Shown here one piece after another: positions 1 to 64,000 of a DNA stretch of 64,000 nucleotides. The number at the start of each line of letters is the position of its first letter. Within the stretch, counting starts at the first letter, position 1. This stretch comes from Deltaproteobacteria bacterium (lineage in GTDB: Bacteria > UBA10199 > JACPAL01 > JAHFST01). The notes below the pieces were generated by a model. It searched no databases. It was not told the origin of the DNA and saw nothing but the letters and a program-made list of their open reading frames with translations. Location of the stretch: assembly GCA_023265625.1 (NCBI GenBank), contig JAHFST010000007.1:62001-126000 (forward strand), given 5' to 3'. Made by a program: the position numbers and the translations under genes.

Positions 1-1122
1 CAGCAGCTTGCCGCGGGACGACGTCAGGTAAATGGAAAAACTGAAACAGGATGTTTTGCCGTCAGCAGTCACCCGGGGCAATTCAAGAAACCGCCGCGCC
101 TTAGCCTTGCCTTCATCAGCAGCATCGGACAGGTGACGCTCTTGTCACAGCAGATCCCCAACGCCTTCGATCCGCAAACTGGACAGGCGCGATTTGGGGT
201 CAACTCCCTCTTGCAAAACCAGGCGGGGAATTTGCTTCTCGCCTTGCAAAGCACCGAGGGGGCTGGTGTCAACCCCGACGGTTCCGTGCAGCAAGTCTGG
301 GTGCTTGGTCCTGATGGTCAGGTCGTCGGCCAACATGATTTCCTTGTTGGGGCATTACCCCATTATCGACCTCAGGTTGTGGTGCAAAGTGCGGAAGGAG
401 TACAGTTTGTCCTGCTCAACAACTGTGATCCTACCGTTGTCTTACTGGGAGACAAGCCGTATGTTCCATGCAGCCAGGACTCGGCCCTGGCGGTTTTTAA
501 AACCCCTGATCTATCCGATCAACCGACGATCTATCCCCTGATTGGTGTGAGAAATGCCGGTGCGCTGACGTTAGTGGGTGATCAATTGATCATTGCGGCG
601 GCGGGGAATGTGCATGTGGATCCTAGCAGTGTTGGCCAGTTGGTTTCCTTGAACGCAGCGGCGCTGAAAGGGACCTCCAAAAAGGAGAGTATCTCCCTCC
701 CAGGAGTCGGACTCGGTTCGACTCAGGTCGCCTTGCAAGGTGGCGTGATCCTGTTTACCGTCAATAACTCCAGCTGGGCGCCGGAGGCGGCCAAGCCGGC
801 GGTGGTGTTGTTGAAGGATCAGCAGACCGTCTCACTCCCGCTACCGGCACAATTGGCGTTTGTCGCCGGGGCGGTTTTTGCAGGAGATGAGGTCCTGTTA
901 ACTGGTCATACCTACGATCCAAAGACCAAAGCAATTGTGACTGGGGCCTATCGGACACACGCTGGCGGGACGCCTATTTTATTGCCGGATGGAGAAAAAC
1001 CTTCCTTCTATTCCGTAGGGGTTGTGACCTATGACGAAGATGGCTATTGCTACGGCGCGGCGGGGACAAGCAAGGTAGCAGATGGGACGCTGTATTCTAC
1101 GGTGATGATGGTCCACCCGTAA
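1..1122 (+). CDS. Unknown protein, 5' end outside window
   Basis: The reading frame is open from the first base of the window and stops with TAA at 1120-1122, so the gene begins upstream. A GTG at 133 could serve as a start but has no clear ribosome binding site, and the frame upstream of it is also open. The visible product is rich in Gly, Val and Leu, with repeating blade-like stretches (for example GPDGQVVGQHDF, LVGDQLIIAAAGNVHV, VALQGGVILFTVNNSS, FAGDEVLLTGHTYDP). This pattern resembles a beta-propeller, but I recognise no family. There are no membrane segments in the visible part. The gene is followed directly by a REP pair. Confidence 0.75.
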   Translation, partial: QQLAAGRRQVNGKTETGCFAVSSHPGQFKKPPRLSLAFISSIGQVTLLSQQIPNAFDPQTGQARFGVNSLLQNQAGNLLLALQSTEGAGVNPDGSVQQVWVLGPDGQVVGQHDFLVGALPHYRPQVVVQSAEGVQFVLLNNCDPTVVLLGDKPYVPCSQDSALAVFKTPDLSDQPTIYPLIGVRNAGALTLVGDQLIIAAAGNVHVDPSSVGQLVSLNAAALKGTSKKESISLPGVGLGSTQVALQGGVILFTVNNSSWAPEAAKPAVVLLKDQQTVSLPLPAQLAFVAGAVFAGDEVLLTGHTYDPKTKAIVTGAYRTHAGGTPILLPDGEKPSFYSVGVVTYDEDGYCYGAAGTSKVADGTLYSTVMMVHP

Positions 1123-1133
1123 TGGGTTGTCTT

Positions 1134-1203
1134 GTAGGGGCGTCCCGGTGGGACGCCCTTCGGGTGATGTCGAGGTTGGGGCGACCCATCGGGTCGCCCC
1201 TAC
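1134..1203. repeat. Inverted pair of REP palindromes (BIME-like)
   Basis: Two palindromes, 1134-1160 and 1177-1203, begin and end with GTAGGGGC and GCCCCTAC, so they face each other. Each is a stem of about 9-11 bp with a tiny loop. The right-hand unit contains the TAG stop of the M48 peptidase gene on the minus strand (1200-1202). The pair sits between convergent genes and could also act as a bidirectional hairpin. Confidence 0.85.
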
Positions 1204-2063
1204 AATCGGGCCCGGATATTGGCGAGATGAACCGCCAGGTCATGGGCCCGTTTGCCGTTGGAGGGGTGGGAGGCGTAGATGCTGGTGTTGTCGTGCTGGC
1301 CTTTTTTGTCGGCGGCGCGTTGCCAGAGGGCGATGGCTTTTTCCGGATTGTAGCCGGCGTTCATCATGGTGATCATCCCCTCAAAATCGGCCTGGGACTC
1401 ATGGCTGCGGGAATAGCTGGGAAAGTAAAGACCGCTGCTGATATCAAAAATGGTATTGAAGACCCGGCTCCAATCGGTTCCCCCGGCGGCGCCGATCGCG
1501 ATTGAGGCGAGATTGCCGAAAAAACTCCAGACCATGGAATTGCGATAAGACTTGTAGGAATGGCGCAGGGTCGCATGGGCCATTTCATGGCCCATGACGG
1601 CCGCGATCTCGTCGTCACTCTTGGCGTCGACCAGACCTTTTTCGGGATCGAATAATCCATGGAAAAACAAGATGCCTCCGCCCAGATAGCAAACGGCATT
1701 GACCGTTTTGTGATCCACATAGTGGACTTGAAAGGGGATGTCGGGGATCAAGGTCTGGGGGCGCAATCGGTTCATGATCCGATTCAAGCGCGCCACCATC
1801 TCCGGATCATTGTCAATGCGGGTCTTCTTGTTCTTCAGTGCCTCGAGTTGGTCGTCGTAAATCTTTTCCCCGGTCTTAAGATCCCAGCTGAGGTTGGTTA
1901 AGTTAGGCTTGGCACGGATTGATTGAGGCTTACTGCTGGAAGAGATGGCCTCCGGACTGGGATTGGCGACACAACCAAAGGTGTTGATCGACAAGACGGC
2001 GATCACTAGGGGGATAAAAAATGCGCTACTTCCAAAAAGCTTGGGCATTGGATTGCGTCTCAT
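1200..2063 (-). CDS. M48-family zinc metallopeptidase lipoprotein
   Basis: A predicted membrane-anchored zinc endopeptidase of the M48 (HtpX/BepA/LoiP-like) family. The N-terminus has basic residues, a hydrophobic stretch and a lipobox-like LSINTFGC, so it is probably exported and lipidated. The zinc site HExxH is seen as GHEMAHATLRHS near mid-protein. A downstream SHESQADFEGM motif supplies the third ligand (ExxxD type). I chose the ATG at 2063; a TTG at 2072 and an ATG at 2048 are alternatives. The start overlaps the 3' end of leuD, suggesting translational coupling. The stop codon TAG lies in a REP element. A role in periplasmic or outer-membrane protein quality control is inferred from the family. 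Confidence 0.88.
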   Translation of the reverse strand: MRRNPMPKLFGSSAFFIPLVIAVLSINTFGCVANPSPEAISSSSKPQSIRAKPNLTNLSWDLKTGEKIYDDQLEALKNKKTRIDNDPEMVARLNRIMNRLRPQTLIPDIPFQVHYVDHKTVNAVCYLGGGILFFHGLFDPEKGLVDAKSDDEIAAVMGHEMAHATLRHSYKSYRNSMVWSFFGNLASIAIGAAGGTDWSRVFNTIFDISSGLYFPSYSRSHESQADFEGMITMMNAGYNPEKAIALWQRAADKKGQHDNTSIYASHPSNGKRAHDLAVHLANIRARL

Positions 2064-2655
2064 AGCGGCCAATGGCCGCCTCTTTTTGTAAACTCAGACC
2101 GATCTCATCGAGGCCTTTGACCAAGTGCTCTTTTACCACCTTATCGATCTCGAAGTGAAACGAAATCTCCTCGGGGAGATGCAGCGTGACCCGTTGCTCC
2201 TCCAGGTTGATCGTCATCTCGGCCTTGGGTTGCCGGGCCACCATTTGAAAGATCTCGTCGACTTCTTCAGGCTTGAGCTCAATCGTCAAGAGGCCGTTTT
2301 TCCCGGAATTGTTGCGAAAGATATCGGCAAAGGCGGGGATGGCTTCCTTCCGCGGGGCGATGATGGTCTTAAAACCGTACTGCACCAAGGCCCAAACGGC
2401 ATGCTCGCGGGAGGAGCCGCAGCCAAAGTTATTGCGCGTGACCAAAATCGTGGTCCCTTTGAATTTGGGCGCGTTGAGTTCGAATTGCGGGTCGTGTTTT
2501 CCATCCGGCAAATAGCGCCAATCAAAAAAAAGGCTTTCGCCATAACCGGTGCGCTTGATCGATTTTAAAAATTGCTTGGGGATGATCTGATCCGTATCGA
2601 CGTTTTCCCGGTCGAGCGTGGCGATGATCCCGCGATGTGATTTAAATGGTGTCAT
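2026..2655 (-). CDS. leuD: 3-isopropylmalate dehydratase small subunit
   Basis: LeuD is the small (swivel) subunit of isopropylmalate isomerase, which with LeuC converts 2-isopropylmalate to 3-isopropylmalate in leucine synthesis. The 209-residue product has the usual length. It shows the family hallmarks DRENVDTDQIIPKQFL near the N-terminus and the GCGSSREHAVWAL substrate-loop motif. It follows leuC on the same strand across an 80-bp gap that holds two REP palindromes, and overlaps the downstream M48 gene. No leuA or leuB stands beside it here. Confidence 0.96.
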   Translation of the reverse strand: MTPFKSHRGIIATLDRENVDTDQIIPKQFLKSIKRTGYGESLFFDWRYLPDGKHDPQFELNAPKFKGTTILVTRNNFGCGSSREHAVWALVQYGFKTIIAPRKEAIPAFADIFRNNSGKNGLLTIELKPEEVDEIFQMVARQPKAEMTINLEEQRVTLHLPEEISFHFEIDKVVKEHLVKGLDEIGLSLQKEAAIGRYETQSNAQAFWK

Positions 2656-2664
2656 AATTTTCCT

Positions 2665-2738
2665 GTAGGGGCAGACCCATGTGTCTGCCCCACGTTACAG
2701 CCGCCGAGATTAGGGCGCACACATGGGTGCGCCCCTAC
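2665..2738. repeat. Inverted pair of REP palindromes between leuC and leuD
   Basis: Palindromes 2665-2691 and 2712-2738 read GTAGGGGCAGACCC... and ...GGGTGCGCCCCTAC and face each other as at 1134-1203. The right unit contains the leuC stop codon (complement of 2735-2737). The pair occupies nearly the whole leuC-leuD gap and may modulate the relative output of the two subunits through mRNA structure. Confidence 0.85.
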
Positions 2739-4129
2739 AACCATTTTCTAATATCAACAAAATGCCCCGCAATCGCCGCGGCCGCGGCCATCTCCGGCGA
2801 GACCAAGTGGGTCCTGCCCCCCTTGCCCTGCCGTCCCTCGAAATTGCGATTGGAGGTGGATGCACAACGTTCTTCCGGCTGCAGTTGATCCGGATTCATG
2901 GCCAGACACATACTGCAACCGGATTCCCGCCAATCGGCCCCGGCGGCCCGAAAGATCTTGTCCAAACCCTCCGACTCTGCCTGACGCTTGACCTGCTGCG
3001 AGCCGGGAACAATCAACGTTCTGACCTTTGTATTCACCTTCTTGTCTTTAAAAATCTGGGCGGCGGCGCGCAGATCCTCAATGCGGGAGTTGGTGCAACT
3101 CCCGATGAAAACCGTATCAATGGCAATGTCTTCGATCTTAGTCCCCGGTTTGAGCCCCATATATTCCATGGCCCGCTCGGCATCACGCACCGAGATGCCC
3201 GGGACCTTATCGGGCGCGGGGATGACGCCGGTCACATCCATCACCATGCCGGGGTTGGTGCCCCAAGTGACCTGCGGGGCCAGCTCGGAGGCATTGATCG
3301 TCAGCGTCCGGTCATAACTTGCCCCGGGATCGGAGACGAGCGACTTCCAATACAGCGCACTTTGGTCAAACTGTTTTGCCTTCGGGACAAACTCCCGGCC
3401 CGTGAGATACTGAACGGTGGTGTCATCCGGGGCGATCAGTCCGGCCTTGGCGCCGGCCTCGATGCTCATGTTGCACACCGTCATCCGGGCCTCCATCGAG
3501 AGGGCGCGGATCGCGGGTCCGGTGTACTCCAACACATGACCGGTGGCCCCGGCGGTACCGATCTGGCCGATTAATTTTAAAATTAAATCCTTTGACCGAA
3601 CCCCTTTGGGTAACTGTCCCGTGAACTCGACCTGAAAAGTCTTGGGCCGTTTTTGCACGAGGCATTGGGTGGCCAGGACATGCTCCACTTCCGAGGTGCC
3701 GATACCAAAGGCCAGGGCGCCAAAGGCCCCATGGGTCGAGGTGTGGCTGTCACCGCAGACAATCGTGGTGCCGGGGAGCGTGAGTCCCAACTCGGGACCA
3801 ATCACGTGGACAATCCCCTGTTGGGTACTCTTGAGGTCGTAAAGTTTGATCCCAAAATCGCGACAGTTCTGCTCCAGCGCCTCGATTTGCGCCCGCGAGA
3901 TCGGATCCTTGATATTAAACCGGTCTTCGGTCGGGACGTTGTGATCCATCGTGGCAAAGGTCAGATCCGGCCGCCGGACCTTGCGATGCGTGAGCCGCAA
4001 CCCCTCAAAGGCCTGAGGACTGGTGACCTCGTGGATCAGGTGCCGGTCGATGTAGAGCAGCGTCGACCCACTGGACTCCGTGTGGACCACATGCGATTCC
4101 CAAATCTTGTCAAACAGGGTTTTTGGCAT
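2735..4129 (-). CDS. leuC: 3-isopropylmalate dehydratase large subunit
   Basis: LeuC is the aconitase-type large subunit carrying the [4Fe-4S] cluster. The 464-residue protein has normal length. It shows the family's [29 protein letters not shown] segment (positions around 130-160), and the cluster cysteines appear in FIGSCTNSR and [13 protein letters not shown]. It lies upstream of leuD on the same strand, so the two likely form one transcript. The terminal Leu-TAG is formed by the TTGTAGGGGC edge of a REP palindrome, so the extreme C-terminus may have been reset by that insertion. Confidence 0.97.
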
Positions 4130-4155
4130 GGCCTGGGGCTTATAGGAAAATCATC

Positions 4156-5316
4156 TTAGATTTGCAAGATTCCTCTCCGTTGGGCGGCGGAGAGTTCCGA
4201 TCGGACGTATTTGGCCCCAGATAAATTGGTGTCTCCCAGCCGGGCGCCTTTCCATTGGACGCCGCGCAAGTCGGCATCCGCCAAGGAGGCGCCTCTGAGG
4301 TCGCATCCCCTAAGATCCGCGTCGCGCAAATCCGCTTTTTCGAGCTTGGCCTTTTTTAATGTGGACCCTGTCAGGACAGCCCCCACGAGGATGGCTTCGC
4401 TCAAGTGGGCCTCATCGAGGATCGCATTGACGAGAACCGCTTTGGTCAGGTCGGCCTTCCCGAGCAAGGCCTTGGTCAAAACAGCTCGTGATAGGACGGC
4501 CTCTGTTAAATCGATGCTCCCTAAAATGGCCTCGGTCAAATTGGCATCGGTGAGGATGGCCCGCCTCAGGGTGGTACCGTCGCCAAATCTTGCTTCGGCC
4601 AGTTCAGACCTGGCTAGATTAGCCTCAGCGAGGAAGCTCCCATAAAATGTGGCCTGAGACAATTTCGCGCGCGACAAATTGGTTTGGAAGAGGCGACTCC
4701 GGTCGAATGTGGCACCAGATGCGTCCATTTCCGCTAGGTTTTGTCCTTCCAAGTTCCGGTCGCTCAAATGAGGATGGGAAAATCTACACCTCGCTAAAAA
4801 ATGGGGATCTTGTCTCAAGACATCTGCAAAAATAGGGGTCGGGATGTTCCGGAAATCGAGACCCTGGGTGTCTACACGCGACGATCTGTGGTTATAGCCC
4901 AGCAACCAGAAGGCATCGGCTAGTGTTCCATTGGTGCCCCAACCATGTTCTGGAAACACCATCAGGGGGCCATTAAGACAAAAACAGACTGATTCGACAA
5001 AAGAGCCTAGTGTTGTTTGCCCCGGGTCAGCAAGGGCCTGGCCAAGGGTCAAAAGAAGCTGATCTTGGTTGACAAAAGAACTTCCATCTCCCAAGGCGCC
5101 GTTTGCAAAGCGGGAAATAGAACTCCGTAATTGCTGAAGTTTGATCTCTTGTCCTGGGACAAGACCCAAGGAACGGGGAAGGTGGCTTCTGACCTCTCGC
5201 TTTGCCGCTTCCTCAGATATCCCAGAGGTTATGACCTTCGCTCGGAGTAGGGCATATTGCAGGCGTGCCTGTCCTACTGTGTTCGTCCAATGATTAAAAT
5301 TAAGCATCTCGCCCAT
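4156..5316 (-). CDS. Pentapeptide-repeat protein with unknown N-terminal domain
   Basis: Residues from about 185 to 380 are a long run of pentapeptide repeats A(D/N)LxxA (for example ANLTEA, ADLTKA, ADLRDA, CDLRGA), which fold as a right-handed quadrilateral beta-helix. The first half (about 180 residues) is not repeat and I do not recognise it. No signal peptide is visible. It has its own sigma-28-like promoter ending only 10 nt before the ATG and no ribosome binding site. It is transcribed divergently from the orphan gene at 5410. Function unknown; other repeat proteins of this kind are DNA mimics or secreted effectors. Confidence 0.88.
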   Translation of the reverse strand: MGEMLNFNHWTNTVGQARLQYALLRAKVITSGISEEAAKREVRSHLPRSLGLVPGQEIKLQQLRSSISRFANGALGDGSSFVNQDQLLLTLGQALADPGQTTLGSFVESVCFCLNGPLMVFPEHGWGTNGTLADAFWLLGYNHRSSRVDTQGLDFRNIPTPIFADVLRQDPHFLARCRFSHPHLSDRNLEGQNLAEMDASGATFDRSRLFQTNLSRAKLSQATFYGSFLAEANLARSELAEARFGDGTTLRRAILTDANLTEAILGSIDLTEAVLSRAVLTKALLGKADLTKAVLVNAILDEAHLSEAILVGAVLTGSTLKKAKLEKADLRDADLRGCDLRGASLADADLRGVQWKGARLGDTNLSGAKYVRSELSAAQRRGILQI

Positions 5317-5326
5317 GACACAGACA

Positions 5327-5353
5327 TTATCGGCACGGCCACAAAATAGGTGC
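5327..5353 (-). promoter_or_regulatory. Sigma-28-like promoter of pentapeptide gene
   Basis: On the minus strand GCAC (5353-5350), 15-nt spacer, then a perfect GCCGATAA (5334-5327). The ATG of the pentapeptide gene is 10 nt downstream, predicting a near-leaderless transcript. It is back-to-back with the 5375-5401 promoter. Confidence 0.75.
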
Positions 5354-5374
5354 TTAGTTTTTTATCAAGAGCGA

Positions 5375-5401
5375 ACAACTTTTATCTGAGTGCGTCGAGA
5401 A
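5375..5401 (+). promoter_or_regulatory. Sigma-28-like promoter of orphan gene 5410
   Basis: ACAA (5375-5378), followed by C and TTTT, 15-nt spacer, then GTCGAGAA (5394-5401; 6 of 8 to GCCGATAA). The ATG at 5410 is 8 nt downstream with no ribosome binding site. Confidence 0.65.
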
Positions 5402-5409
5402 GCCCTCCC

Positions 5410-7386
5410 ATGGACCCAATCATAGTCAATCGTTTGACAGGACTGTTGGTGGCATCCTGGCGGGCCTTGCCTTCGGGGCAGTGGGGTAACGCCGATGCCG
5501 TTTTGTCGGACTTGGCCACTTCCCGTTATCAATCCGGTGGACCACTCTCACTTTTGACCAATCCGGCGTTTGTCGACGACCTGGCCCAAGATCCCACTCT
5601 GTTGTCCACAACCACCAGGCTTCTGGGGATGGATCCAGTGATGGTCCGTGATCTGGCAGGTTGGCAAGATTCCGGGCCAACTGATCTTGTGCCAGTGACC
5701 TCGCATCAGATTACCCTCCCTTACGCCCGTTGGCGGTTGGAGTCTCTTTATGGGACGCGTCGATCCGATCTTTCCGATCTTGAGGATGCCATGACCCATG
5801 TGGACGAGATCCTAGAGGTGGCCATCGGTTTCTCGGAGGCGGAAGGGCGGTTTACGCGCGAAGAGTTGCTTTTTTTGCGAGCGGCGATGGGCAAAGACTT
5901 CTTGATCTTGGCCGGGGTGCAAGGGGGAGAAGTCGACGATCGTTTGCTAGCGCCGGCCTTGGCGCATCGATTGGGTCTCATCACATTGATCCAACCTCAA
6001 TTGGCCGAAGCCGCGGCTCGCAACTGGGGTGACCCCAGTCACTTGATCGGGAGGCTGCTGGAGATTTATCAAGGCAAGGCCCCTCTTTATGATCGATTAA
6101 ACTTTCATCAACCCGTCGATGCACCGTATTTCGTTGTCCCGCCGAGTGCCCCTGTCACCCCATTGGATATTGACCGTCTGACGCTCCAGTCTCAACTGAA
6201 GGGACAGAGGGCCTGTTTCCCCCAAGCCTTGCAGGATCCGCAGCCGGTTGATCGGGCCTTGGCCGACCGGGTGGTCCGAGCCTGTTTTACCCGCATGGGG
6301 GCGGCGATCCCGGGTTGCACGGTGCGATTGAAGGATGCGAGGGAAATTTTGACCGATCCCAGAGCAACAGATTTTTTGGAGGCCGTCGCCCAAGCTTTGA
6401 CCGCGGCGGGTACGGATGTAGCAGAGGCCATGCAGGTGTTGGAATTGGACATCCCCTGCACCCATGTTTATTTTGATTCTCATTATCGGGCGGAGTTTGG
6501 CGATGTGCTGAATAAAATCTCGCGAGGCTTTCAGAGAAAATTCAAACTCTTTGAACGGAGTGACAACCGCTTGGTAGCCCGCTTCGTGAGTCTGCGTTTT
6601 GAGGAGGCTTGTTACCAAGTTTTGTATGGAACGGATGCGGTTCGTTATTTCTTCGTGGGTGATCATCTCGACCAACCTGCGGGCGCAGGCCTCGACCAGG
6701 ACGAGGTGATGACCCTCAAGGGCAAGGGGTTTGCCCCGTTTCAATTTGTGGCTGGGGCGATGCCCTTGGAGGATGTGGGGGCGCTGATTGCCGAGGCGAT
6801 GTGGTACTTCCACGAACGGTACCATGGGGCGATGCTCGCCAGCTACTCGGCCGCGCAACGCGACTGGGCACAAAGACACTATCAGGAGGTGCAGGGTGGG
6901 ATGCCGGATGGGGATATTAAGGAAACCCTGCTGAGTCGCCTGGCCAACATGGAGTATGCCTCGACAGATCCCTTTGAACATGTCTTGGGGGCCTTTGTGC
7001 GAGCCGGCTATCTTAAAAAAACCTCCGAGGTGGATCCTAAAAAAATGGGGTTGTTTCTGCACGAGGTGCGTACGTTGACCCTCGATTATTTTTCACTGAT
7101 TAACAAAAATCCAACAGATGAGCCGCTGGCGAGAAAAGTGATGGATTGGTTTCACACCGTCAATTGGATGATTCTGGAACACTCCTTCTGGGAGGTCCAA
7201 GAGACCTTCCCCACTGCGAAAGAACGTTGGACCAAGATGATTCAGCTGATCGTCTCACCCGGAATGCCCTGGGCGCCCCTTGAGCGTTCCTGGCTTCTCC
7301 AGGAGGCCGCCAAAAAATCTAAATTTGCCGCTCCAGTGGCCCTGGCTGTGGCGCAGCAATGGTTACAACAGCAAGGCATAATGTAA
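5410..7386 (+). CDS. Large orphan protein, sigma-28-like regulon
   Basis: I do not recognise this 658-residue protein. It is predicted mostly alpha-helical and soluble, with no signal peptide, membrane segment or catalytic motif I can name. Near the N-terminus it has ALPSGQWG, echoed by AIPSGQLG in the gene at 11824. A charged aromatic stretch (WYFHERYHG) lies around residue 475. I placed the start at ATG 5410, 8 nt after the -10 box of its promoter; an in-frame start further upstream (5350) would lie before the promoter. It is monocistronic and followed by a strong palindrome. Confidence 0.85.
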   Translation: MDPIIVNRLTGLLVASWRALPSGQWGNADAVLSDLATSRYQSGGPLSLLTNPAFVDDLAQDPTLLSTTTRLLGMDPVMVRDLAGWQDSGPTDLVPVTSHQITLPYARWRLESLYGTRRSDLSDLEDAMTHVDEILEVAIGFSEAEGRFTREELLFLRAAMGKDFLILAGVQGGEVDDRLLAPALAHRLGLITLIQPQLAEAAARNWGDPSHLIGRLLEIYQGKAPLYDRLNFHQPVDAPYFVVPPSAPVTPLDIDRLTLQSQLKGQRACFPQALQDPQPVDRALADRVVRACFTRMGAAIPGCTVRLKDAREILTDPRATDFLEAVAQALTAAGTDVAEAMQVLELDIPCTHVYFDSHYRAEFGDVLNKISRGFQRKFKLFERSDNRLVARFVSLRFEEACYQVLYGTDAVRYFFVGDHLDQPAGAGLDQDEVMTLKGKGFAPFQFVAGAMPLEDVGALIAEAMWYFHERYHGAMLASYSAAQRDWAQRHYQEVQGGMPDGDIKETLLSRLANMEYASTDPFEHVLGAFVRAGYLKKTSEVDPKKMGLFLHEVRTLTLDYFSLINKNPTDEPLARKVMDWFHTVNWMILEHSFWEVQETFPTAKERWTKMIQLIVSPGMPWAPLERSWLLQEAAKKSKFAAPVALAVAQQWLQQQGIM

Positions 7387-7407
7387 CATAATGTAAGACG
7401 AAGGTTC

Positions 7408-7433
7408 GATTTTCGGACGGTACCGTCCGGGAA
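7408..7433. repeat. Palindrome, 16 bp perfect core
   Basis: The core CGGACGGTACCGTCCG (7414-7429) is a perfect palindrome, extended outward with two mismatches to about 26 bp. There is no T-run directly after it. It may be the terminator-like end of the 5410 gene or an operator for the small membrane genes that follow. Confidence 0.7.
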
Positions 7434-7456
7434 TCGGTCGATTTCTTTAAGTCCTC

Positions 7457-7729
7457 ATGGTTAAGGCGCTGTTTTTATTGAAAATCATTTTGGCACTTTA
7501 TTTGCTTACAGTTGTCTCCATGGACCTTCATCCTAAACAGCGCGAGAAAATGGCCGACATGCTTCTTGATTTGTCCAAAATATTTATGGGGGCTTTTATT
7601 GTAGGTCCCCTGCTCACTTTGCCGGCCAAACCGATTAATTTGGCCCTTGTTGGCCTAGGGGTTCTATGTTCTACTATTACTTGGTCGGGCGGAATTATTT
7701 TGAGTCGTCCTAAGCTTGGTGGGAGTTAA
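7457..7729 (+). CDS. Small multi-pass membrane protein
   Basis: A 90-residue protein with three hydrophobic segments: about 4-20 (KALFLLKIILALYLLTVV), 42-57 and 63-82. A short charged loop (HPKQREKMADMLLDL) lies between the first two. I do not recognise the family with confidence. It is followed after 3 bp by a 32-residue membrane ORF, suggesting a two-gene unit. Confidence 0.6.
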   Translation: MVKALFLLKIILALYLLTVVSMDLHPKQREKMADMLLDLSKIFMGAFIVGPLLTLPAKPINLALVGLGVLCSTITWSGGIILSRPKLGGS

Positions 7730-7732
7730 CTT

Positions 7733-7831
7733 ATGTGGATATCAACCGCTATTGCAGGATTTGTGGCCCTTATCGCCATTGTTGTTGTGATACTCGATAG
7801 CCGCCCCCCTAAAAAACGTCCCCATCACTAA
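7733..7831 (+). CDS. 32-residue single-pass membrane peptide
   Basis: An ATG at 7733 is preceded by GGGAG 7 nt upstream and encodes 32 residues: a hydrophobic segment of about 20 (TAIAGFVALIAIVVVIL) followed by a basic tail (DSRPPKKRPHH). The spacing to the upstream membrane gene supports co-expression. It is short, so coding status rests on the ribosome binding site, the topology and the context. Confidence 0.5.
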   Translation: MWISTAIAGFVALIAIVVVILDSRPPKKRPHH

Positions 7832-9187
7832 TCACAACCCAAACGACTCTTCATACTTCGGCACCACGCATTTCCATCCCATTTCCCTGGTGATGGTCTC
7901 TGCCAAGGTGTGCGCGGCGCCGCTTTCGCCGTGGACGATGAAGGTGGTGAGGGGTGGGCGTTTGAAACTTTTTAGCCAATCCAAGATCTCGGTGTAATCG
8001 GCGTGGGCCGAGAGGGTGTCGATTCTTTCTATCTTGGCCCGGACGGCGACTTCCATGCCGAAAATCTTGATGAACTCCTTGCCTCTGAGCAACGCATCAC
8101 CGCGGGTTCCGGAGGGCTGATACCCGACAAACAACACGGTATTGCGCGGGTCGGGGAGCTTGGAGCGCAGGTGATGCAAGATGCGTCCGCCAGCCGCCAT
8201 TCCGCTGGCGGAAATAATGATGGAGGGGGCCTCTTGGGAGTTGAGCCACTTGGACTCGTCGGTGGTGCGGATAAAACGCACCCCATCGGTCAATCCCTTG
8301 GATTCTTCCGCGCTCAGGACATGATCCTTCGGGTGATTCAAAAAAATCTCCGTGGCGTTAATCGCCAGCGGGCTATTCAGGTAGATCGGGAGGTGGGGAA
8401 TTCTCCGCTCCTTTTTGAGTTGCTGCAGGAGATAGAGAATAATTTGCGAACGTCCCACGGCAAAGGAGGGAATCAAAAGGGTGCCACCCTGCTGGTAGGT
8501 CGTGTTGATGACGCGCGCCAAATGATCCTTCGGATTTTCTGTTTCATGAATGCGATCGCCGTAGGTTGATTCCAAAATAAGATAGTCCGCTTCTTTGATG
8601 CGATCCGCGGCCCGATGCAGGAGTGGCTTGCGGCGCCCGAGATCCCCGGAGTAGAGGAACTTCATGGTCGGAGTCTTGATCTCCACCATGCAGGCCCCCA
8701 AGATGTGGCCGGCCTCGCGGAAACAGAAGGAAATCTTACTGTCCAAACGAACCGATTTTTTGAGCGGCACTGTTTTGAAAAATTGCAGGGAACGCTTGGC
8801 ATCCTCAACATTGTAAAGCGGTAGGGCCGGCGTGTGTTTGGAAAAACGCAACTTGTTGGCATAAGCCGCCTCTTCCTCTTGCAGATAGGCGGTGTCGGGG
8901 AGCAAAATGGAACAGAGGTCGTAGGTGGCGGGTGTGGCATAAATCGTTCCATGAAACCCGCGTTTCACCAGCAGCGGGATGTAGCCGCTGTGGTCAATGT
9001 GGGCGTGGGAGAGGATCAGGGTGCCAATATTGCGGGGATCGACGTCTAATTGTTGCCAGTTGCGGAGGCGCAGGTCCTTTTGCCCTTGAAAGAGTCCGCA
9101 ATCGAGTAGAATTTTGGTATTTCCCTCTTCGAGGAGGTATTTGGCCCCAGTGACCGTTTCAGTTGCGCCAAGGAACGTGAGCTTCAC
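7832..9187 (-). CDS. MBL-fold beta-CASP RNA-processing exonuclease
   Basis: A predicted zinc-dependent ribonuclease of the beta-CASP group (COG1236, YSH1-like). The metallo-beta-lactamase motif is HAHIDHSG, preceded by the N-terminal FLGATETVTG strand-loop. The beta-CASP insert follows (PSFAVGRSQIILY), then SASGMAAGGRILHHL and the C-terminal RMMBL region with SAHADY and FIVHGE. I prefer the GTG start at 9187, where the conserved fold begins; in-frame codons up to 9253 would overlap the divergent gene. About 451 residues, typical for the family. Likely role in RNA maturation or decay. Confidence 0.92.
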   Translation of the reverse strand: MKLTFLGATETVTGAKYLLEEGNTKILLDCGLFQGQKDLRLRNWQQLDVDPRNIGTLILSHAHIDHSGYIPLLVKRGFHGTIYATPATYDLCSILLPDTAYLQEEEAAYANKLRFSKHTPALPLYNVEDAKRSLQFFKTVPLKKSVRLDSKISFCFREAGHILGACMVEIKTPTMKFLYSGDLGRRKPLLHRAADRIKEADYLILESTYGDRIHETENPKDHLARVINTTYQQGGTLLIPSFAVGRSQIILYLLQQLKKERRIPHLPIYLNSPLAINATEIFLNHPKDHVLSAEESKGLTDGVRFIRTTDESKWLNSQEAPSIIISASGMAAGGRILHHLRSKLPDPRNTVLFVGYQPSGTRGDALLRGKEFIKIFGMEVAVRAKIERIDTLSAHADYTEILDWLKSFKRPPLTTFIVHGESGAAHTLAETITREMGWKCVVPKYEESFGL

Positions 9188-9244
9188 TAACCCCAGGGTA
9201 ACACAGCGAGTTGCCTTTGGGCAAGGTTTGTGCGATGAAGGGGC

Positions 9245-9595
9245 GTGAGTCAAAACCTCTTTTTTCTGCTCAAGGTCATTATCTCGGGGGTCCTAATTGC
9301 CTTGGTGAGCACGATGGCCAAGCATTCGCCGCGCTGGGCGGCGCTGTTGACGGCCCTGCCGATGATGACCTTTCTCTCCCTGATTTGGATTTATCTGGAG
9401 AATCGAGATCTGGCCCTGTTGGAGACGTACACACGCGACGTCCTGCTCTGGGTTTTGCCCAGCCTGCTTTTCTTTGTGGCGGCGATTTACCTGTTTAAGT
9501 GGCGCGTGCCCTTCTTGTTAACCATGGGGATTTCTACCGTTGCCTTGGGGATAGGGGTTTGGGTCTTTCAGAAATTGCATCTCTTGCATGGATAA
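9245..9595 (+). CDS. DUF3147-like small membrane protein
   Basis: A 116-residue integral membrane protein with four predicted hydrophobic segments. The pattern SGVLIALVSTMAKHSPRWAALLTALPMMTFLSLIWIY is typical of DUF3147 proteins. The start is GTG with GAAGGGG just upstream. Its 3' end overlaps the MFS gene by 8 nt, so the two are probably translationally coupled. Function unknown. Confidence 0.8.
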   Translation: MSQNLFFLLKVIISGVLIALVSTMAKHSPRWAALLTALPMMTFLSLIWIYLENRDLALLETYTRDVLLWVLPSLLFFVAAIYLFKWRVPFLLTMGISTVALGIGVWVFQKLHLLHG

Positions 9596-10787
9596 TCCGC
9601 TGCACCACCGCGATTTTCGTTATTACCTAACGGGTCGGTTTCTCGCCCTGTGCGCCTCCCAGATGTTGGGCGTGGGGGTGGGACAATACATCTACGAGTT
9701 GACCCACAGCGCGCTGCATTTGGGGCTGATCGGGTTGGTCCTGTTTCTTCCTAAAATCAGTTTTGTCCTGCTCGCTGGGCATACCGCCGATCGGTTTGAT
9801 CGGCGCGCCGTCATCTTGGTCTGCCGGCTGACCCAATGTGTGGCGACCTTGGGTTTGATCCTCTTCGCCCGGTCCGGTTCCCATGAGTTGGGTTGGTTGT
9901 ATGCGTTGCTCTTGCTCGTTGGGACCGCAAACTCCTTCGAGGGGCCCGCCACACAGGCGATCGTCCCGGCGTTGGTCCCCGCACCGATCTTTAGCCGCGC
10001 CGTCGCCTGGAATGCCTCGGTCATGCAGGCCGCTTTCATTGCTGGCCCCGCGCTGGGGGGCTGCCTCTACGCCTTCGGAAATGTGTTGGGGGTTTTTTAC
10101 GCCATTGCGACGATGCGTCTGCTCAGCGCGGTCCTGATTGCCTTGGTGCGGACCCGCACCGGACGGATGGAAAGCGCCGAACTTTCCTGGCAGACATTGT
10201 TGGCCGGGTTAAATTACGTTTTTCGCACCAAGGTGGTGTTAGGGACGATCTCGCTCGATCTCTTCGCGGTCCTGTTTGGTGGTGCGGTGGCCTTGATGCC
10301 GATTTATGCCAACGACATCCTCCGGGTGGGTCCGAGTGGTCTCGGCATCCTGCGGGCGGCGCCTGCCGCTGGAGCCGCGTTGATGGCCTTGTTCTTCGCC
10401 CATCGTCCCCCGATCCAAAGGGCGGGTTCGGCCATGCTGGGGTGCGTGGCGATGTTTGGGCTAGCCACCATCCTCTTCGGGATCTCGCACAATTTTTATT
10501 TCTCGCTTGCCTGTCTGGTGATCCTGGGTGCCTCCGACATGGTGAGCGTGGTGATCCGCGGTGTATTGGTGCAGATGCAGACACCGCCGGAGATGCGCGG
10601 CCGGGTGAGTGCGGTGAACTTAGTTTTCATCGGGGCCTCCAATGAGTTGGGAGAATTCGAATCAGGCCTGACGGCTGCCTGGTTCGGCACGATCCCGGCG
10701 GTGGTCCTAGGCGGTCTCGGCACCCTCGCCGTCGTGGCCCTCTGGGCCTGGCGGTTCCCGGAGGTGCGAGCGTATCGCTCCCCCTAG
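9588..10787 (+). CDS. MFS transporter, EntS/MFS_3-like exporter
   Basis: A 399-residue major facilitator with about 12 hydrophobic segments. The N-terminus FRYYLTGRFLALCASQMLG and the loop GHTADRFDRRAVIL (MFS motif A variant) are typical of the MFS_3 group, which includes the enterobactin exporter EntS. Substrate cannot be inferred. It overlaps the DUF3147 gene. Confidence 0.9.
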   Translation: MDNPLHHRDFRYYLTGRFLALCASQMLGVGVGQYIYELTHSALHLGLIGLVLFLPKISFVLLAGHTADRFDRRAVILVCRLTQCVATLGLILFARSGSHELGWLYALLLLVGTANSFEGPATQAIVPALVPAPIFSRAVAWNASVMQAAFIAGPALGGCLYAFGNVLGVFYAIATMRLLSAVLIALVRTRTGRMESAELSWQTLLAGLNYVFRTKVVLGTISLDLFAVLFGGAVALMPIYANDILRVGPSGLGILRAAPAAGAALMALFFAHRPPIQRAGSAMLGCVAMFGLATILFGISHNFYFSLACLVILGASDMVSVVIRGVLVQMQTPPEMRGRVSAVNLVFIGASNELGEFESGLTAAWFGTIPAVVLGGLGTLAVVALWAWRFPEVRAYRSP

Positions 10788-10814
10788 TGTACAGAAATAT
10801 CAATCAATTAAGTC

Positions 10815-10841
10815 GCAACAAATCCGATCACTTCCCGATAA
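10815..10841 (+). promoter_or_regulatory. Sigma-28-like promoter of orphan gene 10866
   Basis: GCAA (10815-10818), 15-nt spacer, CCCGATAA (10834-10841; 7 of 8). Unlike most sites in the cluster it leaves a short leader with a GAAGGG ribosome binding site. Confidence 0.7.
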
Positions 10842-10865
10842 TGAGGTCTTAACGAAGGGATGGAC

Positions 10866-11780
10866 ATGCTCGGACTTAAAACCCTTGGCGATTGGTTAAT
10901 GGCATACCGCTATCCGGATGTTGCGGCGCTTCACTCCCTCTTGGTGGGGGCACGACCAACCACGGATGGGGACATTCTATTGTCAAAACCGTTGGGTGTG
11001 TATCCAAGGGAGTGTCTGAGCCAACAGGCCCCTACCATGATCCAGGATTTGTTTCGGTTGGTTGCGGCAGGCACCCAACCACCGGGGCGAATCGAGCCGG
11101 GCGCCTCGTTTCGTCATGGCGGTGCGGAGTTTCGTCCTTGGACCTGCCAAACTGCCGAGGGGTTTCTCCATGTGGCTGGTTATGCCACCAAGGATAGGGT
11201 CCATTGGACGCCTCGCCAAACCTGGCTTTACCCCGAGAAGGCGTTATGCGGCGTGCTGACCGGTCGATGGGGGGTCTTTCTCAAGGAAAGGACTTTTCCC
11301 CTCTCTTCCCGAAATATTGGCACGGCGGCCCATGTCTTCTTGCTGGAGTCGCGCTATGATTTTCCAGGAATTTCGGGGTCGCGGGAACGATTATCAGGCA
11401 TCGTGGCATCTCTCCTGGACACGATGGAACCGCACCAATCGGAGACTACGGTGCGGCGCAACAACGCCCCGCAACAATTCAACGGGCTCTTCCAAGAAAT
11501 GGCGATCGCCTGGCACCCCTTGCTTGGCGAAGACCTTGTGGTGGTGGCCGTTGAGCTGGGTGGGTTGGAATCCTTAGGCCAGGACCAGCGCGTCCAACCG
11601 GTCATTGTGGCCCTGTTAAATCGGAAAATGGATCGGAATCTGGCGCTACCGGAAAAGTTGGCCGAATGGGCCACGAGTCGAGGGAGGGGCAGCCTCGAAA
11701 AAATCCTTTGGGAAAGCCCACCCATGGCCACCGCCATCCGCGACCTGGTGATGCTTCCCTCCAGTAGTTGGGAGTCATGA
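10866..11780 (+). CDS. Orphan protein, sigma-28-like regulon
   Basis: A 304-residue protein of no family I recognise. There is no signal peptide or transmembrane helix. Composition is ordinary, with several Trp-containing strands (FRPWTCQTAEGFLHVAG, DRVHWTPRQTWLYP), suggesting a mixed alpha/beta N-terminal half. I chose ATG 10866 because GAAGGG at 10854-10859 is well spaced to it; ATG 10860 directly abuts that site. It is the first of four consecutive orphan genes on the same strand, each preceded by its own copy of the promoter. Confidence 0.8.
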   Translation: MLGLKTLGDWLMAYRYPDVAALHSLLVGARPTTDGDILLSKPLGVYPRECLSQQAPTMIQDLFRLVAAGTQPPGRIEPGASFRHGGAEFRPWTCQTAEGFLHVAGYATKDRVHWTPRQTWLYPEKALCGVLTGRWGVFLKERTFPLSSRNIGTAAHVFLLESRYDFPGISGSRERLSGIVASLLDTMEPHQSETTVRRNNAPQQFNGLFQEMAIAWHPLLGEDLVVVAVELGGLESLGQDQRVQPVIVALLNRKMDRNLALPEKLAEWATSRGRGSLEKILWESPPMATAIRDLVMLPSSSWES

Positions 11781-11788
11781 AATAACGA

Positions 11789-11815
11789 GCAACATTTTTC
11801 ATGCTTAGCCGAGCA
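11789..11815 (+). promoter_or_regulatory. Sigma-28-like promoter of orphan gene 11824
   Basis: GCAA (11789-11792), CATTTTT, 15-nt spacer, GCCGAGCA (11808-11815; 6 of 8). The ATG at 11824 is 8 nt downstream. Confidence 0.7.
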
Positions 11816-11823
11816 TTGTGACC

Positions 11824-12915
11824 ATGTCTAACGGTTCAGTGACAACATTAGGCGAGATTCATCCGCTGTTGCAACGCCTGGAGGCGATCCCCTCAGGGCA
11901 GTTGGGGACAGTCTTGGATGCGGCCATGGTTGTGCTCTCCTTGATGCAAACGTGTCTCCACGATTCTGCTGAAAAAGAGGGTGTTCGGTTCAAGCTTCTG
12001 ACAGTCGAACAGGCGGATCAATCAGGACTGGCGCTCTTGTTGGAAGGGCGATCCCCATTGGCCTCGTTAGTGACCACGCTGCCGAAGGCGCAATCGTTTA
12101 CGGTGACCAACCTAGGGAACGATGGCCCGTTCCCACTGGGATTGATCACCCATCATCCAGGAGAGGAAACGGCCTGGTATGTGCGGGCCGACCGCCTTTT
12201 GGTCTCCGCAGCGGCGGCAAGTGGCACGGGACGAGTGGTCGAAGTTATTATGAGGACTGAGGGATATTATTTTGTCGGGGATGGTTTCTTTGGTGCTACG
12301 GGTCCGGTGGCGGGCGGTCATCTCTATGTGGGTGTTATCCTCGATGAAGCGGTAAGGCGCCGTCTTGCGCCCGTTCCAGTCTTGTCCCCCCGGTTGGAGG
12401 GTTCCCCCAAAACGGATTTATCTACCCCGCTCTCCCAACTTTTGGCGCCGCGAGCGGGCGATGATACTACAAAGGTGATGCGATGTTCCGGCCTGCGCAG
12501 TGATCTCATTGACGAGGAAATCCTCTTGGTGGGGGATGTCTTGTCAAAAGTGGAGAATGGCCAAATTAAGGGTCTCTCGGCAACTAAAAGTCTCTTTCTC
12601 CAACAGCTTTTGTGGGACGCCGGAATCGAGTGGAAGCGACGTGCAAACTGGTCCCCTCCACAGCCCAGCGTGGCGTTGTTGGGTACCTGCCTTTGGGACC
12701 TCTTGAAGCAGGCGCCGATTGATCGGTTGCCGATGAGTACGCGACAGTACAAGACCATTGATGATTGGCGGCCTGTTGCGGGGTCATCTCTTACCTATGG
12801 TGATTACTTACGCATGCCTCAAAAAAAACGTGATAAACTTCCCATTCAGAGTCAGAGATACATCAATCCATACCTCTGGTTAATGGGCCTTCCCCATAAA
12901 ACGAGGATCTCATAA
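11824..12915 (+). CDS. Orphan protein, sigma-28-like regulon
   Basis: A 363-residue unknown protein. Its N-terminus (LLQRLEAIPSGQLGTVLDAA) resembles that of the 5410 gene (ALPSGQWG...DAVL). Residues about 85-170 look like a beta-rich domain (SFTVTNLGNDGPFPLGLITHH, GYYFVGDGFFGATGPVAGGHLYVGV). No signal peptide. A GTG at 11818 is an alternative start but lies only 2 nt after the -10 box. No ribosome binding site is visible, so a leaderless message is likely. Confidence 0.8.
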   Translation: MSNGSVTTLGEIHPLLQRLEAIPSGQLGTVLDAAMVVLSLMQTCLHDSAEKEGVRFKLLTVEQADQSGLALLLEGRSPLASLVTTLPKAQSFTVTNLGNDGPFPLGLITHHPGEETAWYVRADRLLVSAAAASGTGRVVEVIMRTEGYYFVGDGFFGATGPVAGGHLYVGVILDEAVRRRLAPVPVLSPRLEGSPKTDLSTPLSQLLAPRAGDDTTKVMRCSGLRSDLIDEEILLVGDVLSKVENGQIKGLSATKSLFLQQLLWDAGIEWKRRANWSPPQPSVALLGTCLWDLLKQAPIDRLPMSTRQYKTIDDWRPVAGSSLTYGDYLRMPQKKRDKLPIQSQRYINPYLWLMGLPHKTRIS

Positions 12916-12939
12916 AGGATAATTTTGCTGCGGGTTGAA

Positions 12940-12966
12940 GCAACTTATCTAAATCGTTGCCGATAT
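12940..12966 (+). promoter_or_regulatory. Sigma-28-like promoter of orphan gene 12973
   Basis: GCAA (12940-12943), 15-nt spacer, GCCGATAT (12959-12966; 7 of 8). The ATG at 12973 is 6 nt downstream, at about the expected transcription start. Confidence 0.75.
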
Positions 12967-12972
12967 TGGAGT

Positions 12973-14127
12973 ATGGTGGTTTCATTTAATCAAGCGAGCG
13001 GTCGGGTTCCCCATGCAGCGGGCGGATTTGGCGCACCAGAGGGTGGAGCGGGGGCTGCTGGTGGGGCAGGTGGGTACAAACCGGTCTTTTCTCAGGAATG
13101 GCGCTACCTGCTCAACCTGGTTGACGCCTTCCGTCATGCGGTCTTCTCCCCGGATTTTCGCGCCGCTCTGGACCAGACGGTTTTTGCCTGTCGTGCGGCG
13201 GAGGCGGGGGTTTTGCCGCATCATCTTGGTGGCGAGGTGGAGGATAGCCTCAAATCGTATGCGACGACCCTGAAGACCGAGGCTAGCTATATCGATCCGA
13301 TGGATCGGCGCTACTTTTCCTCGGCCTTTGTCCTGCTGGGCGGACTTTTGTCCTGGTCAGGGGGAGCTCAGGCGCAGGTGATCCAATTGGGGTGCTTAAC
13401 CGCGGATTATTTTGCGGTGATTGACAAAGATTACGGGTGCGCTCCGAGGGAACGGTTTTCGCTCTTTGAGGAAGAAAGAAATTTGGCGCACATGTTGCTG
13501 GGGCTTGGCCCCCATCTTATTCCCACCGAGTTGCCGACGGCGGTGCGCATCCCGCTGGCGGCGGCCATCGGGCGGGTCGGACTTGCCAGTGCCGGCCAGT
13601 TCTGGTCGCAGTCAAACATTGAACTGCCCGGTTTGTCTGAGGCCTCCTGGGCCGTCTTTCCCGATTTGGAACCGAGGACCTTGTCGAGCCACCATCATGC
13701 CCTCAGGGAACCCTCCACGTATTTTTTCCCACTGTTGAATTGGCGACTGGGCGGTGAGGTGCAAGTGGATTACATGGTGGCCGCTTGCATGCAGGTGATC
13801 GGGGCGATGGCCACGACCGAGCCTTACACCCAATCTCGTCCCACCCGGTACTACTACCGCCATTATTTGGCTAATTACGACCTGCTCCGGTCGCATTCGG
13901 AAGGGGGAGGCGGGGTGGTGTTAGATCCAGAGCTGGATTCCCCCCTGCGACGTAGTTTCAAAAACTTTCTGGTGGCCGGAGCTGAGGACCGCTCCTGGCG
14001 CCGGTTGATGGGCAGGCTGGTCGATTGGGCCGAAGCAACGGCGGAGTACCAACCCTTGAGCCGTCAGCACCCAGGGCTGACTCCCTTCCTGCGCCAGTCC
14101 CTTGGGCCGGGGTTCATGAGCGCCTAA
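12973..14127 (+). CDS. Orphan protein, Gly-rich N-terminus, sigma-28-like regulon
   Basis: A 384-residue unknown protein. Residues about 9-35 are a low-complexity Gly/Ala linker (GGFGAPEGGAGAAGGAGG); the rest is predicted helical, with aromatic-rich segments near the C-terminus (RPTRYYYRHYLANYDLLR). A disordered N-terminus before a folded domain is common in exported effectors, but this is only suggestive. The start at ATG 12973 is set by the promoter; an in-frame TTG at 12925 would lie upstream of it. Confidence 0.8.
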   Translation: MVVSFNQASGRVPHAAGGFGAPEGGAGAAGGAGGYKPVFSQEWRYLLNLVDAFRHAVFSPDFRAALDQTVFACRAAEAGVLPHHLGGEVEDSLKSYATTLKTEASYIDPMDRRYFSSAFVLLGGLLSWSGGAQAQVIQLGCLTADYFAVIDKDYGCAPRERFSLFEEERNLAHMLLGLGPHLIPTELPTAVRIPLAAAIGRVGLASAGQFWSQSNIELPGLSEASWAVFPDLEPRTLSSHHHALREPSTYFFPLLNWRLGGEVQVDYMVAACMQVIGAMATTEPYTQSRPTRYYYRHYLANYDLLRSHSEGGGGVVLDPELDSPLRRSFKNFLVAGAEDRSWRRLMGRLVDWAEATAEYQPLSRQHPGLTPFLRQSLGPGFMSA

Positions 14128-14135
14128 ATTAGCAC

Positions 14136-14162
14136 GCAACCTTTTTCCTCTCAAACCGAATA
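14136..14162 (+). promoter_or_regulatory. Sigma-28-like promoter of orphan gene 14169
   Basis: GCAA (14136-14139) followed by CCTTTTT, 15-nt spacer, ACCGAATA (14155-14162; 5 of 8). The ATG at 14169 is 6 nt downstream. The preceding ACGCAAC matches the 20511 site. Confidence 0.65.
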
Positions 14163-14168
14163 GTCGTT

Positions 14169-16148
14169 ATGTTTGATGTCACAACACGCGAACGGGTGTT
14201 TCAAGTGCTAAGTTGGTTGAGAACTGGGAGAGATCTGGCCGCCATTGCCGGTTTTCAGGCCAACGCCTTGTTAGAACGCACTGGCTTACAGGTCCCGATG
14301 CTCGGAGCCAAGCAACGTTTGGCCGGGATCTTACAAGAAAGGGCTCCGGGTGTCTTGGCTGGGGTTGGCCGATTCCATGAAACGGTTGCGGGGCTTGCAG
14401 ACGTCTGGAGCGGCAGCGACCTCTATCTGCAATCGGTGCTATTTGAGGACCCGGAGGTAAGCGCCCATCCGCAGGCCTTGGAGTTGCTACAAATTATCAC
14501 CGGTCCGGGACGGTTGGATGATGAGGGCTATCCCTTAATCCCCTTCGAAGACTTTCAGTCCTTTGTGCGAGAGATCCCGCATCTCTTTGGCGATGGTTTG
14601 GCCTTTCTCGATTGGAAGGAACAAGTTGAACGGTTCTTGGCGCACCAACACGATCTTCCTCGGGAAGGGGTTGAGTCGGCACAACGGGTGTTAAAGGCCC
14701 TGGAGACAATGACCTTCACGGCAGCCGTCACCGCCCCGCCCGATCTTTGGTTGGCGAAACAGATCCTCTCTGTTCACGAACGGTTGGGCACGTTGCGCGA
14801 CTTGAGGGCGGGAATCGTCATTCAGGTGGAATCCTACGCGCAAGACCATGGGATGAATCCCCTCCAGCTCGAGCATGATCTTCATTTTCTCTCGGTCCGC
14901 GGCTACTTGATCCGAACTCCGGAGGGCTATGCGCAGGCGGCTTACCCGGCCAGCCTGATCTTGGACGAGGTGAGCGAACTTCCAGAAGAATTTAGAATCG
15001 ATATGACCGCCATGTTGAACCATTGGTTTCAAGGTGAAGAAATTAACCGGGCAACGCTTCAGTCGTGGCTGAAACTGCGCAAGGTCCCAGGGAGCGGGGT
15101 TGCTGTGCCTGGCTGGGTGGCCGATTCCTATCAGATAGACTTGGGTTATTATCTCTTGCCGATTGTCTTGGGACTCCGGGCCGCGGGCCTTACGAAGGAT
15201 TTGAAAAAAGGATCGGAGTTCAAACTCGATCGAGTGACCCCGGAGATGAGAAAGGTTTTGGACGAGGCCGGTTTGACCCGGCGGGGCATGGTGACCGAGT
15301 TGGGTGCGCGGGTCTTTGAACGCGGGCCGGGGGCTTATGGGATCATCGGGGCCTATTATCCCTACTTAAATAAGTTGGAAAAATTGTTGAAGACGACTGG
15401 AGAGCGACCTTGGGTGGAACGTGCGGCGAATATCTTCGCCAGCAAAGAGGCCAACCGAAAGGGGTTTGCCGACGCGGTGGCGGCGCTCAAAAATTACTGT
15501 GACACGGCAGGTTTCACCTGCTCTGTGGTTATTGAACATGCCATGGGACTGGCGGTTGGAATTCAAGAATTTGTCAAAGTCTTTGGGACGGATGGCCTTC
15601 GTTTTGTGGGGGCCGATTATGAAGAGGCGGCGATTATCGGGGCGCGTCGGGTACAAGTGGCCGGTCATCTGCCAATTCATATGGATATGGTCCAGTCGAA
15701 CATCGGTGATCCGGAGGGATTGATCCGTTATATGGTAAATGATCTGCAGTTGGACACCAAAGGGGCAGTCATGATTGCCGGCAATGGCTTTCACGAGGTA
15801 AGAGGGCCCGGTGGAACGATGCAGACCGATGCGCAAATGGTAGAAGTTTTTCGCAAATACCGGGAGGCGGGCATTCGGTTGATATTTATCGAACAGTCGG
15901 GCCTGTCAGACGAACAGATCTTAGCCAGTGCCTGGAATAGTTACTTTGCCGGTTTTGATTGGGTCCACCGGACCTCCGGCCAACGGCCCCGCTCTCCGCA
16001 GAGTTGGATCGAGTGCGCCGAGCGCGCCGGATATGTTGTTTTACCGGAACCCTATTCCCACGGGACTCGGCGCCTCTTCCCTTGCCCCTTGCCGGGACAA
16101 GACAACCCTCCGATCAGTCGCACCTATTTTTGCGTGCCGACTATGTAA
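14169..16148 (+). CDS. Large orphan protein with C-terminal methyltransferase-like region
   Basis: A 659-residue protein. The first ~400 residues are helical and unrecognised. From about residue 435 the pattern resembles a class I SAM-dependent methyltransferase: LRFVGADYEEAAI, then VAGHLPIHMDMVQSNIGDP, GAVMIAGNGFHEVRG, REAGIRLIFIEQSGLSDE, and the C-terminal SWIECAERAGYVVLPE. This reading is by eye and tentative. The canonical GxGxG is not obvious. There is no ribosome binding site, and the start codon is 6 nt after the -10 box. Last gene of the four-gene orphan cluster. Confidence 0.78.
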   Translation: MFDVTTRERVFQVLSWLRTGRDLAAIAGFQANALLERTGLQVPMLGAKQRLAGILQERAPGVLAGVGRFHETVAGLADVWSGSDLYLQSVLFEDPEVSAHPQALELLQIITGPGRLDDEGYPLIPFEDFQSFVREIPHLFGDGLAFLDWKEQVERFLAHQHDLPREGVESAQRVLKALETMTFTAAVTAPPDLWLAKQILSVHERLGTLRDLRAGIVIQVESYAQDHGMNPLQLEHDLHFLSVRGYLIRTPEGYAQAAYPASLILDEVSELPEEFRIDMTAMLNHWFQGEEINRATLQSWLKLRKVPGSGVAVPGWVADSYQIDLGYYLLPIVLGLRAAGLTKDLKKGSEFKLDRVTPEMRKVLDEAGLTRRGMVTELGARVFERGPGAYGIIGAYYPYLNKLEKLLKTTGERPWVERAANIFASKEANRKGFADAVAALKNYCDTAGFTCSVVIEHAMGLAVGIQEFVKVFGTDGLRFVGADYEEAAIIGARRVQVAGHLPIHMDMVQSNIGDPEGLIRYMVNDLQLDTKGAVMIAGNGFHEVRGPGGTMQTDAQMVEVFRKYREAGIRLIFIEQSGLSDEQILASAWNSYFAGFDWVHRTSGQRPRSPQSWIECAERAGYVVLPEPYSHGTRRLFPCPLPGQDNPPISRTYFCVPTM

Positions 16149-16161
16149 TTCCTATTGGACA

Positions 16162-16180
16162 CCCTGAGCTTGTCGAAGGG
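16162..16180. repeat. Dispersed palindromic motif CCCTGAGCTTGTCGAAGGG
   Basis: A 19-nt hairpin motif of a type scattered in many bacterial genomes (its complement contains TTCGACAAGCTCAGG). One copy seen here, just after the stop of the 14169 gene, where it may act as a weak hairpin. Confidence 0.6.
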
Positions 16181-16241
16181 TCATTCGATTATTTCAGATA
16201 ACCTTGCACAGACAATTTTTTTTCGTTAGCTTTCTTCATTC

Positions 16242-16679
16242 ATGTCCCAAGGCAAAGTCTATCATCTCGAACCCATCTTTCACCTCTTGAACCAGCGCTA
16301 TTTTGCGGGAAAGATTGGCTGCAAGCTGGAGTGGGGTCGGGTGCGTGCCGTGCGGGTGCGGCGGGTGAGGCAATTGGGGCGCTATGAGCGGCGGGCCAAT
16401 CGGATTGTGCTCAATCGGGTGTTGGATCAACCAGACGTTCCGGTTCACGTTGTGGAAGCGGTGCTACACCACGAGATGTGCCATGCGGCGGTCCCGCCCA
16501 CGCGGCAACGGAGGCGGATGCTCTACCATTCCCCGGAGTTTCGGGCCAAGGAGCGGGAGTACGAGCATTATGAGGCAGCGCGTGGCTGGATCAAGACGAG
16601 CCATAAAATCTTGTTCCAACCTCCAAAGAATCATTTGTTAGTATTTAATGCGCTGGGATTTGGAGGATTGAAAAGATGA
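16242..16679 (+). CDS. SprT-like zinc metalloprotease-domain protein
   Basis: A 145-residue protein with the zincin motif HHEMCH at residues about 79-84, followed by a further basic/His segment (LYHSPEFRAKEREYEHYEAARGW). N-terminal LNQRYFAGKIGCKLEWG matches the SprT-like (COG3091-type) fold. Very basic in its middle (RVRAVRVRRVRQLGRYERRANR), suggesting nucleic-acid contact. It overlaps greB by 4 nt, so both are probably made from one message. Substrate unknown. Confidence 0.85.
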   Translation: MSQGKVYHLEPIFHLLNQRYFAGKIGCKLEWGRVRAVRVRRVRQLGRYERRANRIVLNRVLDQPDVPVHVVEAVLHHEMCHAAVPPTRQRRRMLYHSPEFRAKEREYEHYEAARGWIKTSHKILFQPPKNHLLVFNALGFGGLKR

Positions 16680-17230
16680 GCAAGGCCTTTGTGACAGAAG
16701 AAACAGCTGAGGGGGAAGAAGAGGAGATTCCCCAACCCCATCTCCCTGCCGGGAGCAAGAATTACATCACGCCGAAGGGACTCACCCGTCTCCAAGAAGA
16801 ATTGCACGACCTCCTGCATAAGCAGCGGCCGGAGATGACGGCCACGGTGGCGTGGGCGGCCGGTAACGGGGACCGTTCGGAGAATGCCGATTATACCTAC
16901 GGCAAGCGGCGGCTCCGCGAAATTGATCGCCGCCTCCGGTTTTTGACCAAGCGGATCGAGTCGGCCGAGGTGATTGACCCGGCCACGAGAAATTCCGAGC
17001 AGGTTTTTTTTGGCGCCACCGTGACGGTGCAGGATGAGGAGGGTGTTGTCGAAACCTACCGTATCGTTGGTGTGGACGAGATCGACATGGAAAAGAAACG
17101 CATCAGCTGGATCTCCCCCCTAGCGCGCGCCCTCCTCAAGGCCCGGGCGGGGGATGTGGTCACCTTCAAGTCCCCGCGCGGCCCGCGGGAGTTGGAGATT
17201 GTGGAGGTGGTTTATCAGGCGATACTGTAG
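16676..17230 (+). CDS. greB: Transcription elongation factor GreB
   Basis: GreB rescues backtracked RNA polymerase by stimulating transcript cleavage. The N-terminal coiled coil contains the typical NYITPKGLTRLQEEL and GDRSENADYTYGKRRLREIDRRLRFLTKRI. The acidic tip residues that coordinate Mg2+ in the polymerase channel fall in SENADY. The C-terminal FKBP-like half has FGATVTV, ISPLARALLKARAGDVV. It starts with an unusual acidic 25-residue extension (EETAEGEEEE). The stop codon TAG is the first part of a REP palindrome. Confidence 0.95.
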   Translation: MSKAFVTEETAEGEEEEIPQPHLPAGSKNYITPKGLTRLQEELHDLLHKQRPEMTATVAWAAGNGDRSENADYTYGKRRLREIDRRLRFLTKRIESAEVIDPATRNSEQVFFGATVTVQDEEGVVETYRIVGVDEIDMEKKRISWISPLARALLKARAGDVVTFKSPRGPRELEIVEVVYQAIL

Positions 17231-17253
17231 GGGCGCACCCATGTGTGCGCCCT
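17227..17253. repeat. REP palindrome at greB 3' end
   Basis: GTAGGGGCGCACCCATGTGTGCGCCC is a single unit of the family. Its TAG is the greB stop. It lies between greB and the broken hicA. Confidence 0.8.
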
Positions 17254-17319
17254 GATCCCGGAGGCCTACTCGACCCCCATTTATTGCATTTATTGGCAGC
17301 AACCCCGGCTTGACGAGGT

Positions 17320-17537
17320 TTATGCTTCGAACCAATCGTTTTTCGATATCCCTGCCTGTCGCAAGATTCTTTTCAATAATTCGATCCCGATATCTCCTCG
17401 GTGGGGATTGGGCACTGTCAGAACCAGCTTTCCCTTGATCATGTAGGGATGACGACCCCTGAATAAGGGCCATCAAATCCCAACCTGCGAAGTTTTCGTA
17501 TCAGTTCTTTCCAGGTAATCGGGGGTAAGCCAGGCAT
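17320..17537 (-). pseudogene. hicA: hicA toxin gene broken by a one-base frameshift
   Basis: Starting at ATG 17537 (overlapping the hicB stop), the minus strand reads MPGLPPITWKELIRKLRRLG then FDGPYSG, the typical HicA start. After the G4 run at 17456-17459 the frame is wrong. Shifting by one base restores RHPYMIKGKLVLTVPN and HRGDIGIELLKRILRQAGIS to a stop at 17320-17322. HicA is an mRNA interferase with a dsRBD-like fold whose active His is in the G-x-H-x-x-(Y/M) region, exactly at the break. One missing G would explain the loss, so either the toxin is inactivated or this is a sequencing error in a homopolymer. Confidence 0.8.
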
Positions 17538-17779
17538 TAGGCAACTTTTTTCAACTTCAGGTCTATGGTCTTCAACTTGGGGATGCTCAAATTACGCCGC
17601 AATCGCACTAACAACCATTCCTCCAAGACCTCGCGGAGTTCTTTTCGACACTGTGTCAAGGTTTTTGCGTTGGCATAAACACCTCGAAACCCTGGAATAG
17701 AACCATAATGAGAATGATCATCCTTTAGGACCTCAAACTTTGCCTTCCTCAAGGCTTCTTCCACATACTCTAATAGCAT
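17537..17779 (-). CDS. hicB: HicB-family antitoxin
   Basis: An 80-residue protein with the HicB partial RNase-H-like fold: EEALRKAKFEVLKDDHSHYGSIPGFRGVYANAKTLTQCRKELREVLEEWLL. The strand 'GSIPGFRGVYANAKT' followed by the E/R helix is the family signature. It precedes hicA on the same strand with a TAATG stop/start overlap. I chose the ATG at 17779. It should neutralise HicA, but the partner is frame-shifted here. Confidence 0.8.
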   Translation of the reverse strand: MLLEYVEEALRKAKFEVLKDDHSHYGSIPGFRGVYANAKTLTQCRKELREVLEEWLLVRLRRNLSIPKLKTIDLKLKKVA

Positions 17780-17848
17780 AAGCCAAAGAATACCCCCATT
17801 GATCAGATAACACAATGTTTCAGGTCAAATTTTTTTATAAAAAAGGAC

Positions 17849-17875
17849 ACAACTTAATCTTCGAATTACCGATCA
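17849..17875 (+). promoter_or_regulatory. Sigma-28-like promoter of orphan gene 17927
   Basis: ACAA (17849-17852) followed by CTTAAT, 15-nt spacer, ACCGATCA (17868-17875; 6 of 8). It leaves a leader of about 45 nt with an AGGAGG site before ATG 17927. Confidence 0.65.
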
Positions 17876-17926
17876 TGGTTGTATTGGCACCCTGGTGGGT
17901 GTCTTTTTGGGGTTCAGGAGGTTACA

Positions 17927-18748
17927 ATGAGCACAATGACAATGATTTCCGGTATCCGCATGGTGTCCGTTGCCAGTCCCGATGGGCAAGGGACGAAGTT
18001 GGTGAGCTATACCCCAGTTACCAACGGTGAATTCACCCCGGTGGTGGAGCGTCATCTAGGCGCAGGGGCGCTCTATGCCCGACTGGTGCGTGGCCTGAAT
18101 AATCGTAATGAGGTTGAGTTGGTGAATGAGGGTGCCGCCAAAGATACCCTGGGAATCGATCTCATGCGGCGGGTCGATTTAGAGTGGGACGTTCTTCTTC
18201 CCGGGGGTGGATCTGTATTCCTCTACAAGCTGGTCGCCCGACCCTCTCCGGAGAGTTTTGATGATCCGGAGCAGCCGGTGGTCAATCTTCCTCCCGTGGG
18301 CGCGGAAGTCTGGTGTGAGCTTGCCGGGGGCAATCTTTATTTGTTGCCCAAGGATCAAATGATTCATGTCTTAACGGAGGGAGGAATCAAGCAATATCCA
18401 ACCGCCACCGGAGGGCTGTTCGATGCCCAGGGCAACAGACTCGTGCATGGGACTCTGAAATTAAGAGAGGGAAGCATTCTGAGTGCCGAGGAGGAAGATC
18501 TGGAATACACGAACGGGACCTGTAAAGTTGAGGAGAAGGGGCCGGATGGTCAGTTGCTCTATCCGGATGGATCCTTCGGGACCCGGTGGGGACAGGCAGG
18601 TGTGTTCTTGATTGGCGCCGGGGACCTCTTTTTCGGCGCTTCCTGGTCCGACGACGATTCGGAGCGCTTCGCCGGCTCGCACTTCGACCGGGACTTCCCG
18701 TACGAGCTCCTCAATGATGCGGGTTTTGTCGTTGGTTGTTCCGCCTAG
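17927..18748 (+). CDS. Orphan beta-rich protein, sigma-28-like regulon
   Basis: A 273-residue protein I do not recognise. The sequence alternates short hydrophobic strands with acidic loops and ends with an Asp/Phe-rich tail (FFGASWSDDDSERFAGSHFDRDF). No signal peptide or membrane segment. The start ATG 17927 has a strong AGGAGG 6 nt upstream, one of the few regulon members with a good ribosome binding site. Confidence 0.82.
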   Translation: MSTMTMISGIRMVSVASPDGQGTKLVSYTPVTNGEFTPVVERHLGAGALYARLVRGLNNRNEVELVNEGAAKDTLGIDLMRRVDLEWDVLLPGGGSVFLYKLVARPSPESFDDPEQPVVNLPPVGAEVWCELAGGNLYLLPKDQMIHVLTEGGIKQYPTATGGLFDAQGNRLVHGTLKLREGSILSAEEEDLEYTNGTCKVEEKGPDGQLLYPDGSFGTRWGQAGVFLIGAGDLFFGASWSDDDSERFAGSHFDRDFPYELLNDAGFVVGCSA

Positions 18749-18832
18749 GACTCAAGGCATTTTAACCCTTGGATCTTTTACTCTTTTACCCTTGGAAAAT
18801 TTGTCACCGATATAGGACTAGTCAGGATACCT

Positions 18833-18949
18833 ATGGATGAGCCGTTGATCATTACCAAGGTCTACGATCTGGCCTTGTACCTCATCCCTCAGGTGGGCAA
18901 ATTTCCCAAGCAGCAGCGCTACACCCTGGGGGAGCGGGCAACCACATAG
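18833..18949 (+). pseudogene. Truncated Avd-like four-helix-bundle protein
   Basis: An ORF of 38 codons reads LIITKVYDLALYLIPQVGKF, PKQQRYTLGER and then ATT-stop. The first ~35 residues match the N-terminus of Avd-type/four-helix-bundle proteins (pattern DLxLYLxPxxxKFPKxQRYTLGER), which normally run about 110-120 residues. The frame terminates inside the REP unit at 18936-18961, so the remainder was lost when that element inserted. Avd proteins accompany diversity-generating retroelements, but no reverse transcriptase is in this window and many homologues are orphans. Confidence 0.7.
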
Positions 18950-18961
18950 GGTTGCCCCTAC
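18936..18961. repeat. REP palindrome at RAYT 3' end
   Basis: GGGCAACCACATAGGGTTGCCCCTAC. It carries the TAG stop of the transposase gene on the minus strand (18958-18960) and an in-frame TAG terminating the Avd fragment on the plus strand. Confidence 0.85.
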
Positions 18962-19536
18962 GTTGATTTCAAATTTTCCGGATCTTGATCCCAATTCTGG
19001 GGGTTATTTTGGATATATTGTCGGATGCGGTTTAATTCGTCGTCATTCCTAATGATGCGTTCGTGGTAATTGCGTTGCCAAAAGACACCTGCACAGGGCA
19101 ACCAGCCGTCCTGTTTGACCCGTCGGATATATTCATTGGTGGTCATGGTTTTAAACCAATCGATAATATTGCCCAATGTAGGGGCACCCCTGTGTGGGTG
19201 CCCCTTTTGTGGCGGATTGGTATCTATGCTGATATCGACGTCGGGGTTGGGGCGGCCACATAGGGCCGCCCCTACGCGGATAATTCCATGAAAATGGTTG
19301 GGCATGACGATATGTTCATCCGTTTGAATGCTGGGAAATTTGTTATTCAATTCTATCCACCATTTAGAAATCATGATATTTGCGGGGTTGGGTTTTATGG
19401 ATCTATCGAAGACTTCTCCGAGCACACATTCCCTATTTTTGATACAAATCGTCACAAAATAGGCACCTTCTGAAGCATAGTCATACCCTTTCATCCGGAT
19501 CGACCGACGATGATGATGGAAGGAATCATATCTCAT
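18958..19536 (-). CDS. REP-associated tyrosine (Y1/HUH) transposase, RAYT
   Basis: A Y1_Tnp (TnpA-REP) single-strand transposase of about 192 residues. It begins MRYDSFHHHRRSIRMKGYDY then EGAYFVTICIKNRECVLGE, the classic RAYT N-terminus. The HUH motif is MPNHFHGII and the catalytic tyrosine lies in RQYIQNNP near the C-terminus. Two REP palindromes are embedded in frame in the coding region (19178-19275), giving the AALCGRPN and GHPHRGAPTLG segments; a third supplies the stop. An ATG at 19554 is a possible earlier start. It is probably the enzyme that spread the REP units across this window. Confidence 0.9.
   Translation of the reverse strand: MRYDSFHHHRRSIRMKGYDYASEGAYFVTICIKNRECVLGEVFDRSIKPNPANIMISKWWIELNNKFPSIQTDEHIVMPNHFHGIIRVGAALCGRPNPDVDISIDTNPPQKGHPHRGAPTLGNIIDWFKTMTTNEYIRRVKQDGWLPCAGVFWQRNYHERIIRNDDELNRIRQYIQNNPQNWDQDPENLKST
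19178..19275. repeat. Inverted REP pair inside the RAYT gene
   Basis: Palindromes at 19178-19204 (GTAGGGGCACCCC...GGGTGCCCC) and 19249-19275 (GGGGCGGCCACATAGGGCCGCCCCTAC) face each other and stay in the transposase frame without introducing a stop. Confidence 0.8.
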
Positions 19537-19636
19537 TCCTCCCTTTTCGGTCATGGGGGGATCTCAAGTTGCGTTTCGAGAAAATAGAGGAAACCGGGAG
19601 TGTGTCTGAGGGAGTCCAGATCCCGCTCCCTGGTCG

Positions 19637-19715
19637 TCCGCCTTGGCGGAAGACCGAAGAGCGCCGTGCCCCGCCGGTCACTCGTAGCCTCCATGAGGCG
19701 AACGTGATCGGCGGG
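19637..19715. repeat. Structured region upstream of RAYT: two nested palindromes
   Basis: TCCGCCTTGGCGGA (19637-19650) is a 14-nt near-palindrome. CCCGCCGGTCAC (19670-19681) pairs with GTGATCGGCGGG (19704-19715) with one mismatch, and an inner GCCTC-CATG-AGGC hairpin sits between them. No gene is convincing here, although both strands are open for 60-80 codons. It could be a transposase recognition or regulatory structure. Confidence 0.6.
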
Positions 19716-19741
19716 AATTTTTTATTCAAGAGGAAAACTCC

Positions 19742-20044
19742 TTATTGGCTGCCGATACAGTTTTCCACCCGGAGGGAAAGCCCCACGGCCCGTAGCAAGA
19801 GGTAGATGCTGGCAATGCCTGGGTTCCCTTTCCGGGAAAGCATTTTGTAGCAGGAAACCCGATTGATCCCCGCCAATTTTGCAGTCTTGGAGACTCCATG
19901 GGCCTCCACAACGTTTCTTAACGCCACCAAAAAACTTTCAGGATCATCATCAGACAAAGCGGCATTCAGATAAGCCTTGGCCTCACGTGGATCTTTTAGA
20001 GATTCAACGAGCCGTTGGTGGTAATCACCCAAATGTTTTTTCAT
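19742..20044 (-). CDS. HTH antitoxin, HigA/addiction-module antidote type
   Basis: A 100-residue DNA-binding protein of the 'probable addiction module antidote' group. After DPREAKAYLNAALSDDDPESFLVALRNVVEAHG comes a helix-turn-helix, VSKTAKLAGINRVSCYKMLS, and the C-terminal GNPGIASIYLLLRAVGLSLRV. I chose ATG 20044; it overlaps the end of the toxin gene upstream by 20 bp. It should neutralise the HigB-like toxin and autoregulate through the inverted repeat at 20405-20420. Confidence 0.88.
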   Translation of the reverse strand: MKKHLGDYHQRLVESLKDPREAKAYLNAALSDDDPESFLVALRNVVEAHGVSKTAKLAGINRVSCYKMLSRKGNPGIASIYLLLRAVGLSLRVENCIGSQ

Positions 20045-20390
20045 TTTGGTTCTCATATGCGTTCTTGCATTCAACCCACAAATTTTTTGCCCGTTCTATA
20101 TCCTGCGACTGAGTTTTCTTCGACCCGCCCATCAACATAACGACAATTGCCTGTTCCAAAAATCCAAAATAAACGCGGTACCCAGGTCCAAAGCGAATCT
20201 TTATTTCAAAAATTCCATTACCTAATGACCGGCAATCTCCAAGATTTCCCCTTTCTACCCGGTCAATGCGAACCTTGATTGTTGCCCGAGCCTTTCTATC
20301 TTTCAGGCGTTCTAACCATTTCCAAAACGGGCTCTTGCCACGAGAATCCTTGTAATATTTGACGACATACAGAATGTCTGCCTGATCCAT
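20025..20390 (-). CDS. RelE/HigB-family mRNA interferase toxin
   Basis: A 121-residue RelE-superfamily toxin with the HigB2/COG3657 pattern: SPFWKWLERLKDRKARATIKVRIDRVERGNLGD, GIFEIKIRFGPGYRVYFGF, VVMLMGGSKKTQSQDIERAKNLW. Conserved Arg and Lys residues in GPGYRVYF and GGSKKTQ are the usual active-site positions. ATG 20390 begins 15 nt after an inverted repeat that is probably the operator. The toxin precedes the antitoxin, as in higBA loci. Confidence 0.9.
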   Translation of the reverse strand: MDQADILYVVKYYKDSRGKSPFWKWLERLKDRKARATIKVRIDRVERGNLGDCRSLGNGIFEIKIRFGPGYRVYFGFLEQAIVVMLMGGSKKTQSQDIERAKNLWVECKNAYENQNEKTFG

Positions 20391-20404
20391 AATGTAGCCT
20401 ATAG

Positions 20405-20420
20405 TTGACAATCTAGTCAA
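20405..20420. promoter_or_regulatory. Operator-like inverted repeat of the higBA-type locus
   Basis: TTGAC-AATCTA-GTCAA is a perfect inverted repeat 15 nt upstream of the toxin ATG, within the expected promoter region. Confidence 0.55.
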
Positions 20421-20510
20421 TGAAATAATGACCACTCAAATAATCTTCTCGACAGTAGAGGTCATTCGAGTTGCGTAAGGGGACAAAAAATTCTACTGAG
20501 CCGATCGCAC

Positions 20511-20537
20511 GCAACTATTCCTCGTACGAGCCGATAA
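20511..20537 (+). promoter_or_regulatory. Sigma-28-like promoter of orphan gene 20544
   Basis: GCAA (20511-20514), 15-nt spacer, perfect GCCGATAA (20530-20537). The ATG at 20544 is 6 nt downstream. This is the best match in the window. Confidence 0.85.
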
Positions 20538-20543
20538 CAATGT

Positions 20544-22550
20544 ATGGTTTCGGCAATCCCTCCATACGTTCCATACGTTGACACCTTGGCCAGACTTAAC
20601 CCTCTTGCAAAAACAGTGGGATGCGATCACGAACCATTCGACGGCACATATCCTTTACGCCATCCTGTTCTTTATGAACGTCTTCTGGCCCTAAAGCCTG
20701 CGCTCACCGGACGCGAATCAAATATTGCCGTCCTTGGCAGTGGCCGATGCTATTACGAAAGCCCGAAGATTGACGCGAAGAAGCAGTTCTCTCCTTTTGC
20801 CATAGAACTGATTGCTCTGTTGCACGAGCTCTCAGCCCACATCACTTTTATTGATTCAGAACGCCCTGTACTGGAAACCGCGCTGGCCACTCCAGCGTTT
20901 TACCAGTTGTATTATGAGCAGCAGCATCTTGTAGGCACGCCTGTGCTTAAGGATATCTGTGAAGCACTTGCGACAGTCTTGCGATCCGTCGATGGTGCTC
21001 AGCTCTTAGCTACAGATCGACAATCGGATGAGTGCATCTTTGAGATAGATAAAAGCCGCTATGAGAGAGGAATCGTCCGGGGCTTCCAGGGCGACTTCAC
21101 CAGACTTGATTTTGGAGAACAGCAAGTCGATGTGATGATCGCCACGGTCTCTGCCATGTATGGTTTTTCAAGACTTCCGCCGGACAGGGTGGCAGGCCTC
21201 GCTTATGTTGCAAGGCTAATTGGAGCGCTTAAGATGGATGGAGGGGTCCTCTTCGTCTCCCCGATCGAATTTAATGCGCTCTGGGGTGCGGACCACAGAC
21301 AGGTCTTCAACCATGAAGAGCTAACAGCACGTCTCGAAACCTTGCGGGCAGAGCTGGAACCTCTTGTCGGTGGGACCTTGACCATGACGCATGTCGAGAG
21401 ACCTTATGGAAGCATTATTGAAGTCGTGAGAGGAGCAGTCTTTGGAGGCCAATATCCCGCAGCGTGGTCAAGACAAGATCAGATCGATGCCGAACTCCTT
21501 TTGTCGGGCCTTCGGACCACTCCTCTATTATTACGGCATGATGTCCTCGGCGTCTTGAGGGCACCTGCGAAACACGATGTCCGCTTCTTCAACAGCTTCC
21601 TGTCTTTCGACGAAGCCTTTCGAAGCCTGCCGGCAGGCGAGAAACACAAAGATCTCCGTGTGTCGACCGCTGATTACGAGCGGGAGATCGCAGGCTATGT
21701 CGCAAAGGCGGTGAGCGACGAGAAGGAGGGACTTCGGGATCTTGTATACAAGCTTCGCTACCTGGCCCCCTGTCTCCCGGATTTACTCCCGGCCCTGGAA
21801 TCCCTTGAAAAGCGACTGCGCCAACAGCCCGACGTTTGGGAAGGGCACTCATTGAAACAATCCGTGGAGCGAGCGGCACGTGACAGTGGAGAGCCGGTTG
21901 CTGTACGGGTGATTGCCGTCGAAGAGTTGTCCGAATTACCGTCTCGATCGCGTATCCTCGACGAAGATCAACTCAGAAAATGGAGAGACAGCAACCGGGA
22001 TTTCGCATTATACGCATTGCAGCGGCTCGACATCGAGGGTCGTGAACCTGCGTATCGACATGATGCTGAAACAATCTCATTTGTCCTGGATAGTCCCGGT
22101 CTGTCGCTCAGCGTACACCATGGCCCCTATGGCGGCAGCCATACCCGTGGCGTTGAGGTGCAGGATTTTCAATTGACGTACGATCCCTCTCATTTTTCCT
22201 CCCGGGATCTCATCCGAAGGACCTTGGGATCGAAGCCTTTGACTTATACTATGGCCGATCTTAGAAGTTTTAGCCAAAGCGAGCTTGTCAGTTCCGAGGG
22301 GACCTTTCTGCAACTTTATCTCAACGGTGTAACCGCGGAACAAAGGAAAAATAATGACGGTCCGTTATTGATGATCTCCAGGGATACAGGCAAGGTGATG
22401 TTCTTCCCGCCAGATTATAACGTGGATAGATGGAAACTTCTGTCAGGATTGACTGGACTCTGGACGGATATTCAGAACCTGAGCAACCACAGCAGCCGGA
22501 CAGGCACCTGGCAGGCGGACATGCCGTCGGGTCGGAAATCAAAGGGATGA
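20544..22550 (+). CDS. Large orphan protein with N-terminal methyltransferase-like domain
   Basis: A 668-residue protein. Residues about 60-300 look like a Rossmann-type class I methyltransferase: SNIAVLGSGRCYYESPKID (motif I, GxGxx-like), ITFIDSERPVLE (acidic end of strand 2), LDFGEQQVDVMIATVSAMYGF (motif IV region) and LKMDGGVLFVSPIEF (motif V/VI). The C-terminal ~370 residues are unrecognised and highly charged. The start is 6 nt after the -10 box without a ribosome binding site. It contains the 14-nt palindrome GCCTGCCGGCAGGC in frame near 21625. Confidence 0.82.
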   Translation: MVSAIPPYVPYVDTLARLNPLAKTVGCDHEPFDGTYPLRHPVLYERLLALKPALTGRESNIAVLGSGRCYYESPKIDAKKQFSPFAIELIALLHELSAHITFIDSERPVLETALATPAFYQLYYEQQHLVGTPVLKDICEALATVLRSVDGAQLLATDRQSDECIFEIDKSRYERGIVRGFQGDFTRLDFGEQQVDVMIATVSAMYGFSRLPPDRVAGLAYVARLIGALKMDGGVLFVSPIEFNALWGADHRQVFNHEELTARLETLRAELEPLVGGTLTMTHVERPYGSIIEVVRGAVFGGQYPAAWSRQDQIDAELLLSGLRTTPLLLRHDVLGVLRAPAKHDVRFFNSFLSFDEAFRSLPAGEKHKDLRVSTADYEREIAGYVAKAVSDEKEGLRDLVYKLRYLAPCLPDLLPALESLEKRLRQQPDVWEGHSLKQSVERAARDSGEPVAVRVIAVEELSELPSRSRILDEDQLRKWRDSNRDFALYALQRLDIEGREPAYRHDAETISFVLDSPGLSLSVHHGPYGGSHTRGVEVQDFQLTYDPSHFSSRDLIRRTLGSKPLTYTMADLRSFSQSELVSSEGTFLQLYLNGVTAEQRKNNDGPLLMISRDTGKVMFFPPDYNVDRWKLLSGLTGLWTDIQNLSNHSSRTGTWQADMPSGRKSKG

Positions 22551-22574
22551 ACCCCAGGGCACACCACTCCCCCC

Positions 22575-24188
22575 CTACAAACACTCCTGCTCGTAGTTGA
22601 TCAAACTCGAATAAAACCGAATCTTCCCATTCCGCTCCTCGATGTATTCCCGTTCCCATTCGGCCTTGAAGAGGATCATCGGGTAGCCTCGGACGTCGTA
22701 GACGATGTGCGACTGGTAGTGGTCCCAAAAGAGTTCCATCTCCTGCTTGTCCGGGGAGTGATACCAGCGGGAGACGGTGTAGTTGAGCGAATTGAAAATC
22801 GCGTCGGCGCCATACTCGTGCAGCAAGCGAAACTTCACCACCTCCAGTTGGAGTTGTCCCACCACCCCGATGATCGTCTCCGAGTTGTGCCGGCGGCGGA
22901 AGATTTGGGAGGTGCCTTCTTCCGAGAGTTGTTCCAAGCCCTTTTGCAATTGTTTATTCTTGATCGGGTTTTTAAGTTCGACGCGCGAGAAGATGTCGGG
23001 AGAGAACTGCGGGATCCCGGTGAATTTTAAATCTTCCCCGAGGGTGATGGTGTCGCCGATCATTAAATTACCCCGGTCGCGAATCCCGATGATATCACCG
23101 GCGTAGGCCCGGTCGATGTTGGTTCGTTCCTGGGACATGAATTGGATGGCATTGGTGATCTTGCTGCGTTTTTCCTGCCGGACCTGGTACACCTCCATGC
23201 CGTGCACAAATTCCCCGGAACAGATGCGGAGGAAGGCACAACGATCCCGATGTTTTGGGTCCATATTCGCCTGGATCTTGAAGATCAGTCCGGTGAGTTG
23301 CGCCTCGTCCGGTTCGACGGTCCGTTCCAAGGCGGGTCGTGGTTGGGGGCCCGGGGCGTAGCGGAGGAAGGCTTCCAGTAGTTCCTGGATGCCAAAATTG
23401 TTGACTGCCGAGCCGAAGAAGACCGGACTCACCTCACCGCGCAGGTATTTTTCACGGTCGAAGTCGTGACCGGCGCCGGTCAACAGTTCCAGTTCTTCTT
23501 GGAGTCGGTCGTGCCATTCGGCACCGATGCGTTCGCGCAGTTTTGGATCAGCGAGATCCCGGTAAATTTCCTGCTCAAAATTGAGTGTCTTGCGCCCGGG
23601 GGCGAAGATCCGCATCTGTTTTTCCATCAGGTCGTAGACGCCCTGAAAACGTTTTCCCTGGCCGACGGGCCAGGTGACCGGGAAACAGGGGAGTTTCAAG
23701 ACTTTTTCGACTTCATCGATCAGTTCAAACGGGTCACGGCCTTCCAGATCAACCTTGTTCATAAAGGTGATGATTGGGAGGCGGCGGTCGCGGCAAACCT
23801 GAAAAAGTTTTTTGGTTTGGGTCTCGATCCCCTTGGAGGAATCGATGATCATGAGGGCGCTATCGACGGCGGTGAGGACGCGATACGTGTCCTCGCTAAA
23901 ATCCTGGTGGCCCGGGGTGTCGAGGAGGTTGATTTGATAACCGTCGTAACTGAATTGCATGACGGAGGAGGAGATCGAGATGCCGCGCTGTTTTTCCATC
24001 TCCATCCAGTCCGACGTGGCAAAATGGGAGGCCCGCTTCGCCTTGACCATGCCGGCCATGTGAATGGCATTGCCAAAGAGCAGTAATTTTTCAGTGATGG
24101 TGGTCTTGCCGGCGTCGGGATGGGAGATGATGGCAAAGGTCTTCCGCCGCTCGATCTCACGTCTCACTTCGGGGGTCACTTTTTGCAT
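22575..24188 (-). CDS. prfC: Peptide chain release factor 3
   Basis: RF-3 is the GTPase that recycles RF1/RF2 from the ribosome after peptide release. G-domain motifs are complete: SHPDAGKTTITEKLL (G1), RGISI (G2), DTPGHQDFSEDTYR (G3), TFMNKVD (G4). It also has the RF-3 C-terminal pattern GVVGQLQLEVVKFRL. About 537 residues, normal for the family. I chose the ATG at 24188 (MQKVTPEVRREIERRKTFAI); an upstream in-frame start would run into the divergent histidine kinase region. Confidence 0.96.
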   Translation of the reverse strand: MQKVTPEVRREIERRKTFAIISHPDAGKTTITEKLLLFGNAIHMAGMVKAKRASHFATSDWMEMEKQRGISISSSVMQFSYDGYQINLLDTPGHQDFSEDTYRVLTAVDSALMIIDSSKGIETQTKKLFQVCRDRRLPIITFMNKVDLEGRDPFELIDEVEKVLKLPCFPVTWPVGQGKRFQGVYDLMEKQMRIFAPGRKTLNFEQEIYRDLADPKLRERIGAEWHDRLQEELELLTGAGHDFDREKYLRGEVSPVFFGSAVNNFGIQELLEAFLRYAPGPQPRPALERTVEPDEAQLTGLIFKIQANMDPKHRDRCAFLRICSGEFVHGMEVYQVRQEKRSKITNAIQFMSQERTNIDRAYAGDIIGIRDRGNLMIGDTITLGEDLKFTGIPQFSPDIFSRVELKNPIKNKQLQKGLEQLSEEGTSQIFRRRHNSETIIGVVGQLQLEVVKFRLLHEYGADAIFNSLNYTVSRWYHSPDKQEMELFWDHYQSHIVYDVRGYPMILFKAEWEREYIEERNGKIRFYSSLINYEQECL

Positions 24189-24313
24189 GGCGTGGTCATA
24201 GTGCGGCCGCGGAAAATAGGCAAGTGAGCTCATCCGAAATCAGATTGTCACCTGATTTAGATCATATACAAACAAGGAAGATAAGAAGAGCCTGGCTTGG
24301 AGGTACGGCGACT

Positions 24314-25603
24314 ATGGAATGGTATCGCCTGACATGGAAGCCACTTGTGGGCGGTACCATAGTGGCCGTGGCGTCTGTCTTCGGGGTGGTTTGGATCCTG
24401 GAGCGGGTCCTCTTTTTCGATGCCCCCCTGGAAACGCTTCGCTACCTTTATGCCATTCGGGGTGCCCTCGCTTCTCTTGTTGTCATGGGTCTTGCCATCT
24501 TTTTTTATCATATCCGACACGGTAAAACGGAAAGGTTCTTTCAGAAATTATCCCTCGTTGTTGAGCGAAGTCCGAACAGTATCGTTGTGACCGACCGGCT
24601 GGGATGTATTGAATTTGTGAATCGACGTTTCAGTCAATTGACCGGTTATGCGCGAGAGGAGGTGATAGGGAAAAAAATAAGCCTTTTGAAATCCGGTCAA
24701 ACATCTCCGGAGACCTATCGGATATTATGGGCGACCATCACCTCCGGAGGGGAATGGCGCGGCGAACTGCTCAATAAGAAGAAAAATGGAGAAACTTATT
24801 GGGAGGCCCTTTCTATCTCTCCCATTACCAATGCAGCGGGGGAGATTGTCAATTTTGTGGGAATTTTCGAGGATGTCACCGAGCGGAAAAAGCTGGAACA
24901 ACTCAAAGACGAATTCGTTGGGATTGTCTCCCATGAGTTGCGCACCCCTTTTGCCATCATCCATTGGTCGGTGGGAAACTTGAGAGACGGCCTTGCCGGT
25001 CCGTTGAATCCCGAGCAGAAGGAAATTATGGATGGGATCCATCGTAACTGCCTCCGGCTCAACCGGGTGGTGAACGATTTCTTGGATCTGTCGCGCCTGG
25101 AGTCGGGTCGGGGCCTCATCCAATGGCAGGAGATCGACCTGGCCCAGCTGCTGAGTGAGGCGATCGGAGATTTCCAACCGGTGGCACGTGAACGAGGCAT
25201 CAAATTGGAAGAAAAATTTTCGGCATTGCTGCCCAAAATTCACGTCGATTCCGATCTCTTGGTCCAAGTGGTGGAGAATCTGATCGATAACGCCCTGCGC
25301 TTTGCCAAAAGCAAGGTTGTGGTGAAGACCAAGAGGGTGAATGGCTCGGTCCAGGTGGCGGTCGCCGATGACGGATTGGGGATTGCTCCGGAGGATCTGG
25401 TGAAACTTTTTAGCAAATTCGAGCAGGTTCAGCGGAACGTCCGCCAGAAAGGCTACAAAGGCACCGGCCTTGGGTTGGCCATCTGCAAGGAGATCATCAT
25501 GCAGCATCGCGGCCGTATTTGGGCGGAGAGCGAGCTTAGCAAGGGGTCTACATTTTATTTCACCCTGCCCGTCAACGGGCAAGAAAAGGAGAGTGTTCCA
25601 TGA
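24314..25603 (+). CDS. PAS-containing sensor histidine kinase
   Basis: A membrane sensor kinase of 429 residues. Two transmembrane helices lie at about 10-32 and 53-71 with a short periplasmic loop. A PAS domain follows (SPNSIVVTDRLGCIEFVNRRFSQLTGY) ending in a PAC motif (GIFEDVTERKKLE). HisKA has the phospho-acceptor in VSHELRTPF, and HATPase_c shows N (NLIDNALRFA), G1 (DDGLGI) and G2 (GTGLGLAI) boxes. ATG 24314 has GGAGG 10 nt upstream; earlier in-frame codons exist from 24224. It overlaps the following response regulator by 4 nt. Confidence 0.94.
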   Translation: MEWYRLTWKPLVGGTIVAVASVFGVVWILERVLFFDAPLETLRYLYAIRGALASLVVMGLAIFFYHIRHGKTERFFQKLSLVVERSPNSIVVTDRLGCIEFVNRRFSQLTGYAREEVIGKKISLLKSGQTSPETYRILWATITSGGEWRGELLNKKKNGETYWEALSISPITNAAGEIVNFVGIFEDVTERKKLEQLKDEFVGIVSHELRTPFAIIHWSVGNLRDGLAGPLNPEQKEIMDGIHRNCLRLNRVVNDFLDLSRLESGRGLIQWQEIDLAQLLSEAIGDFQPVARERGIKLEEKFSALLPKIHVDSDLLVQVVENLIDNALRFAKSKVVVKTKRVNGSVQVAVADDGLGIAPEDLVKLFSKFEQVQRNVRQKGYKGTGLGLAICKEIIMQHRGRIWAESELSKGSTFYFTLPVNGQEKESVP

Positions 25604-25971
25604 AAATGCGAAAAAAAACCATATTGCTCATCGATGATGAGCCGGAGATCCTGAAGGCCCTCAAAACGAGGCTTGAGGCGAACCATTTCCGTTGTGTGAC
25701 GGCCGATGATCCGGTGACCGGTTTGGCAAAGGCGGCACGGATGAACCCGGACCTGATCTTGCTCGATCTCATGCTGCCCCGGATGAGCGGATTGGGATGC
25801 CTGCGCAATCTAAAAAGAGACTCCCATATGAAGGAGATCCCTGTCGTCGTCCTGACCGCCCTTGGGGATGCGGAGATCGCCGCGGAAGCCATGGATTTGG
25901 GGGCGGTTAGTTACCTGACGAAGAGTTGTGAGTCTCAAGAACTGCTCGATGTGGTGAAAAAGTACGCTTGA
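25600..25971 (+). CDS. Single-domain response regulator
   Basis: A 123-residue receiver-only protein. Acidic pocket DDE near residue 13, phospho-acceptor Asp in LILLDLMLPRMSG, conserved Thr in VVLTAL and Lys in YLTKSC. There is no output domain, so it acts by protein contact or in a phosphorelay. ATGA overlap with the histidine kinase shows they form one operon. Confidence 0.94.
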   Translation: MKMRKKTILLIDDEPEILKALKTRLEANHFRCVTADDPVTGLAKAARMNPDLILLDLMLPRMSGLGCLRNLKRDSHMKEIPVVVLTALGDAEIAAEAMDLGAVSYLTKSCESQELLDVVKKYA

Positions 25972-26040
25972 AGAAGTTTTAAGTTAGGCTATAGTGGTGG
26001 GAACTGTCCAAAAAATTTAAATCAAGCAAGGAGAGGGTAT

Positions 26041-27060
26041 ATGCGCTATTTTTTCCAATTTGCGCTGTTGACAGTAGTTTATGTCTTGTTTGGTTCATGC
26101 AGCACTGGCACCACGACGACGTCCACGACTGGGCTTCGTTTGGAAACTGCGGCTGACTTCAGTGCCTCGGCCAGTGCTTCCCTCTCCCAACTTGTGACCA
26201 AGCAGACCACCACCGGGGCCTGTGCCGATCTGACTACCCCGATCACAAGTGATGATCCTTTTCTAGCGGATGGTCTCGACTGCGACGTGGACGGTGGACT
26301 TGTGGCGCATGTCACTCCGACCCGATACTCGATTGCCTTCAAACGGGCGACTTTGGTTCCGAGCGACAGTAGTTCGACGGCGATTGACCTGATCTCCGAC
26401 CAGGGAACCTTGGCCCAGTCGGAGGATGTGGTCTTCACCAGCGATGACAACTCTGAGACAGTTGTCACTCTCACCCCCTCCCAATTGACCGCTGGGACTT
26501 ACTCCGGTGTCGAGGCAGAGTTGTACTATTTTCAGCTCACCTTTCCGGTGGGAGGGGTGACCAAAAATGTTCGTATCTACATGAGTGACGACGCCTTTGC
26601 CGCTGAGGGCAGTCTGGGACACCATCAAGGGGACATTACTTTTATTGATGATAACGGGACTGAATTGGGTTGGATCGATTCAACTTGGTTAAGCGCGAAT
26701 CTTGCGGCCACCCGCAGTTCGGACCAAAATGGGGCGGGTGGAACCGATGCCCAAACGGGACATGACCGGGGCTTCTTCGGCAACGCTGCGTTTTGGAACA
26801 CGACCGACTTGGCTCAAGGGGCGGGCCAAGACATTTATTTGACTACCTTCCCATTTGCTACGCCGTTGCAGATACCGGCCCCTACGTCGATTACGGCTCT
26901 TACCACCATCACGGTGACCTTTTCTGTCGCCGACACGTTCTACTACGAGGATTTTGCCCCGCGTGGGACCGGATTTTCCCCGGACTCGGGGGGAGAGGCG
27001 ACCAGTGAGGGAACAGAATGGGCTCCTTTGCCGCCTGATGCAACGGTAGTGGTAGAGTAG
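26041..27060 (+). CDS. Lipoprotein of unknown function
   Basis: A 339-residue exported lipoprotein: hydrophobic leader ending in the lipobox LFGSC at about residue 20, then a Thr/Ser-rich linker (STGTTTTST). The mature part is Thr/Asp-rich and predicted beta (VVTLTPSQLTAGTYSGVEAELYYFQLTFPVGG). No family recognised. GGAGAGGG precedes the ATG by 5 nt. It stands alone between the two-component pair and the helicase. Confidence 0.85.
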   Translation: MRYFFQFALLTVVYVLFGSCSTGTTTTSTTGLRLETAADFSASASASLSQLVTKQTTTGACADLTTPITSDDPFLADGLDCDVDGGLVAHVTPTRYSIAFKRATLVPSDSSSTAIDLISDQGTLAQSEDVVFTSDDNSETVVTLTPSQLTAGTYSGVEAELYYFQLTFPVGGVTKNVRIYMSDDAFAAEGSLGHHQGDITFIDDNGTELGWIDSTWLSANLAATRSSDQNGAGGTDAQTGHDRGFFGNAAFWNTTDLAQGAGQDIYLTTFPFATPLQIPAPTSITALTTITVTFSVADTFYYEDFAPRGTGFSPDSGGEATSEGTEWAPLPPDATVVVE

Positions 27061-27076
27061 ATGTTAGGTAACGAGG

Positions 27077-28531
<1,455 letters not shown>

Positions 28532-28632
28532 AGTTTCTTTAAGGCACGGGAGCCTATTGGGGAAGCTAGAGGGTGTCAATCCATTTGATTTTCTTTGAAA
28601 ATCAAGAAAAGCGAGTTAGTTAATCATCTAAC

Positions 28633-28824
28633 ATGCCCCCCACCGATAAAAAAACCAAGGTCTGCGCATCCTGCGGCAAGCCGTTTCCCTGCCAACCGGG
28701 GAATTGTTGGTGTGATAAGGTCGAGGTTTCTGCATCCACTCGAGAAAAGTTAAAGGTTAGGTATCAAGATTGCTTGTGTGAGGCATGCTTAAAGAAGGCG
28801 GCTGAAACTCAGGAGACTCACTAA
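28633..28824 (+). CDS. Cysteine-rich CWC-family protein
   Basis: A 63-residue protein with a dense set of cysteines: CASCGKPFPCQPGNCWCDKVEV and later CLCEACLKKA. This matches the cysteine-rich CWC family, which probably binds zinc. It overlaps the convergent gene at 28821-29618 by 4 nt. Role unknown. Confidence 0.88.
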   Translation: MPPTDKKTKVCASCGKPFPCQPGNCWCDKVEVSASTREKLKVRYQDCLCEACLKKAAETQETH

Positions 28825-29618
28825 TTTGCCTTGGTTTTCTTTACGTTGTCACCGGCATCTGCATCAAAGTTCCACTCCGTGACTGAGACTGGAAATTGTA
28901 AATCCAGACCGCCGTTGCGTTCATAGAGAGGAAGGGCGCTGAGGCTCACGCCTTGACCATCGGGATTTCCCTTGGGGAAGAACATATAGCCATGGAGCCT
29001 AGTGGGGAGGTTTGTTGTGCCTGGGCCCGTTAGATCCAAGTAGGCTCGAAACGAGGCAGGTTTACCCTCTTCTTGATAACGCACTAATTCGTATTGTCCG
29101 CGGTAAGTCACTTCCTTCCCGTCTACCCGGAAGGTCAGGGTTAGGTTCTGCGCACGTTTGACCCCAGATTTTTTGGCGTCATCCTCAATGGCTTGGTCAC
29201 GATCCGCATCTGTTTCTATGACATTGGCGATGTCTTCGGGTAAATCAGTACGAATTACTTTAACCGTTGGCTTGGCTGGAGCTGCTTCAAGGATCAGAAT
29301 AACGGGTTTGGTTATCTTGGCCTCTAATCTAGGTTTTTCAGGCGTGGGGCCATTGATACATTTGCTGTTAGCTAAGGCCTTCACATAACCCTCTGCAGTT
29401 TTTTCAAACCGTTGAACCTGGAGCTTGGGAATTGCGACAATGACTGCTGTAGTTTTTGGAGGTAATGGGATCAATTTGACGGTGTCTCCCGCTGGATTCG
29501 TAATGACCCCTTGGGTCTTCCCCGTCCGCCACACTTGTAGGGGTTCCTTCTGCCCCCAGCAACCAAAGGCAGGGACACGATCCGCAGGACTACCATCCGC
29601 TTTTGTTGGACCTGACAT
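28821..29618 (-). CDS. Orphan protein, candidate sigma-28-like regulon
   Basis: A 265-residue unknown protein with no signal peptide. It contains Lys/Pro-rich segments (PEKPRLEAKITKPVILILEAAPAKPTVKV) and a beta-rich C-terminal half (LTLTFRVDGKEVTYRGQYELVRY). The ATG at 29618 lies 11 nt after a perfect GCCGATAA box and has no ribosome binding site, like the leaderless members of the regulon. Thr and Val content is high. Confidence 0.8.
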   Translation of the reverse strand: MSGPTKADGSPADRVPAFGCWGQKEPLQVWRTGKTQGVITNPAGDTVKLIPLPPKTTAVIVAIPKLQVQRFEKTAEGYVKALANSKCINGPTPEKPRLEAKITKPVILILEAAPAKPTVKVIRTDLPEDIANVIETDADRDQAIEDDAKKSGVKRAQNLTLTFRVDGKEVTYRGQYELVRYQEEGKPASFRAYLDLTGPGTTNLPTRLHGYMFFPKGNPDGQGVSLSALPLYERNGGLDLQFPVSVTEWNFDADAGDNVKKTKAN

Positions 29619-29629
29619 ATCACTGGTTA

Positions 29630-29658
29630 TTATCGGCGGTCAGGGGGGGCTGAGTTGC
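29630..29658 (-). promoter_or_regulatory. Sigma-28-like promoter, 17-nt spacer
   Basis: On the minus strand GCAA (29658-29655), 17-nt spacer, perfect GCCGATAA (29637-29630), ATG 11 nt downstream. The spacer is 2 nt longer than in most sites. Confidence 0.6.
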
Positions 29659-29675
29659 GGGTGGGGAAGGGTATT

Positions 29676-31010
29676 TTAATGACGCGACTTGTAATAAAGC
29701 CGGTCTCGGGCCTCGGCCTGGGCACGCAGTTCGTCCCGAAAGTCGGGATGGGCCAGCGGGATCAGGGCGAAGGGGCGTTGTTCGTCGGTTAATCCGAATA
29801 GATTCACCGAACCGTACTCGGTCACGACATACTGCACGTAGTGGCGCGGGGTGGAGATGAGGGAACCAGGGGGCAGGGTGTCGACAATGTTGGAGCGTCG
29901 TTTGCCGTTGATCATGACCGACGACTTGATGCACAGGATGCCTCGCCCGCCAGGGCTGTGAAAGGCCCCTTGGGCAAAGTTGAGTTGCCCCCCCACACCG
30001 CTGTATTGGCGTTCGCCGATGGCCTCGGAGCAAACTTGACCCGAAAAATCGATCATGAAACCGGCGTTGATACTGACCATGTTGAGGTTTTTGGCGATGA
30101 TGGTGGGATCGTTGACATAGGAGACAGGCGCCGCGACGGCACGGCCGCCGTTTTTCCCGTTGCGTTCGTCCAACCAATCGTAGAGTTTTTGCGACCCCAG
30201 GGCAAAGGTGAAGACGATTGTCCCGGAAATTTTTCCGGCCTCCATTAGGGTGATCAACCCATCGCTGATTAATTCCGAATGAATACCAAAGTGGCCGCGA
30301 TCGCCTTGGGCCAGCAAGCGTGCCACCTCATTGGGGATGCCACCAATCCCCACCTGGAGCGTGTCACCGGTTTGGATCAAAGCGGTGACATGGGCGGCGA
30401 TACTTTTTTCGACGTCGCTTAGGTCCGGTGCGGGCAGTTCCAAGAGGGGACTCTCCACCTCCACCACGTAGTCGATGTCTTGGATGGAAATGGCATTGTT
30501 CCCCCATTCGGCTAGGCCGCGGACCACCGGCATGCGCGGGTTGACCTGGGCGATGGCGAGCCGATTCGGGTCCCGGGCGGCCTTGAGGAAGGGGTCATAG
30601 ATTGCCTCACAATCAACCCCAAAAGACAGCAGGCCATGTTCATCCATGGGGGAGAGCGTGGTCATCACGACCCGGGGATTAAATTTTTCCGCATAAATTT
30701 CAAAGGCGTTAAAGGCGAGCGGCAGGTAGGCCATGTTAAACCCGGCCTCATTGGCCATACGCTCCACGGGGCCGTAGTAGCCGCTGGTCACATGGACCTT
30801 GGGATGTCCCAAGATCGGATAGGGAAAGGCGCAGAGACCGGTGAAAAGTTGCCAATCCTCGATGTCCGGTTTGTTGGAGAGGTGATTGAGCAAGGCCTGC
30901 GGTTGTCCCGCCGCAATCGAGGTGGCCAGTGTTTCCTTGGGGCGTAACAACGCGAGCAAATCATTGAGGCTGATTTTTTTGGAGGCGTAGGTTTCTTGGG
31001 GGCTTGGCAT
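29676..31010 (-). CDS. Acetyl-CoA hydrolase/CoA-transferase family protein
   Basis: A 444-residue family I CoA-transferase-type protein (acetyl-CoA hydrolase/4-hydroxybutyrate CoA-transferase group, COG0427). Recognisable segments are GDTLQVGIGGIPNEVA, SELISDGLITLMEAG, NAGFMIDFSGQVCSEAIG, GVGGQLNFAQGAF and VVTEYGSVNLFGLTDEQR. In the family the catalytic Glu lies in the (V)TEYG-type segment or the nearby SE motif; I cannot settle which here. It probably moves CoA between acetate and another short acid. Confidence 0.92.
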   Translation of the reverse strand: MPSPQETYASKKISLNDLLALLRPKETLATSIAAGQPQALLNHLSNKPDIEDWQLFTGLCAFPYPILGHPKVHVTSGYYGPVERMANEAGFNMAYLPLAFNAFEIYAEKFNPRVVMTTLSPMDEHGLLSFGVDCEAIYDPFLKAARDPNRLAIAQVNPRMPVVRGLAEWGNNAISIQDIDYVVEVESPLLELPAPDLSDVEKSIAAHVTALIQTGDTLQVGIGGIPNEVARLLAQGDRGHFGIHSELISDGLITLMEAGKISGTIVFTFALGSQKLYDWLDERNGKNGGRAVAAPVSYVNDPTIIAKNLNMVSINAGFMIDFSGQVCSEAIGERQYSGVGGQLNFAQGAFHSPGGRGILCIKSSVMINGKRRSNIVDTLPPGSLISTPRHYVQYVVTEYGSVNLFGLTDEQRPFALIPLAHPDFRDELRAQAEARDRLYYKSRH

Positions 31011-31075
31011 GGGGGGTCTTTAGCAATTTTTTGGGGGGACGTAACTAACGAATTTCGAGGTTTTTTGGTAGTGGG

Positions 31076-31297
31076 TCAGTTTGATTCAGCGAAACCAATA
31101 GGTTCCCAGAAAAGTTTCTTTGATGATCGTCTTAATGCCCAAGACTGTCCTGTTCGTGAATCAATCATAATCTGGCCTGATTCTGGGTATCCTTGAAAAT
31201 GAGAAATATCGTATGACTGATATCTGCCATTTTCCAATTCTGAAATGTCACAACCTGTTAAAAGAAAAACAAACCCAAGAAGAATAAAGATTTTCAT
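31076..31297 (-). CDS. Small lipoprotein inside the inverted-repeat element
   Basis: A 73-residue lipoprotein: MKIFILLGFVFLLTGC leader with lipobox LTGC at about residue 16, then a short domain with MIDSRTGQSWALRRSS and FWEPIGFAE. The 'DxRTGxxW...F.P' pattern is common in small exported proteins of unknown function. AGGGAAA precedes the ATG. The final codons and stop are inside the element's left terminal repeat. Confidence 0.75.
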   Translation of the reverse strand: MKIFILLGFVFLLTGCDISELENGRYQSYDISHFQGYPESGQIMIDSRTGQSWALRRSSKKLFWEPIGFAESN

Positions 31298-31398
31298 GCA
31301 AATTTCCCTTAACTCTTTTCTAATAGGGTGTAAGTCATAAAAGTTCAGGCTTCTTACGCCACCGCCCGATTTTCCCAAAATTCCTCCTGTTTGAGGCG

Positions 31399-31527
31399 TC
31401 ACCCGACAATCGTTTTACATCCAGCTTCAATGACTTTCGATCCCACGAACAAGCCCTGCTTGATCCATTCGGCATACTTCATCCAGTTTATACCTGGTTC
31501 TTTTGTTTTGCTTGAGCGCTTAGGCAT
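31399..31527 (-). CDS. 42-residue hypothetical ORF inside the element
   Basis: An ATG at 31527 starts a basic 42-residue ORF (KRSSKTKEPGINWMKYAEWI then KQGLFVGSKVIEAGC). No clear ribosome binding site. It may be a gene fragment. Coding status is uncertain. Confidence 0.3.
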   Translation of the reverse strand: MPKRSSKTKEPGINWMKYAEWIKQGLFVGSKVIEAGCKTIVG

Positions 31528-31648
31528 GAAAAGAATGTGCCTAAGTCTTAAAAGGATTGCAAGGGGCTAGATTTCAAACTGACCCACTACCGGTTTTTGC
31601 ACCATTTGACTTTCTATCAGTTCCTGATACCATAGCATCTGACAAGTA

Positions 31649-31710
31649 AAGCCTTGTGCGTGGGGCTCCGTAAGGTTCCTCAGAATAGCGCACAAGGTTT
31701 TGTCGTTTTT
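31649..31710 (+). terminator. Hairpin with T-rich tail, possible terminator
   Basis: CCTTGTGCG (31652-31660) pairs perfectly with CGCACAAGG (31689-31697), followed by TTTTGTCGTTTTT. In plus orientation there is no obvious gene to terminate, so it could end an unannotated small RNA. It also lies at the 3' end of the minus-strand DUF3800 gene. Confidence 0.4.
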
Positions 31711-32350
31711 AGGGGAATAATGGATTTTCCTCGACAATCTTTTGCTTGATCAAGTTGTAGTAACTTTCGTCCCCATGTTCACGTTTTCTAAAAATCGCCC
31801 AACACACAAAATCAGCGACCTGAAGACACTTTTCGGCATGTGGTGTTGAGATTGAAATTTGAATCGGGAGCTGATGTTTTATGTCGATTTGCGTCCTAAG
31901 ATAATTTTCGAAATTCTGGTTTAGAAATCTGTTCGTTTCCCGACGGGAGGCGACCAGGTGGATTGGCTCATTCAAAGAGATAAGTTTCCTGGTGTAGATT
32001 CGGTCCAAGAGGATGTTGGTCACGTAATTGTATAGGACATGTTTTTCATCCTGCAATTTCGAATAAACCTTCTTTTTGTTGAGGTAGATAGAAATGATTG
32101 AGACATCCTTCAAGTTCAGGAGACTCAACACCTTGTGCCTTGTTTTTGGCTTCTCCCTGAAACAATGAAGCGCACCGGGATGATGCTTACTCTCCTTGTT
32201 GGTGAAACTCTGGAAAGTCTTTTTGATGATCTTTTCTACAGGTCCTTTCTGAGAGACGAATAAGCAGGTAATGACAAAAAACTGTGATGTCTTCTTTTTC
32301 TCGAAGTTGAAACCAAGATCGCCGCTTTCATCCAGGAAAATATAGGCCAT
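31709..32350 (-). CDS. DUF3800 domain protein
   Basis: A 213-residue protein starting MAYIFLDESGDLGFN, the hallmark of DUF3800 (FLDESGD, RNase-H-like metal ligands). The C-terminal HAEKCLQVADFVCWAIFRK carries the family's QVADF...W motif. ATG 32350 has GGAGG 6 nt upstream. Lys-rich and of lower GC than its neighbours, which suggests transfer. It directly follows a truncated XRE-type regulator. DUF3800 genes are often accessory or phage-linked; function not established. Confidence 0.88.
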   Translation of the reverse strand: MAYIFLDESGDLGFNFEKKKTSQFFVITCLFVSQKGPVEKIIKKTFQSFTNKESKHHPGALHCFREKPKTRHKVLSLLNLKDVSIISIYLNKKKVYSKLQDEKHVLYNYVTNILLDRIYTRKLISLNEPIHLVASRRETNRFLNQNFENYLRTQIDIKHQLPIQISISTPHAEKCLQVADFVCWAIFRKREHGDESYYNLIKQKIVEENPLFP

Positions 32351-32351
32351 T

Positions 32352-32459
32352 TTAAACCTCCACATGTTCCAACAGATCCCCCGACTTGCAATTGAAGAAC
32401 CGACATAGTTTACCCAACATCTCAAGGGAATAATTAATCGTGACAAATTTCGAGGTTGC
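32352..32459 (-). pseudogene. Truncated HTH (XRE/YozG-like) regulator
   Basis: The frame immediately upstream of DUF3800 reads VTINYSLEMLGKLCRFFNCK and then SGDLLEHVEV-stop, the C-terminal half of a small XRE-type regulator (pattern SLExLxKLCxxxNCxxGDLLE). The N-terminal helices and start codon are missing: upstream sequence is in the tRNA-Glu vicinity. The fragment ends one base before the DUF3800 ATG. Confidence 0.7.
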
Positions 32460-32498
32460 GGGATGGGATGGGCCCTGCTAAGGACGGCGGCTGCTCTT

Positions 32499-32571
32499 GC
32501 TCCCATCGTCTAGCGGCCTAGGACGGTGCCCTCTCACGGCATAAACACCGGTTCAAATCCGGTTGGGAGCA
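32499..32571 (+). tRNA. tRNA-Glu (anticodon CTC)
   Basis: Cloverleaf: acceptor GCTCCCA/TGGGAGC, D arm TCTAGCGGCCTAGGA, anticodon stem GTGCC/GGCAT with loop CTCTCAC (anticodon CTC), T arm ACCGG-TTCAAAT-CCGGT. 73 nt, CCA not encoded. The chromosome changes to accessory DNA on its 5' side, a common integration context. Confidence 0.93.
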
Positions 32572-32574
32572 CAA

Positions 32575-32673
32575 AAATTTGGCGCAGACAAATTTTTGCC
32601 CGAAGAACGAAAAACGTGAACGAACTACGAGGCGCCAAATTTCGTTCACGTGGTTCGTAATTCGTTCTTCGGG
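32575..32673. repeat. Interlaced inverted repeats just after tRNA-Glu
   Basis: Three arm pairs: AAATTTGGCGC (32575-32585) with GCGCCAAATTT (32632-32642); CCCGAAGAACGA (32599-32610) with its complement at 32662-32673; ACGTGAACGA (32614-32623) with its complement at 32642-32651. The first pair crosses the other two, giving a pseudoknot-like order or mutually exclusive folds. Confidence 0.75.
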
Positions 32674-32703
32674 AAGGACCTTGGATTTCAAAAAGGAATC
32701 ATC

Positions 32704-33354
32704 ATGCCACTATCCACTTCAGAACTGCTGCACCAACTACAATGGCGCTACGCCGTCAAAAAGTTCGATTCCACCCGAAAAATTAGCGCGACGAATTGGC
32801 AGGTTTTGGAAGACGCGCTGGTGCTCACCCCTTCGTCGTATGGGTTGCAACCCTGGCAATTTTTGATGGTTCAGAATCTGGGCCTGCGGCAAAAGTTAAA
32901 GTCTGCTTCCTGGAATCAGGCCCAGGTTGAGGACTGTTCCCATTTTGTGGTGTTTGCGGCGCTACAATCCTTGGACGAGGCCTATATTGACCGCTTTGCC
33001 GATTACACGGCCTCGGTGCGTCATGTCCCGGTGGAAAAGATTCAAGGGTACATCCAGATGATGAAGGGCGACTTGATCAAGGGGCCGCGCAGCCGGGAGA
33101 TTCACGAGTGGGCGACGCGCCAGGCCTACATTGCCTTGGGCAATCTCATGACATCGGCCGCCGTCTTGGGGATCGACACCTGTCCGATGGAGGGGATCGA
33201 ACCGGTCAAATATGATGAAATCTTGCAGCTGAACACCACCCCTTACCGCACAGTGGTCGCCTGCGCGGTGGGTTACCGGCATGCCGATGATGCCTATGCC
33301 AAGGCGGCGAAGGTTAGATTTCCCAAAGATCAAATACTTCGGACGCTATCATGA
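32704..33354 (+). CDS. NAD(P)H-dependent nitroreductase
   Basis: An FMN-dependent nitroreductase/dihydropteridine-reductase-like (NfsB-type) enzyme of 216 residues. Features: RYAVKKFDSTRKI (FMN phosphate contact), LTPSSYGLQPWQFLMV, the mid region IALGNLMTSAAVLGIDTCPMEGIEP and the C-terminal VACAVGYR. ATG 32704 has AAGGA at optimal distance. It overlaps the next gene by 4 nt, implying co-translation with nitronate monooxygenase. Confidence 0.93.
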   Translation: MPLSTSELLHQLQWRYAVKKFDSTRKISATNWQVLEDALVLTPSSYGLQPWQFLMVQNLGLRQKLKSASWNQAQVEDCSHFVVFAALQSLDEAYIDRFADYTASVRHVPVEKIQGYIQMMKGDLIKGPRSREIHEWATRQAYIALGNLMTSAAVLGIDTCPMEGIEPVKYDEILQLNTTPYRTVVACAVGYRHADDAYAKAAKVRFPKDQILRTLS

Positions 33355-34238
33355 GCCAAATCATCACCCCTTTCACAAAAAAATTAGGCATTCGTTACCC
33401 CATCGTGGTGGCGCCGATGTTTCTCATCTCCAATCCGGACATGTTGGTGGCGGCGGGCGAGGCGGGCTGCATTGGGATCATGCCTTCGCTCAATTTACGT
33501 AGTGCGGCGCTGTTTGAGGAGGCGGTGCTGGAGATCAAAAAACGGACGGCGGCGCCATTTGGCATCAATCTCATTTTGTTGCAGAACCCGCGCCTCGAGG
33601 AAGATTTGGCCATCTGTCGCCGGCATCAAGTGCCGTTGGTGGTCACCAGTTTGGGCAACCCCTCTGAGGTGATCCAAGCGGTGCACGCCTACGGCGGCCA
33701 GGTGTTTTGCGATGTGATCAACCTCCATCATGCCCGCAAGGTGAAGGCCGCGGGCGCCGATGGCTTGGTGGCCGTCTCTTACGGGGCCGGTGGGCATGCG
33801 GGAAAGATTGCGGCGCATGTCTTGGTCCCTTGGCTCAAGGAGGCGACCGGCCTGCCAGTCCTGGCCTCGGGCTCCATTGCCACGGGGGTCCAGATCCACG
33901 CCATGCTCGCCCTGGGGGCGGCCGCGGCCTACATGGGAACCCGTTTCATCGCGACCCAAGAATCCCCCGCCGATCCCGCCTACAAGCAGAGTATCCTAGA
34001 CGCCAGTCCGGAGGACATCATCCTCAGCCCCAAGGTGACCGGCCACGATTGCAATTTTCTCAAACCCAGCTTGGATCGTTTTGAAGAGGGAACGGACGCG
34101 GGCCTGAAACGTTGGAAGGACGTCTGGTCCGCGGGGCAGGGGGTGGGATTGATCGATGATATTCCTACGATGGATGTGTTGGTCAAACGCCTAGTAGCGG
34201 AATTTAAACAATCACTTTCTCTACTTTCGCAATCTTAA
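33351..34238 (+). CDS. Nitronate monooxygenase
   Basis: A 295-residue FMN TIM-barrel enzyme of the nitronate monooxygenase/2-nitropropane dioxygenase family. N-terminal IRYPIVVAPMFLISNPDMLVAA, glycine-rich phosphate site GADGLVAVSYGAGGHAG, and ASGSIATGVQIHAMLALGAAAAYMGTRF bind FMN. Coupled to the nitroreductase by an ATGA overlap, suggesting a small nitro-compound detoxification operon. Confidence 0.94.
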   Translation: MSQIITPFTKKLGIRYPIVVAPMFLISNPDMLVAAGEAGCIGIMPSLNLRSAALFEEAVLEIKKRTAAPFGINLILLQNPRLEEDLAICRRHQVPLVVTSLGNPSEVIQAVHAYGGQVFCDVINLHHARKVKAAGADGLVAVSYGAGGHAGKIAAHVLVPWLKEATGLPVLASGSIATGVQIHAMLALGAAAAYMGTRFIATQESPADPAYKQSILDASPEDIILSPKVTGHDCNFLKPSLDRFEEGTDAGLKRWKDVWSAGQGVGLIDDIPTMDVLVKRLVAEFKQSLSLLSQS

Positions 34239-34443
34239 AAGAGACAATGGAAGGATCCCGTCCGGCACCGACCATCTCGCCGGACTCGGTGATGTCGAAG
34301 AGTTCCGGCTTGAATTTGGCCACCCAGGTGTCGACCAGTTCCGGCGGCAGGAGGTGCACCTTGCCTTGCTTGTGCCAGAAAAAACTCCGGCCGTCGGTGG
34401 TGGTGACCTTGATTTGGTACATCGGGCTTGGGGTGTCAGTCAT
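34204..34443 (-). CDS. Small hypothetical protein
   Basis: A 79-residue ORF (MYQIKVTTTDGRSFFWHKQG ... LLPPELVDTWVAKFKPELFDI) of plausible composition with alternating strands. It overlaps the 3' end of the convergent nitronate monooxygenase gene by 35 bp. No family recognised, and no strong ribosome binding site. Confidence 0.5.
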   Translation of the reverse strand: MTDTPSPMYQIKVTTTDGRSFFWHKQGKVHLLPPELVDTWVAKFKPELFDITESGEMVGAGRDPSIVSFKIAKVEKVIV

Positions 34444-34476
34444 GAAGGGCAACCTACAAAAACGGCATGGGCCTGT

Positions 34477-34631
34477 CTAGGTTGAGTTTGAAGTTTTTTG
34501 GACCACCAGAAAAAGATTCACCCCAGTGGTCTCCCGTTCGATAGCGACACAACGATCCTTCGGCAGTTGGCCCGCCAGGGCCAGCAGGTCCTGTTCGGTT
34601 CGGTAGATGAGCGGCCAGTCGTAGAAGTTTG
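34477..34631 (-). pseudogene. C-terminal fragment of a methyltransferase-like protein
   Basis: Immediately after the Fic stop, the minus strand is open for about 50 codons reading NFYDWPLIYRTEQDLLALAG then QLPKDRCVAIERETTGVNLF and LVVQKTSNS-stop. The sequence WPLIYRTEQDLLxLA...I.E.TGVNLFL..Q.. resembles the end of a SAM-dependent methyltransferase. The upstream part of such a gene is absent, as if replaced by the Fic gene. No start codon of its own is evident. Confidence 0.5.
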
Positions 34632-35885
34632 TTACAACGGCTTGAAATCAAAAATGAACTCCCTGCCTCTTTTGGACATTTGCAATAGTCCCTTGTCGCA
34701 CAAATCAGTCAGGTCCGAGCGTCCCGTTTCGTAGACCACTTTCGTGATCTTCAAATATTTTTTAATGGTAATCGGAAGAAGCTTATTGCGGAAATGGAGC
34801 TGAAACAACTTTTCCTGCCGTGGGTTTAGTGCAATATTCTGGCTCCTTATTTTGTTGAACCAGTCAGAGAGGGTCTCTTCATTCCTTTTCTCAGATTCCA
34901 CGACAGAAATGGCCTCCAGCACCATTTTCACTGAGTACAGGAGGAAGTAGGTTAAATCGGAATCATATTCTTCGACATTCAAAATCGACTGGTAATAACT
35001 TTTCCGATTGGTGGCAATCGCCTTCGAGATGGAAAAGAATTTCATAAAATCATAATCGTGCTTAAGCAGGTAATAGTACATGAGGGCCCGTGCCGTTCGA
35101 CCGTTGCCGTCGAAGAATGGATGCACATAGACGGTATAAAAATGAATGATAGAGGCCTTGATCACGGGATGGAGAAAAAGGAATTCAACCCCCTCCAGGT
35201 TGCTCCAGTTGTATAAATCCTGCATCCTGTTCGGCACTTCAGAGGCCGGTGGTGCGGTGTAATCAACCTTCTGTTTGGCCTCGTCCCACACCACCACCTG
35301 ATCGTTTCGGTATTGTCCCGAAAAGGGTTCGTCTTCAGGATCGAGCGTTGCTTCGGTTACGATCTTGTGCAGTTCGCAAACAAATTCATGATCCAGCGGC
35401 CTCGGCAAACTTTTTAGCAGGAATTCCATCGTCCGAAAATTATTCAGAACCATCCGCTCGCTGCGATCCTTGGGTCTTTCATGATTGCGAATCATCTCAT
35501 GGGCCCTTTTGTGGGTCGTCTTGGCCCCTTCGATCCACGAAGAGTAGTAGGCTTCATCAATCAAGTTTCTGACCAGGAGATCCCCAAGAACCGAAGGGGT
35601 TGTGACCTCCTGCCACCGCGCCCTTTGGATGTCGATTTCATGCAGCATCTTTTCAATGCGGGGGATGTTCCAATACCAAAAGGATCGTCCCTGTTGATCG
35701 AGCAGATTGTAAAGGAGTTCTGACTTCCTGGAACGAATCGCCAGGATAAACTCCAGTAATTTTTCGTCCTTAAACTCATTAGGAATTCGGTATTTTATCT
35801 CACGAGGAGAATAGTAGTAGTCATTCATCGTTTCAGTAAAAACGAATCTTTTCAGGTTATTATCTGTGGTAATTTCTTTTTCCAT
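34632..35885 (-). CDS. Fic-family protein with N-terminal inhibitory motif
   Basis: A 417-residue Fic (AMPylase-type) protein. The active-site loop HPFFDGNGRTAR is complete, with His, Asn and both Arg in place. The class II auto-inhibitory helix is seen as SSWIEGAKTT around residue 115. A C-terminal winged-helix-like region (ITIKKYLKITKVVYETGRSDLTDLCDKGLL) suggests DNA binding. The upstream region holds three phased ATACTAAT repeats. AT-richer than its neighbours, consistent with acquisition. Confidence 0.93.
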   Translation of the reverse strand: MEKEITTDNNLKRFVFTETMNDYYYSPREIKYRIPNEFKDEKLLEFILAIRSRKSELLYNLLDQQGRSFWYWNIPRIEKMLHEIDIQRARWQEVTTPSVLGDLLVRNLIDEAYYSSWIEGAKTTHKRAHEMIRNHERPKDRSERMVLNNFRTMEFLLKSLPRPLDHEFVCELHKIVTEATLDPEDEPFSGQYRNDQVVVWDEAKQKVDYTAPPASEVPNRMQDLYNWSNLEGVEFLFLHPVIKASIIHFYTVYVHPFFDGNGRTARALMYYYLLKHDYDFMKFFSISKAIATNRKSYYQSILNVEEYDSDLTYFLLYSVKMVLEAISVVESEKRNEETLSDWFNKIRSQNIALNPRQEKLFQLHFRNKLLPITIKKYLKITKVVYETGRSDLTDLCDKGLLQMSKRGREFIFDFKPL

Positions 35886-35886
35886 A

Positions 35887-35926
35887 ATACTAATTATATA
35901 CTAATAACTACTATTTAAATACTAAT
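35887..35926. promoter_or_regulatory. Three phased ATACTAAT repeats upstream of fic
   Basis: ATACTAAT occurs at 35887-35894, 35898-35905 and 35919-35926, offsets of 11 and 21 bp (one and two helical turns), in an AT-rich stretch directly before the Fic start codon. This is a likely operator, perhaps for autoregulation through the Fic protein's C-terminal domain. Confidence 0.6.
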
Positions 35927-35982
35927 TGATGGGCTTTGTCAAGTTTCTGATGTCTATCTTTGTTGAGTTCTTTCAAAATCAG

Positions 35983-36009
35983 ACAACTTTTCTCGTTCAG
36001 CCCCGATAA
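35983..36009 (+). promoter_or_regulatory. Sigma-28-like promoter of orphan gene 36045
   Basis: ACAA (35983-35986) followed by CTTTTCT, 15-nt spacer, CCCGATAA (36002-36009; 7 of 8). A 35-nt leader with GAAAGAGG precedes the ATG. Confidence 0.75.
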
Positions 36010-36044
36010 CTATGGGTGTATTGGATTGAGACGGGAAAGAGGAT

Positions 36045-37748
36045 ATGATGATTTTAGCCATTCGATCAGCAGGACCGCGGTTGTTAGCCAGCGCATATGA
36101 GCAGCCAAGGCTTATTAGGATGCTTGTTTCTGGCCAACCGGAAGATCCTGATGGGTCAGCCCCTCAGGGGCATGGGGGTGGCGCTCCGTTTGTGGTTGAC
36201 CCAGATGCAGCCGCTATCGTGAAGGGGTCTGGGGTGCTTGGGGCATTTCCAATCGCAGTGATTGATTCGCATACGGAAGTCATTCCGGGTAAAATTTTAG
36301 CCGACTTCGAGATCGAAGCCTGGCGTCAGTCCAAGGGAGAGGTTTGGGCGGAATGGGTGGAATCCTTTGATAACCAAGATCCCTGTCAAGCTTTGCTGGA
36401 TCGGGCGGCAGCTTATCACTGTTCGCATGATTTGATCGCCCGTTTTTTTCAATTGCTCAAAAATGATTGGCGGTTGCCAACTCCCTTTTGGTTTTGGAAA
36501 CTGTCCCAATGGCTGTACAAGGCCATGTTGGCCGATATCCCAGTAAAAGCCTTCGAAGAACATGCGAAGATCTGCATGGAAGACGCCCAAAAAGAAGATC
36601 CCAGTCCACCGGAGGGAGGGGATCGATCATCGTCAATCGTTCGGGCAAAAGCCCTGCTGGGAAAAATTGCAGAACCGATCCAGGTGGCCTGCACTTACGA
36701 TGGACCTTGGAGGCTTAATTTTCAATCAGTGGTCCATTACAGCCGGTTAAAGCTACTGCGCATTACCTCATCGGAGTCAGTCGATCGCGCCGCGGTTGCT
36801 AGGCCCAGAGAGGCCGATGAAGCGTTTCGGCTTGTCCCTCCCGATTTTAGCCACCTCGGTGAAACGGCTTTTTCTTACGTCGCCCCTCCCCGTCCCGGAG
36901 AACCTAAGTCCGTCACCAAAATGAGGGTATACATTGAATGGATCGAGGGCCATGCCGGACAGATCTTGCGGGAGTGCTTCGTATCCGCCTTAACTAAAGG
37001 CGATAGAATGATCGGGGCAGAATCGACAGACCCCTTCGCATCCCCCTTACACATGTTGGCCGCAGGTATTGAGCAAAAACTGGGTAGGAACATCCCCTAT
37101 TGGGTAGGCGAGCTTTGTATCAACCACGGGTTAACAGCCTGGCAACTCGTGACGGCCTACGATGAAGCGGCTAACGAACGGGACCAGCTCCCTGAATTGG
37201 ATCAAGATCGCCATTCAACAGGTCCCGAGTGGACCAGACTTTGGACCTGGGATTTCACCCTGGGTGGCCTGCAGCAAAATATCCATGAAATCTGCGCAAG
37301 TGCAATCGCCTTCCAGGCCGAGATAGAATATACGCGAGACTTGTTGCCTTGGATTATTTCGGGCAAGGCCCATCCGGCCTTGGTTTCCTATATTCGCAGG
37401 ATGATTAACAAGGATGACTATCGACAACATCCCCGTGACGCCGGGATACTTTTGGACAACATACGTTTGGCAGTCAACTATCTGGGCCGCCTGATCGAGG
37501 TGGAAGAGAGAGACACGGAGACATCACTCTTGCAGCATTTTGATCGGATCTTCAGTCTCGACTTAAAAGCGCAGGTGAGACCGCACTTGTTAAACACCCT
37601 GAGCGCGAGTTCTGCCAAGGAATTTAGAAAGGGTTGGGGATCCGTGCTAGCGCATATACACTCGGACCGCACGATGGATGAACAGGCCGAAATATTTTTA
37701 AGAGAATTTATCCGGTTCGCATTGATCCGTAAAAAGTCTTTCGAATAA
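36045..37748 (+). CDS. Large orphan protein, sigma-28-like regulon
   Basis: A 567-residue protein I cannot place. Largely alpha-helical by pattern, no signal peptide or membrane segment. A Gly/Pro-rich loop (GSAPQGHGGGAPFVVDPD) lies around residues 35-55. The C-terminal 130 residues are long amphipathic helices (YLGRLIEVEERDTETSLLQH). The next regulon gene (37802) follows 53 bp downstream with its own promoter. Confidence 0.83.
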   Translation: MMILAIRSAGPRLLASAYEQPRLIRMLVSGQPEDPDGSAPQGHGGGAPFVVDPDAAAIVKGSGVLGAFPIAVIDSHTEVIPGKILADFEIEAWRQSKGEVWAEWVESFDNQDPCQALLDRAAAYHCSHDLIARFFQLLKNDWRLPTPFWFWKLSQWLYKAMLADIPVKAFEEHAKICMEDAQKEDPSPPEGGDRSSSIVRAKALLGKIAEPIQVACTYDGPWRLNFQSVVHYSRLKLLRITSSESVDRAAVARPREADEAFRLVPPDFSHLGETAFSYVAPPRPGEPKSVTKMRVYIEWIEGHAGQILRECFVSALTKGDRMIGAESTDPFASPLHMLAAGIEQKLGRNIPYWVGELCINHGLTAWQLVTAYDEAANERDQLPELDQDRHSTGPEWTRLWTWDFTLGGLQQNIHEICASAIAFQAEIEYTRDLLPWIISGKAHPALVSYIRRMINKDDYRQHPRDAGILLDNIRLAVNYLGRLIEVEERDTETSLLQHFDRIFSLDLKAQVRPHLLNTLSASSAKEFRKGWGSVLAHIHSDRTMDEQAEIFLREFIRFALIRKKSFE

Positions 37749-37768
37749 GAAAAAAAATAATTCTCTGA

Positions 37769-37795
37769 GCAACCTTTGAACTCGGGTTGCGATAT
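37769..37795 (+). promoter_or_regulatory. Sigma-28-like promoter of MBL-PP2C gene
   Basis: GCAA (37769-37772) followed by CCTTTGA, 15-nt spacer, TGCGATAT (37788-37795; 5 of 8). The ATG at 37802 is 6 nt downstream without a ribosome binding site. Confidence 0.65.
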
Positions 37796-37801
37796 CACCT
37801 C

Positions 37802-39277
37802 ATGGTCCCCGCAACCCTGCCGAGCACGCTCGAGGTTTTTTCAGTCCTGGGGAAACCCCGTGTGGTCCGGGGGGCGGAGACCTTTCATGGTGCGGCGGAG
37901 ATAGTGGCCTTGGGCTCGCGGCCCACGATGTGGTTGGAGTCCCGCTGCTTTTTGCTCAAGGGGGTTCATGGCAGGAACGTCTTAATCAATACGGGGCCCA
38001 ATCTTTACCCGGGGGAGCGATCCAGTCTCGTTTTCCAACTGGGCCATAGATTCGGCATCTCTCCCGATCAAGTTGATCTCGTGGTTTTGAGCGACCTCAC
38101 CGCACCCCATGCGGGTGGGGTCGGCCTTTTTCCGAATGCGCGTTACCTGGCCAGTGCGGAAAGCCTTGCGGCCAACTATGACTCGCAGACGGTGCAATTT
38201 TTACAAACCTCAGGTCGCCTGACCCTCTTGGAAACGGGGGCAAGGCATGCCGATGTCCTGTCTCCGGAGATTGAAATCTTGTGGAGCCATGGCGTCACCC
38301 CCGGCCAGATCCATCCGATACTCCCCTCGGCCCATGGGAGTTTGATCGTGGGAGGGTCGCTCTTTCCGGGTTATACACTGGCGCCTGAATTCGGCTATGC
38401 GCACGCGGCGGATTTAGACAAGATGGCGGCAGAGCGTCGGCACTTCTTGTCCCTCGCCCTGGAACGAGGGGCCTGGCTCGCTCATTCGATGGACCCGGTG
38501 GTGGAGGGTGTTCGCCCGTGGGGATCGGGACACAATATCACCATGCACAAGGCGCTGGATCTTCATTGGCCCCTTCCCCTGTGGCCGATTGAGTCGGGGA
38601 CGTTCGATACGCCCCATTTCGCAGGGAGTTGGGCCCTAGGTCAGGGAGATGAAAAAAAGGAACAGCAAGATACGGTCAGGACCCATTTTTGTGGAGGAGA
38701 TGAGTTCTACCTCTTGGCCGATGGGCACCGGGCCTGGGGTGCAGAGGTTAGCCATTGGGCCGTCACCCTTTTCCCCGAGCAGTGGCAAGCCGTGAGGCCT
38801 GTCGGGCAGGGCAAAATGGTCGATGCTATCCGATTGGCGGTCAAAGAACTAGATAGGCAAATTATTGATCATTTGGAAAGAGCTGATGGCGCCGATGGGG
38901 GGACTACCTTTCTCGGTGTAGTGGCCAGTGAGCAGGGGGCCTGCCTCGTCCATGTGGGAGACAGTCGTGCCTACCAGGTGAGTCCTCGAGATGGGACGAT
39001 CCGGCAATTGACCGAAGATCACCGGGTAGATAATTATCTAACCAGCTCCCTGGGGAATTCCCGTCCCCTGAAACACGTCGACATTCATCCACTCGATGAA
39101 ATCCCATCAGGGGATTTTCTGGTCCTGGTCTCGGACGGGTTCGAGGCCATTCCAGAAGTGTGCCTTCGAGATCTTGTGTTACAGACACCCGCGGAGAGCG
39201 CCGCTGTCGCGATGATCCAGTCGATGTATGGCTACTCGCCGGACAATGTCTCGGTGATTGTACTGAGGGAAAAATAA
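37802..39277 (+). CDS. Fusion of degenerate MBL-fold domain and PP2C-type phosphatase
   Basis: A 491-residue two-domain protein. Residues about 40-220 follow the metallo-beta-lactamase fold (NVLINTGPNLYPG, VDLVVLSDLTAPHAGGVGLFP, SAHGSLIVGGSLFPG), but the HxHxDH zinc motif is reduced to SDLTAPHAGG, so hydrolase activity is doubtful. Residues about 295-490 are a PPM/PP2C serine/threonine phosphatase: LLADGHRAWG, GGTTFLGVVAS, HVGDSRAYQV, LVLVSDGFEAI, YSPDNVSVIVL. The metal Asp residues in DGH, SDG and DN are present. It could dephosphorylate a regulator in the same regulon. Leaderless start at 37802. Confidence 0.85.
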   Translation: MVPATLPSTLEVFSVLGKPRVVRGAETFHGAAEIVALGSRPTMWLESRCFLLKGVHGRNVLINTGPNLYPGERSSLVFQLGHRFGISPDQVDLVVLSDLTAPHAGGVGLFPNARYLASAESLAANYDSQTVQFLQTSGRLTLLETGARHADVLSPEIEILWSHGVTPGQIHPILPSAHGSLIVGGSLFPGYTLAPEFGYAHAADLDKMAAERRHFLSLALERGAWLAHSMDPVVEGVRPWGSGHNITMHKALDLHWPLPLWPIESGTFDTPHFAGSWALGQGDEKKEQQDTVRTHFCGGDEFYLLADGHRAWGAEVSHWAVTLFPEQWQAVRPVGQGKMVDAIRLAVKELDRQIIDHLERADGADGGTTFLGVVASEQGACLVHVGDSRAYQVSPRDGTIRQLTEDHRVDNYLTSSLGNSRPLKHVDIHPLDEIPSGDFLVLVSDGFEAIPEVCLRDLVLQTPAESAAVAMIQSMYGYSPDNVSVIVLREK

Positions 39278-39292
39278 CTTTCTTCATAACGT

Positions 39293-39319
39293 TTGACACC
39301 CACCCCATAGTATTATAAT
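39293..39319 (+). promoter_or_regulatory. Sigma-70-type promoter of RHH/PIN pair
   Basis: TTGACA (39293-39298) and TATAAT (39314-39319), spacer 15 nt, in an AT-rich stretch before ATG 39339. The spacer is short, so a neighbouring -10 such as TATATA is possible. Confidence 0.5.
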
Positions 39320-39338
39320 ATATAAAAAGATAATACCT

Positions 39339-39629
39339 ATGGACCACGTAATGACCCTCAAAATGCCTGGTAATTTGTTGGAACAGTTAGAGGCTCGTTC
39401 TCGTTCGGAGGGGTGTTCCAAGGGGGCGTTGTTGCGGGAAGTGTTGCGTCGTTACCTCGAGGGGGGGATGGACATGCAAAATCAGGTGGCCAGGATTACG
39501 GAGACGCTGCGGGAGGGTAAGAACCCTCGGTTGCGGTTTGATTGGGAGTTGCTCCGTACTCAATGTGAAGCGCCTGCCGGGATGACCTTGGAAGAGGAAA
39601 TGTGCGCTCATCGACGGAGACGGTTGTGA
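39339..39629 (+). CDS. Ribbon-helix-helix-type antitoxin
   Basis: A 96-residue protein whose N-terminal 45 residues (MTLKMPGNLLEQLEARSRSE then GCSKGALLREVLRRYLEG) form a MetJ/Arc ribbon-helix-helix. The C-terminal tail (NPRLRFDWELLRTQCEAPAGMT) probably binds the toxin. It overlaps the PIN gene by 28 nt. Confidence 0.82.
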   Translation: MDHVMTLKMPGNLLEQLEARSRSEGCSKGALLREVLRRYLEGGMDMQNQVARITETLREGKNPRLRFDWELLRTQCEAPAGMTLEEEMCAHRRRRL

Positions 39630-40072
39630 GGAAGGTCTTTATTGATTCCGATATCTTTGTCTTGGATCTGCGTTATCCCCGTGATGTCCGATATCAGGTG
39701 AATCAAAAATTTCTTGGATTGGTCCGCACCGGACGTATCAAAGGGGCCACTTCGATTTTTAATCTCCTAGAGGTCTGCGGGATTCTCTCCTTTAACCTCT
39801 CGGCCTCAGATTTAGTGGGTCTTTACGCCGATTTTTGTCGTCGTTACCGGATTAAACTCCTGTTTCCCGCCGATGCCACGGGTCAGTTGCAATACCCGAT
39901 TGAAACAATCTTTGGTCAGATTCAGAAGAAACAAGGACTGGGTGACGCCCAAGTGGGCTATGTTGCGAGCCGATTCCGGGAACATCTCTCTCATTTTGTC
40001 TCATGGAATGCCCCCCACTTCGAAGGACGGGTGGACCTCCCGGCGTTGCGACCTGATGAATTTATGTCGTGA
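39602..40072 (+). CDS. PIN-domain toxin
   Basis: A 156-residue PIN-type ribonuclease. The first acidic residue is in KVFIDSDIFVLDL, and NLLEVCGIL supplies the conserved Glu in the second segment. Later acidic residues are in QGLGDAQVGYVASRF. The start is GTG at 39602 (GGAAGAGG upstream) or GTG at 39626 overlapping the antitoxin stop. Its end overlaps the convergent GltB-like gene by 11 nt. Confidence 0.82.
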   Translation: MRSSTETVVRKVFIDSDIFVLDLRYPRDVRYQVNQKFLGLVRTGRIKGATSIFNLLEVCGILSFNLSASDLVGLYADFCRRYRIKLLFPADATGQLQYPIETIFGQIQKKQGLGDAQVGYVASRFREHLSHFVSWNAPHFEGRVDLPALRPDEFMS

Positions 40073-41588
40073 GAGGGACCGGGACCTTGGTGTAGCCAAA
40101 CACTTCCTTGAGCGTGCTGAATTTCCCCGGACCTGCGGAGAGTTCAATGTCTTCCATCGTGAATTGTCCGGGATGGGAATATCCCGCGGCCTGGGTGGCG
40201 GCCATGATCTCGTTGCGGAAGGATTCGATGTAGCGGACCAGGCGTTTGGACTGGAGTTCTGGGTCCAACCCGCGGATGAGCCATTTGTTGTGGGTGGCGA
40301 TGCCGGTGGGGCAGTGGTCGGTGTGGCACTTTTGGGCCTGGATGCAGCCGATCGAGAGCATGGCCTCGCGGGCCACGTGGATGATGTCGCAACCCATGGC
40401 CATGGCGACGATGGCCCGGTCCGGGAAACCCAGCTTGCCGGCGCCGATAAACAGGATCTTGTCCGCCAGTCCCGCCTGCGCAAAAATTTTGTAGATGCGG
40501 GCGAAACCCAATTTGAAGGGGAGTGAGACATGGTCGGCAAAGGTGAGCGGGGCCGCGCCCGTGCCGCCTTCGCCGCCGTCGACCGTGAAAAAATCAATCC
40601 CCTTGCCGGTGCGCGCCATTTCTTGGGCGAGTTCCTCGTAGAAATCGGTCTTGCCAATCGCGGCCTTGATGCCAACGGGCAGTCCCGTGGCCTCGGCGAT
40701 CTTTTCCACAAAATCGATGAACTCATGCACGGTAGTAAATTCCTGATGACGATTGGGACTGATGCAATCGACTCCTTCTTCGACCCCGCGAATGGCGGCG
40801 ATCTCAGCGGTGACCTTCTTGCCCGGGAGCACACCGCCCTTGCCCGGTTTGGCGCCCTGGGAAAATTTAATCTCAATGGTGCGGATCTGGGGGACGTCCT
40901 GACAAAGCTTTACCAGGCGTTCGATGGAAAAAGTCCCGTCGGGATTGCGGCAGCCAAATTTTCCAGTCCCGATCTGATACATGATGTCGGCCCCCTGCCG
41001 GTGATAGGGAGAGGCCCCGCCCTCGCCGGTGTTGTGATAACATTTTGTGGCCAACGCCCCCTTGTTGAGGGCCGTGATGGCCGGGGCGCTGAGCGAGCCA
41101 AAACTCATCCCGGAGATATTGACGATGGAGGACGCGCGATACGGTTTCCGGCGTTTGTGAAATTCCCCAAAGACCTTGGCGCAGGGGGTTTCCTGTTTTT
41201 TGTCATGCTTGGAACCGGTGAATCCGGTCTCACCGTAGGGGATTGCGGCATTCTTGATGATCGGATATCCCACGCCGTAGATCTGGTCGTCGGTGCCAAA
41301 ACCAAAGTAGTTATTCTCCCCATCGGCCGAACGCTCGATCCACTCCCGCTCCGAACGATTGAACGGGGCCTCTTCGCGATTGCTGGCAATCAGGTACTGG
41401 CGGATCTCGGGTCCGATTTTGATGAAGAGGTAACGTAAATGTCCGACCAGCGGGAAGTTATGGAGGATCGGGTGTCTTTTCTGCAGCAGGTCGTAGACCA
41501 GGAACAGGACAACGATCAGACCGAGGATCACCAGGGTGTAGTCCGCGGGGGAAAAAGTCTGACATGTTTCAAAAAACCAGGCGAGCAT
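40062..41588 (-). CDS. Membrane-anchored FMN-binding glutamate-synthase-like protein
   Basis: A 508-residue protein with one N-terminal transmembrane helix (DYTLVILGLIVVLFLVYDLL) followed by the GltS FMN/Fe-S TIM-barrel domain: MSFGSLSAPAITALNKGA, GEGGASPYHRQGADIMYQIGTGKFGCRN, KFSQGAKPGKGGVLPGKKV, FFTVDGGEGGTGAAPL. The Fe-S cysteines cluster near CIQAQKCHTDHCPTGIATH. Substrate unknown. It is separate from the true gltB at 60634. Confidence 0.93.
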   Translation of the reverse strand: MLAWFFETCQTFSPADYTLVILGLIVVLFLVYDLLQKRHPILHNFPLVGHLRYLFIKIGPEIRQYLIASNREEAPFNRSEREWIERSADGENNYFGFGTDDQIYGVGYPIIKNAAIPYGETGFTGSKHDKKQETPCAKVFGEFHKRRKPYRASSIVNISGMSFGSLSAPAITALNKGALATKCYHNTGEGGASPYHRQGADIMYQIGTGKFGCRNPDGTFSIERLVKLCQDVPQIRTIEIKFSQGAKPGKGGVLPGKKVTAEIAAIRGVEEGVDCISPNRHQEFTTVHEFIDFVEKIAEATGLPVGIKAAIGKTDFYEELAQEMARTGKGIDFFTVDGGEGGTGAAPLTFADHVSLPFKLGFARIYKIFAQAGLADKILFIGAGKLGFPDRAIVAMAMGCDIIHVAREAMLSIGCIQAQKCHTDHCPTGIATHNKWLIRGLDPELQSKRLVRYIESFRNEIMAATQAAGYSHPGQFTMEDIELSAGPGKFSTLKEVFGYTKVPVPLTT

Positions 41589-41605
41589 AGGTTTTAGACG
41601 GAGTT

Positions 41606-41830
41606 TTATGCCGGTGAATTGGTTGCTGAAACTAGCTCGGCTTCCAGGGGAGTTTTCTTCGTCAATTGGCTTACTTTCATTACTGAGAAGCCTAAAAGAT
41701 TACCTTTCTCATCTACCCGTTCCATAACGGCGTCATTGGCAGTTTCCCGCATAAATCCGGGCTTATTGGAAAATAACACCTCCAAAAAATCCCCTTCGGA
41801 ATCAAACCAAATTTTTACTTTTTGGGCCAT
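41606..41830 (-). CDS. DUF2283 protein, putative antitoxin
   Basis: A 74-residue protein: KIWFDSEGDFLEVLFSNKPG ... ANDAVMERVDEKGNLLGFSVMKVS, the DUF2283 pattern. AGGGGAG lies 4 nt before the ATG. It overlaps the upstream gene (41815-42126) by 16 nt, forming a two-gene unit of the type considered toxin-antitoxin-like. Confidence 0.82.
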   Translation of the reverse strand: MAQKVKIWFDSEGDFLEVLFSNKPGFMRETANDAVMERVDEKGNLLGFSVMKVSQLTKKTPLEAELVSATNSPA

Positions 41831-42126
41831 AGTTGCTCCCCTTTCTTGGGCTTGTCAGTTAGATAAGCCGTCAGTACAAAGGCATCTTCTTTCTCGTATT
41901 TTACCACAACACACAACCACTTGTCGCCGACCTTTGTACCCAAATAATAACGGTAATTCAAGGCCGTGTTTTTATCTGTGAGTGATTGTATAACACTCAC
42001 GGGATGATGAAGCGTCTCTACCAGAGCGGCTTCCATGTTAGTCATTTCTGGATGTTCAAGGATATGATCCAGTCTCTCATCAGTCAAACGAACGTCATGG
42101 CCAAGATAATCTTTTAAAATCTTCAA
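41815..42126 (-). CDS. Putative toxin partner of DUF2283
   Basis: A 103-residue protein: DERLDHILEHPEM ... VETLHHPVSVIQS ... YYLGTKVGDKWLCVVVKYEKEDAFVLTAYLTDKPKKGEQLW. The H-x-x-x-H-P start and the 'DAFVLTAYLTD' strand are typical of small RelE/BECR-fold RNase-like proteins next to DUF2283. The start is TTG at 42126 with GGAG upstream. Toxicity is inference from context. Confidence 0.75.
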   Translation of the reverse strand: MKILKDYLGHDVRLTDERLDHILEHPEMTNMEAALVETLHHPVSVIQSLTDKNTALNYRYYLGTKVGDKWLCVVVKYEKEDAFVLTAYLTDKPKKGEQLWPKK

Positions 42127-42178
42127 TTAGGACTCCGCTGCGCAGATTACTAGCTCGTTAGCCTATAAAAGCAATAGG

Positions 42179-42295
42179 TTAACAAAGAGGGTGAAACATC
42201 TCATTAATGGTCTTGAGCTGGGCGGCGGAAAATTGGCCGTACCACGCGATGGTCATGAAAATGTTGGAGATGGTGAGGAGTAGGATGGTGGTCAT
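42179..42295 (-). pseudogene. N-terminal fragment resembling DUF486 (DMT-like) protein
   Basis: An ATG at 42295 with AAAGG upstream encodes TTILLLTISNIFMTIAWYG then QFSAAQLKTINEMFHPLC-stop (38 residues). The pattern TxLLLxxSNIFMTxAWYG is the N-terminus of DUF486 membrane proteins, normally about 115 residues. It may be a truncated gene or a real single-pass peptide. Confidence 0.5.
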
Positions 42296-42374
42296 GGAAG
42301 AGCCTTTCACTATGGGTGATGAGGAGTCGACCTCGAGCAGATAACAGAATCCAAAGAATTGAGAGGGGGGTGAA

Positions 42375-42402
42375 GTAGGGGTTCAAAATTTTGAACCCCT
42401 AC
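42375..42402. repeat. 28-nt perfect REP-type palindrome
   Basis: GTAGGGGTTC-AAAATTTT-GAACCCCTAC is perfectly self-complementary, a variant REP unit just downstream of the 27-residue ORF; it may also terminate that transcript. Confidence 0.8.
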
Positions 42403-42405
42403 GCC

Positions 42406-42489
42406 TTAACCCCGGTAGCGCAGACTGCGAATGGTCTTGCCCTGCTTCTTGCGATGCTTCTTCTTTGTGACCTTCTTCTTTTTATACAT
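42406..42489 (-). CDS. 27-residue AURKAIP1/COX24-domain protein
   Basis: An ATG at 42489 with AGGAG 7 nt upstream encodes a very basic 27-residue peptide: MYKKKKVTKKKHRKK then QGKTIRSLRYRG. It matches the short bacterial AURKAIP1/COX24 domain (K-rich start, KKKxHRKK, then RxLRxR), related to a mitochondrial small-ribosomal-subunit protein. It probably binds rRNA. Missed by most gene finders because of its length. Confidence 0.8.
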   Translation of the reverse strand: MYKKKKVTKKKHRKKQGKTIRSLRYRG

Positions 42490-42504
42490 GATGTCTCCTC
42501 ATTG

Positions 42505-42530
42505 TGGGCGAACACAAGGTTCGCCCCTAC
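42505..42530. repeat. REP palindrome
   Basis: TGGGCGAACACAAGGTTCGCCCCTAC, a single REP unit upstream of the 27-residue gene. Confidence 0.75.
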
Positions 42531-42589
42531 GTCATACGTACGCCCTACGAATACAGAGGAAGGGACGCAGAAATCAATAGAAAACATTT

Positions 42590-43003
42590 TTAATGGGGCA
42601 GGTCGGTTTGCACGAGGGGGCTGAGGTTTTTCAAGGGGCGGAAGAATTGAATACCCAGGATACTACGGTCACCCCCCACATGGGTGACACGCCCGCGTGT
42701 TTCGATGTGTTCCGTACCATTATGCAGATGAATTAGCAGTTCTTTGCTGGAGGAGAGCATCTCCCAGGTGGCATCATAGTCCAAGGTGAGGCAAACACCA
42801 CCGGTGCTGATATTGATGGGTTTGCCTTCGAGTTCAATAGTGGTGTGCGCTGAGGAGGCTAGCAGCGAATCCCCTGACATGATGATCGTCGCCCGAAGTG
42901 GGTGAGTCACATCCAAACTGTGGCGTTCATAATTACGTCGTTCCACGAGGCGATCCCCCCAAGAGATTTCCTCAGACCATTCATACCTTGCTTCGAACGA
43001 CAT
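42590..43003 (-). CDS. PilZ-like domain protein
   Basis: A 137-residue protein. After VERRNYERHSLDV (RxxxR-type c-di-GMP switch region) comes the beta-barrel GKPINISTGGVCLTLD (motif (D/N)xSxxG variant NISTGG) and THVGGDRSILGIQFFRP. This supports a c-di-GMP-binding PilZ-type domain. ATG 43003 has no ribosome binding site; GTG at 42946 is an alternative with GGGGGG upstream. A degenerate regulon-like promoter overlaps the first start. Confidence 0.8.
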   Translation of the reverse strand: MSFEARYEWSEEISWGDRLVERRNYERHSLDVTHPLRATIIMSGDSLLASSAHTTIELEGKPINISTGGVCLTLDYDATWEMLSSSKELLIHLHNGTEHIETRGRVTHVGGDRSILGIQFFRPLKNLSPLVQTDLPH

Positions 43004-43064
43004 CCAGAAAGGTTGCGTACTATTTTACATTTTTTTGATTTTTTTAAAAATAAATTTTGCGGCC

Positions 43065-44060
43065 TTACAACCATTTTTCGGTTTGATACCAATATGCCGT
43101 CTCCTCGGTCCCGGTCTTTAAAGTGTATTTTGGCTGGAAACCTAACAGCTGCTTGGCCTTGCTGATGTCGATGGTCCAGTTTTTTTGGCAGAAGTTACGC
43201 GCCTGCCCGCGATTGAATAACGCAACGCCCTGCGTCAAAATGGCATAGCATTCGGCTAAGTAAGAGGCTCCGTACAGGATATTTTTTGGAATCGGGAGCA
43301 ACAGCAGTTTTTTATGGATGGAGTGCCCAATCCATTGAGCCGCTTCCTCCCACGTGTAATTTTTGTCTTCACCGACATAAAAGGTTTCTCCCACGGACTT
43401 GGGTTGTTCGGCCGCCAGGATGATACCCTGTACCACGTCCAAGGCATGGGCCATATTGACCATACGTCCCCCTCCGGCTGGCAGTGGAAATACCCCCCAC
43501 TTGGCGATCTTGAAGAATTGTAAGACGGCGATATCTCGTGGTCCGTAGATGGCCGGGGGACGGATGATGGTGATCGGTAATCGGTCTTGGTAACGCAGGG
43601 CCACAAGTTCGGCATCCCGCTTGCTTTTCCCATAATCGGTGATCGGGTGGCATGCGTCGGTTTCCTGGGCGGGACCCGGTTCTTGTCGCGGGCCGCGGGC
43701 GGCGAGACTCGTCACGACGACGATCCTTTTTAAGGAAGGATGTTGCAGGCAGGCGTTGAGCACATGGTCTGTGCCGATTGTATTCACCTGATAGTAGGTC
43801 TGCGGGCGTCGTGCTGCGATGACCCCGGCCACATGAAAACAGTAGTCGGCGTGATGCAGCCCCGCATGGAGTCCCTTGAGGTCTGCCTCCACGTCGCCAT
43901 AGTGAAACTGCACCGGTTTGCCGATTAACCAACGCAGGTTGGAATTCTTGCGCAGCAGGACATGGACCTCATGCCCTCGTGCCAGGAGTTGATCGACCAA
44001 ATGGCTGCCGAGAAATCCGGTGGCGCCTGTGACCAGGGAGACGGGCGGCTTGACTTCCAT
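43065..44060 (-). CDS. NAD-dependent epimerase/dehydratase (3beta-HSD-like SDR)
   Basis: An extended short-chain dehydrogenase of 331 residues. Rossmann motif VTGATGFLGSHLVDQL at the N-terminus, then catalytic YGKSKRDAE (YxxxK) and the RPPAIYGPRD segment. A hydrophobic C-terminal part (LLPIPKNILYGASYLAECYAIL) suggests membrane association, as in lipid- or hopanoid-associated SDRs. I used ATG 44060. Divergent from the hydrolase gene; part of a lipid-type cluster with 44099-46164. Confidence 0.9.
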   Translation of the reverse strand: MEVKPPVSLVTGATGFLGSHLVDQLLARGHEVHVLLRKNSNLRWLIGKPVQFHYGDVEADLKGLHAGLHHADYCFHVAGVIAARRPQTYYQVNTIGTDHVLNACLQHPSLKRIVVVTSLAARGPRQEPGPAQETDACHPITDYGKSKRDAELVALRYQDRLPITIIRPPAIYGPRDIAVLQFFKIAKWGVFPLPAGGGRMVNMAHALDVVQGIILAAEQPKSVGETFYVGEDKNYTWEEAAQWIGHSIHKKLLLLPIPKNILYGASYLAECYAILTQGVALFNRGQARNFCQKNWTIDISKAKQLLGFQPKYTLKTGTEETAYWYQTEKWL

Positions 44061-44098
44061 AAGCCCCTGTATGAAGGAGAAGGATCGGGAAAGCAACT

Positions 44099-45103
44099 GT
44101 GGAAGAACCCCAATTAAATTTTATTGATACCTCCGATGGCTGGCAGCTGGCGGTTTACCGTTATCCCGCTCCGGCTCACTCGCGCAAAAAATATCCCGTC
44201 TTGTTGATTCATGGGCTGTCCACGAATCGCTACGATGTTGATTTTCCAAATGCCCGGCTCTCGATGGCAAAATATCTGCGCAGCCAGGGTTTTGATACCT
44301 GGATGGTGGAATTGCGCGGGACCGGCTTGAGTCGCCGCCGCGGTTGGTATCAGCGGATTCGGGCGCGCTGTTTGAGTGATTGGACCTTCGATGATTATAT
44401 TTTTAAGGATCTCCCAACGGTGGCACGGTATTTACGAAAAAAAACCGGCCGGAAAAAAATTCACTGGATAGGCCACAGTTTGGGGGGCACGGTGCTTTAT
44501 GCGGCGTTAGGCACGATGCCACAAACTGGGGCCGCCAGTGCGGTGGTGTTAGGGGCGGGCATGAGCGCCTCGGCGCGGCCTGGTTTTGTGCGCTTGGGGT
44601 TGAAGGCGGATCCCATCCTCAAGTGGTTTCCCTTTCTCCCGCTGGTGGCCATGGCCCGGCTGGGGCGTCCGTTGGCTCATTGGTTGGCAGGTCTTCAGGA
44701 AAATGTCTATTATGCTCGGGAGAATCTCGATAAGAAAACACTGCAGCAGGCCATGAAAATTGCGGTTGAGGATGTCTCGGTGCCGTTATTCATGCAGTTG
44801 CATGATTGGTACAAAAACAATCATTTCTGTTCCCTTGATAAAAAAATTAGTTATCGTGACAACTTAAAAAAGATTCGCACCCCGTTTTTGGTGGGCGCGG
44901 GTTCGGTGGATGGGGTGATTCCTTATCCCGATGTGCATTTCGGTTTTAGGATGTTGGGGGCGCGCAGCAAAAAGATGGTTGTGTTTGGCAAGGAACAGGG
45001 GTGTAAGACGGAGTACGGTCATATTGATCTTGTTTTGGGGAAAAATGCCCCAGATGAGGTTTATCCCGTGGTGGCTGATTGGTTGACGAGACATGATCGA
45101 TAA
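44099..45103 (+). CDS. Alpha/beta hydrolase
   Basis: A 334-residue alpha/beta-hydrolase-fold protein. VLLIHGLSTNRYDVDF forms the oxyanion-hole strand, the nucleophile elbow is IGHSLGGTVLY (Ser in GHSLG), and the acid and His are probably in GAGSVDGVIPYPD and EYGHIDLVLGK. GTG start. Followed 11 bp later by an epimerase, so likely an operon. Lipase/thioesterase-like role inferred. Confidence 0.9.
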   Translation: MEEPQLNFIDTSDGWQLAVYRYPAPAHSRKKYPVLLIHGLSTNRYDVDFPNARLSMAKYLRSQGFDTWMVELRGTGLSRRRGWYQRIRARCLSDWTFDDYIFKDLPTVARYLRKKTGRKKIHWIGHSLGGTVLYAALGTMPQTGAASAVVLGAGMSASARPGFVRLGLKADPILKWFPFLPLVAMARLGRPLAHWLAGLQENVYYARENLDKKTLQQAMKIAVEDVSVPLFMQLHDWYKNNHFCSLDKKISYRDNLKKIRTPFLVGAGSVDGVIPYPDVHFGFRMLGARSKKMVVFGKEQGCKTEYGHIDLVLGKNAPDEVYPVVADWLTRHDR

Positions 45104-45114
45104 GGGGATTTTTT

Positions 45115-46164
45115 ATGGCGCTTTGCCTGGTGACGGGTGCGTGCGGCTTCATGGGGACCCACATGGTGGAGATCCTGCATGCGGCGGGTCATCAGGTGCG
45201 GGCGACCGATTTGGCCGCTGGCTATGACCGGGATGATTGGGAAGTAGGACGTTTTCCGTCGGTGCTCAAGAGGCTTGGGGTCGAGTTCATACCGGCCGAT
45301 ATCTCCCAACCTGATACTCTGCGCCCGTTGATGTCAGGGGTTGAATACCTGTTTCATATCGCCGGAATTTTTAATTATGCCGCCCCTTGGGATCTGCTCT
45401 ATCGAGTGAATGTGCAGGGGAGTCTGAATCTCCTCGAACTGGTTGCCCATCAAGCTACTTTTAAGAAGCTAGTCCTGTGGGGGGCCGGCGGGGTTTATGA
45501 TTTTACCCAAAACCCCGGCCAGACCTCGGTGATTGACGAAGATTTTCCCAAAAAGCCGATTAACAATTATCTCCAGAGCAAGTGGGATCAAGAAGAGGCC
45601 GTCGTGCAGTTTTGCAAGGCGCGGGGGCTGTGCTACAGTGTGGTCCGACCGACCGGCGTCTATGGGCCGCGTGCCATCTATGGGGGCGGCCAGATGATTA
45701 CGGACCCGCTTAAAATGAAGAGGCTCATGGTCCCTCGGAATTTTACGTTTAAGATTCCAACGATTCATGTGCGTGACGTCTGTCGCAGCGCGCTATACTT
45801 GGCTGAACACGCTACAACGGATGGCGAGGCCTATAATCTCAATGATGACAGCCAGACCTCGACGGTGCAGTACATGAAGATGATGTCTGAGATCACCGGC
45901 AAGCCGTTTCGGGAGTTGCCCGCGGTGCCGATTGGTTTGGTGACGGGTTTACTGACACTCAGTGCGATCGTCGGGGCCTGGCGCAAAAAGACATTCGGCG
46001 GCAAACCGCCAAAGTTTGCCAAGGACATGGTTAAACTCTTTGGGCTCGACATCCTCTATAAAAACGACAAGCTCAAACAGACCGGTTTTAAGTTTGAGTA
46101 CCCGCAGTTCAGAGAAGGGTTGAAAGAAACGGTCGATTGGTATCTAAAGGAATTTCCGAAGTAG
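45115..46164 (+). CDS. NAD-dependent epimerase/dehydratase
   Basis: A 349-residue extended SDR with N-terminal VTGACGFMGTHMVEIL, DLA acidic residue after strand 2, IAGIFNYAAPWDLLYRVNVQGSLNLLELV, and RPTGVYGPR. The catalytic Tyr appears in NNYLQSKWDQEEAV (YxxxK: YLQSK). GGGGATTTT precedes the ATG. The paralogue at 43065 lies on the opposite strand. Confidence 0.9.
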   Translation: MALCLVTGACGFMGTHMVEILHAAGHQVRATDLAAGYDRDDWEVGRFPSVLKRLGVEFIPADISQPDTLRPLMSGVEYLFHIAGIFNYAAPWDLLYRVNVQGSLNLLELVAHQATFKKLVLWGAGGVYDFTQNPGQTSVIDEDFPKKPINNYLQSKWDQEEAVVQFCKARGLCYSVVRPTGVYGPRAIYGGGQMITDPLKMKRLMVPRNFTFKIPTIHVRDVCRSALYLAEHATTDGEAYNLNDDSQTSTVQYMKMMSEITGKPFRELPAVPIGLVTGLLTLSAIVGAWRKKTFGGKPPKFAKDMVKLFGLDILYKNDKLKQTGFKFEYPQFREGLKETVDWYLKEFPK

Positions 46165-46210
46165 TTGCAGGAAGGGGGATAGTCCAACATTTATCATTGA
46201 TTGGCCATTT

Positions 46211-46726
46211 TTGATCTTCGTCGGCCTCTTGTTCGGTTACGCCGTCAAGGGGACCCCGACCGGCAGTCTTTACCGGACCCGTGCCTTCTGGTCCGGCTTG
46301 GCGGTCGTCTTTTTCTTTTCGTCCCTCGCCTACTATTCCTATCTGATCTTTCCCGATTGGATGTTCATGTATTTTGCCCGATCAAGCGACATCCCGCGAG
46401 GCATTGTGGGGTTAATATTCTTGGGCTATTTCCTCGCCTACAACTTCGGTTTCTTTCTGAAATTTGACCTGGAAAAGATGGGACGCAAGCCCCCATTGGT
46501 CGTGGCCGCCGTCTGCTTGGCCCTTTCCGGATTGATCATCCTGCCAGTTCGGGACCGCTATCTGAATGTGGGGACGCTTGAGCAGTACTTCGCCGGCCAG
46601 GCGATGCCGTTGAACGATTCCCCAGTGGGCAAGCTAGGCATGTTGATGCCGGTGATGGCCGCCTTGGGGATAGGGCTCTTCCTTTGGTCCCGACGGCAGA
46701 ATAATAATATTATTTCTCGGGCGTAG
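46211..46726 (+). CDS. Multi-pass membrane protein with unusual start
   Basis: A 171-residue or slightly longer protein with about four transmembrane helices (FVGLLFGY, FWSGLAVVFFFSSLAYYSYLIF, GIVGLIFLGYFLAYNFGFF, VVAAVCLALSGLIIL). I see no family. The first usable codon is TTG at 46211, but a strong GAAGGGGG at 46171-46178 lies 32 nt before it. Upstream the frame stays open as FIIDWPF, without ATG or GTG. An ATT/ATC start near 46193-46198 is possible. It follows the epimerase in an apparent operon. Confidence 0.7.
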   Translation: MIFVGLLFGYAVKGTPTGSLYRTRAFWSGLAVVFFFSSLAYYSYLIFPDWMFMYFARSSDIPRGIVGLIFLGYFLAYNFGFFLKFDLEKMGRKPPLVVAAVCLALSGLIILPVRDRYLNVGTLEQYFAGQAMPLNDSPVGKLGMLMPVMAALGIGLFLWSRRQNNNIISRA

Positions 46727-46728
46727 CA

Positions 46729-46756
46729 TTGACAACTTAAAAAAGTTATGTAGAAT
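46729..46756 (+). promoter_or_regulatory. Sigma-70 promoter of ATPase gene
   Basis: TTGACA (46729-46734), 16-nt spacer, TAGAAT (46751-46756). The spacer contains AACTT-AAAA-AAGTT, an inverted repeat that could bind a repressor. Confidence 0.6.
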
Positions 46757-46783
46757 AGAAGTTAGTTTCTGTTTTACATAAAT

Positions 46784-47932
46784 ATGGTAACACGCCTGGC
46801 CAAAAAGCGGTTGGTTCGACTTCTCAAAGACAATCCCGCTGTTTGTCTGATGGGTCCAAGGCAGTGCGGGAAAACGACCTTGGCCAAGGGTTTTGCGGGG
46901 GACTATTTTGACCTGGAACAGGAAGCGGATCGACTCAAGCTGGAGTTGATGTGGGAAGAACTGGTTGCAGGACGGCGACTAGTTATCCTGGATGAAGCGC
47001 AGTCCTATCCCCCCGTTTTTCCCAAATTGCGCGGGGCCATCGATCACCAACGGAAACGACATGGCCGCTTTCTCCTGTTGGGGTCGATTTCTCCCGCCTT
47101 GATGAAAGAGGTTTCGGAGTCATTGGCCGGGAGGTTGGCCCTGTTGGAGTTGACTCCGTTGATCTTGCCGGAGGTCGGTCAAAAGGAAGACTCCCTCTGG
47201 TTCTTTGGCGGATTTCCGGATGGCGGTATTCTGCAACCGCGGAAATATCCCCGCTGGGCCAATGACTATTTAGGGCTCCTCGCGCAACGAGATCTCCCCT
47301 TGTGGGGCTTGCCCGCGACACCGCAGGTGACCTCGCGGCTGTTTAAAATGGTCGCCGCCAGCCATGGCCAGATTTGGAATGCCTCGCAAATCGGCTCAAG
47401 CCTTGGGCTAAATTACCATACCATTGACGGTTATATGAACTATCTGGAAAACACCTTTTTGACACGGCGGTTACCGTCCTATGCGACAAATTTAAAAAAG
47501 CGGATCGTGAAGAGTCCGAAGGTCTACTGGCGGGACTCCGGCCTACTCCATGCCTTGATGAACCTCTCGGGACCGGAGCAGTTGCTCAACCAGCCTTGGG
47601 TGGGGGCCAGCTTCGAGGGGTGGGTGATTGAACAAATCACCACCTTTGCCAAGATGATGGACTTTTCTTGCCAGGACTATTTTTGGCGGACATCCAACGG
47701 GGATGAAATCGATCTTTTATTGGAGACGCCTAGGCATCGCTGGGCCCTAGAGATCAAGCTCTCCGCTTCACCCTCTTTGGGTGATTTCACCAAGCTACGC
47801 AAAAACGCCGCACTGGTGAACGCTGACCAAGTATTTATGATCGCCCGAGTGAAATCGCCCTTGACCCAGGTGAATGAAGGTATTGTTAATCTTGCTTCCT
47901 TTCTAAAGATTCTGGAAGAAAAGGAGAGTTAG
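46784..47932 (+). CDS. DUF4143-type AAA ATPase
   Basis: A 382-residue ATP-binding protein. Walker A GPRQCGKTT, Walker B LVILDEAQ, sensor LLLGSISP, then the C-terminal DUF4143 domain ending in the restriction-endonuclease-like motif FWRTSNGDEIDLLLE...WALEIKLS (D...ExK). Proteins of this COG1373 group are widespread and uncharacterised. A divergent paralogue is at 49072. Confidence 0.9.
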   Translation: MVTRLAKKRLVRLLKDNPAVCLMGPRQCGKTTLAKGFAGDYFDLEQEADRLKLELMWEELVAGRRLVILDEAQSYPPVFPKLRGAIDHQRKRHGRFLLLGSISPALMKEVSESLAGRLALLELTPLILPEVGQKEDSLWFFGGFPDGGILQPRKYPRWANDYLGLLAQRDLPLWGLPATPQVTSRLFKMVAASHGQIWNASQIGSSLGLNYHTIDGYMNYLENTFLTRRLPSYATNLKKRIVKSPKVYWRDSGLLHALMNLSGPEQLLNQPWVGASFEGWVIEQITTFAKMMDFSCQDYFWRTSNGDEIDLLLETPRHRWALEIKLSASPSLGDFTKLRKNAALVNADQVFMIARVKSPLTQVNEGIVNLASFLKILEEKES

Positions 47933-47978
47933 GCTGTACCCTGTTGACAAACCCCTCCCCAAGCGGTCATAGGGAGGG

Positions 47979-48362
47979 ATGCGTTGCATCTTCTGTCACG
48001 AAAAGGCGGGGTTTTTTAAACGGATTTGTCCTGATTGCATCAAGCTAGGACAATCAGTGCAGGAACTCCCGCCCTCGTTTAGTTTTAATGACCTCCTCAA
48101 TGGCATGATGGCGACTGGGGCCACCCAGGAAAAGATCGAGAAATTTTTGGAGGCCGATCCCTATCAGGAAGGGTCGCTTCGCAACCAAGTCACCGCCCGG
48201 ATGACCAATGAGGTCATGGCGGGTTTGGGAATTCCCAGTGATATGGATTTCAAGGGCGTGGCCCAGGTGCGTAAGGATTTGTCTGAGGGCAAGCTCCCCA
48301 GTTTCGAGGAGCAGGAAATACGGGAGATCTCTCAGCTCAAGGATTATCATAGAAAAATTTAA
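47979..48362 (+). CDS. Small zinc-ribbon protein of unknown function
   Basis: A 127-residue protein starting MRCIFCHEKAGFFKRICPDC: CxxC...CxxC pattern for one zinc ribbon. The rest is helical and charged, with FNDLLNGMMATGATQEKIEKFL. No family recognised. The start has AGGGAGG upstream. Confidence 0.75.
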   Translation: MRCIFCHEKAGFFKRICPDCIKLGQSVQELPPSFSFNDLLNGMMATGATQEKIEKFLEADPYQEGSLRNQVTARMTNEVMAGLGIPSDMDFKGVAQVRKDLSEGKLPSFEEQEIREISQLKDYHRKI

Positions 48363-48402
48363 TGGAAAAAGAAAGATGCGGGGAGACGGTGTTTCTAGTG
48401 GT

Positions 48403-48927
48403 CTAATCTAAACTGTAATCTTTCACGGATTCCGTATAGGAAGACCCAGGACCGGGGGGAGTAAGAAACGAGCTTTCGTGATGCATTCGATTTAAATGAA
48501 TCACTGTGCTGTCACTGTCCATAGAAGGTGCGAATCCATCGATATAAAATGCGACTGCATAGTAATCATAAGAAGCGCCCGAAGAAGATTCTGAGCCTTC
48601 AATTTTTAGTCTTTTTTCACCATGAAGCCGTTTGGTGACGTCACCCACCAGGTATGGAAATTTCCTTCTCAATTCTCCCAGAGTCATCGATCCGCCCGCT
48701 TCAAGTAAGGCATCCTTCAATCCTTTTTTTGCCACGGTTTGTGCGTTTGCAGCCATAGTGTCCTTCGCTTGACTACTCGATTTTTGATCGGCAGGGTCGA
48801 TGCCTATTGCATTGCCGGAAAGTATTTTTAGGATGTCCAATACGGTTCTTAAGCTCGACCCATTCGACTGAGCTTCGTTGTTGTCTTGATTTGGAACCCT
48901 GACGCCATTGGATACTGGGGAGATCAT
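48403..48927 (-). CDS. Orphan protein with winged-helix-like segment
   Basis: A 174-residue protein I do not recognise. The N-terminal 60 residues are Ser/Asn/Gln-rich and probably disordered; residues about 75-115 resemble a winged helix (MTLGELRRKFPYLVGDVTKR followed by LHGEKRLKIEG). No signal peptide. A sigma-28-like site with a 17-nt spacer precedes it, together with a GAGG ribosome binding site. Confidence 0.75.
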   Translation of the reverse strand: MISPVSNGVRVPNQDNNEAQSNGSSLRTVLDILKILSGNAIGIDPADQKSSSQAKDTMAANAQTVAKKGLKDALLEAGGSMTLGELRRKFPYLVGDVTKRLHGEKRLKIEGSESSSGASYDYYAVAFYIDGFAPSMDSDSTVIHLNRMHHESSFLTPPGPGSSYTESVKDYSLD

Positions 48928-48942
48928 AGATCCTCACAATCA

Positions 48943-48971
48943 TTATCGATCATTCCTAACCCTCGGGTTGT
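48943..48971 (-). promoter_or_regulatory. Sigma-28-like promoter, 17-nt spacer (weak)
   Basis: On the minus strand ACAA (48971-48968) followed by CCC, 17-nt spacer, ATCGATAA (48950-48943; 6 of 8), 15 nt before the ATG at 48927. Confidence 0.45.
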
Positions 48972-49071
48972 GCGCGCTAAAAATAATCATAATAATAGAA
49001 TTTATTAATGGTTTTATCTTGATTTTAGTCATTTTTTGATTAAAATATACCTGTATTTCATTCAATATTAT

Positions 49072-50394
49072 ATGAAAAGAGACCTAGAAAATAAGGTTCT
49101 TATCCCATGGCGTGGGAAAAAGGATCGGAGACCCCTGCTCCTACGGGGGGCCAGGCAGGTGGGGAAGACTTATCTGGTGCGGGATTTTGCCCAGGCGCAG
49201 TTTGAGCAATTGGTGGAGATCAACTTTGAACTACGCCCCGATCTGATCCCCCTGTTTGACGAACTAGACCCGGCCGTCCTGATCAAAAATTTGAACATCG
49301 TCTTGAATGTTCAGATGACCCCGGGCAAGACCCTGCTTTTTCTCGATGAGATCCAGGCTTGTCCCCGCGCCTTGATGGCCCTGCGCTACTTTTACGAAAA
49401 ATTTCCCGAACTTCATGTGATAGGCGCCGGTTCTCTGCTCGACTTTTGTCTGGAGGATAAAGAGTTTCGGATGCCGGTTGGCAGGGTGCAGTATGCCTAT
49501 CTACAACCCCTGTCATTTCAAGAATTTCTCTCGGTGACCGGACAGCAGCAGCTGCGCGAGGCCCTTGGAGACCTCTCTCTTCAACATCCTTTCCCGGAAA
49601 CAATTCACCGGACATTGTTGAAACAGTTGCGACAGTACCTCTTGATCGGTGGGATGCCGGCTGTGGTGCAGCAGTCGGTGACCGACCCCGTTTCCATGGA
49701 ATATAAGAACCTTCAGACATTGATCTTACAAACCTATCGGGATGATTTTGGCAAATACGCCTCACGTACCAGGCAGTTCTATCTCAGCCGGGTTTTTGCC
49801 ACCGCCCATCAGATGGTTGGTAAGAGGTACAAGTACGCCCATGTTGATCCGGAGAGCCAGTCGCGTGATCTCAAGGAGGCCCTCCTGCTCCTGGAGCGTG
49901 CCGGAGTTATTTATCGGGTGTTAGCCGCCTCCGTCCAGGGGGGGGCGTTGCCTGTGAATGACAAAAAGTTCAAGATCGTCTTTTTGGACGTGGGGTTGAT
50001 GCAACACAGCTTGGGGTTGGAGGCCCAGATCACCATGGCTCCTGATTTCACCTCCCTTTCCTCAGGGGCCCTGGCGGAACAGTTGGTTGGGCAGGAATTG
50101 TTAGCCCAGTCAGACCCTTATGAGGATAGAAAACTCTTTTTTTGGACTCGCGAGAAAAAAAACAGTCAGGCGGAGATTGATTATCTTGCCCGGGTAGACA
50201 ATCAGGTGATTCCAATCGAGGTGAAGGCGGGGCAGACCGGTACCCTAAAGAGTTTGCGGCTCTTCATGGAATCGCACAAAACTCCGTTGGGTGTGAGACT
50301 CGCAACGCACCCTTTGTCCTTTCATGATCAGATCTTGTCGGTTCCCTTGTACGCCGTTGAAGAATTTCCGAGGCTATGTAGAAACCTTCCTTGA
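49072..50394 (+). CDS. DUF4143-type AAA ATPase
   Basis: A 440-residue paralogue of the 46784 protein. Walker A GARQVGKTY, Walker B LLFLDEIQACP, sensor HVIGAGSLLDF, and the C-terminal nuclease-like segment FFWTREKKNSQAEIDYL...IPIEVKAGQ (D...ExK). I used ATG 49072; upstream DNA is very AT-rich. Its stop overlaps the TTGACA of the downstream antitoxin promoter. Confidence 0.9.
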   Translation: MKRDLENKVLIPWRGKKDRRPLLLRGARQVGKTYLVRDFAQAQFEQLVEINFELRPDLIPLFDELDPAVLIKNLNIVLNVQMTPGKTLLFLDEIQACPRALMALRYFYEKFPELHVIGAGSLLDFCLEDKEFRMPVGRVQYAYLQPLSFQEFLSVTGQQQLREALGDLSLQHPFPETIHRTLLKQLRQYLLIGGMPAVVQQSVTDPVSMEYKNLQTLILQTYRDDFGKYASRTRQFYLSRVFATAHQMVGKRYKYAHVDPESQSRDLKEALLLLERAGVIYRVLAASVQGGALPVNDKKFKIVFLDVGLMQHSLGLEAQITMAPDFTSLSSGALAEQLVGQELLAQSDPYEDRKLFFWTREKKNSQAEIDYLARVDNQVIPIEVKAGQTGTLKSLRLFMESHKTPLGVRLATHPLSFHDQILSVPLYAVEEFPRLCRNLP

Positions 50395-50418
50395 CAATTT
50401 AGCTAATATAGCTAAAAT
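50391..50418 (+). promoter_or_regulatory. Promoter with embedded palindromic operator
   Basis: TTGACA (50391-50396), 16-nt spacer, TAAAAT (50413-50418). TTTAGCTA-ATA-TAGCTAAA (50398-50416) fills the spacer as a perfect inverted repeat, so antitoxin binding would block polymerase. Confidence 0.75.
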
Positions 50419-50425
50419 AAGACCC

Positions 50426-50719
50426 ATGAAGGCCCTCCATAAAACCGTGGCTGCGACCGAGATCAAAAACCGTTTTGGTGATTATTTGGGGGAAGTCATC
50501 CATCAAAGGGAGCCTTTGATCATTGAACGGCACGGTCGGCCGGTGGCGGTCCTGTTGGATTACAGCGATTGGGTCCAGGGTGTTGCCGCCGATCAGACAA
50601 AAACCCCCTGGTCGGATGCCTGTGAACAATTGGTCCAAACATTGAAAAAATCGGGACCAAAACAACAGGCCAATAGGGCTGTTGAGCTGATTCGCGCGGT
50701 TCGTGACGAGGAATTTTAG
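50426..50719 (+). CDS. Phd/YefM-family antitoxin
   Basis: A 97-residue antitoxin: KTVAATEIKNRFGDYLGEVIHQREPLIIERHGRPVAVLLDYSDW, the Phd/YefM fold. The C-terminal tail (ANRAVELIRAVRDEEF) probably wraps the toxin. Its stop abuts the PIN toxin ATG with no gap. Autoregulation through the palindrome at 50398 is likely. Confidence 0.9.
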   Translation: MKALHKTVAATEIKNRFGDYLGEVIHQREPLIIERHGRPVAVLLDYSDWVQGVAADQTKTPWSDACEQLVQTLKKSGPKQQANRAVELIRAVRDEEF

Positions 50720-51172
50720 ATGGGTCCGCAGGAACTTTGCCTGGATGCGAACATTTTTTTGGCGGCTTGGTCCCCGGAGGAGCCTTTTCAAGAGGTATCG
50801 TTAAAATTACTCAGACAGATTGAGAGACATCGCATTCCCCTATTTGAGCCGGCCGTTGTCTTGTTTGAGATCACTTCCGTGATACATCGAAAAATCTACT
50901 TGAAGGAGTTGAACCGCGAGTTGGGACAAAAGATGCTGGATCTTTTTCTCGAGCTACCGTTGCTGCTCCTCTGGCAGCCCAAGATCCTGCGCCTGGCCGA
51001 GCGGATGGCGAACGAACTATCGGTTAAGAGGATCAACGATTGTTCCTACCTGGCGGTGGCCTCCGACCGGGATATCCCCCTGGTCACCTTGGATACCCAA
51101 CTCCTAAAAAACGGCCAAAAATTCCTGCGAAAAGTCATGACCCCGGAGTTGGCCCTCAAATCGTTTGGCTAA
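50720..51172 (+). CDS. PIN-domain toxin
   Basis: A 150-residue PIN ribonuclease. Acidic residues: LCLDANIFL (first Asp), VVLFEITSV (Glu), RINDCSYLAVASDRDIPLVTLD (third and fourth). It starts immediately after the Phd-type antitoxin, so the two are co-translated. Confidence 0.9.
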   Translation: MGPQELCLDANIFLAAWSPEEPFQEVSLKLLRQIERHRIPLFEPAVVLFEITSVIHRKIYLKELNRELGQKMLDLFLELPLLLLWQPKILRLAERMANELSVKRINDCSYLAVASDRDIPLVTLDTQLLKNGQKFLRKVMTPELALKSFG

Positions 51173-51176
51173 ATGG

Positions 51177-52070
51177 TCACAATGGGGCAGGCAATCCGGC
51201 CAGGCTCGTGCTTGGCACCGTCAAACCTGGGCATTCGTTGTTTGAGGCGGAGCGTTTGAAAAAACCAAACTTGCCCTGGGCATATTTGATCTTGATGTAG
51301 TCATGGCTCGTTCCGTTCCAGAGCAGTGTTGCGGGGTTGTCCAGTCCCGTGAGATCTACCTTTGAATCATTGATGAGTGACACAGTGCTAGAGGCGGTCT
51401 CTTCACTGATTGAGCCCGTGATATCTTGGAATACGATATTCCCTAAATCGGTATTGTCATAAACATAGGCGGCCCGGAAAGATTGTTCCTTGACGGTGAG
51501 CCCGAGGTAGTAGGGAAAGCCCTGATAGTAGCACCAGGTCCCTTGTAAGGCCTGGGCCGTTGCGCCCAACGGAGCACTGGGAACTGAGGTGGATGCCGAT
51601 CCTGACTCGGGAGACGGGGAACAGTCAAACTCCTTATCCTCCGAGTTGACTTGGATATGGAGCACATCTCCTTGAATATGGACATCCACCCTACTGGAGG
51701 TGTCATCTTGTGCGTCGGTTATTTCGAGGGTGTCGTTGTCGATAGCCTTCCAGGTCCCAGCAGAAGGCTTGGATTTTTTTCCATCCACGGTCACGGTGAG
51801 TTCATAGGTGGACGGTTGAAAACGGATGGAAAATGATATTTTTGCGGCGTCTTCAGGCGGGACAACGATCGCCCCTTCTGGCAAGGGTGTGCCGCAGAGT
51901 TTTTCCAGATCTTGGGCCGCCTGTATGATGTCGGCATTGTCCAATTGATAACTGTCTCGGAAGGTCAAGAGAGCCGTCAAATCCTCACCCGTCGCGATAC
52001 CCCCACCACTGCATTGGATAGTGACGAGGCCCAAGCAGATGAGCATTAGGGTTAAAACGGTTTTTTTCAT
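51177..52070 (-). CDS. Lipoprotein, sigma-28-like regulon candidate
   Basis: A 297-residue exported lipoprotein: MKKTVLTLMLICLGLVTIQC, lipobox VTIQC, then a Gly/Ser start. The mature domain is beta-rich and Ser/Asp-rich; no family recognised. I placed the start at ATG 52070 (GAGGA upstream) because an earlier in-frame GTG at 52109 would lie inside the promoter. Confidence 0.85.
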   Translation of the reverse strand: MKKTVLTLMLICLGLVTIQCSGGGIATGEDLTALLTFRDSYQLDNADIIQAAQDLEKLCGTPLPEGAIVVPPEDAAKISFSIRFQPSTYELTVTVDGKKSKPSAGTWKAIDNDTLEITDAQDDTSSRVDVHIQGDVLHIQVNSEDKEFDCSPSPESGSASTSVPSAPLGATAQALQGTWCYYQGFPYYLGLTVKEQSFRAAYVYDNTDLGNIVFQDITGSISEETASSTVSLINDSKVDLTGLDNPATLLWNGTSHDYIKIKYAQGKFGFFKRSASNNECPGLTVPSTSLAGLPAPL

Positions 52071-52092
52071 GGCAGATTTCCTCAATAAGTGA

Positions 52093-52120
52093 CTATCGGC
52101 CGCTTTCACCGAGGAGTTGC
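52093..52120 (-). promoter_or_regulatory. Sigma-28-like promoter of lipoprotein gene
   Basis: On the minus strand GCAA (52120-52117) followed by CTCC, 16-nt spacer, GCCGATAG (52100-52093; 7 of 8), with a leader carrying GAGGA. Confidence 0.65.
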
Positions 52121-52144
52121 GTCATTTTTGAATGTCTTTTGGAT

Positions 52145-52216
52145 CATCCCTTTTAAAGGATAATATTGACTTATCCCTCTAGCATGATTAAACTGTTTTA
52201 TCCCTTAAGAAGGATC
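52145..52216. promoter_or_regulatory. Two HipB-type operators flanking the hipBA promoter
   Basis: CATCC-N8-GGATA (52145-52162) and TATCC-N8-GGATC (52199-52216) each differ by one base from the E. coli HipB operator TATCC-N8-GGATA. Between them lie TTGACT (52166-52171) and TAAACT (52189-52194) with 17-nt spacing. Confidence 0.8.
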
Positions 52217-52226
52217 ATGGGTTGTC

Positions 52227-52511
52227 ATGGCAAAAAGAAAAACCAAGATGGTTACCGCCATACCCGCCCTGGAGCTGGTTGTCCGCAACCCGGCTCAGCT
52301 GGGGGTGGCGCTGTCACGCTTTCGGAAACAGGGGACATGGACGCAACGGCAGGCTGGGGAACGATCGGGCATCAAGCAGTCGATGGTATCACAGGTTGAG
52401 TCGGGCATTCCGGGGACCCGCCTCCAGACCCTTTTTAAAATTTTGGCTGGCCTCGACCTCGAACTGATGGTGAGGGGGCGAAAGAAAACCATGGTTGAGA
52501 CGGGGGATTGA
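52227..52511 (+). CDS. hipB: HipB-like XRE antitoxin/repressor
   Basis: A 94-residue helix-turn-helix protein. VALSRFRKQGTWTQRQAGERSGIKQSMVSQVESG forms the DNA-binding domain, TRLQTLFKILAGLDLELMVRGRKK the dimer region. It overlaps hipA by TGATG. Two matching operators are upstream. Confidence 0.92.
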   Translation: MAKRKTKMVTAIPALELVVRNPAQLGVALSRFRKQGTWTQRQAGERSGIKQSMVSQVESGIPGTRLQTLFKILAGLDLELMVRGRKKTMVETGD

Positions 52512-53800
52512 TGGGGCGCAGGAGCACACAAACCCGTTTGCAAGTATTACTCAACGGAGCACAAGTCGGGAGCTTGGCTCGGAACGCCTCAGGAGGCCTC
52601 GAGTTTGCCTATGCCGAAGGGTGGTTGCGCACCGTCGGGGCGATCCCGGTCTCGCAATCACTGCCGCTGCGCGAGCTTCCCTACCGCGGTATCCCGGTCG
52701 AGGCGTATTTTGACAATCTGCTTCCCGATAATGATGAGATCCGTCGCCGCATTGCCGAGCGTATGGCGGTCGGGGGACATGGAACGTTTGACCTCTTGGC
52801 GGCCGTGGGTCGGGATTGTGTGGGGGCCTTGCAATTTGTGCCCGAGGGGGAGGGGATTGAAAAACCGACCTCTGTGTTAGGTGAGGTTCTTTCCGACCGA
52901 GACATTGCTGCTCTTTTGAGAAATCTTAAAATATCGCCACTGGGTCTCGATCGGGAAAAGGAATTTCGGATTTCCATTGCCGGGGTTCAGGAAAAAACGG
53001 CTTTGTTACGATGGAAAGGTCGTTGGTATCGGCCCAAGGGTGTGACCCCGACGACTCATATTTTTAAGCCGGCGATCGGTAAGTTGCCGAGCGGACTCGA
53101 CATGAGCGGCAGTGTGCAAAACGAGTGGTTCTGTCTCAAACTGGCCGAGCATTTCGGGCTTTCCGTGGCGCGAGCTGATATGAAAAAATTTGACGGCGTC
53201 GATTGTCTGGTCGTGGAGAGGTTTGATCGTCGGAATGGTTTGCGGGTCCCCCAGGAGGATCTCTGCCAGGCGTTGGGCGTGCCTTGGCCGCGGAAGTATG
53301 AATCCGATGGAGGGCCTGGCATGGTCACGATCATGGATTTCCTCAATGCCTCGGACCAACGCGAACGGGACCGAGAATTTTTTATCAGGGCCCAACTCGT
53401 CTTTTTCCTGCTGGCCGCCATCGACGGGCATGCCAAGAATTTCAGCATCACGTTGTTGCCGACCGGGTTTCAATTGGTTCCGATCTACGACGTCATGACC
53501 GTGTGGCCGGCCCTGGCTGCTAGGCAGATCGAACCGAAACAGGCCAAACTCGCCATGTCCGTCGGCGACAACAAACATTACCGGCTGGGTGAGATCCAGC
53601 GTCGCCACTGGGAGCAGACGGCAAAAAAGGCGGGGTTTCCTTTGAGAAATCTCGAGTTGTTGTTGCAAGACTTAGTGGATCGGGAAAGAAAAGTGGATGA
53701 TCTGGTCCATCGGATTGGCAAGGCCATTTCTCCGCAGCTTGCGGATTCTGTTACGGCCGGTATCAAGAAACATCTGAAAGTCCTTACAACGTCCCTTTGA
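52511..53800 (+). CDS. hipA: HipA-family serine/threonine kinase toxin
   Basis: A 429-residue HipA-type kinase. N-terminal [28 protein letters not shown], the P-loop-like [18 protein letters not shown], and catalytic [18 protein letters not shown] (Asp and Asn). In E. coli HipA phosphorylates glutamyl-tRNA synthetase; the target here is unknown. ATG 52511 overlaps the hipB stop. Confidence 0.95.
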
Positions 53801-54179
53801 CCAACGCCTCAATCACCCCTACATCGGCGGGAGGGAATTCGAATTTGGCAAACTCATGGGGCTCGATCCAACGGAAGTCGGCGCACTCGATCGTTTGAGG
53901 TTCCCCGGAAACGTGGGAACAAAGCACAAAATAGAGATGAATCAGTCCATGGGGGTAGTCGTAGTGCAGGTCTTGTAGGCGTCGCTCCACCTTGACCTCG
54001 ATGCCCGTCTCTTCCCGCACCTCACGGATGGCGCAGGCCTCCACGGATTCGCCGGGTTCGATCTTTCCGCCGGGAAATTCCCAACAATGTCCCATGGGCG
54101 AGGTCTTGAGGCGTTTGGTGATGAGGAATTTTTCACCTTTTTGAATGACCGCGGCGCACGCCTCAATGGCTTTTTTCAC
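53784..54179 (-). CDS. Nudix hydrolase, MutT/8-oxo-dGTPase type
   Basis: A 131-residue Nudix enzyme with the full box [41 protein letters not shown] and GHCWEFPGG match MutT/(8-oxo-)dGTP diphosphatases. It overlaps the upstream PEP carboxylase gene by 4 nt and the convergent hipA end by 17 nt. Confidence 0.93.
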
Positions 54180-55693
54180 CCGATGCTCCTGCGGATCATC
54201 GCGGATTGCACGATCTCGTTGGTGATTTCCTTTTTATGGCCGGATTGCCAGAAGTGGTAGACGTTTGAGACGAGATTGCGGTGGATGAAATGCTCCGGTT
54301 TTTTGGGCCCGAGGCGTTTCCCCAAAAACTCTTCGATGAATTGGACGTCTTCCCGGACCTTTTCCCACGCGGGGCTCTTGCGGGCCAGGAAGCGGAGGTT
54401 CTCCATGTTGAGAAAATGTCCCATTTGTTCCAGGTCCTCGTGCAGGGTGGGGAGTTGTTTGAACAAAAATTTCTCATACCCTTCCCGCAGGGCCTTTTTC
54501 AGGCCGCGTCCCGTCCCGATCAAGGAGGGAGGGACCCCGAGCGAGGCAAACACGGCCACAAAGGTGATGGCTCGCGGGAGTTTGACACCCTCTTTTCCGA
54601 TGCGACGCGAATAACCAAAGTGACCGGTATGAGGGATACGTTCTCGGCGGCCGGGGACAAATTCGGCCAATTCATTGATAGTCGCAGCCAGGCTCGAAAC
54701 CACAGGACGGTATTGTTCGGCAAACAGATCGCTGAGCATCACCGTTTGGCGGATCTCTTGATCCGTAAACAAGATCGGTTTTAACCGCGGCAACTCCAGT
54801 TCCAATCGTTTCAAGGCCTTTTGCACTTGATCGGCGGGATAATCATAACGGAAGCCCGATTGAATGGTGACGGTGCGGACCCCTGGATAATTTTTAAAAA
54901 AATTATCCAGATTGTCTGGCGCAAGGTTGCCGCGAAACGGCAGGCTTCCCACCCCGATAATCGGAAACACCCGTATGCCAGACTCGTCTTGAAACCGGTA
55001 ATACTCCGACAAGGCCCCACGGGCCGAGAGCACCGCGGGGATAAAACCGGCGTCGAGGGCCGGATCGGAACGCGCGATGAAGGGTCGGAGATAAGGCGGT
55101 TTCTTTTTCAACATCTTTTGGTAGCCCTGCACGTACTCTCGTAAGATTTCCCGGGACTGAAACAGCGTGGCGCTGCCTTCGATCAAGGGGATGACTTCGA
55201 GGACATTGTCTTTCAACAATTTTTTCCCAAAGAGCTGCTGTTCATGTTGAATGGCGATGGTGAATTTTTCGTAGAGTTGCAACAGCTGTTGGGCGCTCGT
55301 GGTCATTGGCAGGATGACCTCAAACACGGGAGGTGAGTGCATCCCAACCTCATGGGCGGTGTGGGCCGCGGTCAGGATGGTCATGAAGGCGCGGGCGAGA
55401 CGATACCCGGATTCGTTCCAAGTATTGGGGACGCGGAAGGTCAAAAAACGGTCTTTGCCAATGGGGTATTTTTTAAAATAGTCAAAATACCGGTTGAGCA
55501 ACCGGTCGATGACCGCCTCATCGACAAACTTCCCCTCCCAATCCCACATGTATTCGTTACAACCCAGATCAGAAAAAACCCGGTAGCATTCTTCGACTTC
55601 ATCGACGGTGGAAATAAAGGGGCGATCCAACCAAAACGGGGCCGAGGCGTTGTCGGGATGTTGTGTGGCCATCGTGGCGGGGATCTTGCGCAT
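54176..55693 (-). CDS. ppcA: Archaeal-type phosphoenolpyruvate carboxylase
   Basis: A 505-residue PEPC of the short archaeal type (PpcA), which makes oxaloacetate from PEP and bicarbonate. Features: [14 protein letters not shown] near the start, [59 protein letters not shown] and [15 protein letters not shown]. About half the length of bacterial PEPC. It precedes a Nudix gene with a 4-nt overlap. Confidence 0.94.
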
Positions 55694-55747
55694 GAAGCCT
55701 TTAGATTATAGGAAAACCGGGGAGAAAAGAAGTATTAATCGTGACGT

Positions 55748-56188
55748 TCATCGGGTCGGGTCGATGACCCGCAACCCTTCGAGCCGGGCGGCCTCCAAGA
55801 GGGCACGGTCGGAGCAAACGAAATCCATGGAACCATCGGAACGCTTGTGGACCGCAAGAGCGGTGGCTAATTGAATGGAGTCTTGTACTTTGAGACGCCG
55901 TTGTCGGATCAATCGCAGCGCATTTTTCAAGATAGCCGCTTCTATTTCGACCAAGCCGATTTTTCCCGAGTGAATGTCTTTTTCAATGGAGCGATGAACT
56001 AAATGATAGGCTGGAGAATCAATCTGGCGTTCTCTTTTTAATCTCTCCGCAAAAGAAGTGAGTTCCAATTCTGTGAGCGCGGAAGTCACAATCCTACCCT
56101 CCTGGCTTATCAATTGTTGCATGCGAGTACTGCCCGGTTCATCGTGGTAATATTTTGCCAGGGCCGACGTATCAAGGTAACTGATCAC
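55748..56188 (-). CDS. PIN-domain toxin (VapC-like)
   Basis: A 146-residue PIN protein: YLDTSALAKYYHDEPGS (first Asp), SALTELELTSF (Glu), QDSIQLATALAV and FVCSDRALLEAA (later acidic residues). It follows the antitoxin with a 4-nt overlap. Confidence 0.9.
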   Translation of the reverse strand: MISYLDTSALAKYYHDEPGSTRMQQLISQEGRIVTSALTELELTSFAERLKRERQIDSPAYHLVHRSIEKDIHSGKIGLVEIEAAILKNALRLIRQRRLKVQDSIQLATALAVHKRSDGSMDFVCSDRALLEAARLEGLRVIDPTR

Positions 56189-56508
56189 AGATCCTCGTCG
56201 CGCATTTCTCGGATGATTTGTGTGGAGGTTTTGCCACCCTTAAAACGCACAGGCCGGAATGGTGTCATGCGGGCATGAGGATTGTATCCCTTTGCAAGAA
56301 AACCTTCTTGTTCCCACTGTTTCATGAGTTTATTGATATCGTTGCGGGAACGCTGCTTCCGTTTGGTTTCTTGGACGAATGGTTGCAATTTTGACAAAAA
56401 GCCCACTAACCGGTTGCGCACCTTGATGGCCACCGTCTCGCCGGTCTGCATCAACTGGACGTAATAACTGAGCCGACTCTTCAATTCGCGGATTCCCACC
56501 TCGGTCAT
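56185..56508 (-). CDS. Phd-like antitoxin
   Basis: A 107-residue protein starting MTEVGIRELKSRLSYYVQLM then QTGETVAIKVRNRLVGFL, a Phd/prevent-host-death fold. The long basic C-terminal half probably binds the toxin. GGAGGGG lies just before the ATG. Confidence 0.88.
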   Translation of the reverse strand: MTEVGIRELKSRLSYYVQLMQTGETVAIKVRNRLVGFLSKLQPFVQETKRKQRSRNDINKLMKQWEQEGFLAKGYNPHARMTPFRPVRFKGGKTSTQIIREMRDEDL

Positions 56509-56520
56509 ATCCCCTCCTAT

Positions 56521-56555
56521 GTAGTCACATTAAATTAATAAGACTACTTTGTCAA
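56521..56555 (-). promoter_or_regulatory. Promoter/operator of Phd-PIN pair
   Basis: On the minus strand TTGACA (56555-56550), 17-nt spacer, TAATGT (56532-56527). GTAGTC (56521-56526) and GACTAC (56542-56547) form an inverted repeat overlapping the -10. Confidence 0.65.
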
Positions 56556-56569
56556 GGGTGTGATTTTTG

Positions 56570-56596
56570 ACAACCTTTTCCAGTGTTAGCCGATGG
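56570..56596 (+). promoter_or_regulatory. Sigma-28-like promoter of orphan gene 56617
   Basis: ACAA (56570-56573) followed by CCTTTTC, 15-nt spacer, GCCGATGG (56589-56596; 6 of 8). AAAGGAG then precedes ATG 56617. Confidence 0.7.
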
Positions 56597-56616
56597 CAAG
56601 CCAAAGGAGATACAAT

Positions 56617-58401
56617 ATGAGGGGGCAGATGAATTGTACGGACAGGGGAATTGGATTTTCCGGATTGGTACCGGTCGTGGATTTAAGAACCGGTCTCTTG
56701 CCGACACGGGCATTAAATTCGGTGACGGCCCTGGGAGGGGAAAATCTGGGTGCTATCCTCAGTGGAGGGAATGGGGCGGCCGCTTCGTCGGGGGAGGTGC
56801 TGCGCGAGACCCCGGTCGATTCGGGGTTGTTTCGGCTTTGGAGCGAGCGCCATCCGTGGGAATTACTCGCGGCCGGTTTGATGGGAGCGAGGGATGACTC
56901 CCCGGAGCGGGGTGGCGCGGCCAGTTCTGGTGGGGGGACGGATGCTGTACCTGTGTTGGAGATGGTACGGCAGATAGCTGTCCAGGAGGGCCGGGTCGAG
57001 TTGGAGCGTGCCGGTGATCTGATGACCGTCAAAATGGGGGCGGTGACCGTGGCCCGGCTGAGCGACTGGTATCGGGTCCTGATCTGCGCCTATGTCCGAC
57101 GGTGTCTGGGTAGCGACCCTCAAAGATTGGCCAATGCCAATTCCCATCGGTTTCGGATCATCTTCGGGCGCGGCGAGGCCGCCAGCCTGCCGGGGCCGCG
57201 ACCGGAGGCGGAGGCACTGGTCCGTTTTATTCAAAAAGAACCGAGATCGGCACACGACCTCCTGGTCGGGTTGAGTCATGCCAATCGGCGCGAGTCGGGC
57301 ACGTCCCGTCTGGAGAAGTACGCCGCTCTGGCGGAGGGGTTGGCCGATATCCAGGCCTTATTGGTCAGTAGGAACGCGGCCGTGTCGCGACCCGAGGGGG
57401 TTGCTGCGATTGATCCCTCACCTGTGTCGGTATCTGCCCGTCAAGCGGTGGAGGTGGTGGCTTGGAGCGGAGCCCTTGGAGAGTCTTTGATGTCTCCCAT
57501 GTGGAAGCATGATGGCGACCGTGTGAATGAGACCACGGGGCCGCGGATCCACGGTCGAATCGATCAGATGGCCAGAGTGATGCGGCAACGCGGCTATTCG
57601 CAGGGAGAGGTGGAGGCCTTTGGCAAAAAGCTGGTCGAGCTGGCGTGGCGCCATGTCCCGACGCTTTGGCGAGGAAAGTCGGCCCTGACGTTTCTGGGGT
57701 GGGTATGCGAGCTGGAGGAGTTACAAGGAGACATGATGGATAGTGACCTGGTGGGGAGGGAAGGACTGAAAGGCGTTGCAACCCTTTCCCTGTACCGAGT
57801 CCTGGATAAAATGCGTCGCCACGGGTCGGTTGGTTCAAACTTCTACTTTGTGTCCTTCGGTCGTGATTTTATCGACCTCGCCTCCTCCCTTGCCCCCAGT
57901 CCAGCCGACGGACGCGCCTTGGCAGAGCAGCACCGCGGGGGCGAGATGCAGGAGCTCATGGGAATGGCCCTGTTGCGGGGGCTTTTTGACAATGCCCTTC
58001 TGAAACGTGACGGGGAGACACTTCCCTTGCTGGTGCGACAGGCCTTTGTTCGGTATCTCGCCTTGACCCTCATTGAGAACGGGGCTTGGCCCATTTTTTA
58101 CGGTCAATTTTCCTCATTCCTTTCGGAGCAAAAAATTTGGTGGGGGTCCATTTGGCTGGGGTGGGGCAGGGCCAACCTCTCCCGTTTTTACGAAGGGTTG
58201 CTCGGAGCGCCGCTGGATACGATCTTTGAGGATCTATCCAGGGCAACGGTCCATGATATCTTGGTCGCCTCCCTCCCCGAGGTGCGCCGGCTCCTATCGG
58301 TTCCGGATGACGAGGTCAACCATGACTCCCTGTTACAAGTGGAACGGGCCTTGAGAGCTCATCTGACCGAGCAGTCCCGTTTGGTGTGTGGGTCCGGGTA
58401 A
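56617..58401 (+). CDS. Large orphan protein, sigma-28-like regulon
   Basis: A 594-residue unknown protein. The N-terminus is Gly/Ala-rich (AILSGGNGAAASSG, GGAASSGGGTD), then mainly helical, with tryptophan-rich segments near the C-terminus (IWWGSIWLGWGRANLSRF). No signal peptide. Start ATG 56617 has AAAGGAG 7 nt upstream; an in-frame ATG at 56593 overlaps the -10 box and is rejected. Confidence 0.83.
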   Translation: MRGQMNCTDRGIGFSGLVPVVDLRTGLLPTRALNSVTALGGENLGAILSGGNGAAASSGEVLRETPVDSGLFRLWSERHPWELLAAGLMGARDDSPERGGAASSGGGTDAVPVLEMVRQIAVQEGRVELERAGDLMTVKMGAVTVARLSDWYRVLICAYVRRCLGSDPQRLANANSHRFRIIFGRGEAASLPGPRPEAEALVRFIQKEPRSAHDLLVGLSHANRRESGTSRLEKYAALAEGLADIQALLVSRNAAVSRPEGVAAIDPSPVSVSARQAVEVVAWSGALGESLMSPMWKHDGDRVNETTGPRIHGRIDQMARVMRQRGYSQGEVEAFGKKLVELAWRHVPTLWRGKSALTFLGWVCELEELQGDMMDSDLVGREGLKGVATLSLYRVLDKMRRHGSVGSNFYFVSFGRDFIDLASSLAPSPADGRALAEQHRGGEMQELMGMALLRGLFDNALLKRDGETLPLLVRQAFVRYLALTLIENGAWPIFYGQFSSFLSEQKIWWGSIWLGWGRANLSRFYEGLLGAPLDTIFEDLSRATVHDILVASLPEVRRLLSVPDDEVNHDSLLQVERALRAHLTEQSRLVCGSG

Positions 58402-58463
58402 GAAAGAAAAACCCGCAGGGATATTTGGAAACGTTGGTATACAAAATACACCTAAGAGAGAGC

Positions 58464-59999
58464 CTAGCCTGTGACCCGCAAAAACTCCGCGAGAAAAGCC
58501 TCGCCAAAGGCCGTGGTGGTGGCGGTGCCGCCTAGATCCGGAGTGCGGATGCATCCTGCGATGAGATTGAAGAGGGTGCGTTCGACGGCCTGTTGTAGTT
58601 CTGGGTGACCGGCGGCGCGGAACAGTTCTCCCACGGTCAGAAAGGTGGCGGTGGGGTTGGCCTTTCCCTGGCCCGCGATGTCCGGGGCTGAGCCGTGGAG
58701 GGGTTCGAAGAAATATTTTCCGGTGGATCGATCGGTGTTGTAACTGACCGTGGCCGCGATGCCGAGGCCGCCGACCAGGGCGGCCGCCGCGTCGCCGCAA
58801 AGATCCCCCAGCAGATTGTCGGCCGCGAAGACGCGTCCACTCAGGGCCTCCGGTCTCAGAATCAAGGTGGCGACAAAAACGCCGGCATGCATCATAGGGA
58901 GTGACAGCCCTTGTGCCGTGCCTACCTCCTGCCCCTCACGACGCCACAGTCCGTAGGATTGGGGATGGACGTCGTCCAAGTGGAGGATGTGTCCCGGCCA
59001 TCCGGCTTCTTGCGCGATGTCAATAGTGGCCAAGACATTTTCTTGCACCATGGTTGCGGTGTGACGGCCGATCTGGGTCCCCACGGAGGTTTCCACCGTG
59101 TCCCCTTCCAGGCCTCCCCCGCGGAAGTACATCCCCTCCGTGTTCTCCCGGCCGATGACCAATTGAAAATCCTCCGGGATCTCCCCGCGTGTCCCTTCCT
59201 TTAAGGCCTCGATCACCGGTGCCAGCAGGGCGGCGAAGGCGCGGTCGGTGACCAAAGTTTTGGGTAGGAGGTGAGGGGTCTTGACCATCTTTTCTAGGAA
59301 TGAATCCATCAAATGGAATTCGATCTTGATGCTTGATATTTTTTCCTGTTCCTGACAAATTTTTTCCCAGGGGCCGTGGCTGTAACGGAGGACATTGCCT
59401 TTATGCAGCACGGCCACTCGATCTTCACCGCTCGCCTTGGCGGCGGCGATCGCCTCCTGCAGTTTGTCTCGAAAAGCGGCATGGAAGTGGATCTCACGCG
59501 GGAGCACCTCCTCTTCTGGGGTCCCCCGACGTTTCACGTCTTCCCGGATCAATTCTTCCAAATGATTTGAGAGCGCGAAGAGTCGAAAGGAGACCGGTTC
59601 GGCGCGGAGCGTCGGTCTGAGGAGCGGGTGGAGCAGGCGTGTTGGGCGCCGGTTGAGGTTGGTGAACCAAGACGAATGTCCCCGAAATCCGTCGAGGATG
59701 ATCGTCCGGGCATGGACCATGCTATCACCACACTTTTCGCGCAGTCGGTTATCCCCCAAGGCGATCAAAAAGGCGGCATCATAATCCCGGGCGAGTTGTG
59801 TGGCCGTCCCCTCCGGCCAGGCCTTGCCATGTTGGAGATAGTAAGAGGCATCGTAAGGGAGTCGATGCATGACAAAGGCAGGTTCTGATCCTCCCAAGAC
59901 TTGATTTGCGGCTGCTAACAGTTTTGCCGCAAACGGAAACACCTCCGGCCCAATCCCGTCTCCCGGTAGTCCGGCTATTCTAATCGGTAGTCGCAGCAT
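58464..59999 (-). CDS. Isocitrate/isopropylmalate dehydrogenase-family protein
   Basis: A 511-residue beta-decarboxylating dehydrogenase-like protein. IAGLPGDGIGPEV at the start, the adenine/substrate loop NTEGMYFRGGG, DNLLGDLCGDAAAALVGGLGIA (metal-binding GD..GD) and HGSAPDIAGQGKANPTA. It is longer than typical IPMDH. By eye the Asp normally in HVDN is replaced by Gly (HAGV), which could affect activity. Substrate uncertain; leuCD is 55 kb away. GGGGAGGA precedes the ATG. Confidence 0.88.
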   Translation of the reverse strand: MLRLPIRIAGLPGDGIGPEVFPFAAKLLAAANQVLGGSEPAFVMHRLPYDASYYLQHGKAWPEGTATQLARDYDAAFLIALGDNRLREKCGDSMVHARTIILDGFRGHSSWFTNLNRRPTRLLHPLLRPTLRAEPVSFRLFALSNHLEELIREDVKRRGTPEEEVLPREIHFHAAFRDKLQEAIAAAKASGEDRVAVLHKGNVLRYSHGPWEKICQEQEKISSIKIEFHLMDSFLEKMVKTPHLLPKTLVTDRAFAALLAPVIEALKEGTRGEIPEDFQLVIGRENTEGMYFRGGGLEGDTVETSVGTQIGRHTATMVQENVLATIDIAQEAGWPGHILHLDDVHPQSYGLWRREGQEVGTAQGLSLPMMHAGVFVATLILRPEALSGRVFAADNLLGDLCGDAAAALVGGLGIAATVSYNTDRSTGKYFFEPLHGSAPDIAGQGKANPTATFLTVGELFRAAGHPELQQAVERTLFNLIAGCIRTPDLGGTATTTAFGEAFLAEFLRVTG

Positions 60000-60029
60000 A
60001 ATCCTCCCCTGTGGCTGAAAAGTGAGAAG

Positions 60030-60056
60030 TCATCGCGGCATGAGCGAAATAGTTGC
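60030..60056 (-). promoter_or_regulatory. Weak sigma-28-like site upstream of IDH-family gene
   Basis: On the minus strand GCAA (60056-60053) followed by CTATTTC, 15-nt spacer, CGCGATGA (60037-60030; 5 of 8). The -35 side (CACGCAACTATT) closely matches the 20511 site. Confidence 0.4.
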
Positions 60057-60084
60057 GTGTTTTTGATAAAAACAGAAAAGAGGC

Positions 60085-60522
60085 TTAGTAGGCCTTATTG
60101 ATCACAATATTTACATCCCCATCCCCCACCCGCGCAGGACTCTTGGTGGATGTGCCCTCGAGGTCGCCTGGTTGGGCGGGGCCGGCGTTGCCGTCTTTGT
60201 CGACTCGGGCCACCACTTGCACCTCTCCTTGGAACGGGGTGCCGGGAAACATCACATCAGCGGCCGTCATTTCGTAGTGGAAGGGAAAGGTGATGTTGGC
60301 GAGACGTTTGACGGCGAGCGGCGGGCCGGCCCCCTTTTTGGCGATGATATAGAGGGTATCCGTGGGGCCCACCTTGGACATCATCTCTGGGGCGAGGGTA
60401 ATCTGCCCGGAGATACTGCCTCCCTGGCTCAGGGCCTGGGGGGCCATGGCACCCGCCTTGGGGCTTTTTTGGCAACCGACTAACAGGGCTAGCAACGCGC
60501 ATCCGGATAAAAACAATTTCAT
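60085..60522 (-). CDS. Lipoprotein with CycH/CcmH C-terminal-like domain
   Basis: A 145-residue lipoprotein: leader ending in lipobox LLVGC, then ISGQITLAPEMMSKVGPTDTLYIIAKKGAGPPLAVKR and later VQVVARVDKDGNAGPAQPGDLEG. This matches the C-terminal domain of cytochrome c biogenesis protein CycH/CcmI, here as a stand-alone exported unit without the TPR part. No other ccm gene is near. Confidence 0.85.
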   Translation of the reverse strand: MKLFLSGCALLALLVGCQKSPKAGAMAPQALSQGGSISGQITLAPEMMSKVGPTDTLYIIAKKGAGPPLAVKRLANITFPFHYEMTAADVMFPGTPFQGEVQVVARVDKDGNAGPAQPGDLEGTSTKSPARVGDGDVNIVINKAY

Positions 60523-60633
60523 AGAGGCTCCTTGAGTGTTTTGCCACTTAATAGGGTCCGGCGGGGTAGGTCAAGTGGCTAAATGCCCCATTGATAAAAT
60601 CCCCTTGAACTTCTTTTAGGAGAGAGGCTAGTA

Positions 60634-63600
60634 ATGGGGGTTCGCCCCAAATGGGTGCGAGCTATGATGAACCGAAGAGACTTACAAACGGATTTGGCCC
60701 GCAACGGGCTTTATCACCAATCTCTGGAGCACGACAGTTGCGGGGTGGGTTTCATCGTCCAGATGAAGGGGAAGAAATCCCACGACATTATTGAAAAAGC
60801 CATTGTGGCCCTGAGCAATCTGGGGCATCGCGGGGCCTGTGGCTGCGAAGAGAACACCGGTGATGGTGCCGGGATCCTGATGCAGATTCCACATGATTTT
60901 TTAGTCAAGGTGACCGCCCCCTTGGGGATTCGCTTGCCGGCGGAAGGGACATACGGGGTTGGCATGGTGGCCCTTCCCCGCGAGGTGAAGGAGCAGAAGA
61001 AGATCCAGGATATTTTAGAAAAACTGACGAAGGATCAAGGGCAAACCTTCTTGGGCTGGCGCGAGGTCCCCTACGATGCCTCGATGATCGGCCAGACGGC
61101 CCAGGAGGCCATGCCGGTTTTTAAGCAGGCCTTTATTGCGGTGGGACCAAAGGGGCCTGGGTTGCCCGCCTTACCCGGCGACGCCCAGGAGATGCCATTT
61201 GAGCGGCGTTTGTTTGTGATTCGAAAATGTTTTGAGAATGCCATTCGTAATGCCGGGATTCCAGACTACCATTTGATTTTTGTCCCATCCCTCTCCTGTC
61301 ATACCTTAATTTACAAGGGGATGTTGATGTCGAATCAGCTTCATCCCTTTTTCCCGGACCTGCGGGATCCCTCCATGGTTTCGGCGTTGGCGTTGGTGCA
61401 TTCCCGATTTTCGACCAACACCTTTCCCAACTGGGAATTGGCCCATCCGTTTCGGTACATCGCGCATAACGGCGAAATCAACACGCTGCGCGGCAATATC
61501 AATTGGATGCGGGCCCGCGAGGCGCTTTTTGAGTCGGAAATATTTGGCAAGGAATTGTCGCAGATCTTGCCGGTGATCCGTGAGGGCGGGTCCGATTCGG
61601 CGGCCTTTGACAACGCCCTGGAGATGTTGGTGATGGCGGGACGTTCGCTCCCGCACGCCGTCATGATGATGATCCCGGAGGCCTGGAGCGGCCATGAGGG
61701 GATGAGCCAGGAGAAGAAGGATTTTTACGAGTACCACTCCTGCCTGATGGAGCCGTGGGATGGGCCGGCCTCGATTGCCTTTACCGACGGACGGATCATT
61801 GGCGCGGTCTTGGACCGCAACGGGCTGCGCCCCTCGCGTTTTTATGTGACGAAGGATGATCTGGTCATCATGGCCTCCGAGGTGGGGGTGTTGGACATCC
61901 CGCCGGAAAATATCTTGCAGAAGGGTCGGCTCCAGCCGGGCAAGATGTTTTTGATCGACCTGGCCCAAGGGCGCATCATTGACGATCAAGAGCTGAAGAC
62001 CAAGCTTGTCCAGGAACATCCTTATGGGGAATGGTTGAAAAAGGAATTAGTTCGATTGGAGGAGTTGCCGCCGTCGCCCGATCTGCCGGAACCGGACCAC
62101 GAGACGATCACGCGCCGCCAGATCATCTTCGGTTACAGTCATGAAGACATTAATTTATTGATGAAACCGATGGGGATCAACTCCGAGGAGGCGATCGGTT
62201 CGATGGGGACCGACACCCCGTTGGCCGTTCTTTCCAACCGCCCGCAGAACCTGTTTAACTATTTTCAACAACTCTTTGCCCAGGTGACCAACCCGCCGCT
62301 CGATGCGATCCGAGAGGAGTTGGTGACCTCGGTCGACACCAGTATCGGCCCGGAGCAGAACCTCCTGAAGACGGTCCCGGAGGGCTGTCACCAGATCAAG
62401 CTTAAAAATCCGATCATCGACAACGACGAGTTGGCCCGCCTGAAACAGTTGGCGGAACGCCCCGTCCGCGGCTTTCAGTCGTGTATTCTTCCCATCCTTT
62501 TTTCGGTGGCCGCCGGTGAGACGGGGTTGAGTGAGGCGATGGATGAGCTGTGTCGGCAGGCCGATGCGGCGATCCATCAGGGATGCAACATCTTGATCCT
62601 CTCCGACCGCGGGATCGATCACGACCGGGCCCCGATCCCAAGCCTGTTGGCCACTGCCGGGTTGCATCATCATCTGGTGCGACAGGGCACCCGGGCCCAG
62701 GTGGGCCTGATTTTGGAGTCGGGTGAGCCGCGCGAGGTGCATCACTTCTCGCTCTTGATTGGTTATGGCGCCGGGGCGATCAATCCCTATCTGGCTTTTG
62801 AGACCCTCGATGACCTGCGTCGGCAAGGGGTGCTCGACATGGACCATCGTACCGCCGTGCTACACTACATCAAGGCGGTCAAGAAGGGGATTGTCAAGGT
62901 CATGTCCAAGATGGGGATCTCGACGATTCAAAGTTATCGCGGGGCCCAGATCTTTGAGGCGATTGGCTTGAATCACGAGGTGATCGACCGGTATTTCACG
63001 CACACGGCGTCTCGCATTGAGGGGATTGGCCTGGAGGCGATCGGGCAAGAGGCCCTGTTGCGCCATCATCAGGCCTTTCCTGAACGCCGTTCCGCGGCGT
63101 TGAGCCTCAATTGGGGTGGCCAGTACCAGTGGCGGCGCGATGGTGAGTATCACCTCTTCAATCCCGAGACGGTGGCCAAGTTGCAGGTGGCGACCCGACA
63201 ATCGAGTTACAAGGATTTTAAGGAATATTCCAAATTGGTGAATGATCAGAGCCGCGCCCTGTGCACCTTGCGCGGGCTCTTTGAATTTAAACCGGGACAA
63301 GCGATCCCGTTGGACGAGGTGGAGCCCGCGAAGGAGATTGTGAAGCGTTTTAAGACGGGGGCCATGTCTTACGGGTCGATCAGCAGCGAGGCCCATGAGA
63401 CGCTGGCGGTTGCGATGAATCGGATGGGCGGAAAATCCAATACCGGCGAAGGCGGGGAAGATCCCAAGCGCTATACCTTGGATGCCAATGGGGATTCCAG
63501 AAACAGCGCCATCAAGCAGGTGGCCTCCGGGCGGTTCGGCGTGACCAGCGAGTATTTGGTGCAAGCCCAGGAATTACAGATCAAGATTGCCCAGGGGGCG

Positions 63601-64000
63601 AAGCCGGGCGAGGGGGGACAACTTCCGGGACACAAGGTCTATCCCTGGATTGCCAAGGTGCGTTTCTCGACACCGGGGGTGGGGTTGATCTCGCCGCCGC
63701 CGCATCATGATATTTATTCGATTGAGGACTTGGCCCAACTGATCTTTGATTTGAAGAATGCCAATACCGAGGCCCGAATCAGTGTCAAGCTGGTGGCGGA
63801 GGTGGGGGTCGGGACGGTCGCGGCGGGAGTGGCCAAGGCCCATGCCGATGTGGTCTTGATCTCAGGTCACGATGGCGGCACCGGGGCCTCTCCCCTGACG
63901 AGTCTCAAACATGCCGGAGCCCCTTGGGAACTGGGCCTGGCCGAGACCCAGCAGATCTTGGTCGCCAACCAGTTGCGTGATCGGATCTATGTGGAGGTGG
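60634..64000 (+). CDS. gltB: Glutamate synthase large subunit, 3' end outside window
   Basis: GltB converts glutamine plus 2-oxoglutarate to two glutamates. The frame is open to the window end (1122 codons seen of about 1500). The mature N-terminal nucleophile is Cys36 in HDSCGVGF, so the first 35 residues are a propeptide. The GATase class II domain follows ([43 protein letters not shown]), then the central domain and the FMN barrel ([28 protein letters not shown]). ATG 60634 has AGGAGAGAGG upstream; ATG 60664 is an alternative. Confidence 0.96.

What the first reader, a model, noticed from the sequence alone, without database searches (positions are those of the whole stretch)
37802..39277. 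Fusion of an inactive-looking MBL domain to a PP2C phosphatase inside the regulon
The N-terminal half has the MBL fold but SDLTAPHAGG in place of HxHxDH, so it may be a ligand- or protein-binding module. The C-terminal half keeps PPM motifs (DGH, GDSRAY, SDG, DN). PP2C phosphatases control alternative sigma factors by partner switching in other bacteria. One encoded within the regulon could be its feedback regulator.
Basis: partly seen in the sequence, partly recalled or inferred. Interest (0 to 1): 0.78.

Follow-up and report, generated by a model that had tools for sequence, protein, structure and literature searches.

The report
Dead lactamase-fold fused to PP2C phosphatase
This gene of an uncultured bacterium joins a protein-phosphatase enzyme to a relative of metal-dependent lactonases that has lost its metal site, and it is preceded by a promoter shared with about 50 mostly unknown genes whose likely sigma factor is encoded inside a type III secretion (protein-injection) machine, so it is more likely an exported phosphatase than a self-regulator of the sigma factor.

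Summary
ATG 37802 opens a 491-aa protein with a metallo-beta-lactamase (MBL) domain (aa ~45-238) that keeps 1 of 7 metal ligands, and a PP2C/PPM domain (aa ~282-489) that keeps its metal aspartates but has a shortened flap. No full-length homologue was found in the collections searched.

The 'regulon' is real and larger than the window. Promoter GCAAC(T/C)TTT-N-GCCGATAA occurs 52 times in this genome (control 0) and is enriched across the class. Its -10 half is in register with the sigma-28 (FliA/WhiG) consensus. A FliA-like sigma, 55-79% identical across the class, sits inside a non-flagellar type III secretion (T3SS) operon beside SctJ, K, L and N. It is the only FliA-type sigma detected in most class genomes that carry the promoter.

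Two other PP2C proteins, with a different N-terminal domain, also carry the promoter.

Best reading: one of three modular phosphatases of a T3SS-linked regulon, probably exported as an effector, the dead MBL domain serving as a targeting module. Activity and export are inferred, not tested; the mixed regulon leaves an intracellular role open.

The parts
37769..37794 (+). Promoter GCAACCTTTGAACTCGGGTTGCGATA (sigma-28-like -10; -35 GCAACCTTT); predicted transcript start ~37800, i.e. nearly leaderless
   Evidence: commonest spacing; ATG 7 nt downstream, as in 22 of 57 sites with ATG 7-9 nt away
37802..39277 (+). 491-aa pseudo-MBL - PP2C fusion protein
37934..38515 (+). Metallo-beta-lactamase-fold domain (aa 45-238), related to AHL lactonases/organophosphorus hydrolases, 1 of 7 metal ligands kept
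38645..39268 (+). PPM/PP2C domain (aa 282-489), metal aspartates D290, D307, D445, D481 present, flap shortened
35983..36008 (+). Variant regulon promoter ACAACTTTTCTCGTTCAGCCCCGATA upstream of the neighbouring gene
36045..37748 (+). 567-aa orphan protein, neighbouring regulon member with its own promoter
   Evidence: (no Pfam family)
20511..22550 (+). Second exact regulon promoter (20511-20536) and 668-aa orphan gene 20544-22550
12940..14127 (+). Variant regulon promoter and 384-aa orphan gene 12973-14127
10815..11780 (+). Variant regulon promoter and 306-aa orphan gene 10860-11780
4156..5353 (-). Variant regulon promoter (5353-5328) and pentapeptide-repeat protein gene 5316-4156
56570..58401 (+). 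Weak variant promoter (CGATG) and 594-602-aa orphan gene

Best explanation
The gene is a member of a class-wide regulon read, most likely, by a FliA/WhiG-type sigma factor encoded within a non-flagellar type III secretion operon. Its product is most likely an active, metal-dependent Ser/Thr phosphatase of the PPM family, joined to a metallo-beta-lactamase-fold domain that has lost its catalytic metals and now serves as a binding or targeting module. The most likely role is as an exported T3SS-linked effector that removes phosphate from proteins of a target (prey or host) cell. Shown by computation: both folds, the lost and kept metal ligands, the promoter, its genome-wide and class-wide enrichment, and the sigma gene's place in the T3SS operon. 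Inferred: that this sigma reads the promoter, catalysis, export, the target, and the binding role of the MBL domain.
For: Promoter: 52 sites in the genome against 0 in the reversed-pattern control; 3-100 in the 45 other order and class genomes, 0-3 outside the class. Unconstrained positions reproduce GCCGATAA, the sigma-28 -10. Sigma: one ortholog at 55-79% identity in most class genomes, next to SctJ/K/L/N in the named loci; most of those genomes show no second FliA-type hit. The same -35/-10 pair with 2 nt more spacing lies inside the T3SS operons: 29 sense against 1 antisense in 25 loci. Regulon products: 29 of 39 scanned have no Pfam family above cut-off, most lack a Sec-like N-terminus, and their N-termini are depleted in charged residues (0.147 vs 0.204, p 8e-4). 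Modularity: three PP2C proteins with the promoter, two sharing an orphan ~420-aa N-domain that also occurs in another regulon protein without PP2C. Intact PPM ligands and dead MBL site.
Against: No secretion data. Ser/Thr enrichment typical of T3SS signals is absent (p 0.79), and few residues precede the MBL fold. The regulon also holds lipoproteins and enzyme-like proteins (PutA-like, radical SAM, aminotransferase, LCM methyltransferase), so membership does not prove export. The genome also has a flagellum-type cluster with its own FliA, which could share the promoter. Among class genomes with the promoter, G021 and G004 lack both this sigma and the T3SS ATPase, and G022 shows only a flagellar-type sigma; these are draft assemblies, so gaps are possible.
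Confidence: 0.5

Rival explanations
1. Intracellular phosphatase of the T3SS itself: it dephosphorylates a T3SS or regulon component, for example a partner of the FHA-domain ring protein SctD, as PppA does for type VI secretion.
For: SctD of this operon carries an FHA domain; an ordinary Stp-type PP2C lies about 7 kb from a second SctV gene (C10:69249 and C10:76446); Foldseek lists T6SS PppA among the PP2C matches.
Against: The ordinary Stp-type PP2C shows no such promoter in the 120 nt upstream and already fits that role; three divergent PP2Cs with unusual N-domains are more than a housekeeping pathway needs.
Confidence: 0.2
2. Feedback regulator of the regulon's sigma by partner switching.
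For: PP2C domain with metal ligands, gene inside the regulon.
Against: No RsbW-type kinase above cut-off, almost no STAS proteins; likely cognate sigma is FliA-type in a T3SS operon; PPM is of Stp/PphA type.
Confidence: 0.05
3. The regulon belongs to the flagellar FliA (C21) and is a motility or surface-contact regulon; the phosphatase is an intracellular or surface-linked signalling enzyme.
For: The -10 matches FliA; the genome has a FliA-like sigma 2.3 kb from an FlhA homologue; G022 has 46 sites and only that kind of sigma.
Against: Most class genomes with many sites show no flagellar-type FliA hit but do have the T3SS sigma; the motif pair recurs inside T3SS operons.
Confidence: 0.15
4. 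Pseudo-phosphatase: the shortened flap and dead MBL leave a pure binding protein.
For: Flap deletion; MBL site lost.
Against: All PPM metal aspartates and the GDSR motif are kept.
Confidence: 0.1

Closest known systems
Stp/PphA-type PPM (PP2C) phosphatases, e.g. tPphA (PDB 2j82), PstP, Stp1
   Same: Fold, metal aspartates and GDSR/SDG/DN motifs
   Different: Shortened flap; fused behind a dead MBL domain; promoter of a T3SS-linked regulon
AHL lactonase / organophosphorus hydrolase branch of the MBL superfamily (AidB, AttM, AiiA, MPH; PDB 4le6, 5hif)
   Same: Sequence and fold along most of the domain
   Different: 1 of 7 metal ligands kept, so no binuclear site and no expected lactonase activity
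FliA/WhiG sigma-28 regulons
   Same: Sigma family (NCBIfam FliA_WhiG E 9e-43, below its cut-off) and -10 GCCGATAA in register
   Different: -35 is GCAAC(T/C)TTT, not TAAAGTTT (recalled consensus); sigma gene in a T3SS operon; many mRNAs predicted nearly leaderless; targets mostly orphan proteins
Needleless T3SS* of Myxococcus xanthus (PMC12075869)
   Same: Myxococcota T3SS loci hold a ~42% identical sigma beside SctJ/SctN; the M. xanthus T3SS* is needed for prey lysis
   Different: No promoter enrichment genome-wide in the two Archangium genomes tested; the term sigma factor does not occur in that paper
RsbU/RsbP/SpoIIE partner-switching phosphatases
   Same: PPM superfamily
   Different: No RsbW or matching STAS set; no SpoIIE-family match for this protein

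Membership tests
PPM/PP2C Ser/Thr phosphatase | PPM fold | tested here: met
   PF13672 E 1e-12 over cut-off; Foldseek tPphA E 4.5e-13
PPM/PP2C Ser/Thr phosphatase | Metal-binding aspartates (motifs QD, DGH, SDG, DN) | tested here: met
   D290, D307, D445, D481
PPM/PP2C Ser/Thr phosphatase | Phosphatase activity | not testable with these tools
   needs an assay
Metallo-beta-lactamase superfamily (fold) | MBL homology along the domain | tested here: met
   Alignment 122 vs shuffled max 52; NCBIfam lactonase models E 3e-6; Foldseek 5hif E 4.5e-8
Metallo-beta-lactamase enzyme | HxHxDH and the three further metal ligands | tested here: not met
   1 of 7 kept
Partner-switching system | RsbW-type kinase and cognate STAS protein | tested here: not met
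T3SS-sigma regulon (as defined here) | GCAAC-N16-CGATA promoter just upstream | tested here: met
   37769-37794
T3SS-sigma regulon (as defined here) | Transcription by the T3SS-encoded sigma | not testable with these tools
   association only
Type III secreted effector | N-terminal secretion signal | tested here: inconclusive
   Charged residues depleted, no Ser/Thr enrichment in the regulon set
Type III secreted effector | Secretion or translocation shown | not testable with these tools
   uncultured organism, no secretion data

The most novel reading that the evidence does not exclude
An entire class of uncultured bacteria uses a sigma-28-type factor encoded inside a non-flagellar T3SS to switch on tens of orphan, nearly leaderless genes, a hidden effector repertoire. 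Within it, PP2C phosphatases are re-used with exchangeable N-terminal modules, here a dead lactonase-fold domain turned into a targeting device.
Probability: 0.45. Interest if true: 0.82.

Novelty: new variant of a known kind. Interest (0 to 1): 0.6.

Why it matters
The promoter gives a sequence-only handle on the output genes linked to a T3SS in a class of uncultured bacteria for which I found no paper on T3SS substrates. If the sigma and promoter are matched in vitro, candidate effectors could be listed for every genome of the class. The fusion itself is a clear example of a metallo-enzyme fold stripped of its metals and kept beside a working-looking phosphatase.

Tried and rejected
Full-length homologues: none in 46 class genomes, 14 further genomes, genome contigs, plasmids or viral contigs; the genome contigs and viral scans with a single protein reach close relatives only. 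Partner switching: rejected. Alignment A3 put the MBL rows onto the PPM domain and was discarded; A2 was used. AlphaFold2 of the orphan N-domain shared by the other two PP2Cs gave pLDDT 36 and is uninformative. Small ORF upstream of the sigma as FlgM: no Pfam match. Promoter transfer to Archangium: not enriched genome-wide. 20 of the 24 motif hits lie in Myxococcota T3SS loci, but several lie at the conserved 3' end of the sigma gene and may be coding conservation. No paper in the library joins UBA10199 (the group name I recall for these MAGs) with T3SS.

Full report
OBSERVATION. The frame 37802-39277 (+) is open and encodes 491 aa. The C-terminal half is a PPM/PP2C domain: Pfam PP2C_2 E 1e-12 over its cut-off, best solved relatives tPphA and other Stp-type enzymes, and Foldseek tPphA E 4.5e-13 for the AlphaFold2 model. 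The metal aspartates D290, D307, D445 and D481 and the GDSR motif are present; the flap between TEDH and SDG is much shorter than in ordinary PP2Cs. The N-terminal half is a metallo-beta-lactamase fold. Pfam alone is weak (E 0.005, below cut-off), but NCBIfam lactonase models give E 3e-6 and 2e-5 (below their own cut-offs), and alignment with an intact MBL protein from a distant genome (L007) scores 122 against a maximum of 52 in 300 shuffles. Foldseek adds 5hif, E 4.5e-8, though the MBL part of the model has only moderate confidence. The ligands H-x-H-x-D-H / H / D / H read D98, T100, P102, H103 / V165 / S186 / M230: one of seven is kept.

THE REGULON. The gene is preceded by GCAACCTTTGAACTCGGGTTGCGATA at 37769-37794, with ATG 7 nt further on. 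A second exact copy stands before the 668-aa orphan gene at 20544, and variants stand before 4156(-), 10860, 12973, 36045 and 56593. With the pattern GCAACNNTT-N11-13-CGATA the genome holds 52 sites against 0 in the reversed-pattern control. In the 45 other listed genomes of the order or class the counts run from 3 to 100, with low controls, while genomes outside the class have 0-3. Aligning 53 sites of the commonest spacing shows G, C and A enriched at positions the pattern left free, giving GCCGATAA, the sigma-28 -10 consensus (the FliA consensus TAAAGTTT-N11-GCCGATAA is recalled, not tested). In 22 of 57 sites the ATG lies 7-9 nt after CGATA, so these mRNAs are probably almost leaderless.

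WHICH SIGMA. The genome has seven Sigma70_r2 proteins. One, FliA/WhiG-like (NCBIfam FliA_WhiG E 9e-43, below that model's cut-off), lies at C10:162693-163520 in an operon with SctJ (YscJ), a FliG_C/SctK-like protein, SctL and SctN, with an FHA-domain SctD upstream. Its ortholog is found at 55-79% identity in most class genomes and next to SctJ/K/L/N in the named MAG loci, mostly recorded as 'Deltaproteobacteria bacterium'. I recall this group as GTDB UBA10199; that name was not tested. More distant homologues (~42-46%) sit in T3SS loci of Myxococcota and Acidobacteria. A separate FliA-like sigma lies 2.3 kb from an FlhA homologue at C21 and is taken to be flagellar. Most class genomes with many promoters show the T3SS sigma and no flagellar-type one. 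Exceptions: G021 and G004 lack both the sigma and the T3SS ATPase; G022 shows only a flagellar-type sigma. Inside the T3SS operons the same -35/-10 pair recurs with two more nucleotides of spacing: 29 sense against 1 antisense in 25 named loci, and one copy lies between SctJ and the small ORFs before the sigma in this genome. The sigma-promoter match is thus a strong association, not a demonstration.

WHAT THE REGULON ENCODES. Of 39 regulon proteins scanned, 29 have no Pfam family above cut-off (my count). The rest are the three PP2Cs, a pentapeptide-repeat protein, an LCM-type methyltransferase, a CheR-type methyltransferase, a class V aminotransferase, a radical SAM protein, a PutA-like protein and an HTH protein. 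Some unscanned members are lipoproteins or have signal-like N-termini. The N-terminal 25 residues are poorer in charged residues than those of 68 control ORFs (0.147 vs 0.204, p 8e-4) but not richer in Ser/Thr (p 0.79). The controls were long ORFs, not curated genes.

THE OTHER PHOSPHATASES. Two more PP2C proteins of this genome (L101:2877-4865 and L102:2892-4940) carry variants of the promoter. They share a ~420-aa N-terminal domain with each other and with a third regulon protein that has no PP2C. That domain matches nothing in the PDB by sequence and could not be modelled. The ordinary Stp-type PP2C at C10:69249 shows no such promoter in the 120 nt upstream. So one catalytic domain is combined with two different N-terminal modules in the same regulon.

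MECHANISM. Partner switching lacks its parts: no RsbW-type kinase above cut-off and only two STAS proteins. The best-supported reading is an output protein of a T3SS-linked regulon: an active phosphatase whose dead MBL domain binds or targets. Export into another cell is the likeliest role but rests on operon context, promoter, orphan modular architecture and lack of a Sec-type signal, not on a secretion test. An intracellular role in T3SS phospho-signalling (SctD has an FHA domain) is the main rival. The M. xanthus 'needleless' T3SS*, needed for prey lysis, is the nearest studied system (PMC12075869); the term sigma factor does not occur in that paper.

VERDICT. Observation confirmed; interpretation partly supported. 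Interest 0.6, mainly for the class-wide T3SS-linked promoter and the modular re-use of PP2C; the fusion itself is a new variant of known folds.

Noticed in passing
L103:1661-2014 (G000:C10:162160-162513): A 117-aa ORF with a Ser/Pro-rich N-terminus lies just upstream of the T3SS sigma; ORFs of similar size and place but poorly conserved sequence recur in many class genomes. Possible FlgM-like secreted anti-sigma; no Pfam match.
   Followed up: partly
L103:1202-1229 and T3SS loci L105-L163: Second promoter form with the same -35 and -10 but 28-nt length in T3SS operons (29 sense, 1 antisense in 25 named loci); the regulon genes use the 26-nt form.
   Followed up: partly
L101:2877-4865, L102:2892-4940, L099:106-2565: A ~420-aa orphan domain shared by two regulon PP2C proteins and one 820-aa regulon protein without PP2C.
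   Followed up: partly
window 39339-40072: A CopG-type ribbon-helix-helix gene followed by a 156-aa ORF without a Pfam family that looks PIN-like by eye: a possible toxin-antitoxin pair directly downstream.
   Followed up: no
window 34632-35885 (-): Fic/DOC-family protein gene (Pfam Fic E 2e-21) near the regulon genes.
   Followed up: no
G000:C10:76446, C16:21534, C21:61997: Three FHIPEP (SctV/FlhA) proteins: one near a FliA-like sigma (C21) and two others, so more than one type III export gate.
   Followed up: partly
G021, G004, G022: Class or order genomes with the promoter (42, 11 and 46 sites) but no detectable T3SS sigma; the first two also lack the T3SS ATPase.
   Followed up: partly
G053:C3:272539-276224: In a distant genome an intact MBL gene lies about 3 kb from a PP2C-like frame; not examined for a link.
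   Followed up: no
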